A stretch of 64,000 nucleotides of DNA from Betaproteobacteria bacterium. GTDB taxonomy: Bacteria; Acidobacteriota; Terriglobia; Acidiferrales; UBA7541. The notes below the pieces were generated by a model. That model was not told where the DNA came from and made no database searches. It saw nothing but the letters and a program-made list of their open reading frames with translations. Each line of letters begins with the position of its first letter. Position 1 is the stretch's first letter. The stretch covers positions 1 to 64,000 of the forward strand of contig CAJCHZ010000078.1 of the NCBI GenBank assembly GCA_903970165.1, in the 5' to 3' direction. Below, one piece after another: positions 1-64,000 of the stretch. A program made the position numbers and the translations under genes.

Positions 1-467
1 ACTTCGAGCGGTGGCGGTGGCGTATATGTCTTCTCCCCTGTTCGCGAGTTGACGATGTAGTTTTGAATCTTGCGATACTCTCCCGGTGACGCCTTGTTTC
101 CACGCACGCCTTGAACCAGACGTTTGTGAATCTGCCGTATCAGCGCCTCCGTGATTGGCTCGCCGCTCTCCAAGTAACCTGAAACCAATTCAAACGCCTT
201 TTTGTAGTTGAGGAGCTCTTGCGCATCATCCGGTCTCGTCCCTCGGACTTTCTGGCCTGCGAGAATGCGTTCCGATTGTTCAAGCGTAAGCTGAGTGCCT
301 TCGATATGCGTCGTATAGTGCGCCTCAAGGACAAGGGCGCGTTTCTGCATACCGGCAATCCAGTCCTCGGAAAGTCTGGCCGCATCTAGAAAACCACGCG
401 CCCGTTCGATCCTCGTCAACTCTGACGTGATCGAATTCGTTATCTCGAATTGAGGATCGAAACTCAT
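1..467 (-). CDS. Fic/DOC family protein, N-terminal part (cut by window edge)
   Basis: Reading the minus strand from an ATG at 467 gives 155 open codons to the window edge, so the C-terminal part is missing. The protein resembles the N-terminal half of Fic-family AMP transferases. Residues 52-57 (TTHIEG) fit the (S/T)xxxE(G/N) autoinhibitory motif of Fic proteins whose inhibitory helix is N-terminal, and [13 protein letters not shown] near residues 127-139 matches the conserved block before the Fic core. The catalytic HPFxxGNGR loop would lie beyond the window, so activity cannot be judged. Fic enzymes usually transfer AMP from ATP to a Thr or Tyr of a target protein. There is no strong ribosome binding site before the ATG. 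No antitoxin partner is visible on the upstream side, where a PD40 pseudogene begins 25 bases away. Confidence 0.8.
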
Positions 468-491
468 CTGTTGGGACGAATCCGCACTTAA

Positions 492-1632
492 TTGTATTCC
501 AATAGTGCCCTCTGGCCGCAGCGGGAACGGCCCAGTTGCACGCTGGACGCGGTTAAGGGCCTTCGGGCGTTCCCGACCCTTGCTCAAATCGGTGCCACGG
601 ACGCCTACAATCTCTGGTACTTACCGATTGACCCGAGCACCGGCCATCGCGCCGGTGATCCAGTCCAGTTGTCCCACTCGGATGGTTCTTACGTCGCACT
701 AGTCGGCTTAAGCAGGGACGGGAAGCGCCTCGCCGTCTTCAAAAATCATATCTGGTCGGGTGCGGTGCTGGCCAAATTGAGCAAGAATAACGAACTCTCT
801 GGAGAACCTTTTCAACTGACACATTCCGGAAGTCAAAATTTCGCCAAATGGCAGACGGACAGTAAAGGCCTGATTCTCTCTTCAAACAGATCAGGCAGGC
901 TACAGCTTTACATACAAAAGCTCGGCGAAGAAAAGGCGGATCCTCTTGTCACCGGCGCGGAGGACTATTCGGGAGGAGTGTATACGCCGGATGGTCAGTT
1001 CATCTTGTTTTTTGCGACGCCGACTACGAATGTGCCTGCGGAGTCCATCAAACAGACGATTATGCGAATCCGGTTGGCGGAGGAGCCCTTCAGCCGATCC
1101 TTGAAATATCGGGAGACCTCGCCGCGGCGTTTGACTGCCCGGGCAAAGTTGCCCCCAATTGCGTGATCGGTAGAACGGATAAAGACCAGCTCGTGTTTTA
1201 CTCGCTCGATCCCGTAGCCGGACAAGGCAAGGAACTCGCGCGAACAACGATTGGCACAGCCGGGGATTGGATGGCCTGGGCCATTTCTCCCGATGGGAAG
1301 CAAGTAGCTGTTACGGGGTCTCGCCAACTTCGCGAGACCGTTCGCATCGTTGACTGCAAACCCAAACAGAACACAACTTGAATTTGCCGCCTAGTGTCGA
1401 TGGGGGCGCATTTGGATTGGCTTGGACGCCTGATCAACGGAGCTTATTCGCCGTCGGGCAGGCCGGCATGGAATTTCTGTTGATGCGGGTGGACCTCTCA
1501 GGAAAAACGCAGATCCTCAGAAACACAAAGCATCATTTCATGCCGAATCCCCCCGTTTTCCCCGACGGAAAGTATTTGACCTTCAGCCAGCAGTCCAGCG
1601 ACTCAAACGTCTTTCTGCTCGAGGAGTTTTAG
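492..1632 (+). pseudogene. PD40/TolB-like beta-propeller gene remnant with two frameshifts
   Basis: Three consecutive reading frames together encode one PD40 (WD40-like) propeller: 492-1072 in frame 3, about 1072-1377 in frame 2, then to the stop at 1630-1632 in frame 1. Repeats such as LSRDGKRLAVF, YTPDGQFILFF, ISPDGKQVAVTG and FPDGKYLTFSQQ mark successive blades. One base appears lost near 1070, since adding one base restores IPVGGGALQPILEISGD, and a second shift lies near 1365-1378. An in-frame stop sits just before 492 and no kinase or winged-helix head precedes the propeller, so the N-terminus is gone too. In this window PD40 domains form the C-terminal halves of a winged-helix regulator (8678-10762) and a Ser/Thr kinase (22404-25109); this is probably the tail of a similar protein. 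Confidence 0.75.
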
Positions 1633-1660
1633 CACACGCAAATAATCCACAGCAGGACGC

Positions 1661-2611
1661 ATGGAGAAGAACGAGATTTGGGGTCGCTGGAAGGCCGGGC
1701 AGTCTATGCATGCGATTGGGCGCGCTTATGGCAGGCCACATCCCACCGTTCGCAAGCTGTTGTTGCCACGTGGGGGCATCGCTCCCATTGCGCGTCGTCG
1801 CTCGCGGCTGGCACTCATTCTCGCGGAGCGAGAAGATATTTTGCGAAGGATCGCTTCCGGTTCGTCGGTTCGCGAGATCGCCCGTGGTTTGAGTCGTGCC
1901 ACCTCGACAGTGAGCCGAGAGATCGTACGCCATGGCGGCCGTCCTGCCTATCGTGCCCATGATACGGACGGACAAGCTTGGCAGTCGGCTTTGCGACCCA
2001 AGCGCTGCCTGCTGGCCATGAACCGCAAGTTGCGGGACATCGTTGCGAGTAAACTGATTTTGGACTGGTCGCCTGAGCAGATTTCCGGGTGGCTGAAGAA
2101 TCGGTATCCCAACGACGAGAGCATGCACGTGTCGCACGAGACCATTTACCGCAGCCTGTTCGTTCAAGCGCGTGGCGTATTGAAAAAAGAGCTGATGGAC
2201 CACCTGCGATCGAAGCGGCGCATGCGTCGCTCGCGCCATTTCAGCGAACATGGACATTCACGGGGGCAGATCGTCGATGCCATCTCGATCCGCGAACGGC
2301 CAGCGGAGGCGGATGACCGAGCGATTCCTGGTTATTGGGAAGGCGATCTGCTTGCCGGAGGAAAGAACAGCTACTTTGCAACGCTGGTGGAGCGGCATTC
2401 ACACTTTCTCATGCTGATCAAGGTGCGGAGCAAAGATACGGCGGTGGTCGTGGCGGCGTTGAGCAAACACGTTCGTAAGCTTCCGCCGACCTTGCGCCGC
2501 TCGCTGACCTGGGATCGCGGGTTGGAGATGGCCAAGCACAAGGAGTTTACGGTTGCCACCGATGTGGTAGATTTGTCGCCGGTATACTGCGTTCCGAAAA
2601 CCTGCGGCTGA
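1661..2611 (+). CDS. IS30-family transposase, C-terminally truncated
   Basis: A 316-residue protein with IS30 transposase features: helix-turn-helix segments near residues 8-35 and 62-92 (SSVREIARGLSRATSTVSRE), the middle block LDWSPEQISGWL, then the DDE core with Asp229 in GYWEGDL and Asp285 in SLTWDRGLEMA. In IS30 enzymes the catalytic Glu lies about 33 residues after the second Asp, but here the frame runs into unrelated sequence at about residue 302 and stops at 316, so the Glu and the whole C-terminus are missing. The 3' end of the ORF overlaps a remnant on the opposite strand (2575-3032). I infer a dead IS30 copy with a 3' deletion. No matching terminal inverted repeats or target duplication could be found by eye. 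Confidence 0.85.
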   Translation: MEKNEIWGRWKAGQSMHAIGRAYGRPHPTVRKLLLPRGGIAPIARRRSRLALILAEREDILRRIASGSSVREIARGLSRATSTVSREIVRHGGRPAYRAHDTDGQAWQSALRPKRCLLAMNRKLRDIVASKLILDWSPEQISGWLKNRYPNDESMHVSHETIYRSLFVQARGVLKKELMDHLRSKRRMRRSRHFSEHGHSRGQIVDAISIRERPAEADDRAIPGYWEGDLLAGGKNSYFATLVERHSHFLMLIKVRSKDTAVVVAALSKHVRKLPPTLRRSLTWDRGLEMAKHKEFTVATDVVDLSPVYCVPKTCG

Positions 2612-3032
2612 TTGATCGATTGGAGATACCGATCCAGCGTCGCCTCAGCAATCCACTTGTCGGCCGAACCGCCGCGCATCAGCGCTTGGGTTGCAAGGAC
2701 GTGCGCGAACAGAAAGTCATCCGGTGTTTGTCCCTGCTGAAAGATCAGCACAGCGTCGGAGTAATCTTCACCCGAGGTAATCTTTCCCTCTTCGAGAAGC
2801 TTGCGAATCTCCGCACGGCGCGCATCGCCATGCCGGTAATACTCCTCCGGGAAATATTTCCCGGATTTTCCGACTGATCTTCAATCTCAAGTTGGTGAAC
2901 CCGCGAAACCGGAGCCTTGGGTGAGCTAATAACTTCCGGGTTGTCACCCGGTTGGAATCCTGGAAGGCATCGATAGTCAGCTGCGAAGTCGCATAGGATA
3001 GAAGCAAGGGGTGGATAGAAACAAGCGCTCAT
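2575..3032 (-). pseudogene. DUF6624-like gene fragment, broken by IS30 and a frameshift
   Basis: On the minus strand, from about 2866 down to about 2585, an open frame encodes EEYYRHGDARRAEIRKLLEE, then EDYSDAVLIFQQGQTPDDFL and ATLDRYLQSINQPQVFGTQY. The AxIFQxGQTPDDF and ATLDRYL...GTQ pattern is typical of DUF6624 proteins, which have no established function. Upstream this frame meets a stop at once, but a neighbouring frame from 3032 continues plausibly (PVSRVHQLEIEDQSENPG), so one frameshift near 2860 is likely. Downstream, homology ends where the truncated transposase begins on the other strand. I infer a native gene that lost its C-terminal end and then decayed. The family call rests on recalled motif patterns. 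Confidence 0.55.
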
Positions 3033-3056
3033 GACTTCGAAGCCCGAGGGTCGAAA

Positions 3057-5939
3057 TCACTGCAGTTTCGCGTACTCAGCTTTCGCTTGCTTCAGGACAG
3101 GAATGCCGGGGTCGGCGTCTTTCCATAGCGTGAAGAAATCTTGATATGCGGCTCGGGTTTTGGCAGTGTCCCCTGTTAGCGCGTACGCGCGGGCAAGGCC
3201 GAGATGCGCCAGGACTCCAAACGCATCGCCAATCGTTATTCCGGGGTGATCCACAATTTTCTGAAATTCCCTGGCGGCTTCGGAGCCTCGGTGTGCGGCC
3301 AAATACGCCTGGCCTCGCACGTAGACCGGATAGAGCGCTCCAAAATAAGCAAACGTCGCGCTGCGCGGCACGCCCAGCTCAAAGGGAACGTTAGCTTGGA
3401 GAAATTCGATTGCCTGGGAAGTAGTGCCATGGTTGAGGGCGAGGGACGCACGAACGGCAGGGAGGTAATAGAATCGGACCGAAGTGTCTTCGGGAAAATC
3501 TTTTTCCAAATCATTCGCTAGAGACTGGGCCTGGGAAGCCTCGCCCGACATAGCCAGCACCAGGGCCGCGCCAAACCTGACCTCCCGGTTTCTTGCAAGC
3601 GCAAGTGCTTCCTTGGTGGTCCGCTTTGCCTCAGGCATATTACCGAAAAAGGCTTCCCACAGTGCGGCTCGTGTTTCGAATAGAGCTGCTCTTTCGCGAT
3701 GCCCTGCTTGTTGCGCCAAAGTGATCGCGCTCTTCGACCACTTCCTGGCCTCCTGCATACGACCGGTATATGCCAGCGCAAAAGCCTGGCGGTCCGAGAT
3801 AGAGTCCTCGGCGCCAGGCTTTCCTTGAGCCGCGGCGACTTCCCGTTGCATGCCTGCGCTGTCACCTTTCAGAAACGCAAGATCGAATCGTTGATGCGCC
3901 AAGAAAGGATTGTCAAAGTTGCGCTCAGAGGTCTGGTGCAGCACGTCTGCAAGGTCTGCGAGGCGGTCAAGGTAAATCAAATTGTAGCCAAGGAGGTAAT
4001 ATCCCGTGTAAGCATCCGGGACAAGTGCAATAGCCTTACGACCCTCTTCCACTCCCTGTTCGTATCTGCCGAGCACCGGATAAATGAAACCTGTGAGGAA
4101 AGTGTGAGCGCTCCAATCACGTGGATAAACCTGCGCCCACTGCTCACAGATCTGCTGCGCCTTTTCCTGATTTCCGGTTCCTCGTCCGTGGTAGTAAGCA
4201 GTGATGAAAAATTTCTCTTTGTCACTCGCTCGATCACGTAGTTCGTAAGCCTTGCGAATGTTGTCGGTCGCGAGGTTAGACTCACCACTCGCACCAGAAT
4301 AGAGTGCGAGCGCGGCATAACCCATCGCAAATTTCGGGTCGATTTCCACAGCGCGCTTCATAAAAGGCAGCCCAGCCTCGACACCCCCTGAAACGTTAGT
4401 CTTCCAACCCATGCTGTAGGCTTGCAAGGCCTCCAGCGAAGACGTGGTGGCTTCCTCGAGGGGGACGTCATGCTGCTGAACGGTGGCCAGCGATTCGCCG
4501 ACGCGCGTTCTGAACTTGCTGGCCATTTGGCTCAGGGCATTCAACACATCTTCTTTTTTGGCGGCTTGGACCATTTCGTCGTCGAGGACTTTCCCAGTGC
4601 GGCAGTTTTCCGCTCGGAGTCCCAGGACATACTGGCTTCCCAGAGTTGCGATGGAACCCTCGAGAACAGCTGCGCTGGCGGTACGCTCACAGACTTCCCG
4701 CGCGAGCTTCGGAGTCAGGCGCGCGTCGGGAGGCTGGCTCATCATGCGCAAGGTCCGCTGCACACGGTCTTCGGGAACAAGGCTTAAGAAAGGAGATTGT
4801 TCAAGTTGTACGGTCAAACCCTGCCGCAGCGTGTCGTCGAAAAGGCGATCGCCTGTGGAGTTAGTGAAATCTGCTACGACGATGGTGTCTTTATCCGTGA
4901 GCGCTTGAGTCTTGTGCGTGAGAATTAGCCATCCACTGATACCCAGGGCGACGACAAACACAGTCGCGAGAACGACAGGCGCAGCCTTGCGTTTTTCGTG
5001 GCTTCTGGCGGCAACAATGGCTGACAACTCCCGCTCCAGCTGGGCAGCGGACTGCCACCGCCGGTCAGGGTCTTCTTCCAGACACCGGCTAATCGCTCTT
5101 TGCAGTCTTCGTGACGCGACACTGTTGCGCCCAGACCCGACGCGTGCGCCGGTCAACATTTCGTGGAGGACGCAACCGAACGAATAGATGTCCGAGCGGA
5201 CATCGGCTGGCTTGCCTTCCCTCTGCTCCGGTGCCATGTAAGCGGGCGTGCCCATTGCCATGTGGCTGACCGTCAGCGTGACATCCTGTTTCGATTTCGC
5301 GAGACCGAAATCGAGAACCTTGACGCCCGATTTAGCGATCATGATGTTGCCGGGCTTGAGATCGCGATGAATAATCCCCTTTTCGTGTGCTTGTTCTAGA
5401 GCCGCCAGTATCTGCAAGGCATACAAGAGCGCCTCTTTCACGGGAAGAGGTCCGCTTTTCAAACGGGCTGCGATTGTTTCGCCCTCGACCATCTCCATAA
5501 CCAGGTAGTTCGGCCCGATATCGTAGAGAGTGCAGATGTGGGGATGATTCAACGAGGAAATGGCGCGGGCTTCGCGCTCGAAGCGCTCAATGAATTGCTC
5601 TTGGGAGATCTTGATGGCCACGGCTCGGCCCAACCGCATGTCAACCGCGCGAAAGACTTCACCCATGCCGCCCTGGCCGAGTTTGCTTTCGATGCGGTAT
5701 GGCCCCAGGCTCGTGCCTACTTCAATTCCAGTGACCGTCTCATCTCCTAGCAGTTCCGGCGCGTTCCGGATGGCAAGCTGCTCGAGAAATTCGCCGCCAG
5801 AGAGCTGGGCGAGAAGGGATTCCACTTCGCGGCGCAATTCGGGATCTACGTGGGACAACAATGCCGCGCGCTCCTCGGCGCTTTTTTCGCGCGCCGCGTG
5901 GTATAGCTCTTCAATCTGCTGAAAATACTCGGGGGTCAT
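3057..5939 (-). CDS. Ser/Thr protein kinase with membrane anchor and C-terminal TPR sensor region
   Basis: A 960-residue PknB-type kinase. The kinase domain spans about 80-310: glycine loop GQGGMGEV 88-95, VAIK with Lys110, HRDLKPGN 191-198, DFG 210-212 and APE 236-238 are all intact, so it should be active. Residues 1-60 are a short helical head of the kind found in acidobacterial kinases. One transmembrane helix (about 321-341) follows. The periplasmic 350-960 part starts with a block resembling the FlgO/TolB-N-like start (TIVVADFTNSTGDRLFDDTL) and continues with TPR-type helical repeats. The start ATG overlaps the end of the ECF sigma factor gene by 29 bases, so the two are co-transcribed. 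This suggests that the kinase senses an envelope signal and acts with that sigma factor. The partner link is inference from gene order. Confidence 0.93.
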   Translation of the reverse strand: MTPEYFQQIEELYHAAREKSAEERAALLSHVDPELRREVESLLAQLSGGEFLEQLAIRNAPELLGDETVTGIEVGTSLGPYRIESKLGQGGMGEVFRAVDMRLGRAVAIKISQEQFIERFEREARAISSLNHPHICTLYDIGPNYLVMEMVEGETIAARLKSGPLPVKEALLYALQILAALEQAHEKGIIHRDLKPGNIMIAKSGVKVLDFGLAKSKQDVTLTVSHMAMGTPAYMAPEQREGKPADVRSDIYSFGCVLHEMLTGARVGSGRNSVASRRLQRAISRCLEEDPDRRWQSAAQLERELSAIVAARSHEKRKAAPVVLATVFVVALGISGWLILTHKTQALTDKDTIVVADFTNSTGDRLFDDTLRQGLTVQLEQSPFLSLVPEDRVQRTLRMMSQPPDARLTPKLAREVCERTASAAVLEGSIATLGSQYVLGLRAENCRTGKVLDDEMVQAAKKEDVLNALSQMASKFRTRVGESLATVQQHDVPLEEATTSSLEALQAYSMGWKTNVSGGVEAGLPFMKRAVEIDPKFAMGYAALALYSGASGESNLATDNIRKAYELRDRASDKEKFFITAYYHGRGTGNQEKAQQICEQWAQVYPRDWSAHTFLTGFIYPVLGRYEQGVEEGRKAIALVPDAYTGYYLLGYNLIYLDRLADLADVLHQTSERNFDNPFLAHQRFDLAFLKGDSAGMQREVAAAQGKPGAEDSISDRQAFALAYTGRMQEARKWSKSAITLAQQAGHRERAALFETRAALWEAFFGNMPEAKRTTKEALALARNREVRFGAALVLAMSGEASQAQSLANDLEKDFPEDTSVRFYYLPAVRASLALNHGTTSQAIEFLQANVPFELGVPRSATFAYFGALYPVYVRGQAYLAAHRGSEAAREFQKIVDHPGITIGDAFGVLAHLGLARAYALTGDTAKTRAAYQDFFTLWKDADPGIPVLKQAKAEYAKLQ

Positions 5940-6528
5940 GCGGTTTTCGTTGCTCTATCCTATGGCTTAACTCCCGCAATAGCCATGCCTTGGCGAGAAC
6001 CCAGTCGCGCCTGACCGTGCGTGGTGAGAGCTTCAGAGTGGCGACGATTTCCTCCTCGCTCAATCCGCCGAAATAACGCAACTCGACGACCTTGGCCTGG
6101 CGCGGAGCGACCTGAGAGAACGTTGTGAGCGCTTCATCCAATGCCAGAATGGATCGGCTAGGTCCTTTCCACAGGAGGGCAGTTTCATCGAGGTTCACTT
6201 TGACCGCTTGGCCGCCCCGTTTGTCTGCGCCACGCGCACGCGCGGCGTCCACAAGAATGCGCCGCATCATTTGTGCCGCCATGGCAAAAAACTGCGCGCG
6301 CTCGCGCCATTGGACCTTGGTCACGTCCACCAGTCGGAGGTATACCTCATGCACTAACCCTGTTGTCTGCAGAGTATTGGCTTGACGCTCGCTTCTCATA
6401 TAGCGCCGCGCCATCAGGCGCAATTCGGGATACACCCGCTCCGCCAGTCGCGCCAAGGCAGCTTCGTCGCCGCTGCTCCAGGCTTGCAACAGCCCCGTGA
6501 TCTCCGCGGACGATGCGCCGGAGGACAA
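5911..6528 (-). CDS. ECF RNA polymerase sigma factor (Sig-70_X6 type)
   Basis: A 205-residue sigma factor of the ECF-like group common in Acidobacteria and Planctomycetes. Region 2 covers about 25-95 (PELRLMARRYM, TGLVHEVYLRLVD, FFAMAAQMMRRILVDAAR), and region 4 covers about 135-185 (VVELRYFGGLSEEEIVATLK, SPRTVRRDW). The start is TTG at 6528-6526, with GGAG ending 6 bases upstream; no ATG lies ahead of region 2. It directs RNA polymerase to a set of promoters not identifiable here. It is the first gene of a two-gene operon with the overlapping Ser/Thr kinase. No anti-sigma factor is seen, so control by phosphorylation or by transcription of the operon is more likely. Confidence 0.93.
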   Translation of the reverse strand: MSSGASSAEITGLLQAWSSGDEAALARLAERVYPELRLMARRYMRSERQANTLQTTGLVHEVYLRLVDVTKVQWRERAQFFAMAAQMMRRILVDAARARGADKRGGQAVKVNLDETALLWKGPSRSILALDEALTTFSQVAPRQAKVVELRYFGGLSEEEIVATLKLSPRTVRRDWVLAKAWLLRELSHRIEQRKPHDPRVFSAD

Positions 6529-6550
6529 CCGGTTCTCCTTTGGGACAAAA

Positions 6551-6559
6551 AATATAGCA
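6551..6559 (-). promoter_or_regulatory. Extended -10 promoter of the sigma factor-kinase operon
   Basis: On the minus strand the sequence TGCTATATT is an extended -10 element (TGn plus TATATT). It lies 22 bases before the TTG start and just before the GGAG ribosome binding site. The matching -35 position reads TGCCAA, a poor match, which fits extended -10 use. The divergent secreted-protein gene starts at 6649, so both promoters share about 120 bases. Confidence 0.45.
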
Positions 6560-6648
6560 AACCGTGGCCGCTTTTGGCATCCGTTTCCGCCTGTACCAGC
6601 GGAAGGAGAACGCTCTCAAAGTCTCCTCCAAAAAGACTAGGAGGCACT

Positions 6649-7224
6649 ATGAAACACTTCGCATCCCTGGTAGCAGCCGCGGCCTTGATGCTTAATCTCG
6701 GCGTCGAAGCCGCCTACGCGCACAATGAGTCCGTAAAGATGACGTTTTCGGGAACTTCCGAGAACACCGCCATCAATCTCCAACAGCCCAACACCAGTAA
6801 CGACGAGGACACTTTCGCCGGGAAAGGTACACTGGGTTCTTTCACCCTTCTGAATGTACGAGCGATCGCAAATTCTCCGACGCCGTCCAGCACTTGCTCG
6901 GGACCAAATCTGCTCTATCTCGAGGAGTTAGCCGGCGCAGGCGTGTTTCGCTTCCAAGATGGGAGTCTGTTGAATGTCACTCTCACTCAGGGAGCGGATT
7001 GCATAGATCTTGCCACTAACGTGGCCCACTGTACCTTGACGTTTCAAATTACTAGTGGAACCGGCCGTTTCAAGGAAGCATCCGGCGTCCTCACGATGAC
7101 AGAGACGGTGAGTGCAGTGGCGTCCGACGCGCTTGGCAACCCTGTGTTGTTTGCCGCGACCGGGGAGTTTACCGGAACGGTTTCCGGAGCAGACATAAGG
7201 GACGACCAAGATGCGCAGAAATAG
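6649..7224 (+). CDS. Secreted protein of unknown function
   Basis: The ATG at 6649 is preceded by AGGAGG (6639-6644), an ideal ribosome binding site, so the longer upstream open frame is not used. The 191-residue product begins with a clear Sec signal peptide (MKHFASLVAAAALMLNLGVEAAYAH, cleavage near residue 24). The mature part is a small beta-rich domain with Gly/Thr-rich strands, including GTGRFKEASGVLTMTETV near the end. This recalls barrel-type periplasmic or extracellular proteins with a GTGRF..A.G motif, but I cannot name a family. Cys residues near 85 and in the CIDLATNVAHC segment might form disulfides. It is transcribed away from the ECF sigma-kinase operon and may be one of its targets; that is only a positional inference. 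Confidence 0.8.
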   Translation: MKHFASLVAAAALMLNLGVEAAYAHNESVKMTFSGTSENTAINLQQPNTSNDEDTFAGKGTLGSFTLLNVRAIANSPTPSSTCSGPNLLYLEELAGAGVFRFQDGSLLNVTLTQGADCIDLATNVAHCTLTFQITSGTGRFKEASGVLTMTETVSAVASDALGNPVLFAATGEFTGTVSGADIRDDQDAQK

Positions 7225-7820
7225 AAAGGTCTGACGAGGCCGTCAACCCTCTCGACCAACGGGTTCTCCATGCGGAGCCGAATGGCGGAATCCATGAATC
7301 CCTCGGGAGGGCGACACTATCGGCTCCACGGACGCACCTACTGAAAGAGGGCTGAGCCTTCCTCGCCCTCTTTCGCTGCTCCGAAGCGACACGTCGCAGT
7401 CTGAGTGCAAGATATGACGTTCGGGACAAATTGTCGGCCAACCGGATGGCGACCTGAAAGCTGTTGGAATGATTGTCTGGCAAGGAGGAAATCGATCAGA
7501 CTGTGCGTCCCATCGCACATAGCCTACGAGGTTGGAGCGGCGAGGCAACAGACCGTTCGAAGCCCTCGGACAATGGAACCAGATTCGTAAGAGTGGCATT
7601 GGAACCGTGAGGCCACCGTGTATCTGCCAGCATAAACTTTCCCTTCACCCAGCTCAAGCCCTTCGAACGCCCCTAACGCCCCTTGTGAGGAGACGCGGTT
7701 TCGAACTTCCGTATCGACAATAGGGAAGTTCTAGAATTTGATAAACCTACTCCGACACGGGGAGGTCAGCCTCGGATCGGCGTCGAAGTGTCTTCTGCTT
7801 CGCTTGGCCCGAACTACAAC
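7225..7820. other. Intergenic region between two convergent genes
   Basis: About 600 bases with no convincing gene. Open frames here are short, overlap in several frames and show no motif or ribosome binding site. The only structure noted is the inverted repeat at 7343-7374. Confidence 0.6.
7343..7374. terminator. Perfect 10-bp stem-loop, possible bidirectional terminator
   Basis: GAAAGAGGGC (7343-7352) and GCCCTCTTTC (7365-7374) are perfect inverted repeats separated by a 12-base loop. The stem ends in T-rich and A-rich sides, so it could stop transcription from the secreted-protein gene (120 bases upstream) and from the convergent metalloprotease gene (about 450 bases away). The T-tract is short, so termination is uncertain. 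Confidence 0.45.
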
Positions 7821-8501
7821 TTAATGCAGAAGCGCAAACCTTGAGTCTGCCGCAAGTGCCGTCAAATCCACTCGCTCACTCTGGCGAACACGCAGGCGAT
7901 CCCGCATGATGCTCGATTGGGCTGGAATGAACGACATAATTCCTTCGGCGACCTCACGTAGTTCTTCATAGTTCCAATGCGCGCACATGATTCCGCTCGA
8001 GGAATGAGAAGTCGATCCCAGCAGCAAGTGTCCAATTTCGTGTGCCATCACATCGGCCAGGAGGGCATGACCAAGGCTTCGCCGTTGGGCAAGTTCTTGA
8101 ACGCGGTCGTAGAATACGTAGGCAAAATACCCTGTTCCGCTCTCATCCGGATATGCCGTACCGAGTACATCGATGCGGTCACGAACTTTCGCATTTATCG
8201 CATGACGACTGATCTTAAGAGTCAGATGGGTGGTATCGGAGAAATAACAGCTCTTGGGTTCGACTTTCTCGAGTTTTGGAGAACAGTTTAGCCAAACCGT
8301 CTCCAGTCCCACGCGCCAGAAAATTCCCCTGGCTTGGTCCTCCGCTGCTGCCAACAGCGGGGTAGGAACATCAGCATAGTCATGAACTGAGATACTCACT
8401 TCGGGGTTTAATGGCAATGTCCTCGGCGGATTTTGAGCGAAGGCAATGGGAGTCATCGCTAGGAGCGTTAGCAGGCAGCAAGTTCTGAAAATTTTGTTCA
8501 C
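7821..8501 (-). CDS. Secreted metzincin-like zinc metalloprotease
   Basis: A 226-residue protein with a Sec signal peptide (cleavage after AFA, about residue 22). The zinc site is HEIGH at 154-158, followed by GSTSH with His166, and SSGIM at 168-172 supplies a Met-turn-like methionine. Classical metzincins read HExxHxxGxxH; here the Gly and third His are displaced (HEIGHLLLGSTSH), so the third ligand needs structural proof. The domain before the site (about 33-150) is otherwise unremarkable. It probably acts outside the cytoplasm. It is monocistronic and diverges from the winged-helix regulator at 8678 across 176 bases. Confidence 0.8.
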   Translation of the reverse strand: MNKIFRTCCLLTLLAMTPIAFAQNPPRTLPLNPEVSISVHDYADVPTPLLAAAEDQARGIFWRVGLETVWLNCSPKLEKVEPKSCYFSDTTHLTLKISRHAINAKVRDRIDVLGTAYPDESGTGYFAYVFYDRVQELAQRRSLGHALLADVMAHEIGHLLLGSTSHSSSGIMCAHWNYEELREVAEGIMSFIPAQSSIMRDRLRVRQSERVDLTALAADSRFALLH

Positions 8502-8677
8502 GGCGTCACCTCCACGGTGACGTCGAATCTGCCCTCCCTGCGCAGGTACCTCAATGCTCCCGGGGTTCCGAGCTAGACCTATGGAGGTGACCAGCTAAAG
8601 CACTTCGCATCTATCACTTACGCCGGAAAGTGACACGAGTTCCTTGTCGGTGTAGACTTCCTCCGACCTGAGGCAGG

Positions 8678-10762
8678 ATGCTCCCAGAATCCCAACTTCC
8701 GCGTGTGCTGCGATTCGGAACCTTCGAGGTGGACGTTCCGGCAGGGGAGCTGCGCAAGAATGGAATCAAGCTGAAACTTCAGGAGCAACCTTTCCAAGTC
8801 CTCTGCATGCTGGTCGAGTATCCCGGCGAGGTGGTAACCCGGGAACAGCTTCGCAACAGACTCTGGCCAGCAGATACCTTTGTAGATTTCGACCACGGCC
8901 TTAACGCCGCCGTCAAAAGGCTCCGCGATGCGCTGGGGGACGATCCCAACAACCCGCGCTTTATTGAGACCCTTCCTCGCCGCGGGTATCGCTTCTTGGC
9001 GACTGTCAGTATGCCCAAATCGGAACGGGCGATTTTCCGTCTTCCCAGGGGTGCGATTTTCGTCTCTCTTGGGCTTTTCGCGGGGCTCGGTATTGCCGCG
9101 ACTCACTATATTGTTGGCCGACCCGTATCCAGCCCTCCCATGAGAGTCGTTCCGCTGACGACTTACCCAGGTGCGGAAGACCAGCCTGCCTTCTCGAAAG
9201 ACGGCGAACAGGTGGCCTTTACGTGGGATGCCAATACTGCCCGGGGAACGGACATCTACGTGAAACGCATCGGCACCGAAAATCCGCTGCAGCTCACGCG
9301 AAGCGGCGGCTTTGTATGTTGTCCCTCCTGGACCTCGGACAATCGTCATCTCGCGTACTTGAATTTTTCCGGCGAACGTCCGGGTATTTTCCTCGTGCCT
9401 TCGCTTGGCGGACCGGCAAGAATGGTCAGGCAAGGGGAGTTTAACGGGCTGAGTGCCTCGCCCACGAAACAGCTGCTGGCTTACAGCGACAAGAGTTCAC
9501 CGGATTCTCCGTTCGCGCTGTTCACCATCTCCCTGGACGATTTACAACCGCACCAACTCACATTCCCTGAGGATAAAGTGGTTGGGGATCAGGATCCGGT
9601 GTTCTCACCCGACGGAGAGTCGGTGGCCTTCATGAGAATCATCGGAGAAGCGACCGCTGACATCTTCGTCGTTCCCTTGGCCGGCGGCGCGCCTCATCAA
9701 CTTACTTTCGATCGGACATACGTGATCGGCTTCACCTGGACCGCTGATGGTCGAAGGATTGTCTTCTCATCTCACCGTGGTGGGGGCCAATCGCTGTGGA
9801 TCGTGCCGGTTGCCGGCGGCGACCCGGCAAGGTTGCCGCTGGGCGGCGCCACGGCCTCTCACCCAGCCATTTCGCCGCGCGGCAATCGGCTAGCTTACAC
9901 GCAGGGAGATCTCCACCCAAATCTTTGGGTGATCGAACGGTCTGACCACCCGCTCAAGTTATCTGGAGCCGCCCGGCCATTCCTTACCTCAGCGACATAC
10001 AACAACACTCCGCGGTTCTCGCCTGACGGCAAGCGGCTGGCTTTCAGTTCGACTCGCTCGGGCGAATTCGAGATTTGGACGTGCGACGCCGGAAACTGCT
10101 CTGACGCGCAACAACTGACTTTTCTTAAGTCTGCGAGTGGTTCGGCCCAATGGTCTCCCGACGGCAAGCGCATTGCCTTCGACTCCAGGCCAACAGGGCA
10201 CAGCCAGGTTTTGGTGGTCAGCGCCGCAGGCGGAAAACCTGTTGCTCTGACGGACGGCACCGCCGAGGACAAAATACCGAGTTGGTCATCCGATGGCGGA
10301 TATGTTTATTTCACGTCGAATCGTAGCGGCGCGACGCAAATTTGGAGAGTTTCGGCGACGGGAGGACCCCCTGCGCAGGTCACTCAACATGGCGGATATG
10401 CGGTTCTTGAATCGCCCGACGGCCAGTTCTTGTACTACGTGAAAGAGGATCAGCCCGGTGTCTGGCGAATGCCTTCTGGCGGCGGCGATGAAGTCCGAAT
10501 CCTTCCGCTGCCTACTCCTGAACACTGGGGTGATTGGGCTCTGTTGAAGCGCGGAATCTATTATGTTGATGAATCCGGCCCACGGCCAGCCATCTATTTT
10601 TTCGCTTTCGGAACCCACAAGGTGACGAAGGTCGCCGAAGTAGACAGTCTGCCACCTCTAGGGGACCCGGGCTTCACCGTTTCGCCAGATGAGAAGCGGA
10701 TCATCTTCTCGCAGGTCGATCGGTCGGCCATCGACCTCATGTTGGTCGAGAATTTCCGTTGA
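8678..10762 (+). CDS. Winged-helix DNA-binding protein with membrane helix and PD40 propeller
   Basis: A 694-residue CadC-like one-component regulator. Residues about 10-108 form an OmpR/PhoB-type winged helix (RFGTFEVDVPAGELRKNG; FETLPRRGYRFLA-type end, here FIETLPRRGYRF). One transmembrane helix spans about 124-145 (AIFVSLGLFAGLGIAATHYI). Residues about 160-690 carry repeated PD40 blades such as FSPDGKRLAFSSTRSGEFEI, WSPDGKRIAFDS and VSPDEKRIIFSQ, forming a TolB-like propeller predicted outside the membrane. The architecture suggests a sensor that binds DNA from the membrane. Its targets are unknown; the PadR-ADOP pair downstream and the divergent protease are candidates by position only. 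Confidence 0.92.
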   Translation: MLPESQLPRVLRFGTFEVDVPAGELRKNGIKLKLQEQPFQVLCMLVEYPGEVVTREQLRNRLWPADTFVDFDHGLNAAVKRLRDALGDDPNNPRFIETLPRRGYRFLATVSMPKSERAIFRLPRGAIFVSLGLFAGLGIAATHYIVGRPVSSPPMRVVPLTTYPGAEDQPAFSKDGEQVAFTWDANTARGTDIYVKRIGTENPLQLTRSGGFVCCPSWTSDNRHLAYLNFSGERPGIFLVPSLGGPARMVRQGEFNGLSASPTKQLLAYSDKSSPDSPFALFTISLDDLQPHQLTFPEDKVVGDQDPVFSPDGESVAFMRIIGEATADIFVVPLAGGAPHQLTFDRTYVIGFTWTADGRRIVFSSHRGGGQSLWIVPVAGGDPARLPLGGATASHPAISPRGNRLAYTQGDLHPNLWVIERSDHPLKLSGAARPFLTSATYNNTPRFSPDGKRLAFSSTRSGEFEIWTCDAGNCSDAQQLTFLKSASGSAQWSPDGKRIAFDSRPTGHSQVLVVSAAGGKPVALTDGTAEDKIPSWSSDGGYVYFTSNRSGATQIWRVSATGGPPAQVTQHGGYAVLESPDGQFLYYVKEDQPGVWRMPSGGGDEVRILPLPTPEHWGDWALLKRGIYYVDESGPRPAIYFFAFGTHKVTKVAEVDSLPPLGDPGFTVSPDEKRIIFSQVDRSAIDLMLVENFR

Positions 10763-11084
10763 GTGAGCTGTGGAGTGGTGTGCCTCCAAAGCCCGGCTGG
10801 CCGCCAAGTGCGCGACTGACCGTGACGACAGGCAACTCAGTTGGCCGAGTGACGCGGTAATCAAGTGAAATCGGGCCCAATCCCATTGTCCGGTAACGAC
10901 TTATCGGGAATTATCTGACTACTGACCAGGTGCCGCCGGTCGGAGGAATCCAATTCCAGTCGGAGCCGCTCCGCAAGCGCAACCATCTGGCCGAACTCCG
11001 GACGCTTCATCATGCTACGGTGACGATGAGCAGATGACGGAGTGATCGGACCGCGTCATTTCCGTATATTCGATCTGCGACCCG
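10763..11084. other. Intergenic region upstream of the padR promoter
   Basis: About 320 bases without a supported gene. A 50-codon open frame on the minus strand (10861-11013, starting MMKRPEFGQMVALAERLRLE) has protein-like composition but no ribosome binding site and no recognised family; it may be a gene remnant. No strong hairpins were seen. Confidence 0.5.
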
Positions 11085-11113
11085 TTGACATTCTACAGGG
11101 GAAGGCCTAATCT
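11085..11113 (+). promoter_or_regulatory. Sigma-70-type promoter of padR-ADOP operon
   Basis: TTGACA (11085-11090), a 17-base spacer and TAATCT (11108-11113) form a near-consensus vegetative promoter. Transcription should start near 11120, ahead of the AGGAG ribosome binding site (11131-11135) and the TTG start codon at 11142. This also shows that an apparent upstream start at 11085 lies in the -35 box and cannot be used. Confidence 0.75.
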
Positions 11114-11114
11114 T

Positions 11115-11133
11115 CCAGTAGAATCTCTACAGG
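11115..11133 (+). promoter_or_regulatory. Palindrome at transcription start, candidate PadR operator
   Basis: CCAGTAGA-ATC-TCTACAGG is an inverted repeat with 8-base arms and one mismatch, centred just after the predicted transcription start. The right half-site TCTACAGG recurs at 11092-11099 between the -35 and -10 boxes. PadR regulators commonly repress their own operons from palindromes over the promoter, so autorepression is a fair inference. Confidence 0.55.
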
Positions 11134-11141
11134 AGAGCGTC

Positions 11142-11474
11142 TTGAGTCCGGAACAAACCAATCTTTTGCAAGGGACGCTGGACATGGTGATCCTCAAAGC
11201 CTTGCGCCTGGGTGAAATGCATGGCCTCGGAATCTCTCGGAGGATTGAACAGATATCGCAAGGCACGTTTGTGGTGAAGTCCGGATCGTTATTTCCCGCA
11301 CTACGCCGGATGCAGGAAGAAGGCTGGATCAGTTCGGCTTGGGGAGAGTCCGAAACCAACCGCCGGGCAAAGTACTACCGGCTGACGAAGGCGGGCGTGA
11401 AACAGTTGGAGGAGGAAACCGCGAAGTGGGAGCGGATTGTGCTTGGGATCTCGCGGACTCTGGAGGCGTCGTGA
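11142..11474 (+). CDS. PadR-family transcriptional regulator (acidobacterial type)
   Basis: A 110-residue winged-helix protein. The start is TTG at 11142, with AGGAG 6 bases upstream and the promoter immediately before; the protein then begins with the usual acidobacterial PadR opening (SPEQTNLLQGTLDMVILKAL). The winged helix includes GLGISRRIEQISQGTFVVK, GSLFPALRRMQEEGWI and RRAKYYRLTKAG, the typical PadR wing. It is probably a repressor of its own operon. Its TGA stop overlaps the GTG start of the ADOP permease (GTGA), giving translational coupling. PadR-ADOP pairs are common in Acidobacteria; the ligand sensed is unknown. Confidence 0.93.
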   Translation: MSPEQTNLLQGTLDMVILKALRLGEMHGLGISRRIEQISQGTFVVKSGSLFPALRRMQEEGWISSAWGESETNRRAKYYRLTKAGVKQLEEETAKWERIVLGISRTLEAS

Positions 11475-14161
11475 CGAAGAAGCGAAAGTTACGCTGGCTT
11501 TCTCGCGCGGTCAGTTTCTTTCGGAATGTTACCGGCAGGCAGAAAGACGAACTGGACATTGCGGCGGAAGTGAGCGCTCACCTTGATTTGTTGATCGAAG
11601 AGAAGCTGCGATCAGGCATGAAGCCAGATGAAGCGGAACGAGCAGCGCAAATTGAGTTGGGGGGCGTCGAGCAGGTGAAGGAACAGGTGAGAGACGCACG
11701 GACCGGAGAATGGCTCGATGCACTCGCACGGGACTGTCGCTTTGCGCTTCGTATCTCGCGGAAGAATTCAGGCTTTACTGCCATCGTCGTTCTTACCCTG
11801 GCGCTCGGCATCGCCGCCAATACCACTGTGCTCAGTTGGATCAGCGCTACCTTGCTGAACCCGATTCCGGGAGTTGCTCACACGAGGGACCTGGTCACCG
11901 TCGACCGTGGCGATCGCAGCGGTTATGCCACCCCGCCATTTTCTTATCCGGACCTTCGCGACCTCAGCGAGCGCACGCAAACCTTTGCTGGGCTTCTCGG
12001 CTACCACGACGACTACATGTCTCTCACCGGCGTCGCGAAGCCCGAGCGCATTTACGGAGCCCTGACCACCGCGAATTATTTTGACCTTCTCGGCGTCCGC
12101 CCGATTCTCGGCCGCACTTTTCTTCCGGAGGAAGGAACGCCGCGCGGGGGGAGTGCAGTGATCGTTATCGGTTACGCCGTCTGGCAAAACCATTTCGCTG
12201 GAGATCCACAAATCGTTGGCAAAACGATTCAGATTAATCGCCATCCCTACACCGTTATTGGGGTAGCCCCGCGGGATTTCACCGGCTGCAAAACGGGGCT
12301 CCGCACCGACTTGTGGATTCCTCTCTTGATGGATCGCGACGTTTGGGGTTCGAACCGTCCCGATTATCGCGGGGTTGTCTGGCTGAACGCGCTTGGAAAG
12401 CTTCGCGCGGGTGTCACGAAGAATCAGGCAGAGGCAGAGCTGAACCTGCTCATGCAGGGAATCGTCGAGCGGTTCCCGGAAGATCACCGGGATCGTTCGA
12501 ACGAGATTTCTCTCGACCCCCTTTGGCGCTCTCCCTTTGGCATTAACGGCTATCTTTACAAGATTCTTCCGATGTTGCTGGGGCTCGCCGGGGTGCTACT
12601 CCTGCTGGCCTGCGCCAACGTTGCGAGTCTCCTGTTGGTGCGTTCGGTCGGACGCCGCCGCGAGATTGCCATCCGGCAGGGAATGGGCGCTTCGCGCAAA
12701 CAGATCATCCGCCAGTTTCTGATCGAGAGCCTGCTGCTTGGTCTGCTCGGTGGTACTGCCGCGATTGCGATTACGGTGTGGACTTCTCGCAGCCTCATCG
12801 CTTTCTTTCCGCCCAGCTCTCTTCCGCTGACAAACGACGCGCACGTCGATCAACGCGTGCTTTTCGTGACGATTGCGGTTTCCGTCCTCGGTGCGATCAT
12901 CTTCGGTATTCTTCCGGCTCTGCGGTCTTCGAGCACGCCGGTGCAATCTGTTCTCAAGGAGGAAGCGACCAGCGTCTCGCTTACTTTGCACAAGTCTCGT
13001 CTATTGAGTGGCCTGGTGGTGGCGCAGATTTCACTCTCGCTCGTTCTCTTGGTCTGCGCGGGACTCTTTACCCGCAGTCTTCAGAAAGCACAGCAATCTG
13101 ATCCGGGATTCGAAGCAAATCATCTGCTGCTTGCCTCTTATGAGCTCTCGCCCGCTGGTTACACGCGCGCGACGGGTGTGGCGTTCAACCGGCAGGTGCT
13201 CGACAGGCTCTCGGCGCTTCCCGGAGTCGAATCCGTAACCTTGGCTGACTTTTCACCACTGAGCTTTAGCATCCACTCCGACTATCTGCAGATCGAAGGC
13301 TACGTGCCACAACCGCACGAATGGATGGAGATCAGCCGAGCGATTGTCGGACCGAATTACTTTCGCACTCTCCGCACCTCCGTGATTTCGGGCCGTGAAT
13401 TCACCGAAGCGGATAGTCCGGAATCGCAACTCGTTGCCGTCGTCAACCAAGCCTTTGTCGACCGCTATTGGCCGGGTGGAAACGCGATCGGCAAGCAGGT
13501 GACGGACGGCCGTGATCGCTTCACGATTGTTGGGGTGGCACACAACGCCAAATACCGCTTACTCACCTCCCCGACAGAACCGGTCATCTATTTGCCGATG
13601 TACCAGGCATTTCGCCCGACACAGGACACCACCATTCACCTCCGCACAACTGGCGATCCGCGTACCATCGCTCCTTCTGTGGAAGAGACCATCCATCAGC
13701 TCAATCGGGAGTTGCCGCTGTTCAATGTGAATCCGCTCTCCGTCACCATGCAGCTCGGCACACTTTTTGGACGCGTCGCGGCTACATTTGCCGGCTCGTT
13801 CGGTCTTCTTGCCATGCTGCTCGCCGCCGTCGGCATCTATGGCGTCGTGGCTTACAGCACTCGCCAACGCGCGCGGGAAATCGGCATCCGCATGGCGCTC
13901 GGCGCGGAGAAGGGAGGCATCTACCGTCTTGTTCTCGACCAGGGACTCCGACTCATACTGGCGGGCCTCGTCGTGGGCACGGCGCTCGCTGTGGCATTCA
14001 CGCGGTTGCTTAAGGCGCAACTCTTTGGCGTCAGTGAGACCGATGCGATTACGTTTGCCTCGGTCGGGCTGCTTCTGGCCGTTGTCGCTCTGGTCGCGTG
14101 CCACATCCCCGCCCGCCGCGCCACGCGAGTTGATCCGATGGTCGCATTGCGCCACGAATAG
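11471..14161 (+). CDS. ADOP: MacB/FtsX-like ABC transporter permease (orphan)
   Basis: An 896-residue member of the acidobacterial duplicated orphan permeases. GTG at 11471 overlaps the padR stop. Residues 1-80 are a cytoplasmic head (ELDIAAEVSAHLDLLIEEKL), and a first membrane helix lies near 105-125 (SGFTAIVVLTLALGIAANTT). There are two repeats of a periplasmic MacB-like core followed by an FtsX three-helix block, near residues 365-485 and 775-890 (FGLLAMLLAAVGIYGVVAYS, REIGIRMALGAEKG). No ATPase gene is adjacent, as is usual for this family, so any partner ATPase is elsewhere. The likely role is mechanotransmission or export across the envelope; the substrate is unknown. Confidence 0.93.
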   Translation: MTKKRKLRWLSRAVSFFRNVTGRQKDELDIAAEVSAHLDLLIEEKLRSGMKPDEAERAAQIELGGVEQVKEQVRDARTGEWLDALARDCRFALRISRKNSGFTAIVVLTLALGIAANTTVLSWISATLLNPIPGVAHTRDLVTVDRGDRSGYATPPFSYPDLRDLSERTQTFAGLLGYHDDYMSLTGVAKPERIYGALTTANYFDLLGVRPILGRTFLPEEGTPRGGSAVIVIGYAVWQNHFAGDPQIVGKTIQINRHPYTVIGVAPRDFTGCKTGLRTDLWIPLLMDRDVWGSNRPDYRGVVWLNALGKLRAGVTKNQAEAELNLLMQGIVERFPEDHRDRSNEISLDPLWRSPFGINGYLYKILPMLLGLAGVLLLLACANVASLLLVRSVGRRREIAIRQGMGASRKQIIRQFLIESLLLGLLGGTAAIAITVWTSRSLIAFFPPSSLPLTNDAHVDQRVLFVTIAVSVLGAIIFGILPALRSSSTPVQSVLKEEATSVSLTLHKSRLLSGLVVAQISLSLVLLVCAGLFTRSLQKAQQSDPGFEANHLLLASYELSPAGYTRATGVAFNRQVLDRLSALPGVESVTLADFSPLSFSIHSDYLQIEGYVPQPHEWMEISRAIVGPNYFRTLRTSVISGREFTEADSPESQLVAVVNQAFVDRYWPGGNAIGKQVTDGRDRFTIVGVAHNAKYRLLTSPTEPVIYLPMYQAFRPTQDTTIHLRTTGDPRTIAPSVEETIHQLNRELPLFNVNPLSVTMQLGTLFGRVAATFAGSFGLLAMLLAAVGIYGVVAYSTRQRAREIGIRMALGAEKGGIYRLVLDQGLRLILAGLVVGTALAVAFTRLLKAQLFGVSETDAITFASVGLLLAVVALVACHIPARRATRVDPMVALRHE

Positions 14162-14254
14162 CAGTCCAAATCATGATCTCTTTCCACATCGGCGCTGAAG
14201 CGGACGAAGACAGTTCCTTCCATGAGAAGGCCCTAGAAAGCAGCCCGCGGCGTC

Positions 14255-15275
14255 TTGGAAGAACGAATCCGCGGGGCATCCTTCGCAAAGCCTGAAGGTT
14301 CGGACCTGAGCCTGAGAGCTTTCGTAGATGCCTGGTGGAAGCCTTACTTGCAGCGCAAAGGTGTGAAGCCATCCAACGAGAAGGAATTACGATTCGATCT
14401 TGGAGCTGCACATCTTGCCTGTCTTCGGCGAACTTCGCATTGATGAGGTTGTCCCATTGCACGTCGAGAGATTCATCCAAACAAAAGTGGAGAGCGGGCT
14501 TTCGGGAAAGACTGTCCGCAACTTGCTTTTGGTCTTACAGGGGATCATGTCGCTTGCATTGGACAATGACTTGATCGATCGTTCGCCGATTCGGAATAGA
14601 CACAAGCCAACAGTCGATAAGCACGAGAAGCCGATTTGGTCTCCCGCTCAATTGCTGAATATTCTGAGCGCGGCTCCAACAGGTCTTCGAGGATTTTTCG
14701 ACTGTGTGGCCCTAACCGGGACTAGGTTGGGTGAGGTATTGGCGCTGAAATGGAAGCACGTTGATTTGGAGCGAAGAATACTCCGAATCGAACATAGTCT
14801 ATGGCGAGGCCAGCTTCTCTCGCCTAAGACGACGGCAAGTACGCGAGACATCCCTTTGGGAAGTGCCCTAAACGAGACTCTCAGGAATCACCGTGAAAGC
14901 TCGTTGCATCGGGGACCGGATGACTTCGTGTTCTGCAAGAAAGACGGGTCGGCGTTAGACCCGGACGTGCTTCGAAAGGACGCCCTGTACCCGATTTTGG
15001 ACAGGCTAGGCATTCCGCGAAAGAAAGGCGCGTCAGGCTTCCATACATTCAGGCATTCAGCTGCGAGTATCGTTAACGAGCAGACAGGAAACCTGAAGCT
15101 GGCGCAGAAGTTCCTCGGGCACTCCACGATCAAGATGACCGCAGACATCTACACGCACACCTCTGCGGAAGCGGAACGCGACGCTGCAATCGCTCTAGAA
15201 CGGGCAATCTATGGCGATTTGTTCCCAGTTGTTCCCAATATCGGGAACAGGAACAACTTTGCGGCGTTAAATTAG
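14255..15275 (+). pseudogene. Tyrosine recombinase (phage-type integrase), frameshifted
   Basis: The catalytic half (from about 14391) has the family residues: Arg in LTGTRLGEVLALKWKHVD, HTFRHSAA (HxxR), LGHSTIKMTADIYTH (His and the nucleophilic Tyr). The core-binding region begins in another frame (LSLRAFVDAWWKPYLQRKGV) and a single-base insertion splits them: dropping one A from TCCAACG at about 14375 restores the common text KPSTRRNYDSILELHILPVF. The N-terminus probably begins at TTG 14255 or has lost its arm-binding domain. The gene points at the 3' end of the initiator tRNA gene 77 bases away, the usual layout at a tRNA attachment site. As it stands it should not yield an active integrase, unless the extra base is a sequence error. 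Confidence 0.8.
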
Positions 15276-15305
15276 GCGAAGGAATTGTTACGGCTCAGCT
15301 CGTAA

Positions 15306-15350
15306 CCATAAATAAGAAGGGCGCTTAGAGGATTTTCCTCTTAAGCGCCC
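15306..15350 (-). terminator. Rho-independent terminator of the initiator tRNA gene
   Basis: Directly after the tRNA 3' end, on the minus strand, lies a 14-bp stem with one bulged base (15336-15350 with 15319-15332) and a 3-base loop, GC-rich at its base, followed by the T-rich run TTCTTATTT. This is a textbook intrinsic terminator. Confidence 0.85.
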
Positions 15351-15351
15351 A

Positions 15352-15428
<77 letters not shown>

Positions 15429-15486
15429 TATTGACTATAGCGAACACGCAGGGCCCCGTCAAATCACCGCAAAACCCTTAACACGC

Positions 15487-15936
15487 CTACCAGCTGCTAT
15501 ACACCGTCCCATCGAATGGGGAAGTCCTCGACGAATGCGAATGCACGTCCACCATTCCTGTCGTCACTTGATCGGGGCTCAGCACAACATTATCAAACAC
15601 CGGATCCCAGTCTGCCGCCTGTGTCATGGGATCCACGGGAACTTCCCTCAGGTAGCCCGCGCTATGCAAATCTTCAAGTGACTGCGGTGCCGCCTGCTTA
15701 TCCAGCGTGTAGTTATCAATGGACTCGCGCAGCACCTGCAAGTCGTGTTTGAGCACCGCCTCGCGCGATCTCGCGATCGTCTTGTCGTACCGTCCTGCCG
15801 CCAGCCCCAGAAGAATGAAAATAATCGTGATCACGATCATCAGTTCAATCAGCGTGAAACCGCCGCTCGAACTCCTGGCACGCAAGCGCCGCACTCCGCC
15901 CGCCCGACCTCGGCTTGTTCCGCTCAGCCCATTCAT
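15487..15936 (-). CDS. Type II secretion/pilus-type pseudopilin (GspG-like)
   Basis: A 149-residue pseudopilin. The prepilin peptidase site is SSGG/FTLIELMIVI: cleavage after Gly26, Phe27 as the new N-terminus and Glu31 as the conserved Glu5 needed for assembly. The hydrophobic helix (27-48) is followed by a globular domain with the GspG-like pattern (YTLDKQAAPQSLEDLHSAGYL, VPVDPMT, DVHS). It lies last in a minus-strand run after a second pseudopilin (18-base gap) and the secretin. No ATPase (GspE), inner membrane platform (GspF) or prepilin peptidase is in the window. Confidence 0.9.
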   Translation of the reverse strand: MNGLSGTSRGRAGGVRRLRARSSSGGFTLIELMIVITIIFILLGLAAGRYDKTIARSREAVLKHDLQVLRESIDNYTLDKQAAPQSLEDLHSAGYLREVPVDPMTQAADWDPVFDNVVLSPDQVTTGMVDVHSHSSRTSPFDGTVYSSW

Positions 15937-15954
15937 TCCAGCACCTCTACATAA

Positions 15955-16458
15955 CTACCAATCGCGATATTTTGTCCCATCGAGCGCTGTGCCCGTGGAC
16001 TTCGAATACACATCAAAAACATTGCTGCCGCCCCAACTCTGCGCATCCGAATCGTCGCTCACCGACCGCAAGCCCCAGTCTGCCTTCCCGGTCATCGGAT
16101 CCACCGGAACCTTTCGAAGGAACCTGAGTCGCTTATCGCCTGTCGTTCCAATTTGCACGCCCTGCACCAACGTGTCCAAATCCGGCGGATAATTCTGCGT
16201 TCCTACCTGCGTACGGAATTTGTGCTGGTCAGCCAGTTCCTTGTAATAGTCAATGGCGTCCCTCATCGTCCGCAGATCGTAGTGAAGTTCCGCTTCCTTC
16301 TGCCGCAAGGTGGTATAGCGGAAAATCGGCAGGGCCATGGAGGAGAGCACGAGCAGAATGGCGCAAGCTATGACCAACTCTAGCAGCGTCATACCCGCCT
16401 TCGGTGAAAGGCCATGCCGCCGAAATCGTTTCTGTAGAGCAACCGTCGCCAAACTCAT
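15955..16458 (-). CDS. Second type II secretion-type pseudopilin (GspG-like)
   Basis: A 167-residue pseudopilin with the leader site KAG/MTLLELVIAC: cleavage after Gly22, Met23 at position +1 and Glu27 as Glu5. The membrane helix is 23-44. The globular part (HYDLRTMRDAIDYYKELAD, PPDLDTLVQ, LRKVPVDPMTGKADWGL, DVYSKS) is close in pattern to its downstream neighbour and to GspG, so the two probably arose by duplication. The +1 Met instead of Phe is a minor variation. It starts 15 bases after the secretin stop, so the three genes form one operon. Confidence 0.9.
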   Translation of the reverse strand: MSLATVALQKRFRRHGLSPKAGMTLLELVIACAILLVLSSMALPIFRYTTLRQKEAELHYDLRTMRDAIDYYKELADQHKFRTQVGTQNYPPDLDTLVQGVQIGTTGDKRLRFLRKVPVDPMTGKADWGLRSVSDDSDAQSWGGSNVFDVYSKSTGTALDGTKYRDW

Positions 16459-16473
16459 AGCCTCTGCCGCAGA

Positions 16474-18792
16474 CTACGGCTGAACCTGCACGCTGGCCTC
16501 GCTCGTAACCAGCGGAATCGGCCGCTGCTGCGAATCCTTTGCATTCTGCTGCACGATGGACAAGCCGGATGTGCCCGGCGCAATGCCCTTAATCACGATA
16601 CCCAGCAAGGTCCCGCTTCCGTTCACACCCGGCGTGTTGGGCTGTCTTGTAGCGGAAATAATCGCCTGCCCCTTTTCTTTGTTGACGTTTTCCACGATGG
16701 CGATTTCCTGCGTCCCTCCGGAGAGAAACCCGCCGTGTTGCCCTTCGCCGACCGCGTGCTGCACTTCTTCCACGCTAATGACTGCCGGATTGTATTGCAC
16801 CAGCATCGGGATAGAGAACAGGTCGCTCACATTGTCCACGACCACTGCAATCGTTTTTGTCTCTCCCACTTTCAGCGTCAGCCCCTGCGGCTCGAACCGC
16901 AACTTGCCGGGCTGTCCTTGCGGCGCATTACTTACAGCCGGCGCGGTCGCCCCTGGCGTCCCTGGCAAGCTCCCACCGGGCGCCGTTCCGGCCGCTGGTG
17001 CCTGCCCGCCAGACTTTGCGGGTTCCTGCACCGCCGGCGTACGAATATCGCTCTCGCGCTTCACCTGTACGGCGAGTTCCGTTCCAGAGGAAAGCCCGCG
17101 CAAATTCGCTTTCGTCCAATCCGGTAGCCGCACGATATGCGGAATCAGCACGATCAGCACTTCGTCTTCCTGGTGTTCCACGCTGTCCGTTGAAAACAGG
17201 TAACGAATCACGGGAATCTTCGCCAATCCTGGCCAGCCATTCAGCGTTTTCGTATCCGTCCGCTGGATTAACCCCGCCAGAATATTCACTTCGCCTTCCT
17301 TCAATCGTATGTCATTTTCAACGACTCTCTGGCTGATGATCGGCTGGCTGATTCCTCCAATGGTGGATGTGCCTGTTACCGAAGAAACCTCGATCTTTTC
17401 TTTCAGGCTGATGTCATGATTCGGGTGTACGCGCGGCGTGATATCAATATTCACACCCACATCCTGATATTGAAACTGTGTGTTAACCAGTGGATTCACC
17501 AGGCCCGCTCCACCGACTGCTCCAACTCCTACTCCGGCCTGAAAGCTTCCCGTTGCAATCGGAATGCGGTCGCCGATCTTTAGCTTCGCCTGTTGCCCGT
17601 CCACCGACCGCAGCTCCGGATTCTGAATGATTTTCGTAAACGTATCCGTCAGCACCGCTGTAGCCGTCAAGTTCGGCACTGTGACGCTGTAATCGCTGCT
17701 GTTCAACTGCCGAAGATTCTGCAGCGTAATGTTGTTCGTCGTGGATGTGGTCGTCGTGGTAGAAGTAGTGCTTGTTGACGATGCTCCCGGATTAATCGCG
17801 ATGGACGCGCTCTGCCCGGGCAGAATTCCCAGGTTCCGCAATCGGTCCGTCCTCGCTTCCAGCACTTCCACCTGAATCACGACTTCCGGCTTCGCCTTAT
17901 CCACGTCGTCCAACACTTTTTGGATCAGCGTCAGCATGTCCGGCGTCGCGCGGATCACGATCGCATTCTGCGCGTTAAGCTGCTGGATGCGCTTCAAATC
18001 GAACAATTGCCGAAGCCCCGTCACAATTTCTGTCAAATCTTGCGGCGTCACCGTATTCGCCAGGTAAAACGTCTTCAGAACTTCCTCTTCGTAGTCGCGC
18101 CTCTTCTGCGCCTGGTCCGGGATCACCATCACGATGTTTTCCGTGATCGGTTTTGTAAAAGCTTTGCTCTCCAGGTTGACGATCTCCAGCGCCTGCGCAA
18201 TCGTCACATTATTCAAATCCACGCTGATTCGCCGCGCAGGGAATTCCGGATCGTAAATCATCGTCAGCCCCGCCAGCTTCCCGATCGTGTCGTACACCAT
18301 CTTGGCGTCGGCGCCTGGGGCTTTGTATGTGATGGCTATGTTCGACAGCGGCTTGATCTCCGGCGGGGCGGAGACAAACTTTTGCATTTCGTCATCGGCG
18401 GGCTTGGCGGAACTGTCGTTTGCGTGGTTTTGTTCCGCGATCATCGCCAGCGTCTTCTTCAGTTCCTGCGCTGCCACCGGGCTGCCCGGATCAATCATTT
18501 GCGCCCGCTGGAATTGGACCGCCGCGCCCTGCAAGTCCCCATTTTCCCTCTGCTTAATCCCTTCCTTGATGTGTTGCTCCCCGGCGTCAAACCGCGCTTG
18601 GTTGTATCGAATCTTGTAGCCGGCGTTATTGGGGTCCGCCTTCAGGGCCTTTTGGTAAAACTCCATAGCGGCATCGAAATCTTGCAGCGTCTCAGCCTTC
18701 CGCCCCTTGTTGTAATCCGAATCGCCTTTCGGGCAGCCGGAGGCGAACAGACCTATGCCGACACACAAAAACACAATTAGGCTACGCCGCAT
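16474..18792 (-). CDS. Secretin (GspD-like) lipoprotein with TPR head and C-terminal cohesin domain
   Basis: The ATG at 18792, with GGAG 5 bases upstream, gives 772 residues starting with a lipoprotein signal (FASGC, Cys20). Residues about 25-120 contain TPR-like repeats (AMEFYQKALKADPNNAGYK). Residues about 150-310 are secretin N-domains (SVDLNNVTIAQALEIVNLES). A Ser/Thr run lies at 339-353. The outer-membrane secretin core is about 380-556 (VPNLTATAVLTDT, GDRIPI, VGVNIDITPRVH, VNILAGLI). After a Pro/Ala/Gly linker (about 585-628), residues 631-772 form a cohesin-type beta-sandwich (KVGETKTIAVVVDNVSDLFS, MLVQYNPAVISV). It would form the outer-membrane channel for the two co-encoded pseudopilins. 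The longer start at 18822 would spoil the signal peptide. Confidence 0.92.
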   Translation of the reverse strand: MRRSLIVFLCVGIGLFASGCPKGDSDYNKGRKAETLQDFDAAMEFYQKALKADPNNAGYKIRYNQARFDAGEQHIKEGIKQRENGDLQGAAVQFQRAQMIDPGSPVAAQELKKTLAMIAEQNHANDSSAKPADDEMQKFVSAPPEIKPLSNIAITYKAPGADAKMVYDTIGKLAGLTMIYDPEFPARRISVDLNNVTIAQALEIVNLESKAFTKPITENIVMVIPDQAQKRRDYEEEVLKTFYLANTVTPQDLTEIVTGLRQLFDLKRIQQLNAQNAIVIRATPDMLTLIQKVLDDVDKAKPEVVIQVEVLEARTDRLRNLGILPGQSASIAINPGASSTSTTSTTTTTSTTNNITLQNLRQLNSSDYSVTVPNLTATAVLTDTFTKIIQNPELRSVDGQQAKLKIGDRIPIATGSFQAGVGVGAVGGAGLVNPLVNTQFQYQDVGVNIDITPRVHPNHDISLKEKIEVSSVTGTSTIGGISQPIISQRVVENDIRLKEGEVNILAGLIQRTDTKTLNGWPGLAKIPVIRYLFSTDSVEHQEDEVLIVLIPHIVRLPDWTKANLRGLSSGTELAVQVKRESDIRTPAVQEPAKSGGQAPAAGTAPGGSLPGTPGATAPAVSNAPQGQPGKLRFEPQGLTLKVGETKTIAVVVDNVSDLFSIPMLVQYNPAVISVEEVQHAVGEGQHGGFLSGGTQEIAIVENVNKEKGQAIISATRQPNTPGVNGSGTLLGIVIKGIAPGTSGLSIVQQNAKDSQQRPIPLVTSEASVQVQP

Positions 18793-18930
18793 GGACTCTC
18801 CGAGGCCTCGACACGAAGCCATTGCAGTCTATCACCCGGTTTAGAGCACCGGCAAGACGCGGAAGGTTGGCTCGACTCCTTCAAGTAATGTGCCCAAACC
18901 ATACCCATAGCCAAGTTTTAACAGTCCAGT

Positions 18931-18936
18931 TATGAT
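18931..18936 (+). promoter_or_regulatory. -10 box of smpB
   Basis: TATGAT lies 8 bases before the GTG start of smpB, so transcription would begin within about two bases of the start codon. GAGG (18937-18940) lies between and would fall largely outside such a transcript. No good -35 box is visible. Confidence 0.35.
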
Positions 18937-18944
18937 GAGGGATT

Positions 18945-19442
18945 GTGCCGAAGCCAATCAAGAAGCCCGAGAAGGGCGCCAAATCCGGCGAACAAATCGT
19001 GGCCCAGAACCGTGCCGCATCCTATAACTACCATCTTATGGACCGGATGGAAGCCGGCCTCGTTCTGCATGGCACCGAAGTGAAAGCGTTGCGCGAAGGA
19101 AAAGCGAATATCCGGGATGCCTATATCGATTTTAAGCCATCGGGCGCGTGGCTCGTCAACGCACACATTGCACAATACTTGCCCGGCGGCCCCTGGAACC
19201 ATGAGCCGCTCGGTTCGCGCAAATTGCTCCTTCACAAGAACGAAATCTACAGGTTTGCCGGACGTACCCAAGCTAAGGGTTTGACCGTGATTCCCACGAA
19301 GATTTACTTCAAAAATGGCATCGCAAAGGTCGAAATCGCCCTGGCACAAGGTAAAAAATCGTGGGACCGCCGCCAGGACGAAAAAGATAAGGAAGCTCGA
19401 AGAGAGACCGAAAAAGCGATGTATAACAATCGGAGGCGATAG
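18945..19442 (+). CDS. smpB: SsrA-binding protein SmpB
   Basis: A 165-residue SmpB, the partner of tmRNA in rescuing stalled ribosomes. Diagnostic segments are NRAASYNYHLMDRMEAGLVL, GTEVKALREGKANIRDAYI, LLLHKNEI and IYFKNGIAKVEIALAQGKK, followed by the basic tail WDRRQDEKDKEARR that enters the decoding site. Length is usual, with a short N-terminal extension rich in Lys/Pro. It starts at GTG. The stop is 6 bases before pepA, so the two are probably co-transcribed. The tmRNA gene (ssrA) was not found in the window. Confidence 0.97.
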   Translation: MPKPIKKPEKGAKSGEQIVAQNRAASYNYHLMDRMEAGLVLHGTEVKALREGKANIRDAYIDFKPSGAWLVNAHIAQYLPGGPWNHEPLGSRKLLLHKNEIYRFAGRTQAKGLTVIPTKIYFKNGIAKVEIALAQGKKSWDRRQDEKDKEARRETEKAMYNNRRR

Positions 19443-19448
19443 AGGAAC

Positions 19449-20942
19449 ATGCACATCACACTTGAAACAAAGCCGTTTGCCGCCTTGGAGACTGACGCCC
19501 TCGTCTCCTATGTTTTTGACGAGAGCGATCCAATTCAAGGGCGTATCTCCGAAATTGATACGGCCGCGGGCGGTTTTCTCAAGAAGCTGGCTAAGAGCGG
19601 CGAATTCAGCGGCAAGCCGCTCGAGACGACCCTTCTCCACGCCGTAGCCGGACTGAAAGCCGTCCGGCTCCTGCTCCTTGGAGCAGGGAAGCGTGAAAAG
19701 TTTGATAACGCCGCGCTTCGCAAACTTGCCGGCGTTGCAACCCGTTATCTCAAAACGCGAAGCGTCCACAACTTCGCGTTCGTCGTCCGCGAAAACGATG
19801 CCACCGAAGATTTCGCTCAGGCCATCGTCGAAGGCGCCATCGCCGCCGACTTTGAGTCTGACAAATACAAGACCGACAAGAAAAACGATAAGTTCATCGA
19901 CTCTCTCGCCATCGCAGGATATTCCGACGCCGAACGTGCCGCTGGCGAAAAAGGTTTGGCCCGTGGACGCATTATCGGAGAGTCGCAGAGTTTTGCGCGC
20001 GACCTCATCAACGAGCCTTCCAACAAGCTCACGCCAAAAATTCTCGCCGAAAAAGCGGAAGCCATGGCCAAACAGGCTGGCCTCGCTGTCGAGATTCTCG
20101 ACGAAAGGAAAATCGCTGATTTAAAAATGGGCGCTCTGCTCAGCGTTTCGCAAGGCGGGCCTGAACCGCCGCGCATGATTGTCGTGACGTACACGCCAGC
20201 GGATCCCAAGCCTGGCGCGCCCGTCATTGGACTCGTCGGCAAAGCCGTTACGTTTGATACCGGAGGTATTTCCATTAAACCTGCTGACGGCATGGAAAAA
20301 ATGAAGTACGACATGGCTGGCGGAGCCACGATGCTCGGCGTCATGCGCGCGCTCGCGACGCTAAAGCCGAACGTCAAAGTGATCTGCGTTGTTCCGGCCA
20401 CGGAAAACATGCCTGGCGGCACGGCGCAGAAGCCAGGCGATATTCAGACCGCCATGTCCGGCAAAACCATCGAAGTCTTGAACACCGACGCCGAAGGCCG
20501 GCTCATTCTTGCCGATGGCGTTCACTACGCCAAGCAGCTTGGTGCCACGCATCTCGTTGACGCGGCTACCCTCACTGGTGCGATTGTCGTAGCGCTGGCT
20601 AGTATCAACGTCGGCGTCTTCAGCGGCGCGGATCAGACCTGGACGGACAAGCTGCTCGCTTCGGCAAAAGCCGTCGGCGAAAAAATGTGGCAGTTGCCGA
20701 TGGATGATGAGTACCGCGAATTCATCAAGGGCACCGTCGCCGACATTCAGAATATTGGCAGCGGCAAAGGCGGCGGTTCCATCACCGGCGCCTGGTTCAT
20801 CCGCGAATTCGCCGGCGACACCCCGTGGATCCACCTCGATATCGCCGGCACCGCCTGGAACGACGACGCCAAGCCCTGGCTAGCCAAAGGCCCTACCGGC
20901 GTGGCGCTGCGAACGCTCGTGCATCTGGCAATGTCCTACTAG
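19449..20942 (+). CDS. pepA: Leucyl aminopeptidase (M17)
   Basis: A 497-residue cytosolic M17 aminopeptidase that removes N-terminal residues from peptides with two metal ions. The catalytic C-terminal domain is intact: GLVGKAVTFDTGGISIKPAD, KYDMAGGATMLG, the signature NTDAEGRLILADG, and VDAATLTGAIVVAL. The N-terminal domain (1-160) is of the usual divergent type. It lies 6 bases behind smpB. A peptide-recycling role next to the trans-translation factor is a reasonable inference but not proved. Confidence 0.96.
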   Translation: MHITLETKPFAALETDALVSYVFDESDPIQGRISEIDTAAGGFLKKLAKSGEFSGKPLETTLLHAVAGLKAVRLLLLGAGKREKFDNAALRKLAGVATRYLKTRSVHNFAFVVRENDATEDFAQAIVEGAIAADFESDKYKTDKKNDKFIDSLAIAGYSDAERAAGEKGLARGRIIGESQSFARDLINEPSNKLTPKILAEKAEAMAKQAGLAVEILDERKIADLKMGALLSVSQGGPEPPRMIVVTYTPADPKPGAPVIGLVGKAVTFDTGGISIKPADGMEKMKYDMAGGATMLGVMRALATLKPNVKVICVVPATENMPGGTAQKPGDIQTAMSGKTIEVLNTDAEGRLILADGVHYAKQLGATHLVDAATLTGAIVVALASINVGVFSGADQTWTDKLLASAKAVGEKMWQLPMDDEYREFIKGTVADIQNIGSGKGGGSITGAWFIREFAGDTPWIHLDIAGTAWNDDAKPWLAKGPTGVALRTLVHLAMSY

Positions 20943-21060
20943 AATCTCGTTGCCTTCAATCTCGTCCGCCGGGACAGCATGCCGCGCCACTCCCTAAATG
21001 CCATCACAAATGCGGCGGTTGAGGGATGCCCTAATAGGCTGCGTCGAGGATCGCTGTTGA

Positions 21061-22149
21061 CTAGATTTTGCCGGGCGGGCGCGGCTCGAAGATGACAGCG
21101 CGGCGACGTTTCGACTGGATGATTCCGAAGGCAGTTACATACATCAGCGTGGTGTATGGATACCACCCAAACGTCCACCCAGCAAGCAGATGGGCCGGAA
21201 AATACGAACATAGCATGGCCCAGTGAAACGTGAATCGTTGAGAGATCCAGCCGACAAGCACACCCGCCAAAAGGTAAGCCGCGAAAATCAGAAGCTTCCC
21301 AATCGTCAGATGCGATCGGGCAGGCGCGAGGCCGAGACGCGCCTCGCACGCCGGAGCGAGTTTCAGGATGGTCACGAGGGGAAGCACGCACGCGATCAAC
21401 GCGGTCAGAATTGTTTCCGTCCAGGATATCCGTTGGGCGAACGGATTGTAGTGGTTCCAGATGCCGCGCAACCGTGTTTTGTCTGTGGCTTCATAGGCTG
21501 TGTGGTCTGGCAGAAGCTGATAAATCCCGCGAGCGAGTTGGTATTCCGAAAAACGACGGTGTTCCGCGCGTTGGCGTTCCGAGATTTGCTCGACGTCGGC
21601 CGCGGGAGGATTGGGCGTTCCCAAGGAAGACGCCCGCGAATCGTGACGCTGTTTCAACACAGCGAGGTCGGAAACTTGACGGAAGTCCTGCGTGATTCGC
21701 CACGGAGGATCATCCATAAGTGATTTGCTTGTCAGGCTACGTGTCAGCAACAAAGTTCCATCGGAGAAGCGGGTGGTGAAGGCCACGAGCGAGCTTGTCT
21801 TCACAGCTTCGACGCTTCCGGACTTGGCTTTCAATTCGATGATCGTGAGGACGCAGGAAACGGAATCGGCTGGATTGTGATAGTGACGGGAGAGATTGAA
21901 TCCGTAGTTTCGAAAATTCGTGACGCGAGTATTGCACAGCGGCCGGTAGTTCAAGGCGGCGAGCTTCTCATCGAAAGGGCGAATGTACTCTCGTTGCGCT
22001 TCGGAAAGGGCGCTGTCCTTCATTTCCTCGATTTGCAAGTCCACGGGAATGGCACGCTGGTTCTGCTGTGCGCGCTGCCTTCCGCCAAACAGAATCTTGA
22101 ACGTGGCGATCGCGAAAATTGGTAAGTCAACATCGAAAGGGATGACCAT
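21061..22149 (-). CDS. Membrane protein of unknown function
   Basis: Reading from ATG 22149 gives 362 residues. The soluble N-terminal two-thirds has segments such as LNYRPLCNTRVTNFRNYG and SSLVAFTTRFSDGTLLLTRS. The C-terminal third carries about three hydrophobic helices (TETILTALIACVLPLVTILK; KLLIFAAYLLAGVLVGWI; MLCSYFPAHLLAGWTF). I do not recognise the family. The open frame extends upstream to a GTG at 22227, but those first 26 codons match the C-terminus of ArgS and look like a relic, not part of this protein. The gene diverges from the kinase at 22404. Confidence 0.65.
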   Translation of the reverse strand: MVIPFDVDLPIFAIATFKILFGGRQRAQQNQRAIPVDLQIEEMKDSALSEAQREYIRPFDEKLAALNYRPLCNTRVTNFRNYGFNLSRHYHNPADSVSCVLTIIELKAKSGSVEAVKTSSLVAFTTRFSDGTLLLTRSLTSKSLMDDPPWRITQDFRQVSDLAVLKQRHDSRASSLGTPNPPAADVEQISERQRAEHRRFSEYQLARGIYQLLPDHTAYEATDKTRLRGIWNHYNPFAQRISWTETILTALIACVLPLVTILKLAPACEARLGLAPARSHLTIGKLLIFAAYLLAGVLVGWISQRFTFHWAMLCSYFPAHLLAGWTFGWYPYTTLMYVTAFGIIQSKRRRAVIFEPRPPGKI

Positions 22150-22159
22150 TGCTATATTA

Positions 22160-22240
22160 TTCTCCGGCTTCTCGATGCTAAGCAGGCGGAGCGCCTTTAC
22201 CAATTGCGATTCGACTAGTTCTGCCACGCCCCAGGCTTCA
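22160..22240 (-). pseudogene. Relic of an argS 3' end
   Basis: The minus strand reads AELVESQLVKALRLLSIEKP, compared with TELVESQLVRALSLLGIEAP at the end of the intact argS (27137-29179). At the DNA level the stretch CAGAACTAGTCGAATC is identical in both, and codons beyond it differ mainly by scattered changes, so this is an old, diverged copy. One extra base before the match puts the upstream part out of frame. Both copies lie on the minus strand and so are direct repeats about 5 kb apart. Confidence 0.6.
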
Positions 22241-22362
22241 GTTTACTTCCCGCCCTGCAGCATGATGCTACTGCGCGAGTCCCTGCACCGAACCCGCTAC
22301 TGTCCTTTCGGCTCCTCCGTCCCTGCCCGGAGGCCGTTCCGCGCAATTCTTGGCTGCTTTCG

Positions 22363-22391
22363 TTGACTTCCCCTACCGCCCGCCCTAATAT
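22363..22391 (+). promoter_or_regulatory. Sigma-70-type promoter of the PD40 kinase gene
   Basis: TTGACT (22363-22368), a 17-base spacer and TAATAT (22386-22391) make a near-consensus promoter. Transcription would start near 22398, only about six bases before the GTG start at 22404, leaving no room for a ribosome binding site. Confidence 0.65.
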
Positions 22392-22403
22392 GCACTGGCT
22401 ACT

Positions 22404-25109
22404 GTGACGGAATCCCAGCCAATTCTCGGACAAACTTTCTCCCACTATCGCATCATCGAGCAGCTTGGCGGCGGCGGCATGGGGATCGTCTACAAAGCCG
22501 AAGACACCACGCTCGGCCGCCTCGTCGCCCTCAAATTTCTCCCCGAAGAACTCTCCCGCGATAAAGCCGCTCTCGAACGCTTCCTTCGCGAAGCCCGAGC
22601 CGCCGCTGCGCTCAACCATCCCAACATTTGCACCATTCACGAAATCGGCGAATACCAGGACGGCCGCCGCTTCCTCGTCATGGAACTCCTCAAGGGTCAA
22701 ACCCTGAAGCATCGCATCGCCGGCGGTCCCTTGCCCCTCGATACGCTGGTCGAGCTTGGCATTCAATCCGCCGACGCTCTCGACGCCGCCCACGCCGAAA
22801 ATATCATCCATCGCGACATCAAACCCGCCAACATTTTCGTTACCGATCGCGGCCAGGCCAAAGTTCTCGATTTCGGCCTCGCCAAAGTCATGCAGTCCCC
22901 CGGCGAAGCCGGTATGCACGCCACCGCCACCATCGATGAAGCCAATCTCACCAGCCCCGGCGTCGCTCTCGGCACCGTCGCCTATATGTCTCCCGAACAA
23001 ACCCTCGGCAAGGAACTTGATGCCCGCACCGATCTTTTTTCCTTCGGCGTCGTGCTTTATGAAATGAGCACCGGCCGCCCCGCGTTTCCCGGCTCGACGT
23101 CTGCCGCCATTTTCGACGCCATCCTGAATCGCTCGCCCATCGCCCCTATTCGCCTCAATCCCGAACTCCCCGCGGAGCTCGAGCGCATCGTCAACAAAGC
23201 CCTCGAAAAAGACCGCGCCATGCGCTATCAAAACGCCGCCGATCTCCGCACCGACCTCAAGCGCCTCCAGCGCGACACCAGCTCCAGCCGCGTTCAGGTC
23301 GCCTCGGATGCGGTCGCCGCGGGCGGATCGGGCGGCACAGTTATTCCGCCTCAACCCCTGACTGCTTCCGGCAGCGCTCCCCTTGCCGCGCCCCGCGGCA
23401 GCCTTCTGATTCCCGGAATCATCGCCGCCCTGGTCGTTGTCGCCGCCATCGTTTTCGCCATTTACAAATTCACTCCGCGAAGAGCCGTTCTCGATATTCA
23501 AAACATGCGCATCGCCCCGCTTACCAATTCCGGCAAAGCCTCCGCCGTCACCATCTCGCCGAACGGCCAATACGTCGTCTACGTCCTCAACGACAGCGGC
23601 AGGCAAAGCCTCAATGTCCGCCAAGTCGAAACCGGCAGCGACGTGCAAGTACTGGCTCCGGAAGAGGAATCCTTTAACGGCCTCATCTTTTCCGCCGACG
23701 GCAATTACATCTACTTCAGCCGCACCACCAAAGTCGCGGGCTTCAGCGACATCTATAAAATGCCCGTCCTCGGTGGCCAGCCGCAGATCGTCGCGCACGA
23801 CGCAGATACTTCGCCGGCCATTTCTCCCGACGGAAAGCGCTTCGCCTTTCTCCGCGGCGATCCCGCCAAGTTCGAACTGCACGTCATGCTCGCCAATATC
23901 GACGGCACCGCCGAGAAAGTCCTCGCCACCTTCCCGGCGACCGTGAACGGTGCGAGTCTCCTTTCACCCGCTTGGTCGCCCGACGGCAAGACCATCGTGG
24001 TCTCGGTGTGGAGAAATTCCGGCGATCGTTTCCTTTTTGCCATTTCTCCTTCCGACGGATCCTCCCGCGCGCTCTATGAAGGGACCAATCTTCCCGGCCG
24101 TTCCGCTTGGTTGCCCGACGGTTCCGGCTTGGTCCTCGTCATGGCGGAGGCCGGCGTCAACACGCCGGGACAGCTGTGGTCCATCTCGTATCCCGGGGGC
24201 GAGCTCCATCGCCTCACCAACGATTTGACCAACTACGGCCTGAGCTCGCTAGGCATCACGCAAGACGCCAAGGTTATCGCCGCCGTCGAGTCCACCGTTC
24301 ATATCGAGCTGTGGGCTGCTCCGGGCGGCGACGCAGCGCGTGCCACCCAACTGCCGTTCAACGGCGAGCCGGGACTGGTCGTTTCTGCTTCCAACGACCG
24401 CCTCCTTGTTGGGAGCCGGCAAGGCGAGGCCTTCGCGGTGAAACCCGACGGCTCGGGACAAACCGCTCTCCTTCCCGGACGCAAATTAAATTTTCTAGCC
24501 GAGTGCGGCCCCAGCGGCACGCTCCTTTTTTCCGAACTCCGCGACGGCGCCCTGAACGTTTGGAAAGCCGATGCGGACGGCAACAACCCTATTCAGTTGA
24601 CCCACGAGAAGCGCGTCAATGCCTCCGGCTGCACCTCGGACGGCAAGTCTTACATTTTGTGGCGCGCTCCGGATCTGTTTCTCCAGGACTTCGATGGCAA
24701 CGCGCCTCCACGCAAAATCGATGTGAATACCAATGCGGGGCGGGTGCGCATTTCGCCGGATGGCAAGACCATCGCTACCCTCGGTTTCGTCGAAGGGCCT
24801 CCGGAGCGAATGGCGTTCACATTTGCGCCGTTCGGCGGCGGCGCGCCCCGCTATCTCTTTGACAACGTTCCTGCGTCCGCTCTCTGGCTGGACTGGGCCC
24901 CGGACGGCAAAGCACTCGACTATGCGATCCTTCGGCGCGGTGCTGCCAACGTCTGGCGCCAGCCCATCGAAGGCGGCCCCTACCAGCAGGTCACCAAGTT
25001 CACCACCACCGTGCTCAGCAGCTTTCGCTGGTCTCCTGACGGCAAAATGTTGTACGTCACGCGCGGCACCCGCTCCGCCGACATCATCCTGCTTCGCGAC
25101 ACAAAATAG
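22404..25109 (+). CDS. Ser/Thr protein kinase with membrane helix and PD40/TolB-like propeller
   Basis: A 901-residue kinase, GTG start. The kinase domain is about 15-290: glycine loop [10 protein letters not shown] 21-30, VALK with Lys44, HRDIKPAN 136-143, DFG 156-158 and SPE 196-198, with all catalytic residues present. A low-complexity linker (290-332) leads to one transmembrane helix (about 333-353, [20 protein letters not shown]). Residues about 365-895 contain repeated PD40 blades ([50 protein letters not shown]), giving an extracytoplasmic propeller as probable sensor. A GH127-type hydrolase follows 133 bases downstream with its own promoter. The ligand and substrates of the kinase are unknown. 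Confidence 0.94.
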
Positions 25110-25192
25110 TCCATGGAGTGCGGCAGCTCGGTTGCCGCTTTTTCCGGCTGCCACGCCATTTGAAATCAGCCACGTTCTGCCAGAGCCTCCTC

Positions 25193-25222
25193 TTGACAGG
25201 CGGTTGTTTGCCGCGGTTAATA
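25193..25222 (+). promoter_or_regulatory. Possible promoter of the GH127-type gene
   Basis: TTGACA (25193-25198) is a perfect -35 box. The best -10 is the AT-rich TTAATA at 25217-25222 with an 18-base spacer, a weaker match. The leader to the ATG at 25243 would be about 13 bases. Confidence 0.4.
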
Positions 25223-25242
25223 GTGTTTGGGAACTCTCACCC

Positions 25243-27066
25243 ATGCCTGCTTCCAAAATCTCCCGGCGTAATTTTCTTTCTTCCGCATCGCTTGCCGCCG
25301 CCGCGCTCGCGGTCCCCCGCCACGCGCTCTCCGGCTTCTCCCATTCCTATAGCGAGCTCAGGCCGCTCGATGAATTTGATTACTCTGATGTGGCCCTTTC
25401 CAGCGAACTTCACGATCAGCAACTCCACGAAAATATTGCCGTGCTCATGGAATTGAGTGACGACAGCCTGCTCAAGCCGCTGCGCGCCATGTCTGGTCAG
25501 CGCGCCCCCGGCGACGAACTTGGCGGCTGGTATCTGTACGATCCGGACGCCGACGGTCGTGCCGTCAGCGTGGGCTTTGCTCCGGCATGTACGTTTGGAC
25601 AATGGGTTTCCGCTCTGGCGCGCGCGTATGCCATCAACCGCGATGAAAATATTCGCAACAAACTTCTGCGCCTGAACCGCGAATACGCCAAGACCATCAC
25701 CGCCGATTTTTACATCAACAACCGCTTTCCCGCTTACTGCTACGACAAATTTGTTTGCGGCCTGATGGATTCGCACCGCCTGGCGAACGATCCCGACGCG
25801 TTGAGCATTCTCGAACATACGACCGATGTGGCGTTGCCGCATCTCCCTGGAAAAGCCATCGAGCATGGCCGCGTGTGGCGGCCCGGCAAAGACGAATCGT
25901 GGACGTGGGACGAGTCGTATACGATTTCCGAAAATTTGTTTCTGGCTTATAAGCGCGGAGCTGGCGATCGCTACCGCGATCTTGGCAAGCAATATCTCGA
26001 CGACGAATATTACGATCCGCTGGCCGAAGGCCGCAGCAATTTCGCCGGCCGCCACGCCTACAGCCACGTGAATTCGCTGTGCTCCGCGATGCAAGCCTAC
26101 ATGACGCTAGGCAGCGTAAAACATTTGCGCGCGGCCTCGAACGCTTTCGATTTTCTGGACGCGCAAAGTTTTGCCACCGGCGGCTGGGGGCCGAACGAGC
26201 TTCTTCTCGCGCCGGACAGCGACGGCTTGTACAAAAGCCTCACGGACAGCCACGCCAGCTTCGAGACGCCATGCGGCGCTTACGCGCATTTCAAGCTGAC
26301 GCGCTACTTACTCCGAGTTACACACAATGGGCGCTACGGCGACAGCATGGAGCGCGTGATGTACAACACCGTGCTTGGCGCGAAACCGCTGCACACCGAC
26401 GGCCGGACGTTCTACTACTCGGACTACAACTTCCAAGGGCGCAAGGTGTACTCGAACAATCATTGGGCTTGCTGCTCGGGCACTCTGCCGCAAGTCGCGG
26501 CGGATTATCACATCAATTCGTATCTCCGCGATCCGCAGGGCGTGTACGTAAATCTCTATATTCCATCGACGCTGCGTTGGGCGCAAGATGGCGCGGCCGT
26601 TTCGCTTTCACAGGAATCCCTCTATCCTTTCGACAGCCATATTGCATTTCGTGTGACAGCTTCCTCGCCGAAGGAATTTTCTTTGCGCTTCCGCATTCCG
26701 GCGTGGGCGGATGGCGCAACAGTTTCTGTAAACGGAAGGCGCGTGAAGGAGAGGCCGGTTGTCGGATTCGCTGCGGTTCGGCGCGAATGGAAGACGGGGG
26801 ACCGCATTGATCTGGATTTGCCGCTGGCGAAGCGGTTGGAGCCGATCCATCCGAAGCATCCGGAGACGGTCGCGTTGCTTGTGGGACCGCTGGTGTTGTT
26901 CGCGATGGGCGAAACGGCGCCGGCGGTTGCGCGGCGGCAATTGTTGGCAGCAACGAAGTCCGCGAAAAATAGTTGGCGCGTTGAGACCGCTGCTGCGCCA
27001 TTGACGATGTTACCTTTCACTTCCATTTCGGATGAACCATATTCCACGTATCTTGTTGTCGGCTGA
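25243..27066 (+). CDS. Tat-exported beta-L-arabinofuranosidase-like glycoside hydrolase (GH127/DUF1680)
   Basis: The ATG at 25243 gives 607 residues beginning with a twin-arginine signal (SRRNFLSSASLAAAALAVP, RR at 8-9); the open frame continues far upstream but overlaps the kinase gene. The (alpha/alpha)6 barrel is typical of GH127: PGKAIEHGRVWRPGKDES region, AYSHVNSLCSAMQAYM, FETPCGAYAHFKLTRYLL and NHWACCSGTLPQVAADY. In characterised GH127 enzymes a Glu and three Cys bind zinc and a Cys is the nucleophile; the CC pair is present, while the first motif reads ExxC, not ExC, suggesting a subgroup whose sugar specificity may differ. It probably acts on plant arabinose-containing glycans in the periplasm. 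Confidence 0.88.
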   Translation: MPASKISRRNFLSSASLAAAALAVPRHALSGFSHSYSELRPLDEFDYSDVALSSELHDQQLHENIAVLMELSDDSLLKPLRAMSGQRAPGDELGGWYLYDPDADGRAVSVGFAPACTFGQWVSALARAYAINRDENIRNKLLRLNREYAKTITADFYINNRFPAYCYDKFVCGLMDSHRLANDPDALSILEHTTDVALPHLPGKAIEHGRVWRPGKDESWTWDESYTISENLFLAYKRGAGDRYRDLGKQYLDDEYYDPLAEGRSNFAGRHAYSHVNSLCSAMQAYMTLGSVKHLRAASNAFDFLDAQSFATGGWGPNELLLAPDSDGLYKSLTDSHASFETPCGAYAHFKLTRYLLRVTHNGRYGDSMERVMYNTVLGAKPLHTDGRTFYYSDYNFQGRKVYSNNHWACCSGTLPQVAADYHINSYLRDPQGVYVNLYIPSTLRWAQDGAAVSLSQESLYPFDSHIAFRVTASSPKEFSLRFRIPAWADGATVSVNGRRVKERPVVGFAAVRREWKTGDRIDLDLPLAKRLEPIHPKHPETVALLVGPLVLFAMGETAPAVARRQLLAATKSAKNSWRVETAAAPLTMLPFTSISDEPYSTYLVVG

Positions 27067-27136
27067 CCGGTGAAACTGGGGGGAGGCAAGAATGCCTGTC
27101 CTACAACGTAATTTGTTACTTTCGCGCGGCCCGCGA

Positions 27137-29179
27137 CTACATTTTCTCCGGGGCTTCGATTCCTAGGAGGCTTAAGGCTCGCACCAATTGTGATTCGACT
27201 AGTTCTGTGAGCCCCAGAAGGAAGGCACGTTTTTGCGCGTCGGCTTCCGTCAAGATGTGGTGCTTGTGATAGAAATTGTTGAAGGCTTGCGCTAGTTGGA
27301 AGGCGTATTTTGCTACGAAGGCGGGTTCTTGCGCGCCGATGGCTGCGTCAACGGCCAGATCCAGTGAGGATGCCGATAACACAAGCTCCCACAAATCATT
27401 ATTTTCCGCGCCCTCAAGAAATTTGGCTGTTACATCGCCCTTGGTTGTTTTGAAAAGTTCCACTGCCTCGCCTAATGCTGCCTCGGTCACGATGTCCGGG
27501 GGACGTTCTACACCCTTTCTCCAAATTCCGCGCGCACGCACCACAGCGTATTGGCAGTAGGGGCCGGTCTCGCCCTCGAAGCTGAGGGCGTCTTTGAAGT
27601 CGAAAGCGATGATCGCGGTACGCGTAAATTTCAGAAGGAAGAAGCGCAGCGCGCCCACCGCGATGGCATGGGCGGTTTGCTTTTGCTCGTCTTCCGGCAG
27701 TTCGGGGTGGCGCTGCCGCACCTCTGCGATCGTGGCATCTTCCAGCTTGTCGATCAGGTCGTCGGCTTTGACGCCGAAACCTTTGCGGCCGCTCATGTCC
27801 ACAAAAGGACGCTGCGCGTCTTCGGGAGAAAGCTCGTAGCCCATTTCCGCCGCGCACCGCGGAGTTAGCACGACAAATGCGTAGGATAGATGGACGGATT
27901 TGTCGGCAGCTTCCTTGTGGCCGAGGCGGCGAAGTCCTTCCACGACAACGTCCTGGACGTAGGATTGGCGCGCGTCAATGACGTTGTAGACCGCAACCGC
28001 TGGTTCCGCGAAGTGCGGAGCAGCGGGGTCGCTCTTGGAACTTGTAGTGGACCAGACGGTTTCGCCCTGCGGAGCCGTCGGCCACTTGCGGTAATTAAAA
28101 TCCTTGCCGAGCAGCCCGAATTTCCAAAGCTGGTAGGCAATGTCCTTTCCGACATAGGTCACCGTGCCATTCGACCGCACAATGATTTTGTCTTGCGTAT
28201 TCTCCGCGTCTTCTTCCTTCTCGGTGTCCCATGCGCCTTCTGTGCCCTTTGTGTTGGCCCCCCCCTCTTTCCACGGCAGGATCCAGCACCCTGCCATTTT
28301 GCCGGCGGTCGCCAACTGAATCGCGCCAGAGGCTTTGAGCTTCTCGAAAGCAGCGTCCCAAAACTTCAGATGGAGGATCTCGCTCTCGCGCGCGAGCAAT
28401 TCGTAAGAGATGCCCAGCCTGGCCATCGTTTGCAGGTGCAGGCTGACAATCGCATCCGCGACGACTTGCGCCACCTCCGCCTCTTCGCCGCGGTCCTCTT
28501 CAATCGCTTTCAATGTTCGTCCGCGTAGTTCCGCGGCGCGCGCCTTGTCCTGTTCGAAAAATTGTGTGGCTTTCGCGTACAAATCCCAGCAGTGATAATC
28601 AAAATGCGGCTCCATCGCCGCCATCTTCACGCTCACGGGCGTGAGGCGCTCCATATCGAGGAAGCCGATCACCACATCGGCCACTTGCACGCCCGTATTG
28701 TCAATGTAGTTTTGGACTTGTACCGAGTGCCCCGCGTGCCGCAGTACGCGCGCCATCGTGTCGCCCAGAACTGCGTTTCGCACATGCCCGATATGAGCTG
28801 CTTTGTTCGGATTGATGCTCGTGTGCTCGACGACGACTTTTCCTGCGTGCTGCGGCACAGATGTTGCCTTCGCGGACGCTTCGTTTTGTGCGGCTTCCAG
28901 GAACCCAGAGCGGTCGAAATAAAAATTCAAGTAGCCGGCGCCGGCAACTTCAACGCGGGCAATACCTTCGACTTTGCCGAATCCAACGGCAATTTCCTGA
29001 GCGATCTGGCGTGGCGCGCGCTTCAGGCGCTTGGCAAGCTCGAAGCAGACAGGCGACGCCGCTTCGCCCATCTCGATTTTAGGGGGCCGCTCAAGGGTGA
29101 CGTCCATCGTGATGACGTATTGGCCTTGAATGAAACGTGTGAGGGCGTCTCGAAGGCGGTTGATCAGTGTTAGATACAC
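27137..29179 (-). CDS. argS: Arginyl-tRNA synthetase
   Basis: A 680-residue class I synthetase that charges tRNA-Arg. The order is standard: N-terminal Add-1 domain (1-100), HIGH at 129-132 within NPNKAAHIGHVRNAVLGD, the TYVGKDIAYQLWKFGLLGKD block at about 341-360, SGRKGFGVKADDLID near the KMSKS-loop position, and a C-terminal DALR anticodon domain. It is longer than usual because of an Asn/Glu/Asp/Thr-rich insertion at about 306-331 (28187-28264), whose DNA resembles intergenic repeats. The gene converges on the GH127-type gene across 70 bases, and a relic of its 3' end lies at 22160-22240. Start chosen: the first in-frame codon at 29179; an internal start at MDVTLE (residue 25) is also possible. 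Confidence 0.96.
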   Translation of the reverse strand: MYLTLINRLRDALTRFIQGQYVITMDVTLERPPKIEMGEAASPVCFELAKRLKRAPRQIAQEIAVGFGKVEGIARVEVAGAGYLNFYFDRSGFLEAAQNEASAKATSVPQHAGKVVVEHTSINPNKAAHIGHVRNAVLGDTMARVLRHAGHSVQVQNYIDNTGVQVADVVIGFLDMERLTPVSVKMAAMEPHFDYHCWDLYAKATQFFEQDKARAAELRGRTLKAIEEDRGEEAEVAQVVADAIVSLHLQTMARLGISYELLARESEILHLKFWDAAFEKLKASGAIQLATAGKMAGCWILPWKEGGANTKGTEGAWDTEKEEDAENTQDKIIVRSNGTVTYVGKDIAYQLWKFGLLGKDFNYRKWPTAPQGETVWSTTSSKSDPAAPHFAEPAVAVYNVIDARQSYVQDVVVEGLRRLGHKEAADKSVHLSYAFVVLTPRCAAEMGYELSPEDAQRPFVDMSGRKGFGVKADDLIDKLEDATIAEVRQRHPELPEDEQKQTAHAIAVGALRFFLLKFTRTAIIAFDFKDALSFEGETGPYCQYAVVRARGIWRKGVERPPDIVTEAALGEAVELFKTTKGDVTAKFLEGAENNDLWELVLSASSLDLAVDAAIGAQEPAFVAKYAFQLAQAFNNFYHKHHILTEADAQKRAFLLGLTELVESQLVRALSLLGIEAPEKM

Positions 29180-29290
29180 AGTTCCTCAATGGAGAGAGAA
29201 AGCGAGTATACGTGCAGGAGGAGAATGGGGTCAAAAGGTAACCGTTGCAGGCGCCAATGATGGTCCGGCCGAAATTCTGCCGCCAAACCA

Positions 29291-30622
29291 TCAGTGCGTG
29301 TGTACGGAACCCGGCGAACGCACCTCGGCTGCCGACATGTTGGCGTCAAATTTCAGGTTGAAGAAGCCCACCATCATTTCGTCCCAGCTTTGCTGGCCCC
29401 AGATGACGGCTTTCGTGGGGTCCGGATTTTCGGGATTGTTGGGCGAATTGTCAAAATGGGCTGTGCACTCGATTTTCGTGCCGCGAGGCAGGCTGATCGG
29501 TTCAGAGAGGTTGTACCAAAGCTGCCAGTGCCAGTTGTAGACGGGCACGCTGAGAATCGTTTCGGTCTTTCCATCGGGAAAGGTCAGGCGATATTCAAAG
29601 GATTTTCCCCGCGAGTGCATGTGCGGGTGCAGCGCAACGAGCTTGACGTCTTTTTGGACTTCGAACGAAGCGTCCACTTTGTAGTCCGGATCGCCGGGAG
29701 GAATCTTGAAGGTGCCATTGGAAGCGGAAAGAGTCAGCACGCGTTCGGCCGGAGGCGTTTTCGCGAAGACGAGCCCGAGCCTGGTCTGGTCTTTTGTGGC
29801 TTTTCCGTTCGGTGTGTAGTGAACTTCAAAAACAATGTCCGAACCCGCCTTGATGAGCTTGCCTTCGCCGGGCTGAAGTATTTCCGCGGGCTGTCCGGGC
29901 GCGTATCCGACCAGGAAATCGCTGGGCAATGCACTTGTATCAACCTTTTCGTCAGCTCTCGCGGGCGGCGCGATGAAGAAGCCACCAGGCTTCTGATTTT
30001 TGAAGTAATTGGAGCCTGGCTCGCGAAGATACGCAATGATGTGATGTACAACCGCACGATCGGTTGGCCGAACTTCGAGCATCTGCACCCATTTGTCTTC
30101 CTTAAAGCCGGTGGGAACGATGACGTATTGATAGTCAATGACGCCGGAAGCGGGAACGTCAAAGGGCTTGGGAAGTTGCAGGACCAGGTCCGGTGTGGGG
30201 ATGCCCCAGCCTTCAACAAAGTCCTTTTGCGGAGGCGGCATATCGGCGTCCGAGCCTTTTTGCGCTCCGCCATTGACCCAAGCCACGAGTGTGCGAATCT
30301 CTGACGTGGTCAGGGAACGTTCATTCGAGAAGTGGCCGTAGTGCGGGTCGGCAAACCATGGTGGCATGACTTTTTGTGTGACGGCCATTTTCATCATGGC
30401 GGCCCAGGGGCGGGTGTCCTCGTAAGTGAGCATGGAGAAAGGAGCTGCTTCGCCCGGGCGATGGCAGGTCTGGCAGTGCTTTTGCAGGATGGGAGCGACG
30501 TCCTTGGTGAAGGTGGGAGGGGGATTGCCCGGCTCCTGTGTGTGGGCCGGGACGGCGAGAGCAAATGCGGCTGCAAGAATCAGTGCCAAAAAACATTTGG
30601 CAGGACGATAGGGCGCTGACAT
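29291..30622 (-). CDS. Exported cytochrome c/copper monooxygenase-like (PHM-type) protein
   Basis: A 443-residue protein with a Sec signal peptide (1-28). A heme c site CQTCH (50-54) sits in a small cytochrome domain (35-125; DVAPILQKHC, MPPWFADPHYGHF). The rest (about 145-435) resembles the two copper domains of peptidylglycine hydroxylating or dopamine beta-monooxygenases: HH at 193-194, VHYT with His268, HPHMHS at 332-337 and SWDEMMVGFF near the end, consistent with CuH ligands and a CuM His/His/Met set. Such fusions are frequent in Acidobacteria and are often described only as ascorbate-dependent monooxygenase-like. The substrate is unknown. It follows argS by 111 bases on the same strand but probably has its own promoter. 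Confidence 0.82.
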   Translation of the reverse strand: MSAPYRPAKCFLALILAAAFALAVPAHTQEPGNPPPTFTKDVAPILQKHCQTCHRPGEAAPFSMLTYEDTRPWAAMMKMAVTQKVMPPWFADPHYGHFSNERSLTTSEIRTLVAWVNGGAQKGSDADMPPPQKDFVEGWGIPTPDLVLQLPKPFDVPASGVIDYQYVIVPTGFKEDKWVQMLEVRPTDRAVVHHIIAYLREPGSNYFKNQKPGGFFIAPPARADEKVDTSALPSDFLVGYAPGQPAEILQPGEGKLIKAGSDIVFEVHYTPNGKATKDQTRLGLVFAKTPPAERVLTLSASNGTFKIPPGDPDYKVDASFEVQKDVKLVALHPHMHSRGKSFEYRLTFPDGKTETILSVPVYNWHWQLWYNLSEPISLPRGTKIECTAHFDNSPNNPENPDPTKAVIWGQQSWDEMMVGFFNLKFDANMSAAEVRSPGSVHTH

Positions 30623-30818
30623 TACTTATTGAGCCTCCACAGTTGCTGGCAATCTGAATAGCGCTGAGGATATCTCAATTTGCGGAAAATGCGAAGAGTT
30701 GCAGGATACCTGGTTGCGAATTGCTGTGGCTTTTGGCTTGGTGGGAACCGCGAAAGCTTGAGGAAGGCTCCTACACTCCATGTCAGGCCATATCAAATTG
30801 CGCGCAGCGTCTGTTGGT

Positions 30819-30847
30819 TTGACACACCTGTGCTGCGCCGATAGTAT
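30819..30847 (+). promoter_or_regulatory. Sigma-70-type promoter of larC
   Basis: TTGACA (30819-30824), a 17-base spacer and TAGTAT (30842-30847) lie about 50 bases before the larC ATG, with transcription expected near 30854. This is one of the clearest consensus promoters in the window and would drive larC and probably metG onward. Confidence 0.7.
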
Positions 30848-30900
30848 CGAAACATCTCCGTCGGAACTTACAAACAGGCGTTCCCGCGGCGGCGAATTCC

Positions 30901-32076
30901 ATGAAACTTGCTTATTTTGATTGCTTTTCGGGGATTAGCGGTGACATGACGCTTGGCGCCCTGGTGGATGCCGGTTGCCCGGTGGAGTTACTGCGCTCGG
31001 AGTTGGGCGGGCTGGATGTCCCTGGTTGGGAGTTGACCGCGCAGAAGGTTTGGAAGAATGGGATGGCAGCAATCTATGTGACTGTGAAGACGGAAGATGC
31101 GTCGAAGCACAGGTCGCTTTCGGCGATTTTGGAGATTTTGGAGAAATCGAGGTTGGCGGCAGGAGTGCGAGAGCGGGCTGCGGCTATTTTTCGGAACTTG
31201 GGGGATGCGGAGGCGCGGGTTCATGACGTGCCGGTGGAAAAGATTCATTTTCATGAAGTTGGGGCCGTGGACGCGATTGTGGACATTGTGGGGGCGTGCA
31301 TTGGATTTCATGCCCTGGGGATTGAGAAGTTTGCTTGCTCGGCTTTGAATGTGGGAGGCGGGACGGCCAGGATGGCACATGGGGTTTTGCCCGTGCCTGC
31401 GCCCGCCACGGCTCGATTGCTTCAGGGGAAGCCGACGTACTCGAATGGGGTACAGAAAGAGTTGGTAACACCAACGGGCGCGGCCATTGTGGCAACGCTT
31501 TGTGAAAAGTTTGGGCCGCAGCCGGGGATGAGTGTTTCGGCGATTGGGTATGGAGCGGGGACCGCGGATTTGGAAGGGCAGCCGAATGTGGTGCGCATTA
31601 TGGTGGGGGAAGTTGCGGAGAACACGGTTGCGGGATTTGATGAAGAGATTGCCGTTATTGAAGCGAATCTCGACGATATGAACCCGCAAATTTATGGGTA
31701 TTTCTTGGAGAAGGCGCTGGCGGCGGCAGCGTTGGATGTTTATACGGCGCCGGTGCAGATGAAGAAGAACCGGCCGGGTACTTTGTTGACGGTGTTGTGC
31801 AAGCCTGGGGATACGCCGGCGTTGACGGAATTAATTTTTGCGGAGACGACGACGTTTGGAGTGCGCACGTATCGGGCGCAGCGGAGAGTTCTGCCGAGGG
31901 AATGGGTGAATGTAGGGACGGCGTTTGGCGAAGTGCGGATCAAAGTGTCGCGGGTGAATGGGCATATCCGGCACGCTACGCCGGAGTATGAAGACTGCAA
32001 GAAATTGGCGGAAGCGAAGAATGTGCCGCTCCAGGTTGTGATTGCAGAGGCTACGCGCGCTTACGAGAAGCGCTGA
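30901..32076 (+). CDS. larC: Nickel-pincer cofactor biosynthesis protein LarC (nickel insertase)
   Basis: A 391-residue LarC (DUF111). It inserts Ni into the pyridinium-3,5-bisthiocarboxylic acid mononucleotide made by LarB and LarE, giving the cofactor of lactate racemase and related enzymes. Markers: MKLAYFDCFSGISGDMTLGA at the N-terminus, IHFHEVGAVDAIVDIVG, NVGGGTARMAHGVLPVPAPA, and the C-terminal domain with IEANLDDMNPQIYGYFLEKA. In Lactobacillus plantarum the two halves are joined by programmed frameshifting; here the gene is a single uninterrupted frame. Only larE is also present in the window (40767-41618); larA and larB are not. Confidence 0.95.
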   Translation: MKLAYFDCFSGISGDMTLGALVDAGCPVELLRSELGGLDVPGWELTAQKVWKNGMAAIYVTVKTEDASKHRSLSAILEILEKSRLAAGVRERAAAIFRNLGDAEARVHDVPVEKIHFHEVGAVDAIVDIVGACIGFHALGIEKFACSALNVGGGTARMAHGVLPVPAPATARLLQGKPTYSNGVQKELVTPTGAAIVATLCEKFGPQPGMSVSAIGYGAGTADLEGQPNVVRIMVGEVAENTVAGFDEEIAVIEANLDDMNPQIYGYFLEKALAAAALDVYTAPVQMKKNRPGTLLTVLCKPGDTPALTELIFAETTTFGVRTYRAQRRVLPREWVNVGTAFGEVRIKVSRVNGHIRHATPEYEDCKKLAEAKNVPLQVVIAEATRAYEKR

Positions 32077-32139
32077 CGGGTTTTTCTTAACACCGAGTGC
32101 ACACAGGACGCGGACAAGCGAAAGAGAGAACGGAGAGAA

Positions 32140-34137
32140 ATGGCTTCTGGGAAACCAAAATATTATTTGACTACGCCGATCTACTACACAAACGGGTTGC
32201 CGCATATTGGGCATACATATTCGACGATCGTCTGCGACACGATTCGGCGCTACAAGCGGATGCGCGGGTTCGATGTAGTGATGACGACGGGGACTGACGA
32301 GCATGGCGTGAATGTGGAACGGTCCGCGAAGGCCGCGGGGATTCCGGAATCGGAGTTTGTGGCGAAGATGGCGGCGCAGTGGAAGGCGCTCTGGGATGAG
32401 TTGGGCGTGCAGGGCGACGAGTTTATTCGTACGACCGATTTGAAGCATGCCCATACCGTGCAATGGCTTTTCAAACTATGCCGCGAGAATGGGTACGTTT
32501 ATCCGGGGCATTACACCGGGCAGTACTGCATTTATGACAATGCCTACGTGGATGTGAAGCCAGGGGAGAATTGCCCGGACTGCGGGCGGCCTACGGAAAC
32601 GGTGACCGAGGAGAATTTTTATTTCAAGTTGTCGGCGTTTCAAAAGCCCTTGCTGGATTTCTACGCCAAGCACCCGGAGTTTATTCAGCCGCAGGCGCGG
32701 CGCAATGAAGTTTTGAGTTTCGTCGAGGGCGGGTTGCGCGATTTAAGCATCACGCGCACTTCGATTCGTTGGGGGATTCCTGTTCCTGGCGAGGAGCCGC
32801 ACGTTTTTTATGTGTGGTTCGATGCATTGACGGCTTATTTGAGCGCGGTGGGCGGGCCGCAGTACGAGAAGTCTGGATATTGGCCGGCGGATTTGCACCT
32901 GGTGGGGAAGGAGATTATCCGGTTTCACGCGGTGTATTGGCCCGCGTTTTTGATGGCCGCGGGATTGCCCGTGCCGAAGCAGATTTGGGCGCACGGCTGG
33001 CTGTTGATGGACAGCGCGAAGATGAGCAAGTCGCTCGGGAACGTGGTGCGGCCGCGTCCCATTGTGAATGTTCTCGGGATGGACGCGCTGCGTTACTACT
33101 TGCTGCGCGAGACGGTCTTTGGGCAGGACGGGAATTTTAGTTATGACGCGCTGGTGACCCGCTACAACAGCGATCTGGCGAACGGGATCGGGAATTTGGC
33201 GAGCCGCACTGCCGCGATGATTGAGAAAAATTGCGGCGGGAAAATTCCGAAAGCAGCCGCGCGCCTGCCGCAGGATGACGAGTTGGCCAAGATTGCGCAG
33301 GCTACGATTGGGGATGTCCTGGAAGAGTACGAGAAGCTTGGATTTTCACGCGGGCTGGAGGCGATCTGGGCATTGATCGCGGCGACAGACCGGTATCTGA
33401 CAAGCGAGCACCCGTGGTCGTTGGGAGAGACGGAGTCCGATCAGCAGCGGCGGACGACGATTCTTTGGACTACTGCGGAGGTCCTACGGATCGTGACCGT
33501 CCTGACGCATCCTGTTTTGCCCGATTGTACGGCCAAGGTATGGGCGCTACTTGGTTTGGCGGGACAGGTTGGCGGCGTGGACTTGGATGGATTGCGGTGG
33601 GGGCAGCTTGCGGCGGGCGGTCAGCTTGGAAAGTCGCAGGCGCTTTTCCCGAGGATTGAAAAAGCAGAAGCGATTGAGAGGATGGAAGCCATGGAAAAAG
33701 AAGCTCAGAACGCACCGTCGCCGGTTGCGGCGACAACACCTGCAGCTGCACCCGCAACGGCCGGCGCGGGAACGGCGGCGGCGGCAGCTGCGCCTGCAGC
33801 AGACACGAAAATTGGGATTGAAGATTTTGCGAGAGTCGAGATGCGCGTTGGGCAGATCAAGACCGCCGAGCGGATTGTTGGCGCGGACAAATTGCTGAAG
33901 CTAACAGTGGATATTGGAACGGAGATTCGGCAAATTTGCGCAGGAATCGCGCAGTTTTATGAGCCGGAGAAATTGATTGGGCGCAAAGTCGCGGTGGTGG
34001 TGAACCTCGCGCCGCGAAAATTGCGGGGCGTGGAGTCAAACGGGATGATTGTGGCGGCGTCGGTGGGGCCCGAGGGCAGACCGGTTTTGGCGGGATTTCC
34101 AGATGAGGATGTGGAGATTGGGGCGAGATTGAAGTAG
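32140..34137 (+). CDS. metG: Methionyl-tRNA synthetase with C-terminal tRNA-binding domain
   Basis: A 665-residue class I synthetase. HIGH is at 22-25 and KMSKS at 294-298; a single zinc-type knuckle appears in PGENCPDCGRP (about 141-151). The alpha-helical anticodon domain spans about 340-520. An Ala/Pro-rich linker (about 528-556) leads to a C-terminal EMAPII/Trbp111-like domain (about 560-665; FARVEMRVGQIKTAERI, GIAQFYEPEKLIGRKVAVVV, SNGMIVAA) that binds tRNA and promotes dimerisation. It starts at ATG with GGAG shortly upstream and lies 63 bases behind larC, likely in one transcript. The 63-base gap holds a sequence resembling the common ACACAGAG-type repeat. Confidence 0.97.
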   Translation: MASGKPKYYLTTPIYYTNGLPHIGHTYSTIVCDTIRRYKRMRGFDVVMTTGTDEHGVNVERSAKAAGIPESEFVAKMAAQWKALWDELGVQGDEFIRTTDLKHAHTVQWLFKLCRENGYVYPGHYTGQYCIYDNAYVDVKPGENCPDCGRPTETVTEENFYFKLSAFQKPLLDFYAKHPEFIQPQARRNEVLSFVEGGLRDLSITRTSIRWGIPVPGEEPHVFYVWFDALTAYLSAVGGPQYEKSGYWPADLHLVGKEIIRFHAVYWPAFLMAAGLPVPKQIWAHGWLLMDSAKMSKSLGNVVRPRPIVNVLGMDALRYYLLRETVFGQDGNFSYDALVTRYNSDLANGIGNLASRTAAMIEKNCGGKIPKAAARLPQDDELAKIAQATIGDVLEEYEKLGFSRGLEAIWALIAATDRYLTSEHPWSLGETESDQQRRTTILWTTAEVLRIVTVLTHPVLPDCTAKVWALLGLAGQVGGVDLDGLRWGQLAAGGQLGKSQALFPRIEKAEAIERMEAMEKEAQNAPSPVAATTPAAAPATAGAGTAAAAAAPAADTKIGIEDFARVEMRVGQIKTAERIVGADKLLKLTVDIGTEIRQICAGIAQFYEPEKLIGRKVAVVVNLAPRKLRGVESNGMIVAASVGPEGRPVLAGFPDEDVEIGARLK

Positions 34138-34145
34138 GGAAGGCG

Positions 34146-34388
34146 ATGGCAACGAAAGCGCGCCTTGACCTGAAGTGCTTTGCAGTGGTCCTATCGATCT
34201 TGGTCGCCTGGCTCGGATACATAGTTTGCGCGCATCTATTTTTTGTGACGATGCCCTCTGGAGGTCGCGAGCGATACCACGGGCCAGAGCTCTTGGTTTG
34301 CTTTGGGTTGGATGTCCTCGCGGCGGTTTGCGTTTATCTTGTCGCCATTTGCATTGCGCGAAGGAGTAGTAATTGTGGAAAGATTTGA
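34146..34388 (+). CDS. Small two-helix membrane protein, unknown
   Basis: An 80-residue open frame, ATG 8 bases after metG, with GGGAAGG shortly upstream. Two hydrophobic segments (about 11-34, LKCFAVVLSILVAWLGYIVC; and 48-70, LLVCFGLDVLAAVCVYLVAI) with a short polar loop indicate a helical hairpin in the inner membrane, with a basic tail (CIARRSS). No family is recognised. It sits between metG and tatD with tight spacing, so it is probably translated as part of that operon. Reality is likely but not certain. Confidence 0.5.
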   Translation: MATKARLDLKCFAVVLSILVAWLGYIVCAHLFFVTMPSGGRERYHGPELLVCFGLDVLAAVCVYLVAICIARRSSNCGKI

Positions 34389-34400
34389 GTTCACCAGTCT

Positions 34401-35210
34401 ATGGAATTGATTGATTCGCATGCGCATGTGGACGATTCGCGGTTTGACGAAGATCGCGAGGCGATGTTTGAGCGAACGCGCGACGCGGGCGTAACCACGT
34501 TACTTGCGCTTGGGACCGGGCCGGGGCCGCACAAACTTGATGCCGCGATGCCCTTCGCCGAGGCTTACGACTGGATTTACACCACCGTTGGGATTCATCC
34601 GCATGAGGCCAAGGATGTCACACAGGGACATTTGGATGAACTTGCCAGATTGGCGAAACACCCTAAAGTGATTGCCTGGGGCGAGATTGGGCTTGACTAC
34701 TTTTACGATCATTCGCCGCGAGATGTGCAGGAGCGCGTGTTTCGTGCGCAGATGGAGTTGGCGGCGGCGGCGAAGTTGCCGATTATCATTCATTGCCGGG
34801 ATGCGTGGGCGGATTGCATGCGTTTGATTGAGGAAGTGTGGCGGCCTACCGGGCTGGGCGGGATTTTGCATTGCTTCACGAGCACTTTGGAAGATGCGCG
34901 GCGCGGCATCGAGATGGGATTTATGGTTTCTTTTGCGGGCAATTCGACTTATCCGAAAACGCAGAACTTGCGGGACGTTGCGAAAGTTTTGCCGCTTGCG
35001 AATATTCTGATTGAAACGGACGCGCCGTACCTGGCGCCGCAGCCTTACCGGGGAAAGCGCAACGAACCCGCCTATGTGGCGGAAGTAGCGCGTATACTCG
35101 CGAGTGTGAGAGACTTACCCGCGGATGAATTCGCCGCCAGGACAGCAGGGAATTTTCGGCGATTTTTCCGTCTTGACGGGCTGCGAGTCTCCGCGGCGGC
35201 GGAGTCCTGA
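34401..35210 (+). CDS. tatD: TatD-family metal-dependent DNase
   Basis: A 269-residue TIM-barrel hydrolase. Metal-binding motifs of the family are present: IDSHAHVDDSRFDEDRE (first HxH), GIHPHEAK, AWGEIGLDYFYDHSPRDVQ, PIIIHCRDA, GGILHCFTS and LIETDAPYLAPQPYRGKRNE. TatD enzymes are 3'-5' exonucleases acting on single-stranded DNA or damaged ends, and some members are D-aminoacyl-tRNA deacylase-like. A gene in this position after metG is common in bacteria (metG-tatD). The start is the ATG at 34401, and the stop is only 2 bases before the polyprenyl synthase. Confidence 0.95.
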   Translation: MELIDSHAHVDDSRFDEDREAMFERTRDAGVTTLLALGTGPGPHKLDAAMPFAEAYDWIYTTVGIHPHEAKDVTQGHLDELARLAKHPKVIAWGEIGLDYFYDHSPRDVQERVFRAQMELAAAAKLPIIIHCRDAWADCMRLIEEVWRPTGLGGILHCFTSTLEDARRGIEMGFMVSFAGNSTYPKTQNLRDVAKVLPLANILIETDAPYLAPQPYRGKRNEPAYVAEVARILASVRDLPADEFAARTAGNFRRFFRLDGLRVSAAAES

Positions 35211-35212
35211 AG

Positions 35213-36223
35213 ATGAGTGTGCAGTTGGGGAGGAAGGCTATCGCGCTGCTTACTGCCAAAGAGATTTTTGATCTGGTGCGGGACGACCTGGTACTCGTCG
35301 AGGAAGAACTCGCGCGGCAGAGCGCTGGTGCGTTCGAGCCGGTGGCGGAGATTACAGGCTACCTGCTTGGTGGCGGAGGGAAGCGGCTACGGCCGGCCTT
35401 GCTGCTGCTTTGCAATTCGTATACGGGGCGGCGGAGTGCTGGGGCGATTCGTTTGGCAGCGGTTGTCGAGTTGCTGCACAGCGCCACTTTGATTCATGAC
35501 GATGTCATTGACAGTGCGGATACCAGGCGCGGCCGGCCCTCGGCGAATTCGCGTTGGGGGAATCATCGGAGCGTTTTGGCCGGGGATTGGCTGTACATGC
35601 AGTCGTTCCAGATGGCTTTGGAAGAGCGGAATTTCCGGATTTTGGATATTTTGATCGATTTGACGCAGAAGATGGTTGAGGGCGAGCTGATTCAGTTGGC
35701 GAAAATTGGGCGCATTGATGTTACGGAAGAAGACGCGTTGCGGCTGGCGACTTACAAGACGGCGTGTTTGTTCAGCGGGTGTGCGCGCCTTGGAGCGGTG
35801 CTCGGCGGCCTTGAGGGAGTTGAGGAAGAGGCGCTCGCGGATTACGGGAAGTACGCGGGGCTGGCATTTCAGCTCGTGGATGACCTTTTGGATTTTACGG
35901 CTTCTACCGAGCAGCTTGGGAAGCCTGTTTTGAGCGACTTGAAAGAGGGAAAGGTTACGTTGCCTTTGATTTATGCGATGGATAACGGGCATCGCGAGGC
36001 CCGTGGCCTCGTGGCGCGCGTTTTGGAAGAGAAGGAGTTTCATTCGGTGCGGGCGGAGACCATCGTTTCGCTTGTGCACGATTCGGGGGCTTTGGCGCGG
36101 GCGCGAAATTTGGCGCACGAGTATGCGCGAAGGGCAAAGGCATGCCTCAATGGGCATAGGGATTCGGAGTATGCGCGAGCGCTTATGACGTTGCCTGATT
36201 TTATTTTGGAGCGGGAGAATTAG
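35213..36223 (+). CDS. Polyprenyl diphosphate synthase (octaprenyl/heptaprenyl type)
   Basis: A 336-residue trans-prenyltransferase. The first aspartate-rich motif is HDDVIDSADTRRGRPSAN (DDVID then RRG), the second is QLVDDLLDF, and GGGGKRLRPALLLL marks the isopentenyl diphosphate site. It condenses isopentenyl diphosphate units to a long all-trans chain, usually for the side chain of menaquinone or ubiquinone; chain length cannot be read from sequence alone. It follows tatD by 2 bases and so is translationally close to it. The length is typical of IspB/HepT-like enzymes. Confidence 0.94.
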   Translation: MSVQLGRKAIALLTAKEIFDLVRDDLVLVEEELARQSAGAFEPVAEITGYLLGGGGKRLRPALLLLCNSYTGRRSAGAIRLAAVVELLHSATLIHDDVIDSADTRRGRPSANSRWGNHRSVLAGDWLYMQSFQMALEERNFRILDILIDLTQKMVEGELIQLAKIGRIDVTEEDALRLATYKTACLFSGCARLGAVLGGLEGVEEEALADYGKYAGLAFQLVDDLLDFTASTEQLGKPVLSDLKEGKVTLPLIYAMDNGHREARGLVARVLEEKEFHSVRAETIVSLVHDSGALARARNLAHEYARRAKACLNGHRDSEYARALMTLPDFILEREN

Positions 36224-36336
36224 GCGATGTGGGGCGCGGCGGCTTAACGGCCTGATGCCTTAGCGGCCCAAGGCCCTAACGGATCGATCTGCCGAGGTGG
36301 GCGCAACCTATTGCGCTTCTGCAAGTGTAGGGCACG

Positions 36337-37275
36337 ATGCTTCCTTTCAAGCTGGTCTACCACAAAGGCTACGACTTAAATCTGGGCGAACACGTTTTCC
36401 CTTCCCAAAAATTTCGGTTAATTGCTGAGGCGCTTTTGTCTGAAGGCGCGGCCGAGGCTCGAGACTTTCTTACGCCGGCCGCCGCCGTGGACGAGGATAT
36501 GTTGCGCGTGCACACCGCGGATTGGTTGCACAAGTTGAAGACGGGGACTTTGTCCGCTAGCGAGATTATGAAATTGGAGATTCCTTTTTCGCGGGAAGCG
36601 GTCGAGGCTTGCTGGCTCGCTGCGGGCGGATCGATTCTGGCGGGACAGTCGGCGTTGCGGGATGGATTTGGGTGCAACCTCGGCGGCGGATTTCATCATG
36701 CTCATTCCGGGCACGGCGAAGGGTTTTGCGCCATTCATGACGTGGCGGTGGCGATTCGAAGGTTGCAGGCGGATGGCGCGATTCGAACGGCAATGGTTGT
36801 GGATACGGATGTGCATCACGGAAACGGAACGGCGGCGATTTTTGCGAAGGACGAATCGGTCTTTACGCTGTCGATCCATCAGTTGAACAATTACCCGGCG
36901 TATAAGCCGCCTTCCAATGTGGACCTGGACATGGCGGACCGCGTAGAGGATGACGAATATCTTGGGGCACTGATTCCGGCGGTGCAGTCCGCGCTGGATG
37001 AGTTTAAGCCTCAGATTGTTTTTTATGTTGGGGGCGCGGACCCATTTTGCGAAGACCAGCTAGGCGGGTTAATGCTTACGAAAAAGGGGTTGAAGGAGCG
37101 TGACCGGCGCGTCTTTGAAGTGGCGCGACGAAGGGGAATTCCCGTGGCTACGGCGTTAGCTGGCGGATACGCCCGGCGCGTAGAAGATACCGTTCGCATC
37201 CATGTGAATACGATTCTCGCGGCGCGCGAGGTCGCGCTGAATTTTCCTTCGGTTTCGGCAGCTGGACAGCAGTAG
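36337..37275 (+). CDS. Histone deacetylase-family (class I-like) hydrolase
   Basis: A 312-residue arginase-fold zinc amidohydrolase of the bacterial HDAC/acetoin-utilisation-like group. Active-site segments: GGGFHHAHSGHGEGFCAIHD (the paired His), VVDTDVHHGNGTAAIFAKD (zinc ligands Asp and His), YVGGADPFCEDQLGGLMLT (third zinc Asp) and ALAGGYAR in place of the usual GGY loop. Bacterial members deacetylate small amines or acetylated lysine; the substrate here is unknown. The catalytic set looks complete. It stands 113 bases after the prenyl synthase. Confidence 0.9.
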   Translation: MLPFKLVYHKGYDLNLGEHVFPSQKFRLIAEALLSEGAAEARDFLTPAAAVDEDMLRVHTADWLHKLKTGTLSASEIMKLEIPFSREAVEACWLAAGGSILAGQSALRDGFGCNLGGGFHHAHSGHGEGFCAIHDVAVAIRRLQADGAIRTAMVVDTDVHHGNGTAAIFAKDESVFTLSIHQLNNYPAYKPPSNVDLDMADRVEDDEYLGALIPAVQSALDEFKPQIVFYVGGADPFCEDQLGGLMLTKKGLKERDRRVFEVARRRGIPVATALAGGYARRVEDTVRIHVNTILAAREVALNFPSVSAAGQQ

Positions 37276-37327
37276 ACTCTTGCCTGCGATGGTTGGCGTT
37301 TTCCTCTACAGGATTGTGAGGTAGTTC

Positions 37328-38269
37328 ATGATGCGTTCTCGATTGCGGATTGCTTTTGGTTTATTTATTTGTGTGGCGCTGTCAGTCGGAATGGACGTGG
37401 CGCGAAACGCTGGCGCGCAGACATCCTCGGACAAGGCACCGAAAATGAAGGTGTACATTTCGGTGGATATGGAAGGCGTCGCCGGGACGGTGACGATCGA
37501 CCAGTTGGGCCCGAACGGGTTCGAATACGGCCGATTCAGGAAATTTATGACCGACGAGACGCTGGCTGCGATCAAAGCGGCGAAGGAGGCAGGCGCGGGC
37601 GAGATTGTTGTCAGCGATTCGCATGGCAATGGGGAAAATTTGTTGATTGAAGATTTTCCTGCGGATGTGCGCATCGTTCGGTCTTGGCCGCGGCATGGCG
37701 GAATGATGGCGGGGCTCGATACAAGCTTCAGCGCGGCGCTGTTTGTGGGATACCACGCTTCCACGACAAATCCAAAGGGCGTGCGAGCGCATACCTTTTC
37801 GAGCGCGCATTACGCGCGCGTGGCGCTGAATGGAGTCGCCGTCACGGAAGGCGAATACAACGCGGCATACGCTGGAGCGAAAGGCGTTCCGGTGATTTTT
37901 GTCTCGGGCGACGACATCGCCACGGAAGAGATTAAATCGCGGTTGGGAGACATCGAGACGGTGGTAACGAAGAAAGCGCTCGGATTTCACTCGGCGGAGA
38001 CGCTGACCCCGGCAGCATCCTGCGACAAAATCTACGCGGGAGCGAAAGCCGCGTTCGCGAGGCTGCACGATTTCAAGCCCTATGTGATTAAAACGCCTGT
38101 GACGCTGGAGATCACCTTCAAGAATTACACGCCTGCGGAGTTGCTGAGCTACTTGCGGTCCGTGCAGCGAGTGGATTCGCACACGATTCGCTTTGTGGGC
38201 AAGGATATGGACGAGGTTGACGATTTCGAGGAATTTGTCGGGAACTACGGCGCGGATTTGACACCCTGA
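37328..38269 (+). CDS. Exported M55 D-aminopeptidase (DppA-like)
   Basis: A 313-residue protein with a Sec signal peptide (1-31, cleavage after AGAQ-type end), then an M55 domain. Zinc-site motifs are MKVYISVDMEGVAGTV (SxDxEG), EIVVSDSHGNGENLL (SDSHG), FVGYHAST and SGDDIA. DppA of Bacillus is a cytosolic D-aminopeptidase; the signal sequence here puts the enzyme in the periplasm, where it might act on D-amino acid peptides from peptidoglycan. The start has GAGGT about 6 bases upstream. The 3' end overlaps the convergent thioredoxin-like gene by 25 bases. Confidence 0.9.
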   Translation: MMRSRLRIAFGLFICVALSVGMDVARNAGAQTSSDKAPKMKVYISVDMEGVAGTVTIDQLGPNGFEYGRFRKFMTDETLAAIKAAKEAGAGEIVVSDSHGNGENLLIEDFPADVRIVRSWPRHGGMMAGLDTSFSAALFVGYHASTTNPKGVRAHTFSSAHYARVALNGVAVTEGEYNAAYAGAKGVPVIFVSGDDIATEEIKSRLGDIETVVTKKALGFHSAETLTPAASCDKIYAGAKAAFARLHDFKPYVIKTPVTLEITFKNYTPAELLSYLRSVQRVDSHTIRFVGKDMDEVDDFEEFVGNYGADLTP

Positions 38270-39633
38270 GCGGCATTCTCTCCGCTCCCGCTCGGCTTTT
38301 GCGCGGCGAGCGTGCGGCGAACAGCGCTGGTCAGTTCGGACTCGACATCGTCGGGATCGAAGCCTTCTGCGCGATACGCAATTTTTCCAGCGCGATCCAG
38401 AACGATGACCGTCGGATAACTTTTCACGACCAGAAACGAGTCCAGGCCGTCCGCGAAAACCACCGTCAGCGTGGGCTTTGCTTCGGCGAGATAACCCGGG
38501 ACGAGCGTTTCATCCTCATCGCAATCCGCCGCAAGAAAAACAATGTCGGCGATTCCCTGGAATTGTGCAGCCACACGCTCGTAATGCGGCTCCAGCGCGC
38601 GACAGGGACCGCACCACGTGGCCCAGAAGTTCAGGACGACGATTTTGCCCTTCTTGTCCGCGAGCAGGTAGGGAGAGCCGTCCTGCGCTTTGCGCAAGCT
38701 AAATGCGTAAGCCTCTTTGGCGCCGGCGTTTCGTTTCGGCTTGGGCGCGTCCGTGGATGCGGCGACGTCGTCGTAGGCTTGCAGGAGGTAGTCGCCCAGG
38801 CCCTGGTCCGAGCCGTGGGCGAGGCGCCAGACATTGCCAAGCTTCTGCCGAATTTCACGGCGATTTGGCTGTTTGCCTGAGGAATCCGCAAGCGCGAACG
38901 CTTTGGCATATTCTCGAATGGCGCCCGGCATATCTTTGTTCAGCTCGGCAATTTCGCCGAGCTTCTCAGCTACCGCAGCATTCGCGGAGGCCGCCATGCT
39001 CGTGCGAAACTCTCTTTCGGCTGCCGCGTAATCGTGAAGCTTGAAGTAAAGCCTTCCGCGCATCGCGAAGATGGACATTTTGTCTTGCTTCTGGTCGGCA
39101 GCCCATTCTTCCACGGAGAGTTTTGAAGGCTTTGGCTGGGAGGCGGCGTTGTTTACGTAGTCCAGCACACGCGAGGAGTAGCTCAGCGCGCGGCGCAGAG
39201 CGGCTTCGTCGCCGACGCTTTCGAGAAGTTGGATGGCGAGCAGCGTCATGGGTGTGTCTTCCGGGTTAAGGGCGATGATCCGCTCAGCGTAGTCCGCGGC
39301 GTGAACGGAATCGCGCAACTGCATGTCCGCTTCGACGAGCGCGCGGTAGATGCGGGCACGTTGGCCAGATTCGGGAAAATCCTTAAGAAAGCCTTCGAGA
39401 TTTCGCACCAGAGCTGCACGGTCGTTGCCGGACCGATCAATGGCTTGCTGGAGTTCTTCGTTTTCGGAAAGGGGCTTCTGCCCGGGAGATTCCTTTGGGG
39501 CGGGGGATTGCGTTGCTTGCGTCGGCGGAATCTCGGGATTGCGTTGCTGCGCTCCGAGGATGACACCGGCAGGAAAGACGTGCTGGATTCCTAGCAACGC
39601 CAGCGTGAGCGGAAGTAGCCGCACAAAGCTCAT
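38245..39633 (-). CDS. Exported TPR-thioredoxin (TlpA/ResA-like) protein
   Basis: A 462-residue protein. A signal peptide (1-28) is followed by TPR-like repeats (about 60-290; ARIYRALVEADMQLRDSVHA, MRGRLYFKLHDYAAAEREFR) and a thioredoxin-fold domain (about 305-445). The redox motif is WCGPC (340-344), in NFWATWCGPCRALEPHYERV, with the cis-Pro in SYPTVIVLD. It probably reduces disulfides in the periplasm, and the TPR part may recruit partners or maturation substrates. It is transcribed convergently with the M55 peptidase, whose stop lies inside its last codons. Confidence 0.9.
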   Translation of the reverse strand: MSFVRLLPLTLALLGIQHVFPAGVILGAQQRNPEIPPTQATQSPAPKESPGQKPLSENEELQQAIDRSGNDRAALVRNLEGFLKDFPESGQRARIYRALVEADMQLRDSVHAADYAERIIALNPEDTPMTLLAIQLLESVGDEAALRRALSYSSRVLDYVNNAASQPKPSKLSVEEWAADQKQDKMSIFAMRGRLYFKLHDYAAAEREFRTSMAASANAAVAEKLGEIAELNKDMPGAIREYAKAFALADSSGKQPNRREIRQKLGNVWRLAHGSDQGLGDYLLQAYDDVAASTDAPKPKRNAGAKEAYAFSLRKAQDGSPYLLADKKGKIVVLNFWATWCGPCRALEPHYERVAAQFQGIADIVFLAADCDEDETLVPGYLAEAKPTLTVVFADGLDSFLVVKSYPTVIVLDRAGKIAYRAEGFDPDDVESELTSAVRRTLAAQKPSGSGENAAQGVKSAP

Positions 39634-39679
39634 AAACTAGAATTCTAATCTGTTTGTAAGAAAATTGCCGGACACCAGC

Positions 39680-40663
39680 TTATTGCGCGCCCTGGACTTC
39701 GATCGAGCCGGACACCGTATGAACTTCCACGCGGCCGCCGCCCTCGCCGACGTGGGCCCGCAGCGAGTGCTTGCCTTGTTCCTCGATCACGATGGGAATC
39801 TGCGCGCTGATTTGGCCGGAGATGGCGTTTGCGGAAAAGTGAAACTTCGCATCGGAAGGCACGGCGATCTCCACGGTTCCAGAGGCCGTCTTCAAATCCC
39901 AATAGCTGTTTCCGCTTGGATTGCCCTGCACCGTGACGCTGCCTGAGCTGGAATGACCTGTAACATCCCCATTTGCGGAGCGTACGCCGACTGAGCCGCT
40001 CGAGGAGTTGGCATCCACACGGCCACCAGGATTGCTGGCACGCACATCGCCGGAAACGGAATGAGCGACCACATCGCCCTTCGCATTGGTGACTGTGACG
40101 TTGCCTGAAACGCTCGAGGCATGGACATCATCGCCGCACTTTTCAGCCTCGATGCTTCCACTGACCGAGGAAAGCTTGACCGCCCCTGCAATATCCTGCG
40201 CGCGAACGGAACCCGACACGGACTCTGCCTGTACGGGACCGCGCACGCTCCGGACGCTGATTGACCCGGAGACGCTCGAGGCGCTGACCTCCGTTTCCTT
40301 CGGAACTTCCACGGTGTAGGAGATGGAGACGTTGTGAAGGTGCGACATCTCTTTGCCGACGCGAAGCGTGTCGCCTTTCAATTCGACCGGCGGCCTGGCG
40401 ATGAGGTCATCCAATCTTTTCTGGGAGTTTGCAATCCCCATCCCGGAGACACGCACATCTCCGTGAACATGAATTTTGGCGTCGGCGCTGCCACTGATGC
40501 TCACGTCTCCGGAAACATTGGCTAGCTCCAACCGGATTGGGCCGGAAACATCCAGTGTGCGGTCAAAGCCGCCAGAGACCGTTGGGCCCATCTGGCAGCC
40601 CGCCAGCGCGACGACAATCGCTATCAGCGCTGCCGGCGCGGCCAGTTTGAGATGTCGCGACAT
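39680..40663 (-). CDS. DUF4097-type beta-helical lipoprotein
   Basis: The start is the ATG at 40663 with GGAGG 4 bases upstream; 327 residues. The signal ends in VALAGC, a lipobox with the modified Cys at about 25. The mature protein consists of roughly 20-residue repeats with a recurrent SVSGSV/SSSGSV motif (LANVSGDVSIS, ASSVSGSISV, ASSVSGNVTV, AHSVSGDVRA, GHSSSGSVTV), predicting a right-handed beta-helix as in DUF4097 adhesin-like proteins. The function is unknown. Spacing of 46 bases to the thioredoxin-like gene start allows co-transcription or a separate promoter. Confidence 0.88.
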   Translation of the reverse strand: MSRHLKLAAPAALIAIVVALAGCQMGPTVSGGFDRTLDVSGPIRLELANVSGDVSISGSADAKIHVHGDVRVSGMGIANSQKRLDDLIARPPVELKGDTLRVGKEMSHLHNVSISYTVEVPKETEVSASSVSGSISVRSVRGPVQAESVSGSVRAQDIAGAVKLSSVSGSIEAEKCGDDVHASSVSGNVTVTNAKGDVVAHSVSGDVRASNPGGRVDANSSSGSVGVRSANGDVTGHSSSGSVTVQGNPSGNSYWDLKTASGTVEIAVPSDAKFHFSANAISGQISAQIPIVIEEQGKHSLRAHVGEGGGRVEVHTVSGSIEVQGAQ

Positions 40664-40766
40664 ACTGCCTCCAGCGCCCCAAATCGGCGCTCTTAGGGCC
40701 TTTCCCAATAGAAGATACGTAAGTGCGCCGAAAAATGTTCCGCTCCGGGACAGCCTGGCGATGGCC

Positions 40767-41618
40767 TTATCGAGCCAGAGTTTCGTTCAGCGAACCTTGC
40801 CGGTAGCCTTCCAAATCCAGCGCAACATACGTAAATCCAGCCGTTTTGAGGCTTGCAGCGATGGCGGCGGCCATCTCTGGAGACGTGGCGCGGGACATCT
40901 CTTCCGGCGCGATTTCCACCCGCGCGAGTTTGTCATGCAGACGGACGCGAAATTGTCGAAAGCCCAGTTCGCGGAGAGCGGCTTCGCCCCGTTCGACTTG
41001 CGAGAGCCTCTCCGGCGTGACTTCGGTGCCGTATGGCAGGCGCGAGGCCAGGCACGCGGAAGCGGGGCGGTCCCAGGTGGGAAGCCCGGAGCGCTGCGAA
41101 AGGAGGCGGATCTCGGATTTGTGCAGGCCCGCGTCGAGAAGAGGAGCGATCACGCGGTGTTCGGTCGCGGCGCGATGACCGGGCCTGAAATCCAGCGTGT
41201 CGTCTGCGTTTACACCGTAAGCTACTGCCGCAAAACCACGATCCTTGGCCATCGCGTCGAGCGCGGTGAACAGTTCGTCTTTGCAGAAGTAACAGCGGTC
41301 GGAGGCGTTGGCGCGGTACTTCGGATTTTCCATTTCGTGCGTTTCAATGAATTCGTGGCGGAGGCCGAGTTGGCGCACAAAGGCTTCGACGACTCCGCGG
41401 TCGTGAGCGGAATAACTGGGAGAGAGCGCGGTCACGGAGAGTGCGCGGTGGCCGAGCGATTGATGAGCCGCATGGGCGAGGTAAGCGGAATCAGCTCCGC
41501 CGGAAAGCGCGATGATCATAGACGGAAAGCCGGCCAACTGCTTTTGCAGCAGGAGCTCTTTTTCGGCGGTTGAGAGCTGCGATTGCTCCGCAGCGTGGAT
41601 CCGTACCAGGGTGCTCAT
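40767..41618 (-). CDS. larE: LarE, pyridinium biscarboxylate sulfur transferase
   Basis: A 283-residue PP-loop ATP pyrophosphatase. The SGGADS loop is at 39-44 in MIIALSGGADSAYLAHAA. It adenylates the carboxylates of the LarB product and adds sulfur to form the nickel-pincer ligand. Three cysteines stand out: Cys109 and Cys112 (RCYFCK) and Cys189 (PASACLASRLPYG). Family knowledge: the L. plantarum enzyme has one sacrificial Cys near the last position, while LarEs with three such Cys bind an iron-sulfur cluster. This one therefore looks like the cluster type. A -10-like TATACT (41629-41634) ends 10 bases before the ATG. larC is 8.7 kb away. Confidence 0.93.
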   Translation of the reverse strand: MSTLVRIHAAEQSQLSTAEKELLLQKQLAGFPSMIIALSGGADSAYLAHAAHQSLGHRALSVTALSPSYSAHDRGVVEAFVRQLGLRHEFIETHEMENPKYRANASDRCYFCKDELFTALDAMAKDRGFAAVAYGVNADDTLDFRPGHRAATEHRVIAPLLDAGLHKSEIRLLSQRSGLPTWDRPASACLASRLPYGTEVTPERLSQVERGEAALRELGFRQFRVRLHDKLARVEIAPEEMSRATSPEMAAAIAASLKTAGFTYVALDLEGYRQGSLNETLAR

Positions 41619-41666
41619 CTCAGTCGAGAGTATACCGCAGCGCGATGGTTGTGTTGCATAACCGCC

Positions 41667-42980
41667 TCATTTGAAATCGAGGAGAACGTCAACGGTATGT
41701 TTGTCCGCTTCGGGGCGCACCCAGTGTCCTACCGTGTCGTAGTGCAGCGGTATATCGCCGAACACTGCGGCCGGATGTGATTGCAGTTTGACTAGAAACT
41801 GCTCGAAAACAGCCTTGTCGAAAACGGCGCCGGAAAGGATCGGCCACACTTGATGAAGCTTGTGTTCCGCTGTCAGCGAGAGTCCCGTCACGACCAGGCC
41901 GTTGAAGCGATACTGTGCGCCTTCGGAGACGGTCACGTTGTAGGAGACGGTGGTCGCCTGATCATTGTAGGAGGCGACGGGCTCGACTTTCGCTTCGAGG
42001 AAGCCGCGGTGCGCGTACTCCTCGCGTGCGCTCTCCCAGCCAGCTTCGATTTTCATGCCGTCGGCGACATCGCCGGGTTTCAGGGCGACTTCCGTCGCGA
42101 GCGTGATGGTGGAGAGCAGGGAATTCCCAAACCACTGCACTCCTTGCCAGCGATAAACGGGCCCGGTATTGACCGGAACAAACACCGGGATTTGATCGGG
42201 GAGTTTCTGATTTGGATTGCCGCTCAACCGGACTTCCGGGGGGCCGAGTTTTACTTTGAGAAAGCCGAGTTGCAGATAAATTGGGCGGACCTGCTCGGAA
42301 AGAAAAAAGTCGACGGTCAGGCGCGAATAGGGTTTTCCGACGACGTCGAGGAGAGCTTGCTGTATGGTGCGGGAAGCGGAGATGGATGGGTCGCTGAACT
42401 GCAGGCTCGCGATAGCAAAGTGGCCTCCTTCCGCGTGGAAATTCTGGACGTTGCCTTCGCCCAGTGGATTGGGGATGAGTTCGTGCTCGACGGAGACATT
42501 TAGTTGGTGAGAGGCCAGCAATTCTTTCACGGCGTCACTAGCCTGATCCACGACAGCGCCGCCCTCGGGGAGGGTGCCATCGAAGAAGGGCACCTTTTTG
42601 CGGATGACGTCGGCGAGTTCGCTGTCGGCGAACCAGGGAAAATTGTCGAAGAAAATAGGAACGCGCGCGGCTTCTTCCAGTTGGAAGGTGACGGTGAGGC
42701 CTTCGCCGGCAGTTTTGAAGGTGTAGTTCACTTTCGAGAAGAGACCGGTTTGTAGGAGCCGATCGGCGGCGGTTTGCAGTTCAGCTTTGCCCACTTGGGA
42801 ATTAATGGCGAGTTGAGTGAGAGCTTTGACCTGATCTTCCGGAAAGGTTTTCAGGCCTGTGGCGCGGATTTCGTGGAGGCTCGCAGTTGCGGCCTGCGGG
42901 GATTGCGCGCGGACAGCGGCGAGGGCAAAAAGCAAAGCGAACGCGGCAAATTGTAACCGGACGTGGAAACTGCGAGGCAT
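41667..42980 (-). CDS. Exported POTRA-domain protein without beta-barrel
   Basis: A 437-residue protein with a signal peptide (1-25, ending VRAQ). It contains several POTRA-like beta-alpha-alpha-beta-beta units: LHEIRATGLKTFPEDQVKAL, the GKAELQTAADRLLQTGLFSK type middle, VYRWQGVQWFGNSLLSTITL and AQYRFNGLVVTGLSLTAEHK. POTRA domains normally precede an Omp85/BamA outer-membrane barrel, but the protein ends shortly after the last POTRA (HTVDVLLDFK), so no barrel is encoded. It may act as a soluble periplasmic partner of an outer-membrane assembly machine. It is downstream of glmS by 102 bases. Confidence 0.82.
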   Translation of the reverse strand: MPRSFHVRLQFAAFALLFALAAVRAQSPQAATASLHEIRATGLKTFPEDQVKALTQLAINSQVGKAELQTAADRLLQTGLFSKVNYTFKTAGEGLTVTFQLEEAARVPIFFDNFPWFADSELADVIRKKVPFFDGTLPEGGAVVDQASDAVKELLASHQLNVSVEHELIPNPLGEGNVQNFHAEGGHFAIASLQFSDPSISASRTIQQALLDVVGKPYSRLTVDFFLSEQVRPIYLQLGFLKVKLGPPEVRLSGNPNQKLPDQIPVFVPVNTGPVYRWQGVQWFGNSLLSTITLATEVALKPGDVADGMKIEAGWESAREEYAHRGFLEAKVEPVASYNDQATTVSYNVTVSEGAQYRFNGLVVTGLSLTAEHKLHQVWPILSGAVFDKAVFEQFLVKLQSHPAAVFGDIPLHYDTVGHWVRPEADKHTVDVLLDFK

Positions 42981-43082
42981 GTTTTTATTTTAGCGGAAAA
43001 ACCCGCAGCGGCCTATGCGCAGGGCATGCTAGCCGGCTTCGCCGAAAATCGGCAGACACAGCGATCAGTCGAGCGCCTTGCG

Positions 43083-44948
43083 CTATTCCACCGTTACGGA
43101 TTTTGCGAGATTGCGCGGCTGGTCTACGTCACACCCGCGGCGAACCGCGATATGGTAGGCGAGAAGCTGGAGTGGAATGATTTCGAGCAAGGGCGCAAGA
43201 ATTTCCGGCGCTGGAGGCAGCTCGATGATGTGGTCGGAGGCTTCGCGAGCGAGATGATCTTTTTCCGTGGCGATGGAGATGACGATGCCGTCGCGGGCTT
43301 TTACCTCTTTAATATTGGACACGCTTTTTTCGTACCGCGTGACGGATTCGGGGTCGGAGTCATCGCGTGTGGCGAGGACCACGACGGGGAGGTTTTCGTC
43401 GATGAGCGCGTTGGGACCGTGCTTCATTTCGCCGGCGGGATAGCCTTCGGCGTGAATGTATGAAATTTCCTTTAGCTTGAGCGCGCCTTCAAGGGCGATC
43501 GGATAGTGGATGCCGCGTCCCAGGTAGAGGAAATCGGTGTAGCGGAAAAACTGCCGGGCGAGATTTTCGTAGAAGCCGGATTCTTCGGCTTGCAGAACGG
43601 TTTCCATTTTGTGGGGGATGCGAGTGAACTCCTGCATCAGTTTTACGGCCGCAGCCGGGGCGAGTTTTCCGCGCACCTGGCCAAGATAGGAAGCCAGGAG
43701 AAGAAGCGCGGTGAGCTGTGCGGTGAAGGCTTTTGTCGAGGCCACGCCGATTTCGGGTCCGGCGTGGGTGATTACGGTTCCCGCTGCTTCGCGTGTGATC
43801 ATCGAGCCCATCACGTTGCAAATGGCCAGCGTGGGCGAACCTTTTAGCTTAGACTCGCGCTGGGCGGCAAGAGTGTCGGCGGTCTCGCCGGATTGGCTGA
43901 TGCAGATGGTGAGCGTTTTGGAATCCAGAATGGGGTCCCGATAGCGAAATTCGCTGCCGTAATCCACTTCGACTTGAAGCCTGGCCAGGCGCTCGATCAT
44001 GAATTTCCCGGCAAGGGCGGAGTGCCAGCTTGTGCCGCAAGCCACGATGCGAACTTGTTGGAATTCGCGGAATTGCTGTTCGGTGATCTGCATTTCGTCG
44101 AGGAAAACTTTTCCGGAATCCTGCGAGATGCGGCCGAGAAGCGTGTCGCGCACGGCGCGCGGCTGCTCGAAAATCTCTTTTTGCATGAAATGCTTGTAGC
44201 CGCCCTTTTCCGCCATGATGGGGTCCCAAGCGACATGGTGAGCGGGGCGCTCCACCGGGCGGCCATCGTGATCCATCACGCGGACGCCGGATTGCGTGAG
44301 GACGGCGATATCGCCATCAACCAAAAAGAAAATTTGGCGCGTGTGCTCGAGTAGCGCGGGGATATCGCTCGCGACGAAATATTCGCCGTCGCCAAGTCCG
44401 ATGACGGAAGGCGGACCGATGCGGGCCGCGACAATTTTGTGCGGGTCGCGCGAGGAGAGAAACACGAGCGAGTAGATGCCGCGCAGATCCTTCAGAGATT
44501 TGCGGACGGCTTCTTCGAGGGGCACGCCGGCTTGCGAATTTTTCTCCACCAGATGTGCGACGACTTCGGTATCTGTTTCTGTGACGAACTTGTGGCCTTC
44601 GCGCTGGAGCTGCTCTTTCAGCTCGAGATAGTTTTCGATGATTCCGTTGTGAACGACGACAATTTGGCCCGTGCAGTCGCGGTGTGGGTGGGCGTTTTCT
44701 TCCGTGGGGCGGCCGTGCGTGGCCCAGCGGGTGTGGCCGATGCCGTAGGTGCCCTCGATGGGCGATTTCTGAATGACCTCTTCGAGGTTGCGGAGTTTGC
44801 CGGGTGCGCGCCGAATCTCCAGCTTGCCGTCGGGCGTGACGACCGCGATACCCGCAGAGTCGTAGCCGCGGTACTCCAGTTTTCGTAGTCCTTCGATAAT
44901 GACGGGCACAACCTTTTTCGGCCCGATGTAACCGACAATTCCGCACAT
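43083..44948 (-). CDS. glmS: Glutamine-fructose-6-phosphate aminotransferase (isomerizing)
   Basis: A 621-residue GlmS, the first committed enzyme of UDP-GlcNAc synthesis for peptidoglycan and lipopolysaccharide. MCGIVGYIG gives the N-terminal catalytic Cys after Met removal; the glutaminase domain (1-230) has [20 protein letters not shown]. Two SIS domains follow (about 290-430 and 460-600; [34 protein letters not shown]), and the C-terminus ends KSVTVE as in the family. AGGAG lies about 9 bases before the ATG. No glmS ribozyme was recognised in the short leader. Confidence 0.97.
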
Positions 44949-45036
44949 GCGCGGGGTCTCCTGAGAAGCTAGGAAATTAGACTAGCACGGAGTCGCGCCG
45001 TGCCGGCGGGTTCGTGGACGAGATGTGCGAAGCGCG

Positions 45037-45414
45037 TTACGGTTGAACTGGCGTCTCCGGGCCGGGCTGCAGGTCGTACGAAATCAATTTATCGTTGGAA
45101 TCAAAATGAAAGCTGGCGCGGGCAGTGGCCGGTTGCAGCGTGTCCGTATCCACCTGGCGCACTATGGCGACAACCAGGGTTTTGTCGGGCGCACTCACGA
45201 TCCTGTAGCCGCGCGAGTTCAGGAAATACACGAGGCGAGACCTGGTGGTGCCGGCTGGAAGCTGTTTGTTGAGCATCTCATCGATCTTTTGCAGGCGAGA
45301 ATCGGAAGTGTGAGGGCTGTGCTTGCAGCCCGCGGTGGAGCTCAGAAAGAGAAAAAAGACAAAAGCCAGCGGTAACAGCGCTGTGGTCCTGGGAAGGTTG
45401 CGGTATGAGCGCAT
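45037..45414 (-). CDS. Small lipoprotein, unknown
   Basis: From ATG 45414 the product is 125 residues with a lipoprotein signal: hydrophobic core LLPLAFVFFLFLSS followed by TAGC at about residue 30. The mature part (LQKIDEMLNKQLPAGTTRSR, FHFDSNDKLISYDLQ) recalls small outer-membrane-assembly lipoproteins of the SmpA/OmlA type, but the match is weak. It starts 13 bases after the purS stop and is likely translated from the same transcript. Upstream starts at 45516 would overlap purS and spoil the signal. Confidence 0.65.
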   Translation of the reverse strand: MRSYRNLPRTTALLPLAFVFFLFLSSTAGCKHSPHTSDSRLQKIDEMLNKQLPAGTTRSRLVYFLNSRGYRIVSAPDKTLVVAIVRQVDTDTLQPATARASFHFDSNDKLISYDLQPGPETPVQP

Positions 45415-45427
45415 TTCCTTTGGCCGT

Positions 45428-45670
45428 TCACTCCACAATTTCGAAGCGGGATTCTTCGATGACCGGGTTGGTGAGGACTTCTTTCGAAATGCGTTCCACT
45501 TGCTGCGTGGCTTCATCGCGCGTCAGGCCTTCCACGTTGAGGACGAAAAATTTGCCCTGGCGGACGTCTTTGACGGAGGCGTAGCCAAGACCGGACAGTG
45601 CGTGCTGAATGGTTTGACCTTGAGGATCGAGTACGGTGCGTTTCGGCATCACCCAAACGTGTGCTTTCAT
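45428..45670 (-). CDS. purS: Phosphoribosylformylglycinamidine synthase subunit PurS
   Basis: The ATG at 45670 gives 80 residues, the usual PurS size: MKAHVWVMPKRTVLDPQGQT, LSGLGYASVKDVRQGKFF and a C-terminal RFEIVE. PurS joins PurL and PurQ in the fourth step of purine synthesis. purL and purQ normally sit nearby but are not in this window. A TATAAT with an upstream TGC lies exactly 6 bases before the ATG, so the mRNA is probably leaderless; no ribosome binding site is visible. A longer version from 45697 would include the -10 box and is unlikely. Confidence 0.9.
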   Translation of the reverse strand: MKAHVWVMPKRTVLDPQGQTIQHALSGLGYASVKDVRQGKFFVLNVEGLTRDEATQQVERISKEVLTNPVIEESRFEIVE

Positions 45671-45676
45671 GCGGTC

Positions 45677-45685
45677 ATTATAGCA
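45677..45685 (-). promoter_or_regulatory. Extended -10 promoter giving a leaderless purS mRNA
   Basis: On the minus strand TGCTATAAT (45685 to 45677) is a perfect extended -10 element. The purS ATG begins 7 bases after its last T, which is where transcription should start. No -35 box is present, consistent with extended -10 use. Confidence 0.6.
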
Positions 45686-45755
45686 TTGAGATTGCATCGA
45701 GAGGCTGCGCCAAGGATCATCGCGAAAGAAGCCAGATCATTTAGTGGCGTTCCAA

Positions 45756-46787
45756 CTAGTGGCGTTCCAATGACGACCCCGCCGTCTGTCGCAGCGCGCG
45801 CTTCTCCTTCGACGTGAGGAAAGCGTGGTCGAAACTCATGGCAACGAGTTGAGAGAGAGCCTTCTCGTCGAGACCCATACGAGCCGCGTTTTCGTATTCC
45901 GCGAGGAGCGTGGTATGGAACATGGCGGGGTCATCGGTCGAGAGCGTGACGGGGACATCGTTGCGCAAGAATTGCGGCAAGGGATGATCCGCCAGAGTCG
46001 CTTCCTTGCGCCCCAGCTGTTTCGCGAGTGCGCCCGTGCAGATATTGCTGGTGGGACAGATTTCGAGCGGTATTTTCCGTTCCGCAAGAAGCTCCATGAG
46101 CGCCGGGTCCTGGGCTGCGGCGATGCCGTGTCCGACGCGTTCCACGCCGAGCAACTCGACGGCCTCGCAGATTTTGTCCGGACCGCCGACTTCTCCGGCG
46201 TGCATCAGGAGGTGCATGCCGTAGTTTGAGGCTTGGTCGTACACGGGGATAAATTCGCCGGTGGCGATACTCATTTCGTCGCCGCCAATTCCGAACGCCA
46301 CAATGGATTTGGAGCCGCAGCGATGTGCGGCGTTCGCGACTTCCATGGCGGCATCGGCGCCGAATTGGCGAGCGGCGTCGAAAATCCAGTTCAAGCGAAG
46401 GCCGTGTTTCTCGAAGGGTTCCGTGGCTCGCAGGATGGCTTCGAAATTAGCCTCCGGCTTTTGTTTGCGAAGCAGCATCACGCCGACGGAGAGTGTTACC
46501 TCCGCATAGACCACGCCTTGAAGCAACAGATGCTCGCATAGGTCGCGCGCGATGAGGGCAAAGTCTTGCGGCTCCCTCACAAAGGAAGTGACCCACTTGA
46601 ATGCGTCGATAAAGCCAGTGAAATCACGATAGGTGTAGCGCCGGCGGACTTCGTCTTCGGAAAGAATAATGCCGTGCCGCGCCGTCAACGCACAGACCGT
46701 TGCGGGCTGAATCGAACCTTCGAGATGCAGGTGCAGCTCGGCCTTCGGAAGGGAAGCGATGCTTGCCGGTAGAGGTGACGTGTTCAT
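45756..46787 (-). CDS. add: Adenosine deaminase family protein
   Basis: A 343-residue TIM-barrel deaminase from ATG 46787 (a TTG three codons earlier is possible). Metal and catalytic motifs: KAELHLHLEGSI (HxH), LLMHAGEVGG (catalytic Glu in HAGE), VGHGIAA, and VTLSTDDPAMF (zinc Asp). It converts adenosine to inosine, although bacterial homologues also act on adenine or aminodeoxyfutalosine. It is the third gene after a permease and an S1/P1-type nuclease, with an 11-base gap, which suits nucleoside salvage. A 15-base tandem duplication of TAGTGGCGTTCCAA(C/T) overlaps the stop region at 45740-45769. Confidence 0.9.
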   Translation of the reverse strand: MNTSPLPASIASLPKAELHLHLEGSIQPATVCALTARHGIILSEDEVRRRYTYRDFTGFIDAFKWVTSFVREPQDFALIARDLCEHLLLQGVVYAEVTLSVGVMLLRKQKPEANFEAILRATEPFEKHGLRLNWIFDAARQFGADAAMEVANAAHRCGSKSIVAFGIGGDEMSIATGEFIPVYDQASNYGMHLLMHAGEVGGPDKICEAVELLGVERVGHGIAAAQDPALMELLAERKIPLEICPTSNICTGALAKQLGRKEATLADHPLPQFLRNDVPVTLSTDDPAMFHTTLLAEYENAARMGLDEKALSQLVAMSFDHAFLTSKEKRALRQTAGSSLERH

Positions 46788-46798
46788 CCGAGACAAAA

Positions 46799-47668
46799 TT
46801 AACGAGGCAACTGTGGCCGGCCGGCGTTGATCCAGGCGGTCAGCCAGTAGGAGGCGACGTCGGTCGAGGCTTCCGAGAGTTGCCGGATTAGCGTTGCGGC
46901 TGTCTGGTTATAAAAACGGTCGAAGTAGTCATCGTTGTAAGAGTAAGACTTTCCCGCGACGTAAGCATTGCGATCCGCGATGAGGATGTTTTCGAGCCAA
47001 CTGTGCGAGGCCAGGCAAACTTCAAAGGCGTGATCCGTCGGATCGTTGATGTAGGACGCGTCATTCGGACGCATGGGAAAGAAGGAGGAGTAGCGATCGA
47101 CCAAAGTAATGCCGAAGCGTTCGTTGACGCCCGTCTGCGCGGTCAACTTTCCGTCGAAGTTTTCCGTTGTGCTGAAAGGGTCGTGTGCTTCGGCAACGTA
47201 GTCCGCGAGAATCGCGGCGTCCAGCCTGGCTTCTTCCCAGTGGCCGGTGTGCATGTCTTCCGTCAGCTTCTGGCTATAGACACCAATTTCCCAGGGGAGC
47301 AGGCCGTTGGATTGAAGCTTCGACTTTCCAAATTTATCCACTGCTGCCTTATAGCTACGCGGGAGGGTGTCGAACGGGAAGCGGCCATACTTGTCGAGAT
47401 AGAGATGATCGTTGCGCTTTTCGGCGGGAGTTTTCGCAACTGCGTCCAAAGGATCGTTTACGTGCTGGAGCAAGAACCCGCGGTAGGACTCGAAGAAAGA
47501 ACGTATATCCTGCGGCAAAGTGTCGATGGCCTGGTTAACGACCAGCTTGTGCGCGCTGCGCCCCCAGGCGGAGACAGGCCGGGGCAAGAGCGCGAGAAGT
47601 GCCGCGACGCCAAGCAAGACAACAGCCCAATTCTTGCGTTCTCTAAGAAATCCCGGACGCGTCTTCAA
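46799..47668 (-). CDS. Exported S1/P1 nuclease- or phospholipase C-like zinc protein
   Basis: A 289-residue protein starting with TTG, whose codon overlaps the upstream permease stop (TTGA). The signal peptide ends at VSA (about 34), so the mature protein begins AWGRSAHKLV, placing a Trp at position +2 as in zinc-dependent S1/P1 nucleases and phospholipase C, where the N-terminal residues bind zinc. Further zinc-type segments are RNDHLYLDKYG, LADYVAEAHDPFSTTENFDG and DHAFEVCLASHSWLENIL. The fold suggests cleavage of single-stranded nucleic acid or phospholipid; with adenosine deaminase following, nuclease is favoured. That choice is inference. Confidence 0.8.
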   Translation of the reverse strand: MKTRPGFLRERKNWAVVLLGVAALLALLPRPVSAWGRSAHKLVVNQAIDTLPQDIRSFFESYRGFLLQHVNDPLDAVAKTPAEKRNDHLYLDKYGRFPFDTLPRSYKAAVDKFGKSKLQSNGLLPWEIGVYSQKLTEDMHTGHWEEARLDAAILADYVAEAHDPFSTTENFDGKLTAQTGVNERFGITLVDRYSSFFPMRPNDASYINDPTDHAFEVCLASHSWLENILIADRNAYVAGKSYSYNDDYFDRFYNQTAATLIRQLSEASTDVASYWLTAWINAGRPQLPR

Positions 47669-49209
47669 TTCTTATGCTCCGCGTTTGCCGCACGGAGCGT
47701 GCTATGCGTGCGGCCATAGAAATAGTAAATCACGAGGCCGATCATGAGCCAACTGACGAACCGGATCCAGTTCATGATCGGCAAGCCTGCCATCAGCAAA
47801 AGGCAAGTGAGAATGGTAAGGACCGGAGCGATCGGGCCGCCTGGAGCGCGGAATGCTCGCGGACGATTTGGTTCGCGGTAACGAAGAATGAGCACGCCCG
47901 CGGCGACCAGCGCGAAAGCGAAAAGCGTGCCAATGTTGGCGAGATCGCCCAGAGTGCCAATGTCCAGAAGGCCAGCGGGGACGCCGACGGCGAAACCAGC
48001 GACCCAGGTGGAGAAGTCCGGCGTGAGATATTTTCTGTGGACACGGCTGAAAATCTTCGGAAAAAGCCCGTCGCGTGACATCGCAAACCAGACGCGCGCC
48101 TGACCGATTTGGAAAACAAGCAGCGAAGAGATCATTCCCATGAGCGCGCCGATGAGGACCACGAGGCGAAGGCTCGAAATATGAAGTTTCTTGAGAGTGT
48201 TGACAACGGGAGCGGCATCATCCACCAGCGTGTCCCAGCGAACGAGGCCGGTAAGGACTACTACCACACCGATGTAAAGCACCGTACAGATAACCAGCGT
48301 GGCGATGATGCCGCGCGGGAGATCGCGCTGGGGATTTTTACACTCTTCGGCCGCGGTAGAGACAGAATCGAAACCGATATACGTGAAGAAGACGATCGAG
48401 CCGCCGGTGAGGATGCCGGGCCAGCCGTTCGGGGCGAACGGATGCCAGTTGGAAGTGTGAATGAATCGCGATGCGAAGGAGATGAAGGCCAGGATGGCGA
48501 TGATTTTAATGAGCACCATGATGTTGTTGGTTTCCGCGGATTCACGGATGCCGCGCACCAGGATCACGGTAAGGAGCATAACGATGACGAAGGCCGGCCA
48601 GTTGAAACCGAAATGCCAGCCAGCGCCGTAAATGTCGTTGCCTTGCAGGTCCTGAAGTCCAGATGGCAAATACGCCGGAGATATCCATCGAGGATTGGGA
48701 TGAAAGCCAAACCAATCGAAAAGATCCACGAGATGCGCGGAGAAGCCGACACTGACCGCCATGTTGCTGACCGCGTATTCAAGGATGAGATCCCACCCGA
48801 TGATCCAGGCAATCAGTTCGCCCATCGTGGCGTAGGTATAGGTGTAGGCGCTGCCGGCGATGGGAATCATCGCGGCGAGTTCGGCGTAGCAAACGGAGGC
48901 GAAGCCACACGCGATGGCGACCAAGACAAAGGAAAGTGCGATGGCCGGGCCGGCACCGGGGCGGCCAAACGAGGATTGGCGCGTGATGAGATACTGCAGG
49001 AGTGGGGCATTCAGGATCGAGGAGACTTGCATCTTCTGCCCGGCGATGGCGGTGCCGACGATGGTGAAAATCCCCGAGCCGATGACCGCTCCGATGCCCA
49101 GCGAAGTAAGGCTCAACCACCCCAGAGATTTCTTCAGTCGTACTTCCGCGTTCTCGCAATCGGAAATCAGTTGATCAATTTGCTTGCAACGGAAGAGGTC
49201 TGACGCCAC
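47665..49209 (-). CDS. Amino acid permease (APC superfamily, cationic amino acid transporter type)
   Basis: A 514-residue transporter with about 12-14 membrane helices. The first helix carries the APC signature GIGAVIGSGIFTIVGTAIAG, and the consensus YAELAAMIPIAGSAYTYTYA follows. The pattern AEECKNPQRDLPRGIIATLV is typical of this family. It starts at GTG 49209 and overlaps the next gene by 4 bases. The substrate is usually an amino acid imported with protons; a role with the nuclease and deaminase downstream is not obvious, and the transported compound may not be an amino acid. Confidence 0.92.
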   Translation of the reverse strand: MASDLFRCKQIDQLISDCENAEVRLKKSLGWLSLTSLGIGAVIGSGIFTIVGTAIAGQKMQVSSILNAPLLQYLITRQSSFGRPGAGPAIALSFVLVAIACGFASVCYAELAAMIPIAGSAYTYTYATMGELIAWIIGWDLILEYAVSNMAVSVGFSAHLVDLFDWFGFHPNPRWISPAYLPSGLQDLQGNDIYGAGWHFGFNWPAFVIVMLLTVILVRGIRESAETNNIMVLIKIIAILAFISFASRFIHTSNWHPFAPNGWPGILTGGSIVFFTYIGFDSVSTAAEECKNPQRDLPRGIIATLVICTVLYIGVVVVLTGLVRWDTLVDDAAPVVNTLKKLHISSLRLVVLIGALMGMISSLLVFQIGQARVWFAMSRDGLFPKIFSRVHRKYLTPDFSTWVAGFAVGVPAGLLDIGTLGDLANIGTLFAFALVAAGVLILRYREPNRPRAFRAPGGPIAPVLTILTCLLLMAGLPIMNWIRFVSWLMIGLVIYYFYGRTHSTLRAANAEHKN

Positions 49210-49383
49210 TCAGTGTCTCCGATAGCGTTACGGCAACGCGAGACGCCCTTTGCCGGGCACGCAAATTATGAGGAATGATTGCGCCTCAATGTACCCTGAG
49301 ATGCTGGCTTTCGCAAGAAACGGTAGTGCGCTAATTTTGCTCACTTGTGGGCGCAGGCTTGTGGACGGGTTACCGTTCCAAAA

Positions 49384-49402
49384 GCGGGAGCTGGGCTCCC
49401 GC
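49384..49402. repeat. Perfect hairpin GCGGGAGC-TGG-GCTCCCGC
   Basis: An 8-bp perfect stem with a 3-base loop, followed by ACTCC. Its form is that of a short dispersed repeat rather than a terminator, since no T-run follows. Only one copy was noticed in this window. Confidence 0.5.
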
Positions 49403-49715
49403 ACTCCAGATCGGGAATTGCGCTGGCTGTTCCAAGGTCGCGGCAGGCTGCTTTGTAAGTTTTGCATCTAAATGGTTTGGCTGCGTTGTAAGTGCTCACC
49501 TGTGGAAGATTATATATCTAAGTGTTAATGCTAATGGATATCGCGTCATGTGCGGCTATTCTGTTCGGCCTGCCCCCTCCCCTTATTTTTGGAAAGATGT
49601 GAAAGCAAAGGAGTTATAGGGTGGGGGTGTGCGAAGATGTAATTCCAGAGGGCTTGTTAGACGACTTGATGGCGTTCTTTGGGGCTTGCGGCTTTTCGGG
49701 GGCACCTGGGACTGC

Positions 49716-49735
49716 GGCGGACCGAAAGGTCCGCC
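49716..49735. repeat. Perfect hairpin GGCGGACC-GAAA-GGTCCGCC
   Basis: An 8-bp perfect stem closed by a GAAA tetraloop, a stable RNA fold. It is followed by ACTAC. The symmetric design suggests a REP-like dispersed element or a structured RNA downstream of uvrD. Confidence 0.5.
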
Positions 49736-49767
49736 ACTACGCAGTGTTACCTAACGTGTACTTTACT

Positions 49768-49784
49768 ACACTTAGTAGAAGTGT
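49768..49784. repeat. Palindrome ACACTT-N5-AAGTGT
   Basis: A 6-bp perfect inverted repeat with a 5-base gap, partly overlapping a second one (TACTA-CACT-TAGTA, 49764-49777). It lies about 40 bases past the uvrD stop codon and could be a binding site or a weak stem. No regulator can be assigned. Confidence 0.3.
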
Positions 49785-49824
49785 GTCAATAGAAAAAAGA
49801 CGCTTGTTTCGCGGCTCGAGTGGG

Positions 49825-52086
49825 TCAGGCTGGTTCGAGTTGGGCGTAGCGCTCTATGAATTTTTTTGTGCCGCGCCCGGGGAAACTTACGGAGACGCGG
49901 CGGTCTTCTTCGTCACCTTCGACGCCGACGACTGTGCCCAAGCCGTATTGGGGATGACGGACTTTGCGGCCGAGCATGGGATCTGCGTTGGCGCCTTTTT
50001 TTATGGAGGGCCGGCCGAAGGAACTTGTGGTTCGGGCAGGCTTGGGAGCCGAGACGGCTGGCGTGGGTTTGCCGCGGACACGGCGGAGGAATTCGTCGGC
50101 GGAATAGGAATACTCGGGATCGGGTTCGTAACGGCGCTTTTCGCCGATCTCGGCCAGAGAACCTCGAACCGTTTCCACCAGCTCACTGGGAATTTCCGCC
50201 AGAAAGCGAGAGGGCAAGGAAGCCCGTAGCTGTTGCTCGTTGCCGAAAATGCGGCGATAGACGGCGCGCGTGAGTGTGAGAGAAGTGCGGGCGCGGGTCA
50301 TGCCGACGTAGACGAGGCGGCGCTCCTCTTCGATGCCTTTTTCTTCGTTCAAGGAACGACCGTGAGGGCAGATGCCTTCTTCCATACCGCTCAGGAAAAC
50401 ATGATCGAACTCGAGGCCCTTGGTGCTGTGCAGAGTGATCAGAGTTACGCCGGGTTTGCCTTCGAAGGAATCGGCGTCACTGACAAGCGCGGCGGCGTCG
50501 AGGAAGTCGGTGAATTCTTCGCCCGCTTCCATGCTGTCGGCGACGGCGCGGGTCAGTTCTTCGAGGTTTTCGAGACGGGCGACGTCGTCGGGCGTGTTGC
50601 GGTCCTTGAGCATATCTATGTAGCCGCTCTCCTCGATGACGGTGTGGAGGAACTTCGCGGGCTCGTTTTGTGCAAGGGATTGCTGAAGATTGCGGATCAA
50701 GTCCTGAAACGCGCGCAGCGGCGTAACGGCGCGTCCGGCGGCGGCGCCGGAAATGAATTTTTCAATGGCTGACCAAAGCGGAGTGCCATCCACGCGCGCC
50801 GTCTCGCGCAGAGCGTCCACGGTGGTTTTGCCAATGCCGCGGGGAGGCACGTTCATGACGCGAAGAAGGGAAATGTCGTCTTCCGGGTGCATGGCCAGCC
50901 GGACGTAGGCGAGTGCGTCTTTCACTTCCGCGCGATTGTAGAAGCTGAAGCCGCCGACCAGTTTGTAGCGAAGGCCGCGGCGGCGAAAAACTTCTTCGAA
51001 GGCGCGGGATTGGAAATTGGTGCGGTACTCGACGGCGCAGGTTTGCGCGGAATCATCGTTCAAGATGCGTTCGAGTTCACCGGCGATAAATTCCGCTTCT
51101 GACTGGGCATCGCGAGCCTCGAAATAACGGAGGTTTGTGCCCGCCCCTTTGGCTGCGCTGAGAGATTTGCCGAGGCGCTCCGGGTTGTTTGCGACCACCG
51201 CGCCCGCGGCATCCAGAATATTCTGCGTGGAGCGGTAGTTTCGTTCGAGTTTTACGACGCGCGCACCCGGAAAATCGCGGGAAAAGCTGAGGAGAATCGA
51301 TACGTCCGCGCCGCGCCAGCGGTAGATAGACTGATCTTCGTCGCCGACGACGCAAATATTTTGCTTAGGACCAACGAGGAGCCGCAGCAAGTCATATTGC
51401 ACGCGGTTGGTGTCCTGATACTCGTCCACGTGGATGTATTGGAAGCGGGCCTGCCACTTTTCCCGGACAGCAGGAACATCTCTGAGCAGGCGCATGGTCC
51501 GGAGAAGCAGATCGTCAAAGTCAAGGGCGCTGCTTTTGTGCAGGAGTTTTTCATAAGCCGCGAAAATATCGGCCACACGGCGGCCGTCCTGGCTGACGGC
51601 CTCACCGCGCAGCATTTCCGGAGTCTTGGCGTGATTTTTCGCGTAGCTGATACTGCTAAGGATATTACGCGGGGTGAGGCTGTCGTCGTCAATCGCGAGG
51701 TTGGTCATTACGAGTTTCACGGCGGCGATTTGGTCGTCGTCATCGTAGATGGCGAAATCCCGCGGCAGGCCGGCGCTGGGCGCTTCGCGGCGCAATAGCC
51801 GCGCGCACAGAGAATGAAACGTGGAGAGCCATGGCTGCGCGGGAGGCACGCCGGCGCGAAGGAGAAGATCGGAGACGCGCGTGCGCATCTCCTCGGCCGC
51901 TTTGTTCGTGAAGGTGACCGCGAGGATCGCTTCGGCGGGCACACCTTTGGCGATCAGATTGGCCATGCGGAAAGTGATGGCGCGCGTTTTTCCTGTGCCA
52001 GCCCCGGCGAGAATCAGTACGGGGCCTTCCGTGTTTTCCGCAGCTTGCCGCTGTTCCGGATTCAGTTCTTCGAGAAGATTCAACAT
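49825..52086 (-). CDS. UvrD/PcrA-type DNA helicase
   Basis: A 753-residue superfamily 1A helicase. Motifs in order: Q-motif LNPEQRQAA (8-16), Walker A GAGTGKT (28-34), VTFTNKAAEEM (Ia), HVDEYQDTN (II, DEYQ), VVGDEDQSIYRWRGAD (III), LERNYRST (IV), LITLHSTKGLEFDHVFLSGM (V) and RRLVYVGMTRA (VI). The C-terminal 90 residues carry a PcrA-like tail with SFPGRGTKKF. It unwinds DNA in excision repair and replication restart. It starts at ATG 52086 with no obvious ribosome binding site. Whether it is UvrD, PcrA or Rep cannot be settled from sequence alone. Confidence 0.95.
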   Translation of the reverse strand: MLNLLEELNPEQRQAAENTEGPVLILAGAGTGKTRAITFRMANLIAKGVPAEAILAVTFTNKAAEEMRTRVSDLLLRAGVPPAQPWLSTFHSLCARLLRREAPSAGLPRDFAIYDDDDQIAAVKLVMTNLAIDDDSLTPRNILSSISYAKNHAKTPEMLRGEAVSQDGRRVADIFAAYEKLLHKSSALDFDDLLLRTMRLLRDVPAVREKWQARFQYIHVDEYQDTNRVQYDLLRLLVGPKQNICVVGDEDQSIYRWRGADVSILLSFSRDFPGARVVKLERNYRSTQNILDAAGAVVANNPERLGKSLSAAKGAGTNLRYFEARDAQSEAEFIAGELERILNDDSAQTCAVEYRTNFQSRAFEEVFRRRGLRYKLVGGFSFYNRAEVKDALAYVRLAMHPEDDISLLRVMNVPPRGIGKTTVDALRETARVDGTPLWSAIEKFISGAAAGRAVTPLRAFQDLIRNLQQSLAQNEPAKFLHTVIEESGYIDMLKDRNTPDDVARLENLEELTRAVADSMEAGEEFTDFLDAAALVSDADSFEGKPGVTLITLHSTKGLEFDHVFLSGMEEGICPHGRSLNEEKGIEEERRLVYVGMTRARTSLTLTRAVYRRIFGNEQQLRASLPSRFLAEIPSELVETVRGSLAEIGEKRRYEPDPEYSYSADEFLRRVRGKPTPAVSAPKPARTTSSFGRPSIKKGANADPMLGRKVRHPQYGLGTVVGVEGDEEDRRVSVSFPGRGTKKFIERYAQLEPA

Positions 52087-52223
52087 TTACCCGCAGTGTT
52101 CGAAAAGTGTGATGCCTTGTGATGTTAGCCGAGTGAACGGAACCGCGCAAATTAACGAGTTTTTCTTCAGCAATCCGAGAGAAAGTTGCCGCGAAGGCAG
52201 AGCGAGTGCGGCGGAAAGCGCGC

Positions 52224-52871
52224 TTAATGGCTCAGGTCTATCTCAAAATAAAGCAACGGATGATTTTTTTCGAGCGCGCGAATATCCGGAATATACAAGT
52301 GAGCGGTGTTCAGAAGATCGAACTGATCCTGTAAATCGAAATAGAGCAAGCCTTGCGCCGATTGGTGAGGAGCGATGATGCTTTTCGAGAATCCCGCATC
52401 GGCCGCCGCTTTTTGCGCTTCGACCCAATGCTTGTCGCGGCCAGCTTTGGGGCCTTTCGGTATCGGAATGGGCGAGCGGCGGGTCTCGGTGGGATCGTGT
52501 TTCCCCGTGTCCGTCATCACGTCGGCTACGTCGTCTGCGGTTAAGGAACGCAGCGCTTGCCGGTTGTCTTCGGATACGGTGACATTCAAGCGGATTTGCT
52601 CGAGGTCAATTTTCATGCTGTCGTCGGAATCGTTGCGAACGATGGTGTCAATGGCCACGATTCCCGAGGCCAAAGGAGACTTCTTGGGAAACTTTGTTTT
52701 ATAAATGGCAGCGTCGGTCCAGGGCTGAGCGGAAATCGTGACGCCTTCGTGAGATTCAAGGGCGGCGGATTTAAGCGTGGCTTGCGGCTGCTGCGCGGCA
52801 GGTTTTTCAAGAAGAAGGTCCAGAAAAAATGCGGCGGCAAGAAAGGGAACTATAATGACTAGGTTTCGCAT
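52224..52871 (-). CDS. Exported or membrane-anchored protein, unknown
   Basis: From ATG 52871 the product is 215 residues with an N-terminal hydrophobic segment (NLVIIVPFLAAAFFLDLLL), probably a signal anchor. The remainder (about 50-215) has TISAQPWTDAAIYKTKFP, IVAIDTIVRNDSDDSMKIDL and HLYIPDIRALEKNHPLLYFE, with beta-rich character. No family is recognised. TATTAT lies 6 bases before this ATG, matching a leaderless promoter; an ATG eight codons earlier (52895) would place the -10 box inside the gene. It precedes uvrD on the same strand. Confidence 0.65.
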   Translation of the reverse strand: MRNLVIIVPFLAAAFFLDLLLEKPAAQQPQATLKSAALESHEGVTISAQPWTDAAIYKTKFPKKSPLASGIVAIDTIVRNDSDDSMKIDLEQIRLNVTVSEDNRQALRSLTADDVADVMTDTGKHDPTETRRSPIPIPKGPKAGRDKHWVEAQKAAADAGFSKSIIAPHQSAQGLLYFDLQDQFDLLNTAHLYIPDIRALEKNHPLLYFEIDLSH

Positions 52872-52933
52872 CGGGTTATAATAAGCCTTTCTCATCTCGA
52901 CGCCTTCGATTCCTGGGGGAAGTGCAGGGTTGC

Positions 52934-52967
52934 CCGCACGGAGGGCCGCCTGTGGGCGGCGGTGCGG
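52934..52967. repeat. Double hairpin upstream of waaA
   Basis: Outer arms CCGCAC (52934-52939) and GTGCGG (52962-52967) enclose an inner perfect stem GCCGCC-TGTG-GGCGGC (52945-52960). It ends 21 bases before the waaA start. It may be a dispersed repeat or a structure in the operon leader that affects expression. Confidence 0.45.
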
Positions 52968-52988
52968 AAGAGACCGGAGCCACGCTGA

Positions 52989-54362
52989 GTGTATTTCATC
53001 TATAGCCTGTTGATGGGGCTTGCCGCCTTGCTGCTGATGCCGTACTGGCTGGTGCAGGGATTGCGGCACGGCAAATACTTCTCGAACCTTGGCGAGCGGC
53101 TTGGTTTTTCTTTTCCGGGATTCAAGAACCTGCCGGAAAAGCGAGCGGATGCTATCTGGATTCATGCCGTATCTGTCGGAGAGGCTCTCTCGGGCGTCGC
53201 GCTGGCGCGGCGTTTGAAGCAGTTGTATCCCGACCGGCCGCTGATCATTTCCACGACGACTTTGACTGGCCAGGCGTTGGCTCACCAGCGCATGCCGTTT
53301 GCGGATGCGATTTTTTACTTTCCACTGGATTGGGCGTTTTGCGTGCGCCGAGCTTTAGGAGCTGCACGGCCGTCCATTGTCGTTGTTCTTGAAACAGAAA
53401 TTTGGCCCAATTTTCTGCGAGAGGCGAAGCGGAGGGGCGTTCCGGTTGTCTTTGTGAGCGGGCGGATATCGGACCGTTCTTTTGCGCGCTTTCAGCGGTT
53501 TGCTAGCGTGTTCGGGTTGTTTCTAAGGCCGCTTTACCGTGGTGCTCTGTCGAATGCGGGCGCTTTTCTTATGCAGAGCGAAAAGGACGCAGAGCGGATT
53601 CGCGCCATGGGGGCTTCCGCGGACCGCGTGAAAGTGAGCGGTAATTTGAAGTACGATTTGGAGCTTCCCGCTCCCACGCCAATCTCGAACTGGCTTGCGG
53701 CGGAGGCGAAGCGGCGCGGGCGCTCGCCCGTCATTGTGGCTGGGAGCGTTGTTGCCACGGAAGAGCCGCTCGCTTTGATCGCGTTTGGCACGTTGCAGGG
53801 CGAATATCGCAACGCGCTTCTGGTATTGGCGCCGCGCAAGCCGGAATGCTTCGAAGCGGCCGCGCAGTCCATTGATGAGTCGCACCGCAAATTTATTCGG
53901 CGGTCGCAGATGCCCGTCCCCGGGCCTTCACAGAATGGCGCAGGGGCTGCGTCCGGTGAATTTACGATTCCCGATGATGTGACCGTTATCCTGCTGGATA
54001 GTATTGGCGAGTTGGCTTCGCTATATCGTGTTGCGGATGGAGCTTTCGTGGGCGGCTCGCTGGTGGAAAGCGGGGGGCACAACATTCTCGAGCCCGCCGC
54101 GTTTGGCAAAGTGCCCGTGTTTGGGCCGTCCATGGAAAATTTTGCAGAGATAGCCGCTCGATTTATGGCCGCTGAGGCCGCCGTGCAAGTGGAAAGCCCG
54201 GAGGACGCCGGCGTTGCGTGGATTGAGTTTATGCGTTACCCGGAGAAGGCTGCCAGGATGGGTGCGAGCGCGCGCAACCTCGTCGAGAGCAGCCGAGGGG
54301 CCACGGACCGCGCTATCGCGGAAATTGCGCGGCATCTGGATGGACCGGCGCGCGAGGACTGA
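52989..54362 (+). CDS. waaA: 3-deoxy-D-manno-octulosonic acid transferase (Kdo transferase, GT30)
   Basis: A 457-residue inner-membrane enzyme that adds Kdo to lipid IVA. An N-terminal membrane helix (about 3-22; MGLAALLLMPYWL) is followed by the GT-B fold: IWIHAVSVGEALSGVALARR (acceptor site with the catalytic Glu), ISTTTLTGQALA, PSIVVVLETEIWPNFLREAK, VSGNLKYDLELP and GSLVESGGHNILEPAAFGKV. The start is GTG. It opens the lipopolysaccharide operon, and its TGA stop overlaps the lpxK ATG (TGATG). Whether one, two or more Kdo are added cannot be told from sequence. Confidence 0.95.
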   Translation: MYFIYSLLMGLAALLLMPYWLVQGLRHGKYFSNLGERLGFSFPGFKNLPEKRADAIWIHAVSVGEALSGVALARRLKQLYPDRPLIISTTTLTGQALAHQRMPFADAIFYFPLDWAFCVRRALGAARPSIVVVLETEIWPNFLREAKRRGVPVVFVSGRISDRSFARFQRFASVFGLFLRPLYRGALSNAGAFLMQSEKDAERIRAMGASADRVKVSGNLKYDLELPAPTPISNWLAAEAKRRGRSPVIVAGSVVATEEPLALIAFGTLQGEYRNALLVLAPRKPECFEAAAQSIDESHRKFIRRSQMPVPGPSQNGAGAASGEFTIPDDVTVILLDSIGELASLYRVADGAFVGGSLVESGGHNILEPAAFGKVPVFGPSMENFAEIAARFMAAEAAVQVESPEDAGVAWIEFMRYPEKAARMGASARNLVESSRGATDRAIAEIARHLDGPARED

Positions 54363-55363
54363 TGGATCTGCCGCCGCTGGTGCGAATTCTGCTCTGGCCG
54401 CTTTCCGTCTTGTATGGTGGGTATGTTCGGCTTCGAGCGTGGTTTTATGCAAAAGGCTGGCTGAAGCAAAAGCGATTGAAAGGGAAAGTCATCAGCGTAG
54501 GCAATCTAACCGTAGGCGGCACAGGGAAAACGCCCATGGTTCTTTGGCTTGCAGAGAAATTTCTTGCGGAAGGGAAGCGCGTCGCGATTCTTAGCCGCGG
54601 TTATCGCGGTTCCGGGGGGACGAGCGACGAGATCGAGCTGATGAAACATCGTCTCGGAGGACGAGTTACGTTTGGCGTTGGGAAGAATCGCTTTGAGGCA
54701 GGGAAGCTTATCGAGACTCAGCAGGCGCTTGACATTTTCTTGCTGGACGACGGTTTTCAACATCTTCCGCTGGCGCGTGATATCGACATTGTGATGCTGG
54801 ATGGTTCGCGAAGATTAAAAGACCAGTGGCTGCTGCCCTCGGGAAGACTGCGAGAGCCGATTGCTGCGTGCGAACGGGCGGATATTCTTGTGGTGACGCG
54901 TAAAACGGAACGGCCCGATATGGAAGCGAGTGATTCGCAAAGGTTTTCCATCTTCTACGCGCAGACGCGGTTGCTGGGGTTTCGCCGATTGGGTGGCGAA
55001 AATAAGCTGAACTACCTGGGCGAAATTGGACAGGGCCCATTTTTTGCTTTTTGCGGCATCGGCAATCCGCGGGCATTTTTTGATGATCTCGGCCGATGGC
55101 ACGTTCCCGTCGCTGGCCAGAAGATATTCCGAGATCATCACCATTACTCGGAGCGTGATTTGACGATTTTGATGAAGGAAGCGCAGGGCGCGGGGGCCAT
55201 CGGGTTCGTTACGACCGAAAAAGATGCGTGCAATATTCGTGATGCGCGGGGAATCGCTCTGCCGATCTTTATTTCCGTGATTGATTTTGCGCTTACCTCG
55301 GAAAGCGAGTTCGTCGCCGCAGTAGATGGAAAACTTTCGACGAGCGGCAGCGTGACCGCGTGA
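54362..55363 (+). CDS. lpxK: Tetraacyldisaccharide 4'-kinase
   Basis: A 333-residue LpxK, which phosphorylates the 4' position of the lipid A precursor. The Walker A motif VGGTGKTP lies at 51-58 in VISVGNLTVGGTGKTPMVLW, and the N-terminal hydrophobic segment (5-25) anchors it to the membrane. Further family blocks: LSRGYRG, DIFLLDDGFQHLPLARDIDI, PSGRLREPI and FRDHHHYSERDL. It overlaps waaA by one base and its stop overlaps the next gene (GTGA), so translation is coupled on both sides. Placing lpxK between waaA and heptosyltransferase makes this an inner-core assembly operon. Confidence 0.95.
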   Translation: MDLPPLVRILLWPLSVLYGGYVRLRAWFYAKGWLKQKRLKGKVISVGNLTVGGTGKTPMVLWLAEKFLAEGKRVAILSRGYRGSGGTSDEIELMKHRLGGRVTFGVGKNRFEAGKLIETQQALDIFLLDDGFQHLPLARDIDIVMLDGSRRLKDQWLLPSGRLREPIAACERADILVVTRKTERPDMEASDSQRFSIFYAQTRLLGFRRLGGENKLNYLGEIGQGPFFAFCGIGNPRAFFDDLGRWHVPVAGQKIFRDHHHYSERDLTILMKEAQGAGAIGFVTTEKDACNIRDARGIALPIFISVIDFALTSESEFVAAVDGKLSTSGSVTA

Positions 55364-56388
55364 AAATTCTAGTCCGCGCGACAAACTGGGTCGGCGACGC
55401 CATTATGGCTTTGCCCGCGCTGCGCGCCGTCCGAGCGCGCTTTCCGCAAGCGGAGATAACGATTCTTGCGCGGCCCTATGTTGCGTTCCTCTATAAAAAT
55501 CAGGGAGTCTGCGACATCATTATCGATCTGGACGACAACCGAGACGTGGCTAGCGTGCTGCGCGCGCGCAAATTTGATACGGCGCTGTTACTTCAGAACG
55601 CATTCGGCGCCGCGTGGCTTACGTGGCGAGCCGGGATTCCGGAACGCATCGGTTATGCGCGCGACGGCCGCAGCTTTCTTCTCACAAAAGCCGTGCGCAT
55701 TCCCAAGCCCGGTGAAATTCCCGCGCATGAGCAGTACTATTATCTCGAATTGCTCCGCCGTATCGGCTGGCTGGAGTCTTTACCTAACGAATCCTTTATC
55801 CACCTGGAAGTTCCACAAGAGGAACGAAATCGCGCTGAGGAGTTTCTTCTTTCGGCTGGAGTGAAGCGCGACGCTCTACGCGTGGCCATCGGCGCGGGCG
55901 CTTCGTATGGCTCCGCGAAATGCTGGCCACCGGATCGCTTCGCGGAACTTGCGAACCGCCTTCAGGCAGAAGACGCGAAGGCAAGCGTGGACGTGATCTT
56001 ATTCGGAACCCGGGTGGAAGCGACGGTTTCCTTGGCGATCGCCGCGGGTATGCGCCGACCGCCAATCGATCTCACCGGGAAAACTGCTATCAACGATTTG
56101 CCCGCGCTGCTTTCCCAATGCCATCTTTTTGTCGGCAATGATTCGGGCGCGATGCATGTTGCCGGCGCCGTCGGTTTGCCGGTCGTGGCCGTCTTCGGGC
56201 CAACCGACCCTTTTGGCACCGCGCCGGTTACGCCGCGTTGCAGCATCGTTCAGGAAAAGACTTATTGCAGCCCTTGTTTTCTGCGCCGCTGCCCGACGGA
56301 TCACCGCTGCATGACCCGCGTCACGCCGGATGCTGTAGCAGCGGCGGCGAAAGAATGGATTTCCGGGATCGAGGTGCGCACTGCCTGA
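55360..56388 (+). CDS. waaF: Lipopolysaccharide heptosyltransferase (WaaF-like, GT9)
   Basis: A 342-residue GT9 transferase, GTG start inside the lpxK stop. Typical segments: KILVRATNWVGDAIMALPAL, PERIGYARDGR, VAIGAGASYGSAKCWPPDRF, HLFVGNDSGAMHVAGAVGLP and FGPTDPFGTAPVTPRCSIVQ, with CSPCFLRRCPTDHRCM near the end, a Cys-rich block known in WaaF-type enzymes. It adds a heptose to the inner core, using ADP-L-glycero-D-manno-heptose. Assignment as heptosyltransferase II rather than I rests on these motifs and on WaaC-like waaC downstream. Confidence 0.9.
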   Translation: MKILVRATNWVGDAIMALPALRAVRARFPQAEITILARPYVAFLYKNQGVCDIIIDLDDNRDVASVLRARKFDTALLLQNAFGAAWLTWRAGIPERIGYARDGRSFLLTKAVRIPKPGEIPAHEQYYYLELLRRIGWLESLPNESFIHLEVPQEERNRAEEFLLSAGVKRDALRVAIGAGASYGSAKCWPPDRFAELANRLQAEDAKASVDVILFGTRVEATVSLAIAAGMRRPPIDLTGKTAINDLPALLSQCHLFVGNDSGAMHVAGAVGLPVVAVFGPTDPFGTAPVTPRCSIVQEKTYCSPCFLRRCPTDHRCMTRVTPDAVAAAAKEWISGIEVRTA

Positions 56389-56950
56389 AACCACCGCGCC
56401 CCGTCCCGCTGTCTTTCTCGATCGCGACGGGACCATCTCTGAAGAAGTTGGCTACTTGAATCACATCAGCCGATTTCGTATCTTGCCGCGAGTTGCAGAT
56501 TCGATTCGCCGCCTGAACGAAGCGGGGTTTCCTGTGATTGTGGTTACGAATCAATCGGGCGTTGGCCGGGGCCATTTTCCGGAGTCGCTTGTGCACGCGG
56601 TCCACGAAGTCATGGTGCGGCAGCTTCAGCAGGCTGGAGCGCGGCTTGACGCCATATACTATTGCCCGCACATTTCCGCGGACAGTTGCGACTGCCGCAA
56701 ACCGAAAACTGGAATGCTGGAGCGCGCCGCGCGGGAACACGCCCTGGACTTGCTCCGGTCGTTCGTTGTCGGTGATCGTCATGCCGATATCGAGCTTGCC
56801 CACCGTGGCGGGGCGAAAGGTGTCCTCGTGCGAACAGGTTATGGGGAGGGAGAATTTCTCTGGAATGCCGCGAAATGGCAGACGCAGCCGGATTTTGTCG
56901 CTGCCGACCTAGCTGACGCCGTCAACTGGATACTGAGGCCAACGATATGA
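56381..56950 (+). CDS. gmhB: D-glycero-beta-D-manno-heptose 1,7-bisphosphate 7-phosphatase, probable CTG start
   Basis: A 189-residue HAD phosphatase. The essential nucleophile motif AVFLDRDGT (DxD) is followed by IVVTNQSGVGRGHFPES, a Cys/His zinc loop YYCPHISADSCDCRKP and FVVGDRHADIELAHRGGAKG. No ATG, GTG or TTG exists in frame between the preceding stop (near 56332) and this catalytic motif, and a later TTG at 56456 would cut the motif away. A CTG at 56381 lies 6 bases after GAGG (56371-56374) and overlaps the waaF stop, so CTG is the probable start. The enzyme makes heptose 1-phosphate, the substrate of the adenylyltransferase two genes on. Confidence 0.9.
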   Translation: MPETTAPRPAVFLDRDGTISEEVGYLNHISRFRILPRVADSIRRLNEAGFPVIVVTNQSGVGRGHFPESLVHAVHEVMVRQLQQAGARLDAIYYCPHISADSCDCRKPKTGMLERAAREHALDLLRSFVVGDRHADIELAHRGGAKGVLVRTGYGEGEFLWNAAKWQTQPDFVAADLADAVNWILRPTI

Positions 56951-58005
56951 AGCGCCCGTCAAAAAAGCCCGGCCTATCCTCGTCCGTCGATCTTTTGGCT
57001 CTCGCCGAATGCGTAGAACAGTTTTCCTCCAGAAGCGTCATCTTATTCGGCGATTTTGTTGCGGATGAATTTCAGTTTGGCGACATTTCGCGTGTGTCGC
57101 GCGAAGCTCCCGTGCTGATTCTGCGGCACCGCGAAACGCATCTGTTTCCGGGCGGCGGCGCGAATGCGGCCAACAATCTCGCGGCGCTAGGCGCGCGCGT
57201 CATGCCCATTACCGCTGTCGGGGATGATTCGCCGGGAGACGCGCTGATCGAATATTTTCAGAACAAGAACGTCGAGGTCTCCGGCATCCTTCGCGTCAAG
57301 GGCTGGACGACGCCTACAAAAACCCGCATTCTTGCGGGCTGGGCGCATACCCTTGGCCAGCAAGTCCTACGCGTTGACCGTGAGCCGCACTCTCCACTGC
57401 CCGAAAACATTCACAGAAAGCTGCAAGCCAGGCTTCAGGCAAAACTGCGTTCCGTGCACGCTCTGGCCATCAGCGATTACGGCTTCGGCGTCGCCACGCC
57501 CGCTCTGCTCAAGCAGGCAATTTCCGGGCGAAAGAAAGGATCGCCTGTCACGCTCGATGCGCGCCACAATCTCCACTCCTACGCGAAAGCCGGGGTCACT
57601 TCAGCGACACCCAACGAGGCCGAACTTGAAGCTTGTCACCACGTTTCCATCGGTCAAAATCTCGTCGAGCTATCGCGTTGTGGCAACGCAACGCTCTCAC
57701 AGATGAGACTGAATGCACTCCTCGTTACACGCGGCCGCCACGGAATGGCGCTCTTCGAATCCGGCAACCGCGTCACGCACATCGCGGTACACGGCAGCGA
57801 TCAAGCCGTGGACGTCACCGGCGCGGGCGACACCGTACTCGCTGCCTATACACTCGCGCTCGCTTCCGACGCTTCGCCGCTCGAAGCCGCCCACATTGCC
57901 AATATCGCCGGCGGCCTCGTCGTGATGAAACGCGGAACGGCCACCGTGACGCGCGACGAACTTCTCGGCGCCATTCGCCAGCAAGCCGGCGGAGGCGCTT
58001 CCTGA
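56947..58005 (+). CDS. hldE1: D-glycero-beta-D-manno-heptose-7-phosphate kinase (HldE kinase half, RfaE1)
   Basis: A 352-residue PfkB-fold sugar kinase. Markers: SVILFGDFVADEFQFGD, LFPGGGANAANNLAALGARV (the GG box), the ATP-side block VTSATPNEAELEACH and the second signature AVDVTGAGDTVLAAYTLALA with the catalytic Asp. It phosphorylates heptose 7-phosphate at C1. In Escherichia coli the kinase and adenylyltransferase are fused as HldE; here they are separate, adjacent genes. The start ATG overlaps the gmhB stop (ATGA). The pathway is ADP-L-glycero-D-manno-heptose synthesis for the inner core. Confidence 0.94.
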   Translation: MKRPSKKPGLSSSVDLLALAECVEQFSSRSVILFGDFVADEFQFGDISRVSREAPVLILRHRETHLFPGGGANAANNLAALGARVMPITAVGDDSPGDALIEYFQNKNVEVSGILRVKGWTTPTKTRILAGWAHTLGQQVLRVDREPHSPLPENIHRKLQARLQAKLRSVHALAISDYGFGVATPALLKQAISGRKKGSPVTLDARHNLHSYAKAGVTSATPNEAELEACHHVSIGQNLVELSRCGNATLSQMRLNALLVTRGRHGMALFESGNRVTHIAVHGSDQAVDVTGAGDTVLAAYTLALASDASPLEAAHIANIAGGLVVMKRGTATVTRDELLGAIRQQAGGGAS

Positions 58006-58008
58006 ATC

Positions 58009-58500
58009 ATGCGCCACGCCGAATCCAAAATTATGACGCGGCAACTTCTTCGCGAGAAATTGGCACAGCACAAGCGAAGCGGCCAGCGCGTCATTTTTGC
58101 CAACGGCTGCTTTGACACGCTTCACGTGGGCCACGTGCGTTATCTGGAAGGTGCGCGCAGCGAAGGCGATATTCTTGTAGTAGGAGTAAATTCCGATTCG
58201 AGCGTGAACGCGGTGAAAGGCCCAGGCCGCCCCATTCTCGATGAAAACGCCCGCGCCAGCCTTGTCGCGGCACTTCGCGCGGTCGATTACGTCGTTCTCT
58301 TCAGCGAGCCAAGCGTTGAGTCACTACTTGAGGAACTCGGTCCCGATGTTCATGCCAAAGGAACCGACTACACCGCCGACACTGTTCCTGAACGCGCCAC
58401 CGCGAAGCGCCTGGGCATTCGGGTAGCCATTGTCGGCGATCCAAAAGATCACTCCACGCGGGGGCTGCTCGAATCCGTGCGCAAGGCTCCGCATGGCTGA
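58009..58500 (+). CDS. hldE2: D-glycero-beta-D-manno-heptose 1-phosphate adenylyltransferase (RfaE2)
   Basis: A 163-residue nucleotidyltransferase of the cytidylyltransferase type. FANGCFDTLHVGHVRYLEGA carries the HxGH ATP site; GVNSDSSVNAVKGPGRPILD and VHAKGTDYTADTVPER are typical, and KDHSTR near the end matches the HST block. It transfers AMP from ATP to heptose 1-phosphate. The gap to the kinase is 3 bases, and the next gene overlaps by 8, so all are one operon. The separation from the kinase is normal in many non-enteric bacteria. Confidence 0.93.
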   Translation: MRHAESKIMTRQLLREKLAQHKRSGQRVIFANGCFDTLHVGHVRYLEGARSEGDILVVGVNSDSSVNAVKGPGRPILDENARASLVAALRAVDYVVLFSEPSVESLLEELGPDVHAKGTDYTADTVPERATAKRLGIRVAIVGDPKDHSTRGLLESVRKAPHG

Positions 58501-59494
58501 GCCGCGGTTTTTGCTTGTGCGCCTCGGCGCTCTCGGTGACATCGTCCACACATTTCCTGCCGTCGCGGGCCTGTGCGAAACATTTCCAGGCGCCGAAATA
58601 ATCTGGATTACCCATCCTCGCTGGAAGTTTCTCATCGAAACCAGCGGTCTGGCCTCGCAAGTCTGGACAACGGAAACCCGCTCGTTTGCATCTCTGCGCA
58701 AGACCATCAAAGAATTGCGAAACGCGAACTGGGACGCCGCCATCGACTACCAAGGACTTTGGAAATCAGCCGCCCTGCCATACCTTGGCGGCATCAAACG
58801 CAGAATCGGGTTTTCCTCGCGGACTATCCGCGAGGCTGGCGTTCCGCTTCTTTACACGGACAAGGTGGATTGCACGACGATTCACATCGCCGATCAAAAT
58901 GGCGAACTGTCTTTGCGGGCTGGAGCGCGTAATCCGGTCGCGCCATTTGTACTGCGCATTTCCGAAACAGACGACCACGGCATTCGCGATTATCTAGAGA
59001 AACTTAGCCTCGATCGCTACGTGATCATAAGCCCCGGGGGAGGCTGGCGCTCTAAGTGCTGGCCGCCCGAACGCTTTGGCCAACTCAGCAAACTGATTCG
59101 AGATTCGTTTGGCTTGCGCTGCGTCGTCAACTATGGCCCGGGGGAAGACGATCTTGCGCTCGCCGTTGGTGAATGCAGCGGCGATGCTGAGCCCGTGCCC
59201 TACAATGGCCCCCTCGGTCCACTCATGGCTCTCTTACGCAATGCGGCGTGCATCGTCGGCGGTGATACCGGCCCGCTCCACCTTGCGATCGCGCTTGGTA
59301 CTCCCGCCGTGGCGATTTACGGGCCTACCGACCCGATTCGCAACGGTCCGTACCGTTCGAACGCGATCGTTTTGCGCGCGCCCAACGTTGCCACCACCCA
59401 CACGCGCAACGATCAAACCGACCCATCCATGCTTCAAATCCAGGTGCCTGAAGTTTTCGCCGCGATACGTCAGTGCCTCGGAGTCTCCGCTTGA
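58493..59494 (+). CDS. waaC: Lipopolysaccharide heptosyltransferase (WaaC-like, GT9)
   Basis: ATG 58493 gives 333 residues. Blocks: FLLVRLGALGDIVHTFPAVA, IIWITHPRWKFLIETSG, DAAIDYQGLWKSAALPYLGG, KRRIGFSSRTIREAGVPLLY, ISPGGGWRSKCWPPERF, CIVGGDTGPLHLAIALGTP and IYGPTDPIRNGPYR. The LGALGDIVHTFPA and DYQGLWKSA pattern is that of heptosyltransferase I, which attaches the first heptose to Kdo. It overlaps hldE2 by 8 bases and the next gene by 4. Assignment between types I and II is by motif and is fairly secure. Confidence 0.9.
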   Translation: MAEPRFLLVRLGALGDIVHTFPAVAGLCETFPGAEIIWITHPRWKFLIETSGLASQVWTTETRSFASLRKTIKELRNANWDAAIDYQGLWKSAALPYLGGIKRRIGFSSRTIREAGVPLLYTDKVDCTTIHIADQNGELSLRAGARNPVAPFVLRISETDDHGIRDYLEKLSLDRYVIISPGGGWRSKCWPPERFGQLSKLIRDSFGLRCVVNYGPGEDDLALAVGECSGDAEPVPYNGPLGPLMALLRNAACIVGGDTGPLHLAIALGTPAVAIYGPTDPIRNGPYRSNAIVLRAPNVATTHTRNDQTDPSMLQIQVPEVFAAIRQCLGVSA

Positions 59495-60093
59495 GCTCTG
59501 CAAGCGTTTTTTTCGTGCGGTGGCGCGTGCGTCTCGGTTACCCGCTCGCGCTTCTCGTTCTGTGGTTCGCGCGGCCAATCCCTGCCAGTGTTCTCTGGGG
59601 AGGGCTAATCGGTTTCTTCGGACTATTTATTCGCGCCCGCGCCGCGGGACATCTTCACAAGCAAGAGGTTCTCACCGTTACCGGTCCATACGCGTACACC
59701 CGGAATCCTCTTTATTTTGGCAGCGCGATTCTGGCTCTTGGAGCGGGATTTGCAACGCATTCGTGGATATCAGCGCTCATTCTGAGCGCCTACTTTGTGT
59801 TGTTTTATTCCATCGTCATGCGTAGGGAAGAGGGGGAACTTCGCCAGCATCACGGTGCGGCGTTCGACGAATACGCCAAAGCCGTTCCTCTGTTTTTCCC
59901 CCGGCTCACAGCCGCGAAGCTTTCGTTTGGCGGCGCCGCGTCGTTTTCTTTTCGGCAGTACAAGAAAAATCACGAATTTCAAGCTGCTATTGGTTTTTTG
60001 ATGCTGCTCGCGCTGCTTCTGCTGATGTGGCGTTTTGTGCCGGGGATTGAGGACCATCTCCGGACGTATGGAGACCGGCGACGAAGCAACTGA
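59491..60093 (+). CDS. Isoprenylcysteine carboxyl methyltransferase/PEMT-like membrane methyltransferase
   Basis: From TTG 59491, with GGAG 7 bases upstream and overlapping the waaC stop (TTGA), the product is 200 residues (a GTG at 59473 is an alternative). There are four or five membrane helices. The methyltransferase signature is VTGPYAYTRNPLYFGSAILA, with the AdoMet-site pair RxPxY-type (RNPLYFG) and the later Glu pair in MRREEGELRQHHGAAFDEYA. The family methylates lipid or prenyl groups; the substrate here is unknown. Its position at the end of the lipopolysaccharide operon suggests an envelope lipid, which is inference. Confidence 0.85.
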   Translation: MSSASVFFVRWRVRLGYPLALLVLWFARPIPASVLWGGLIGFFGLFIRARAAGHLHKQEVLTVTGPYAYTRNPLYFGSAILALGAGFATHSWISALILSAYFVLFYSIVMRREEGELRQHHGAAFDEYAKAVPLFFPRLTAAKLSFGGAASFSFRQYKKNHEFQAAIGFLMLLALLLLMWRFVPGIEDHLRTYGDRRRSN

Positions 60094-60721
60094 TTTCCAG
60101 ATTCTTGCCGTCGGTCAAGACGTGTATGGCTCCATCACGGTCCGTCCGCAGATTCTTATTCCGGCACTTCCCAGACGTTCCGATAGCTCCGGACTAGGAT
60201 GCTCGTAAGGATTGTCTTCTCCCGCGCTAATGACTGCGATGCGCGGCTGCACGGCGGCCAGAAATCCGGGCATCGTCGAATGCTTGCTGCCATCGTGCCC
60301 AACCTTCAGCACATCCGCGTGCAGCGCCTCTTCGCTGTTTTCACCGAGGATGGCATTCTCCGCCTGTTTTTCAGCGTCTCCCGGCAACATCATGCTGCGC
60401 CCCCAAACTGCAGCCGCACCACGAGTGAATCGTTATGTTTCGGCCCCGGTCCAATTTCTTCGGGTCTGCAGGCCGGGGCTAGCTTGCAATCGCCGCGCCC
60501 AATAGGCCAAGCAGCCGCCAGATCAAAACAGAAATCGCCGTGGCAGGGAACAGCCGGCCGATTCGCGCCAACAAAATGCCGATGCATATGAAAAGGCCGG
60601 CCAAGACAAACCCGGCCACAATATAGCTGTGGGAAGAAGTTCGCTGCGCGATATGCTGCCACTGGCCGAGCACGGCCCCGCACGCAAATAACGCAGCGAT
60701 CGCTACGGCCAGCAATCTCAC
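60094..60721 (-). pseudogene. comEC: comEC (DNA uptake channel) remnant with large internal deletion
   Basis: The 5' end is normal: GTG 60721 overlaps the rlmD stop (GTGA), and 80 residues with ComEC-like N-terminal membrane helices follow (LLAVAIAALFACGAVLGQWQ, IVAGFVLAGLFICIGILLAR). Sequence then jumps directly to the end of the C-terminal metallo-beta-lactamase-like domain (IGPGPKHNDSLVVRLQFGG; MMLPGDAEKQAENAIL; VLKVGHDGSKHSTMPGFL), losing roughly 1.5-2 kb that would hold the competence domain. Two further frame changes occur, near 60395-60400 and near 60150, where one added base restores ILRTDRDGAIHVLTDGKNLE. The gene cannot make a channel. Confidence 0.8.
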
Positions 60722-62040
60722 GGGACTCTTCGCAACCTCACCAGCGTTTCGATGTGATAAGTCTGGGGAAACAGATCAAACAGGTGCACTTCGCTCAACT
60801 CATACCGGACAGAAAGCGCCGCAAGCTCTTTCGGCTTTCGCGCCGAACCGGTCAGCACCGCCAAATCACGCGCCAAAGTGGAAGGATCGCAGGACAGGTA
60901 CACGATGTCTGCTGCTCCAAGTTCGGCCAGCTTTGCCGCGGTCTCCGCTCCCAAACCTGCTCGCGGCGGATCGAGCACCACGAACTCCGGCTTTTCTTTC
61001 GTTTTCTTCAAAAAATCCTCAGCATGCTCGTTGTGCGTGGTCACGGACACTTTGGCGCTTTCTGCGTTTGCATATAAATCGCGCGTGGCTGCCAGGTTTG
61101 CGTCTACGCACACGACCTTTTCGAAGGCTCGCGCGAGGGGTAAGGTAAAAAAACCAACTCCTGAATACATATCGAGAGCGAGCCGCCCCTTCGCACCGCC
61201 CGTGACGGTCTTCAATAAATCCTCAATCAAAAACCGGTTCACCTGGAAAAACGACAAGTGGCTCACGCGAAACTTGAACCCACCCGCTTCATGAATCAGA
61301 AATCCCGGCCCGGTGAGCTCAAACTTGTCTTTCTTTTGGTCCAGCAGTAGCAAGCTTTCGAGTTGGGGCATCGCATTTCGTAACAGAGCTGCAAGTTCAG
61401 CCGCCGGTTTCGGGAATTTCTCGAACGCCACATTCAAAGCAATCTTTTCGTCAGCCGAATCCGCAAACGCCTCAATCTCCTGAATCCCCTCAGGCAGCGT
61501 TCCCGCTCTCGCCATCTCCTGCAAATGGCCAAACGTTTGCGCGAGCTGCGGTGAAAGCACGGGGCATTGGTCAATGGGAACGATGTTCGAACTCTCCGGC
61601 AAAAAATACCCCAGGGCTCGGGGCTTTCCACCGCGTACCGCCCACTGTGCGCGGTTCCGGTAGCCGTAAGGCTGCGCCGTGTGCTCCTGAATCGCGCCGT
61701 CCCAGGAAATTCCGCCGAGCCGGGAAAGCGTCTCCCGCAGAATTTCTTTCTTCAGCCGCACTTGCTCCGCAGTGGTGATGTGCTGGTAATGGCATCCGCC
61801 GCATATCTGGAAATGCGGGCACGGCGCGGCAACGCGCTCTTTCGAGGCCGAAGTCACTTCCAGTAATTTCGCCCACACCACCTTTTTCTTCTTGGACTTT
61901 TCCGCCGCGCGCACTGCTTCTCCCGGAAGCACGAAGGGCACAAAAACAGTATTCCCATCGGCGTGCGCCAGCCCATCGCCGCCGTACACCATCTTCTCGA
62001 TTGATAATAGTAACGTGTCAGACATATCTGAAGCTCTCAT
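60718..62040 (-). CDS. rlmD: 23S rRNA (uracil-C5)-methyltransferase (RlmD/RumA family)
   Basis: A 440-residue class I methyltransferase. An N-terminal TRAM domain (about 8-65; IEKMVYGGDGLAHADGNTVF) is followed by an iron-sulfur-type Cys cluster CPHFQICGGCHYQH (CxxxxxCGGC, with the fourth Cys in IDQCPV). AdoMet motifs are LALDMYSGVGFFTLPLA, FVVLDPPRAGLG and VYLSCDPSTLARDL, in which the Cys is the nucleophile. It methylates C5 of a 23S rRNA uridine, usually U1939, though U747 enzymes look similar. The start is either 62040 or the ATG at 62025, five codons in; neither has a strong ribosome binding site. Confidence 0.93.
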   Translation of the reverse strand: MRASDMSDTLLLSIEKMVYGGDGLAHADGNTVFVPFVLPGEAVRAAEKSKKKKVVWAKLLEVTSASKERVAAPCPHFQICGGCHYQHITTAEQVRLKKEILRETLSRLGGISWDGAIQEHTAQPYGYRNRAQWAVRGGKPRALGYFLPESSNIVPIDQCPVLSPQLAQTFGHLQEMARAGTLPEGIQEIEAFADSADEKIALNVAFEKFPKPAAELAALLRNAMPQLESLLLLDQKKDKFELTGPGFLIHEAGGFKFRVSHLSFFQVNRFLIEDLLKTVTGGAKGRLALDMYSGVGFFTLPLARAFEKVVCVDANLAATRDLYANAESAKVSVTTHNEHAEDFLKKTKEKPEFVVLDPPRAGLGAETAAKLAELGAADIVYLSCDPSTLARDLAVLTGSARKPKELAALSVRYELSEVHLFDLFPQTYHIETLVRLRRVP

Positions 62041-62091
62041 TCTGCGATTGTTCGCGTGGAAAGAAAAGACAATAACTTCCGGAAAAAACGC

Positions 62092-62814
62092 TCAGTAAAA
62101 GTAGTACAAGCTCAACCGCGGCAATCGAAACTCTTCGAGCAATCTCTTCTGCAAATATTGCTTCTCAATCAGGGCGATTTGCTCCGTCTTCATTTTGCGC
62201 CGATAGGCAGCAAGCTGGCCGTCCATCTCGCGTCGAACTTTCAACATCATCTCTTCGCTCGCGTGGCCGGTCAGCAGAGCGTGTAGCTTGTCGTCCAGAA
62301 CCGTCAAACGTCGCTCCAAATCTTCAAGGTCCAGGGAACCGGGCGTATCAAGAATAGTCGCCGCTCCATTCAATGATGACGAAATGTCGCGCAACCGCGC
62401 GGCAAACTCAGGATTCTCGTTATCAGCCGCTCGATTCGATGCGACATCCAGTTTTTCTCCATTTTTTAGCATGTAAGTCCGCAGTTCATCGCGCGAAAAA
62501 GGCTCCTTCGTCACGGCGCCGTTCCTAGGCGCCTTCCCAGCGGCCGATTCTAGCTGTTCCTGCGCTGCTTCGAGCACCGCGTCCGTGCAATACGCCAAAC
62601 TCTTCAGCGGCTTGCCCGCACCGCGCCGCGACCTCTGATAACTCTCAAACGCGCTGTCGATCCCTTTCAGCACGGCGTCCAGGGGCACGCCCGCCTTCTG
62701 CCACGTTTCCATGATCGCCCAATCGAGCGGAGACACAAGCAAATGCGCCCCGCGCTTCTTCCAAAAATAATTTTCAATTTCCGTGAAGTAGTTGAAGTAG
62801 TTCCAGCTGTCCAT
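62092..62814 (-). CDS. Conserved hypothetical protein
   Basis: A 240-residue soluble protein, not recognised as any named family. Its N-terminus is rich in aromatic residues (MDSWNYFNYFTEIENYFWKK), followed by VSPLDWAIMETWQKAGVPLD and IDSAFESYQRSRRG. The rest is largely helical with charged heptad-like segments (about 140-220; DLERRLTVLDDKLHALL, LIEKQYLQKRLLEEFRLP), so a coiled-coil is likely. There is no signal peptide or membrane segment. It lies between rlmD (51-base gap) and coaX (70-base gap) on the same strand, so co-transcription is possible. Confidence 0.7.
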   Translation of the reverse strand: MDSWNYFNYFTEIENYFWKKRGAHLLVSPLDWAIMETWQKAGVPLDAVLKGIDSAFESYQRSRRGAGKPLKSLAYCTDAVLEAAQEQLESAAGKAPRNGAVTKEPFSRDELRTYMLKNGEKLDVASNRAADNENPEFAARLRDISSSLNGAATILDTPGSLDLEDLERRLTVLDDKLHALLTGHASEEMMLKVRREMDGQLAAYRRKMKTEQIALIEKQYLQKRLLEEFRLPRLSLYYFY

Positions 62815-62884
62815 GTAATGTCGACGCCATCCTGAAAGGAAGCGATGGATCCGTGACCCAAAGAATCACGCCGCACCCAAGCCT

Positions 62885-63727
62885 CTATTTCCGCACCTTC
62901 TTCAGGGGAGCCGCCGCCTCTCGTGCGGCCGGATTCGTCGTCGTTTCTTTTCCCGTCTTCGCAGGCTGATTCTTCTCCCAAATCAATCGCAATCCCGTCA
63001 GTGTCAAAAACTCATCCGTATGCTGAATCTGTTTCGATCCCCTCGCAACAAGGCTCGCCTGCCCTCCCGTCGCCACCACTTTCACTTCGCCGCCAAGTTC
63101 CGCCTTCATGCGGGTGAGCATTCCATCCACCATGTCCACCGCGCCGTAATAAAGGCCAGCCTGCATGTGCGTCACGGTGTTTGTGCCAATCACTTTCCCA
63201 GGATCCTTGATTTCCACGCGCGGCAACCGCGCAGCCCGCGCAAACAATGCTTCCGAGGCAATCCCCAACCCGGGCGCAATCACTCCACCAAGATATTCCC
63301 CGCGTGTCGAAATCGCGTCAAACGTAATTGCCGTCCCAAAATCCACCACAATGCACGGCCCGCCAAACTTGTGAAACGCGGCCACCCCATTCACGATGCG
63401 ATCCGCGCCAACTTCCAGCGGGTTATCCACGAGAACCGCCATTCCCGTTTTCACGCCCGCCTCTACAAACAGCGCCTTCTGCCCAAAATAAATCCGCGAC
63501 ATTTCCGCGAGCGTCCAATTCACCGGCGGTACCACCGAACTGATAATCACGCCGCTGATCGATTCCCGATCCAGCCCCGCAATCGTAAACAAATTGCGCG
63601 TCAGCACGCCGTACTCATCCACAGTCTGCTGCCGCGCCGTTGTTAATCGCCAATTCGCGATCAGCTCATCGCCGCGAAAAACACCCAGCACGGTGTTCGT
63701 GTTGCCAACATCGATCGTCAACAGCAT
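62885..63727 (-). CDS. coaX: Type III pantothenate kinase
   Basis: A 280-residue CoaX, which phosphorylates pantothenate as the first step of coenzyme A synthesis. The ASKHA-fold motifs are [17 protein letters not shown] (phosphate 1), [34 protein letters not shown] (phosphate 2) and [21 protein letters not shown] Lys/Thr-rich tail (about 255-280) is longer than usual and probably disordered. It follows birA directly: the birA stop and the coaX start are adjacent, so they form one operon, as in many bacteria. Confidence 0.96.
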
Positions 63728-64000
63728 CTACCGCGCCTCCGAGACGTCGCCAGAAATAACGGTCACCAGCTCGCCGTCGTCGCGCTTTACTTGCAACAAA
63801 CCTTCCGGCCCGAGCCCCGCTGTCGTACCCGCAAAACTCCCCGTACCGTTCGTGACTCGCACGCGCTTCCCCCGCGCATAACTCGAGACCGCCTCAAATT
63901 TCTGCGTCACGCCCGCTGGTCCTTCGCGCAGAAAATGATTGTAGTCGTTCTCGAATTCGCGCAGCAACCGCGCGAGCAATTCCAGCCGCGACTCATGCTT
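63728..64000 (-). CDS. birA: Biotin-[acetyl-CoA-carboxylase] ligase, C-terminal part (cut by window edge)
   Basis: Only the last 90 codons are visible, with no stop up to the window edge. The end matches the SH3-like C-terminal domain of BirA: GKRVRVTNGTGSFAGTTAGL, GPEGLLQVKRDDGELVTVIS and GDVSEAR. BirA attaches biotin to the biotin carboxyl carrier protein. Its position directly upstream of coaX is a common arrangement. The N-terminal DNA-binding part, if any, is outside the window. Confidence 0.9.
   Translation of the reverse strand, partial: KHESRLELLARLLREFENDYNHFLREGPAGVTQKFEAVSSYARGKRVRVTNGTGSFAGTTAGLGPEGLLQVKRDDGELVTVISGDVSEAR

Follow-up and report, generated by a model that had tools for sequence, protein, structure and literature searches.

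A cohesin-tailed secretin and two pseudopilins as the likely outer-membrane part of a type II secretion-like system split between two loci in Acidobacteriota

Analysis of the window (the whole 64,000-nucleotide stretch of contig CAJCHZ010000078.1, here C78) identified a compact gene unit that we consider likely, at a probability of about 0.7, to encode the outer-membrane part of a type II secretion-like system whose genes are split, with the motor half encoded elsewhere in the genome. The unit lies on the minus strand at 15487–18792 and comprises a secretin and two pseudopilins, all of them real genes that an earlier note on this DNA had placed correctly. That note had proposed a specialised secretion or fibre system; a secretion system of type II-like form is supported here by the finding of GspE and GspF genes on another contig (C74).

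The secretin frame encodes 782 amino acids (16474–18822, minus strand), and translation from the ATG at 18792, residue 11 of that frame, gives a 772-amino acid protein (16474–18792) with a clean lipoprotein signal (18733–18792) ending in a lipobox cysteine. This cysteine, residue 30 of the 782-residue frame, is conserved without exception in an alignment of 20 sequences from the order. The signal is followed by a TPR region (18433–18732; PF07719 at residues 37–66), modelled as helical hairpins to about residue 130, and by N0 and one N1-like periplasmic domain (residues ~155–305; 17908–18360), both named by eye from the secondary structure of the model. Type II secretins are defined by four periplasmic N-domains, N0 to N3, and only these two are predicted here between TPR and barrel; Secretin_N was found in all 20 aligned relatives. 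The barrel (17128–17646) matches the Secretin profile PF00263 at residues 393–565 (E 3e-36), and is joined by a Pro/Ala/Gly-rich linker (residues ~575–636; 16915–17100), low-confidence in the model and fast-evolving, to a C-terminal cohesin domain (residues ~640–781; 16480–16905) recognised from profile matches, a structure model and structural matches. The TPR head, linker and C-terminal cohesin read earlier from the sequence are confirmed. Among solved secretins, GspD is nearest (E 4e-30), followed by PilQ (6e-20), and we regard the protein as of the GspD kind; it scores below the cut-offs of both the GspD equivalog TIGR02517 (140.3 bits, cut-off 351.35) and the PilQ model TIGR02515 (98.7 bits, cut-off 284.35).

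Downstream on the minus strand lie the pseudopilins PsA (15955–16458, 167 amino acids) and PsB (15487–15936, 149 amino acids); both have a prepilin N-terminal motif, match PF07963 and have the glutamate at position 5 (Glu5). They had been described as near-duplicates; instead, they are 33% identical over 153 residues and represent two distinct conserved families, each its own ortholog group. PsB is the more GspG-like, with 43 bits (E 4e-11) against the GspG model TIGR01710 compared to 20 bits for PsA, both below the cut-off of 88.85, and the solved chain nearest to a joint PsA/PsB profile is GspG (E 7.6e-13).

All T2SSF and T2SSE matches of the genome are on contigs other than the window's, in agreement with the earlier observation that ATPase and platform genes are not adjacent to the secretin, and the missing genes were located on contig C74. 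There, GspF (T2SSF E 1.5e-54) and GspE (T2SSE E 7e-130) are encoded with PilM-, PilN- and T2SSM_b/PilO-like genes and one pseudopilin (PsC); no secretin was found on this contig. Both GspE and GspF score below their NCBIfam equivalog cut-offs, as does every protein of the system tested against NCBIfam. The protein in the GspC position has no meaningful match in Pfam, NCBIfam or PDB, and its putative role is suggested by gene position only. PsC has no glutamate at position 5 after the cleavage glycine, where PsA and PsB have one. Absence of Glu5 is a trait of the pseudopilin GspK, and PsC is therefore probably GspK-like and located at the tip of the piston.

Gene order in other lineages connects the two contigs. 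Of 20 loci, all but one of them from other acidobacterial classes, 14 have GspF and GspE together with the TPR-secretin in a single run of genes, and GspE of these single-run loci is 59–66% identical to C74 GspE. Because GspF, GspE and the cohesin-tailed secretin form one operon in those 14 loci, we interpret the window as one half of a split system. Within the window's own class, the secretin–PsA–PsB unit adjoins smpB (SmpB in 72 of 80 related loci); PsA is present in 79 of the 80 loci and PsB in 78, and a C74-type GspE or GspF was near the unit in none of the 80. The gene order of the other classes also suggests that the C74 platform uses the window secretin rather than a second, FG-GAP-bearing TPR-secretin encoded on contig C7. 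The existence of that second secretin, together with the unlinked halves in this class, would fit a different arrangement in which the C7 secretin is the partner of C74 and the C78 unit is an orphan, used with a pilus platform or left as a relic. We find this quite improbable: C7-type secretins have no cohesin (0/7) and form a long branch of their own, none of six relatives' C7-type loci has a pseudopilin match, and the C78 unit is no relic, since it is intact and retained with PsA and PsB in related loci. A point against pairing the C74 platform with the window secretin is that in two genus-mates (L173 and L175) a cohesin-less paralog lies 5–7 kb from the C74-type genes.

It is also unlikely that the secretin unit belongs to the genome's type IV pilus, or that it builds a separate pilus (fibre system), instead of acting in protein secretion. 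The assembly proteins are PilM/PilN/PilO-like and C74 GspE scores similarly as PilB and as GspE, as a pilus would have it; however, the genome has a separate pilus set (PilQ and PilM on contig C24; PilB, PilT, PilC and PilA on contig C118), GspD and GspG are the closest relatives among solved secretins and pilins, and no retraction ATPase is present among the C74 genes examined.

The type II secretion-like system preferred here shares with type II secretion systems (Gsp/Pul/Xps) a GspD-like secretin, GspG-like pseudopilins with Glu5 and one pseudopilin without it as in GspK, as well as GspE, GspF and PilO/GspM-like homologs. It differs in its scores below equivalog cut-offs, in a secretin with a lipidated TPR head and only N0 and one N1-like domain, in a cohesin that takes the place of the S-domain found at the C-terminus of known GspDs, in PilM/PilN-like proteins that replace canonical GspL, and in the operon split of the window's class. 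Export of folded proteins across the outer membrane is a putative function. A lipidated TPR module acting with a secretin is also common to the TPR-lipoprotein pilotins TadD and PilF, whereas here the TPR forms the N-terminal part of the secretin itself; TadD is described in PMC10499894 as a lipidated TPR module working with a secretin.

The C-terminal domain is, by its modelled structure (pLDDT 91.9), a true cohesin fold. Its top VIA matches to solved cohesins reach Z 16–17, and the best 50 Foldseek and best 50 VIA matches are all cohesin entries. The closest is PDB 2xdh, a cohesin from Archaeoglobus fulgidus that is not cellulosomal and whose fold is shared across the entire domain (Foldseek E 8e-12; VIA Z 16.9); in contrast, the window cohesin is appended to a secretin in a genome without a dockerin match. 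The Pfam cohesin profile PF00963 gives the window copy 21.6 bits, below the gathering cut-off of 24.1, but at E ≤ 1 it matches every one of the 57 homologous C-termini that were scanned, that of the window among them (best 1.2e-16). The profile misses members, since this genome falls short of E 0.01 in the phylum-wide search though it reached 0.001 in its own search. Scores above gathering occur in 70 of 149 genomes of the phylum, some in other proteins, and a cross-count of secretin against cohesin matches (148 and 150 rows, those of this genome left out) contains at least 60 genomes among the matches listed, a lower bound. A cohesin HMM detected the domain in all 15 operon-type secretins examined, although no sequence among them had contributed to the HMM. 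We rejected the rule that an adjoining pseudopilin implies a cohesin, as L164, L165 and L184 have a cohesin and no PsA match. Between classes, divergence is faster in the cohesin than in the barrel (median identity 21% vs. 42%), as expected of a partner-specific module.

Dockerin-bearing partners, proposed earlier as what the cohesin docks, are not supported: the genome (94% complete) has no PF00404 match even at E ≤ 10, and a comparison of 149 genomes from the phylum shows no association between dockerins and cohesin-tailed secretins (both present in 26 genomes; odds ratio 0.94, p = 0.87, among the matches listed). Neither EF-hand-like dockerin patterns in 20 reference proteins nor paired patterns in frames of at least 80 amino acids of the window and L010–L013 tied dockerins to the secretin. 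The earlier note had set against its own reading a genome lacking dockerins together with an ordinary complete gsp operon using a different secretin; the former holds, but the gsp operon elsewhere, on C74, lacks a secretin. Known secretins have their C-termini on the periplasmic side. A cohesin held outside the cell to display dockerin-bearing enzymes in cellulosome fashion is therefore highly unlikely, given also that in one class-mate family 16 of 16 genomes have the cohesin-tailed secretin and only 3 a dockerin match, although the fold is that of a true cohesin and dockerin matches do occur in 66 of the 149 genomes.

For the split type II secretion-like system, we envisage the window locus as the outer-membrane and filament half, in which a secretin lipidated at its N-terminus and equipped with its own TPR module would multimerise into a pore. 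The fused TPR probably replaces a separate TPR pilotin and brings the secretin to the outer membrane. PsA, PsB and PsC would build a short piston, and the C74 operon, separated in this class from a presumed ancestral single operon, would supply the motor and platform (GspF, GspE, PilM/GspL-, PilN- and PilO/GspM-like proteins and the GspC-position protein). Since each C-terminus has a cohesin on a flexible linker of ~60 residues, the ring would bear a crown of cohesins. Its position is not given by the full-length secretin model, because that model has a pTM of 0.37; by analogy with the C-termini of known secretins, the crown is probably periplasmic. We infer that the cohesin most likely acts in the periplasm, recognising a partner other than a dockerin; the substrate is the likeliest candidate, ahead of a component of the machine or the cell wall. 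A more far-reaching proposal, which we offer tentatively and consider rather doubtful, is that the cohesin-tailed type II system is an undescribed machine and core trait of Acidobacteriota, shared with Burkholderiales plasmids, in which the TPR provides self-piloting and the cohesin crown is a receptor that selects giant proteins of the cell surface for export, which in Burkholderiales would be RHS and FG-GAP repeat proteins. If true, recognition of a ligand by the cohesin would serve as the secretion signal. Substrate recognition by type II systems is a long-standing open question, and a secretin with a well-folded, apparently partner-specific module makes it testable through the cohesin's ligand.

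Relatives of the machine occur across Acidobacteriota and on plasmids of unrelated bacteria. The findings also suggest that a single export machine is common to Acidobacteriota, a phylum abundant in soils, and that gene-by-gene annotation hides it, its genes being split in one class and its proteins scoring below model cut-offs. NCBI annotation already names such proteins by domain, as in the Janthinobacterium lividum "cohesin domain-containing protein" WP_176386355.1 (NZ_CP049829.1), also a secretin with a C-terminal cohesin, 24.5% identical to the window's. Its operon likewise encodes PsA-, PsB- and PsC-like pseudopilins, GspF, GspE and a PilO-like protein, but as a single plasmid operon flanked by FG-GAP and RHS proteins. 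In literature searches reaching few subscription journals or preprints, no cohesin-bearing secretin was described; PMC6668835 gave no match to the terms searched, and PMC8787282 reports type II genes in an acidobacterium. Among plasmid loci of Pseudomonadota, the operon is present in 13 of 13 and the cohesin, by the cohesin HMM, in 6; the 7 loci without it indicate that the cohesin is dispensable for the machine as such. At a threshold of 1e-8, neither the window nor the 184 loci compared with it had a match to RHS or FG-GAP proteins, and we rejected them as substrates in Acidobacteriota. Giant RHS/FG-GAP proteins adjoin several of the plasmid copies, where they are candidate substrates, and the plasmid operon of Aliiroseovarius includes an A24 peptidase.

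Three genes on the minus strand (15487-18792) encode one secretin (16474-18792) and two pseudopilins, PsA (15955-16458) and PsB (15487-15936). Read from its ATG at 18792, the secretin starts with a lipobox signal and TPR helices. N0 and a single N1-like domain lead to the barrel (PF00263, E 3e-36), and a linker rich in Pro, Ala and Gly joins this to a C-terminal cohesin. The lipobox Cys is invariant in 20/20 sequences of the order; by eye it is absent from class-mate L171 and from L173 and L176, two of the extra TPR-secretins (paralogs) of genus-mates. Among solved chains, GspD is nearest (best E 3.9e-30), followed by PilQ (5.9e-20). A full-length model from 48 sequences (mean pLDDT 73.8, pTM 0.37) gives the domains, not their arrangement. 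The linker spans ~60 residues and is poorly conserved in sequence (median identity 22–30%).

Against PF00963, the window cohesin scores 21.6 bits, under the Pfam cut-off of 24.1. We aligned 57 C-termini (the window and 56 loci, from the 78 of 80 related loci with a C-terminal tail of 120–175 aa). All 57 members match PF00963 at E ≤ 1 (best 1.2e-16), and their profile matches the Archaeoglobus fulgidus cohesin 2xdh in the PDB (E 4.2e-5). The cohesin model (pLDDT 91.9) matches 2xdh at E 8.2e-12, and VIA comparison with the top 20 solved cohesins gave Z 16.1–17.4 and rmsd 1.9–2.6 Å across 126–137 residues. An HMM built from class-level cohesins found the domain in 10/10 split secretins, the window-class form encoded apart from GspE/GspF (some of these, or near copies, were used in training), as well as in 15/15 operon-type secretins, which lie in one run with GspF/GspE, and 3/3 secretins of family f24, none of either group being in training. 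The label "nocoh_f24", which marked the latter family as cohesin-less, predates this test and is wrong. One of seven paralogs has the domain; none was found in PilQ or in seven secretins of the type encoded on contig C7.

The pseudopilins, both with Glu5, were described in the earlier note as near-duplicates. They share 33% identity over 153 aa (PsA, 167 aa; PsB, 149 aa), and their orthologs in 20 loci of the order (50–75% identity for PsA, 42–83% for PsB) stay in two separate groups, PsB being the more GspG-like; the rest of the described architecture holds. A ~400-base gap separates PsA from PsB in some Terriglobales-like loci (L133, L138, L139, L143). Because a pilin-like match lies inside the gap of L139, a third pseudopilin is possible.

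The same note had pointed out that no ATPase or platform gene is adjacent, and we located both on another contig of the genome, a 5.6 Mb draft (131 contigs, 94% complete) in which the window is contig C78, 1-64000. Contig C74 (13.1 kb) encodes, in order, GspF, GspE, PilM-like, PilN-like and T2SSM_b/PilO-like proteins, a protein of 193 aa at the position of GspC, and PsC, a 314-aa pseudopilin without Glu5. The genome search returned three secretins (PilQ on C24, and those of C78 and C7), none of them on C74; two GspF/PilC-type proteins, on C74 and on C118 with PilB, PilT and PilA; and four long GspE/PilB-type ATPases (C118, C74, C53, C32). The C7 protein is a second TPR-secretin of 1042 aa (L011:7122-10250; orthologs L177–L182), with FG-GAP repeats apparently inserted between N-domains and barrel. 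A scan of 13 proteins, seven of them C7-type, finds PF13517 in seven, and six relatives' C7-type loci gave no pseudopilin match. Some genus-mates (L173–L176) carry an additional cohesin-less TPR-secretin of ~600–620 aa, which in L173 and L175 lies 5–7 kb from C74-type PilN/PilO/GspC-position genes.

Of 20 loci around secretin relatives (19 outside the window's class, one class-mate), 14 carry GspF, GspE and the TPR-secretin in a single run. Their GspE is 59–66% identical to that of C74, and in 12 of the 14 the secretin is followed by a PsA match. In L169 the contig ends before the expected GspE place; L155, L156 and L162 have secretin and PsA with no GspF/GspE nearby, L157 has the secretin alone, and class-mate L171 has the split form. 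The 80 related loci retain PsA (79), PsB (78), SmpB (72) and PepA (67) as neighbours, and C74-type GspE or GspF was found in none (some contigs are short). The named relatives are Acidobacteriota metagenome assemblies (e.g., Candidatus Acidiferrum, Terriglobia), and two of the 80 records bear other titles, Bacillota and Verrucomicrobia. In the window's class, the secretin-PsA-PsB unit is separate from GspE/GspF in all loci examined. In a quick tree of secretin cores, the window secretin and its class-mates share a starred clade with 16 members, 10 of them split secretins and 6 paralogs. This clade and the C7-type one unite in a group of 23, also starred; operon-type secretins fall outside this group without making up a clade of their own. 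The long branches of PilQ and L168 come together, which makes the deep branching order uncertain.

Beyond the phylum, tblastn against 72,556 plasmids returned 25 records, eight of them from Aliiroseovarius crassostreae and the others from Burkholderiales. All 13 fetched plasmid loci combine GspE and GspF/PilC-type matches with secretin, PsA and PsB, and the cohesin HMM detects the domain in six. Three of these proteins already bear the NCBI name "cohesin domain-containing protein"; the pairing is thus annotated, and we found no paper describing it. On Burkholderiales plasmids the secretion operon has giant proteins with RHS or FG-GAP repeats nearby (L185, L186, L188–L190, L194). Within the fetched sequence, RHS proteins are annotated for J. 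lividum EIF2, two E. terrae plasmids and B. ambifaria, and J. lividum HAMBI_1919 and Variovorax each give RHS-like matches (five of 13 records had no usable gene table); the acidobacterial loci gave no RHS/FG-GAP match. As candidate substrates these neighbours offer a lead rather than a test.

The proposal of a specialised secretion system is supported. The secretin, most likely lipidated, would take its TPR module to the outer membrane itself, in place of a free-standing TPR pilotin like TadD (PMC10499894). GspE and GspF of C74 would power the piston of pseudopilins through the pore, and the cohesin would hang from its linker. In known systems the C-terminus of the secretin faces the periplasm, so we infer that the cohesin lies on that side. 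Between classes, median identity is 21% for the cohesin vs. 42% for the barrel; within the window's class the gap is smaller (54% vs. 63%). Taken with the lack of the cohesin in some plasmid operons, this pattern fits a module that recognises a partner specific to each lineage better than it fits a rigid structural connection.

Dockerins, proposed earlier as partners, find no support: the genome has no match at E ≤ 10, and 149 genomes of the phylum show no association. A secretin relative (E ≤ 1e-25) occurs in 128 of these and a dockerin match in 66; among secretin matches listed, at least 60 genomes have a C-terminal cohesin, which co-occurs with a dockerin match in 26 (odds ratio 0.94, p = 0.87, kinship uncorrected). 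In class-mate family f4, 16/16 genomes have the cohesin-tailed secretin and three a dockerin match.

An integrase gene (PF00589; 14400-15428) lies beside tRNA-Met just downstream of PsB, suggesting an element, or the remains of one, at this tRNA; L044 has a longer integrase, 62% identical, in a similar position. Elsewhere in Acidobacteriota, genome G235 (family f22) combines three dockerin matches with 23 cohesin ones, many of the latter in frames longer than 1,000 aa (contigs C25, C29, C22 and others), and possibly holds a true cohesin-dockerin system.
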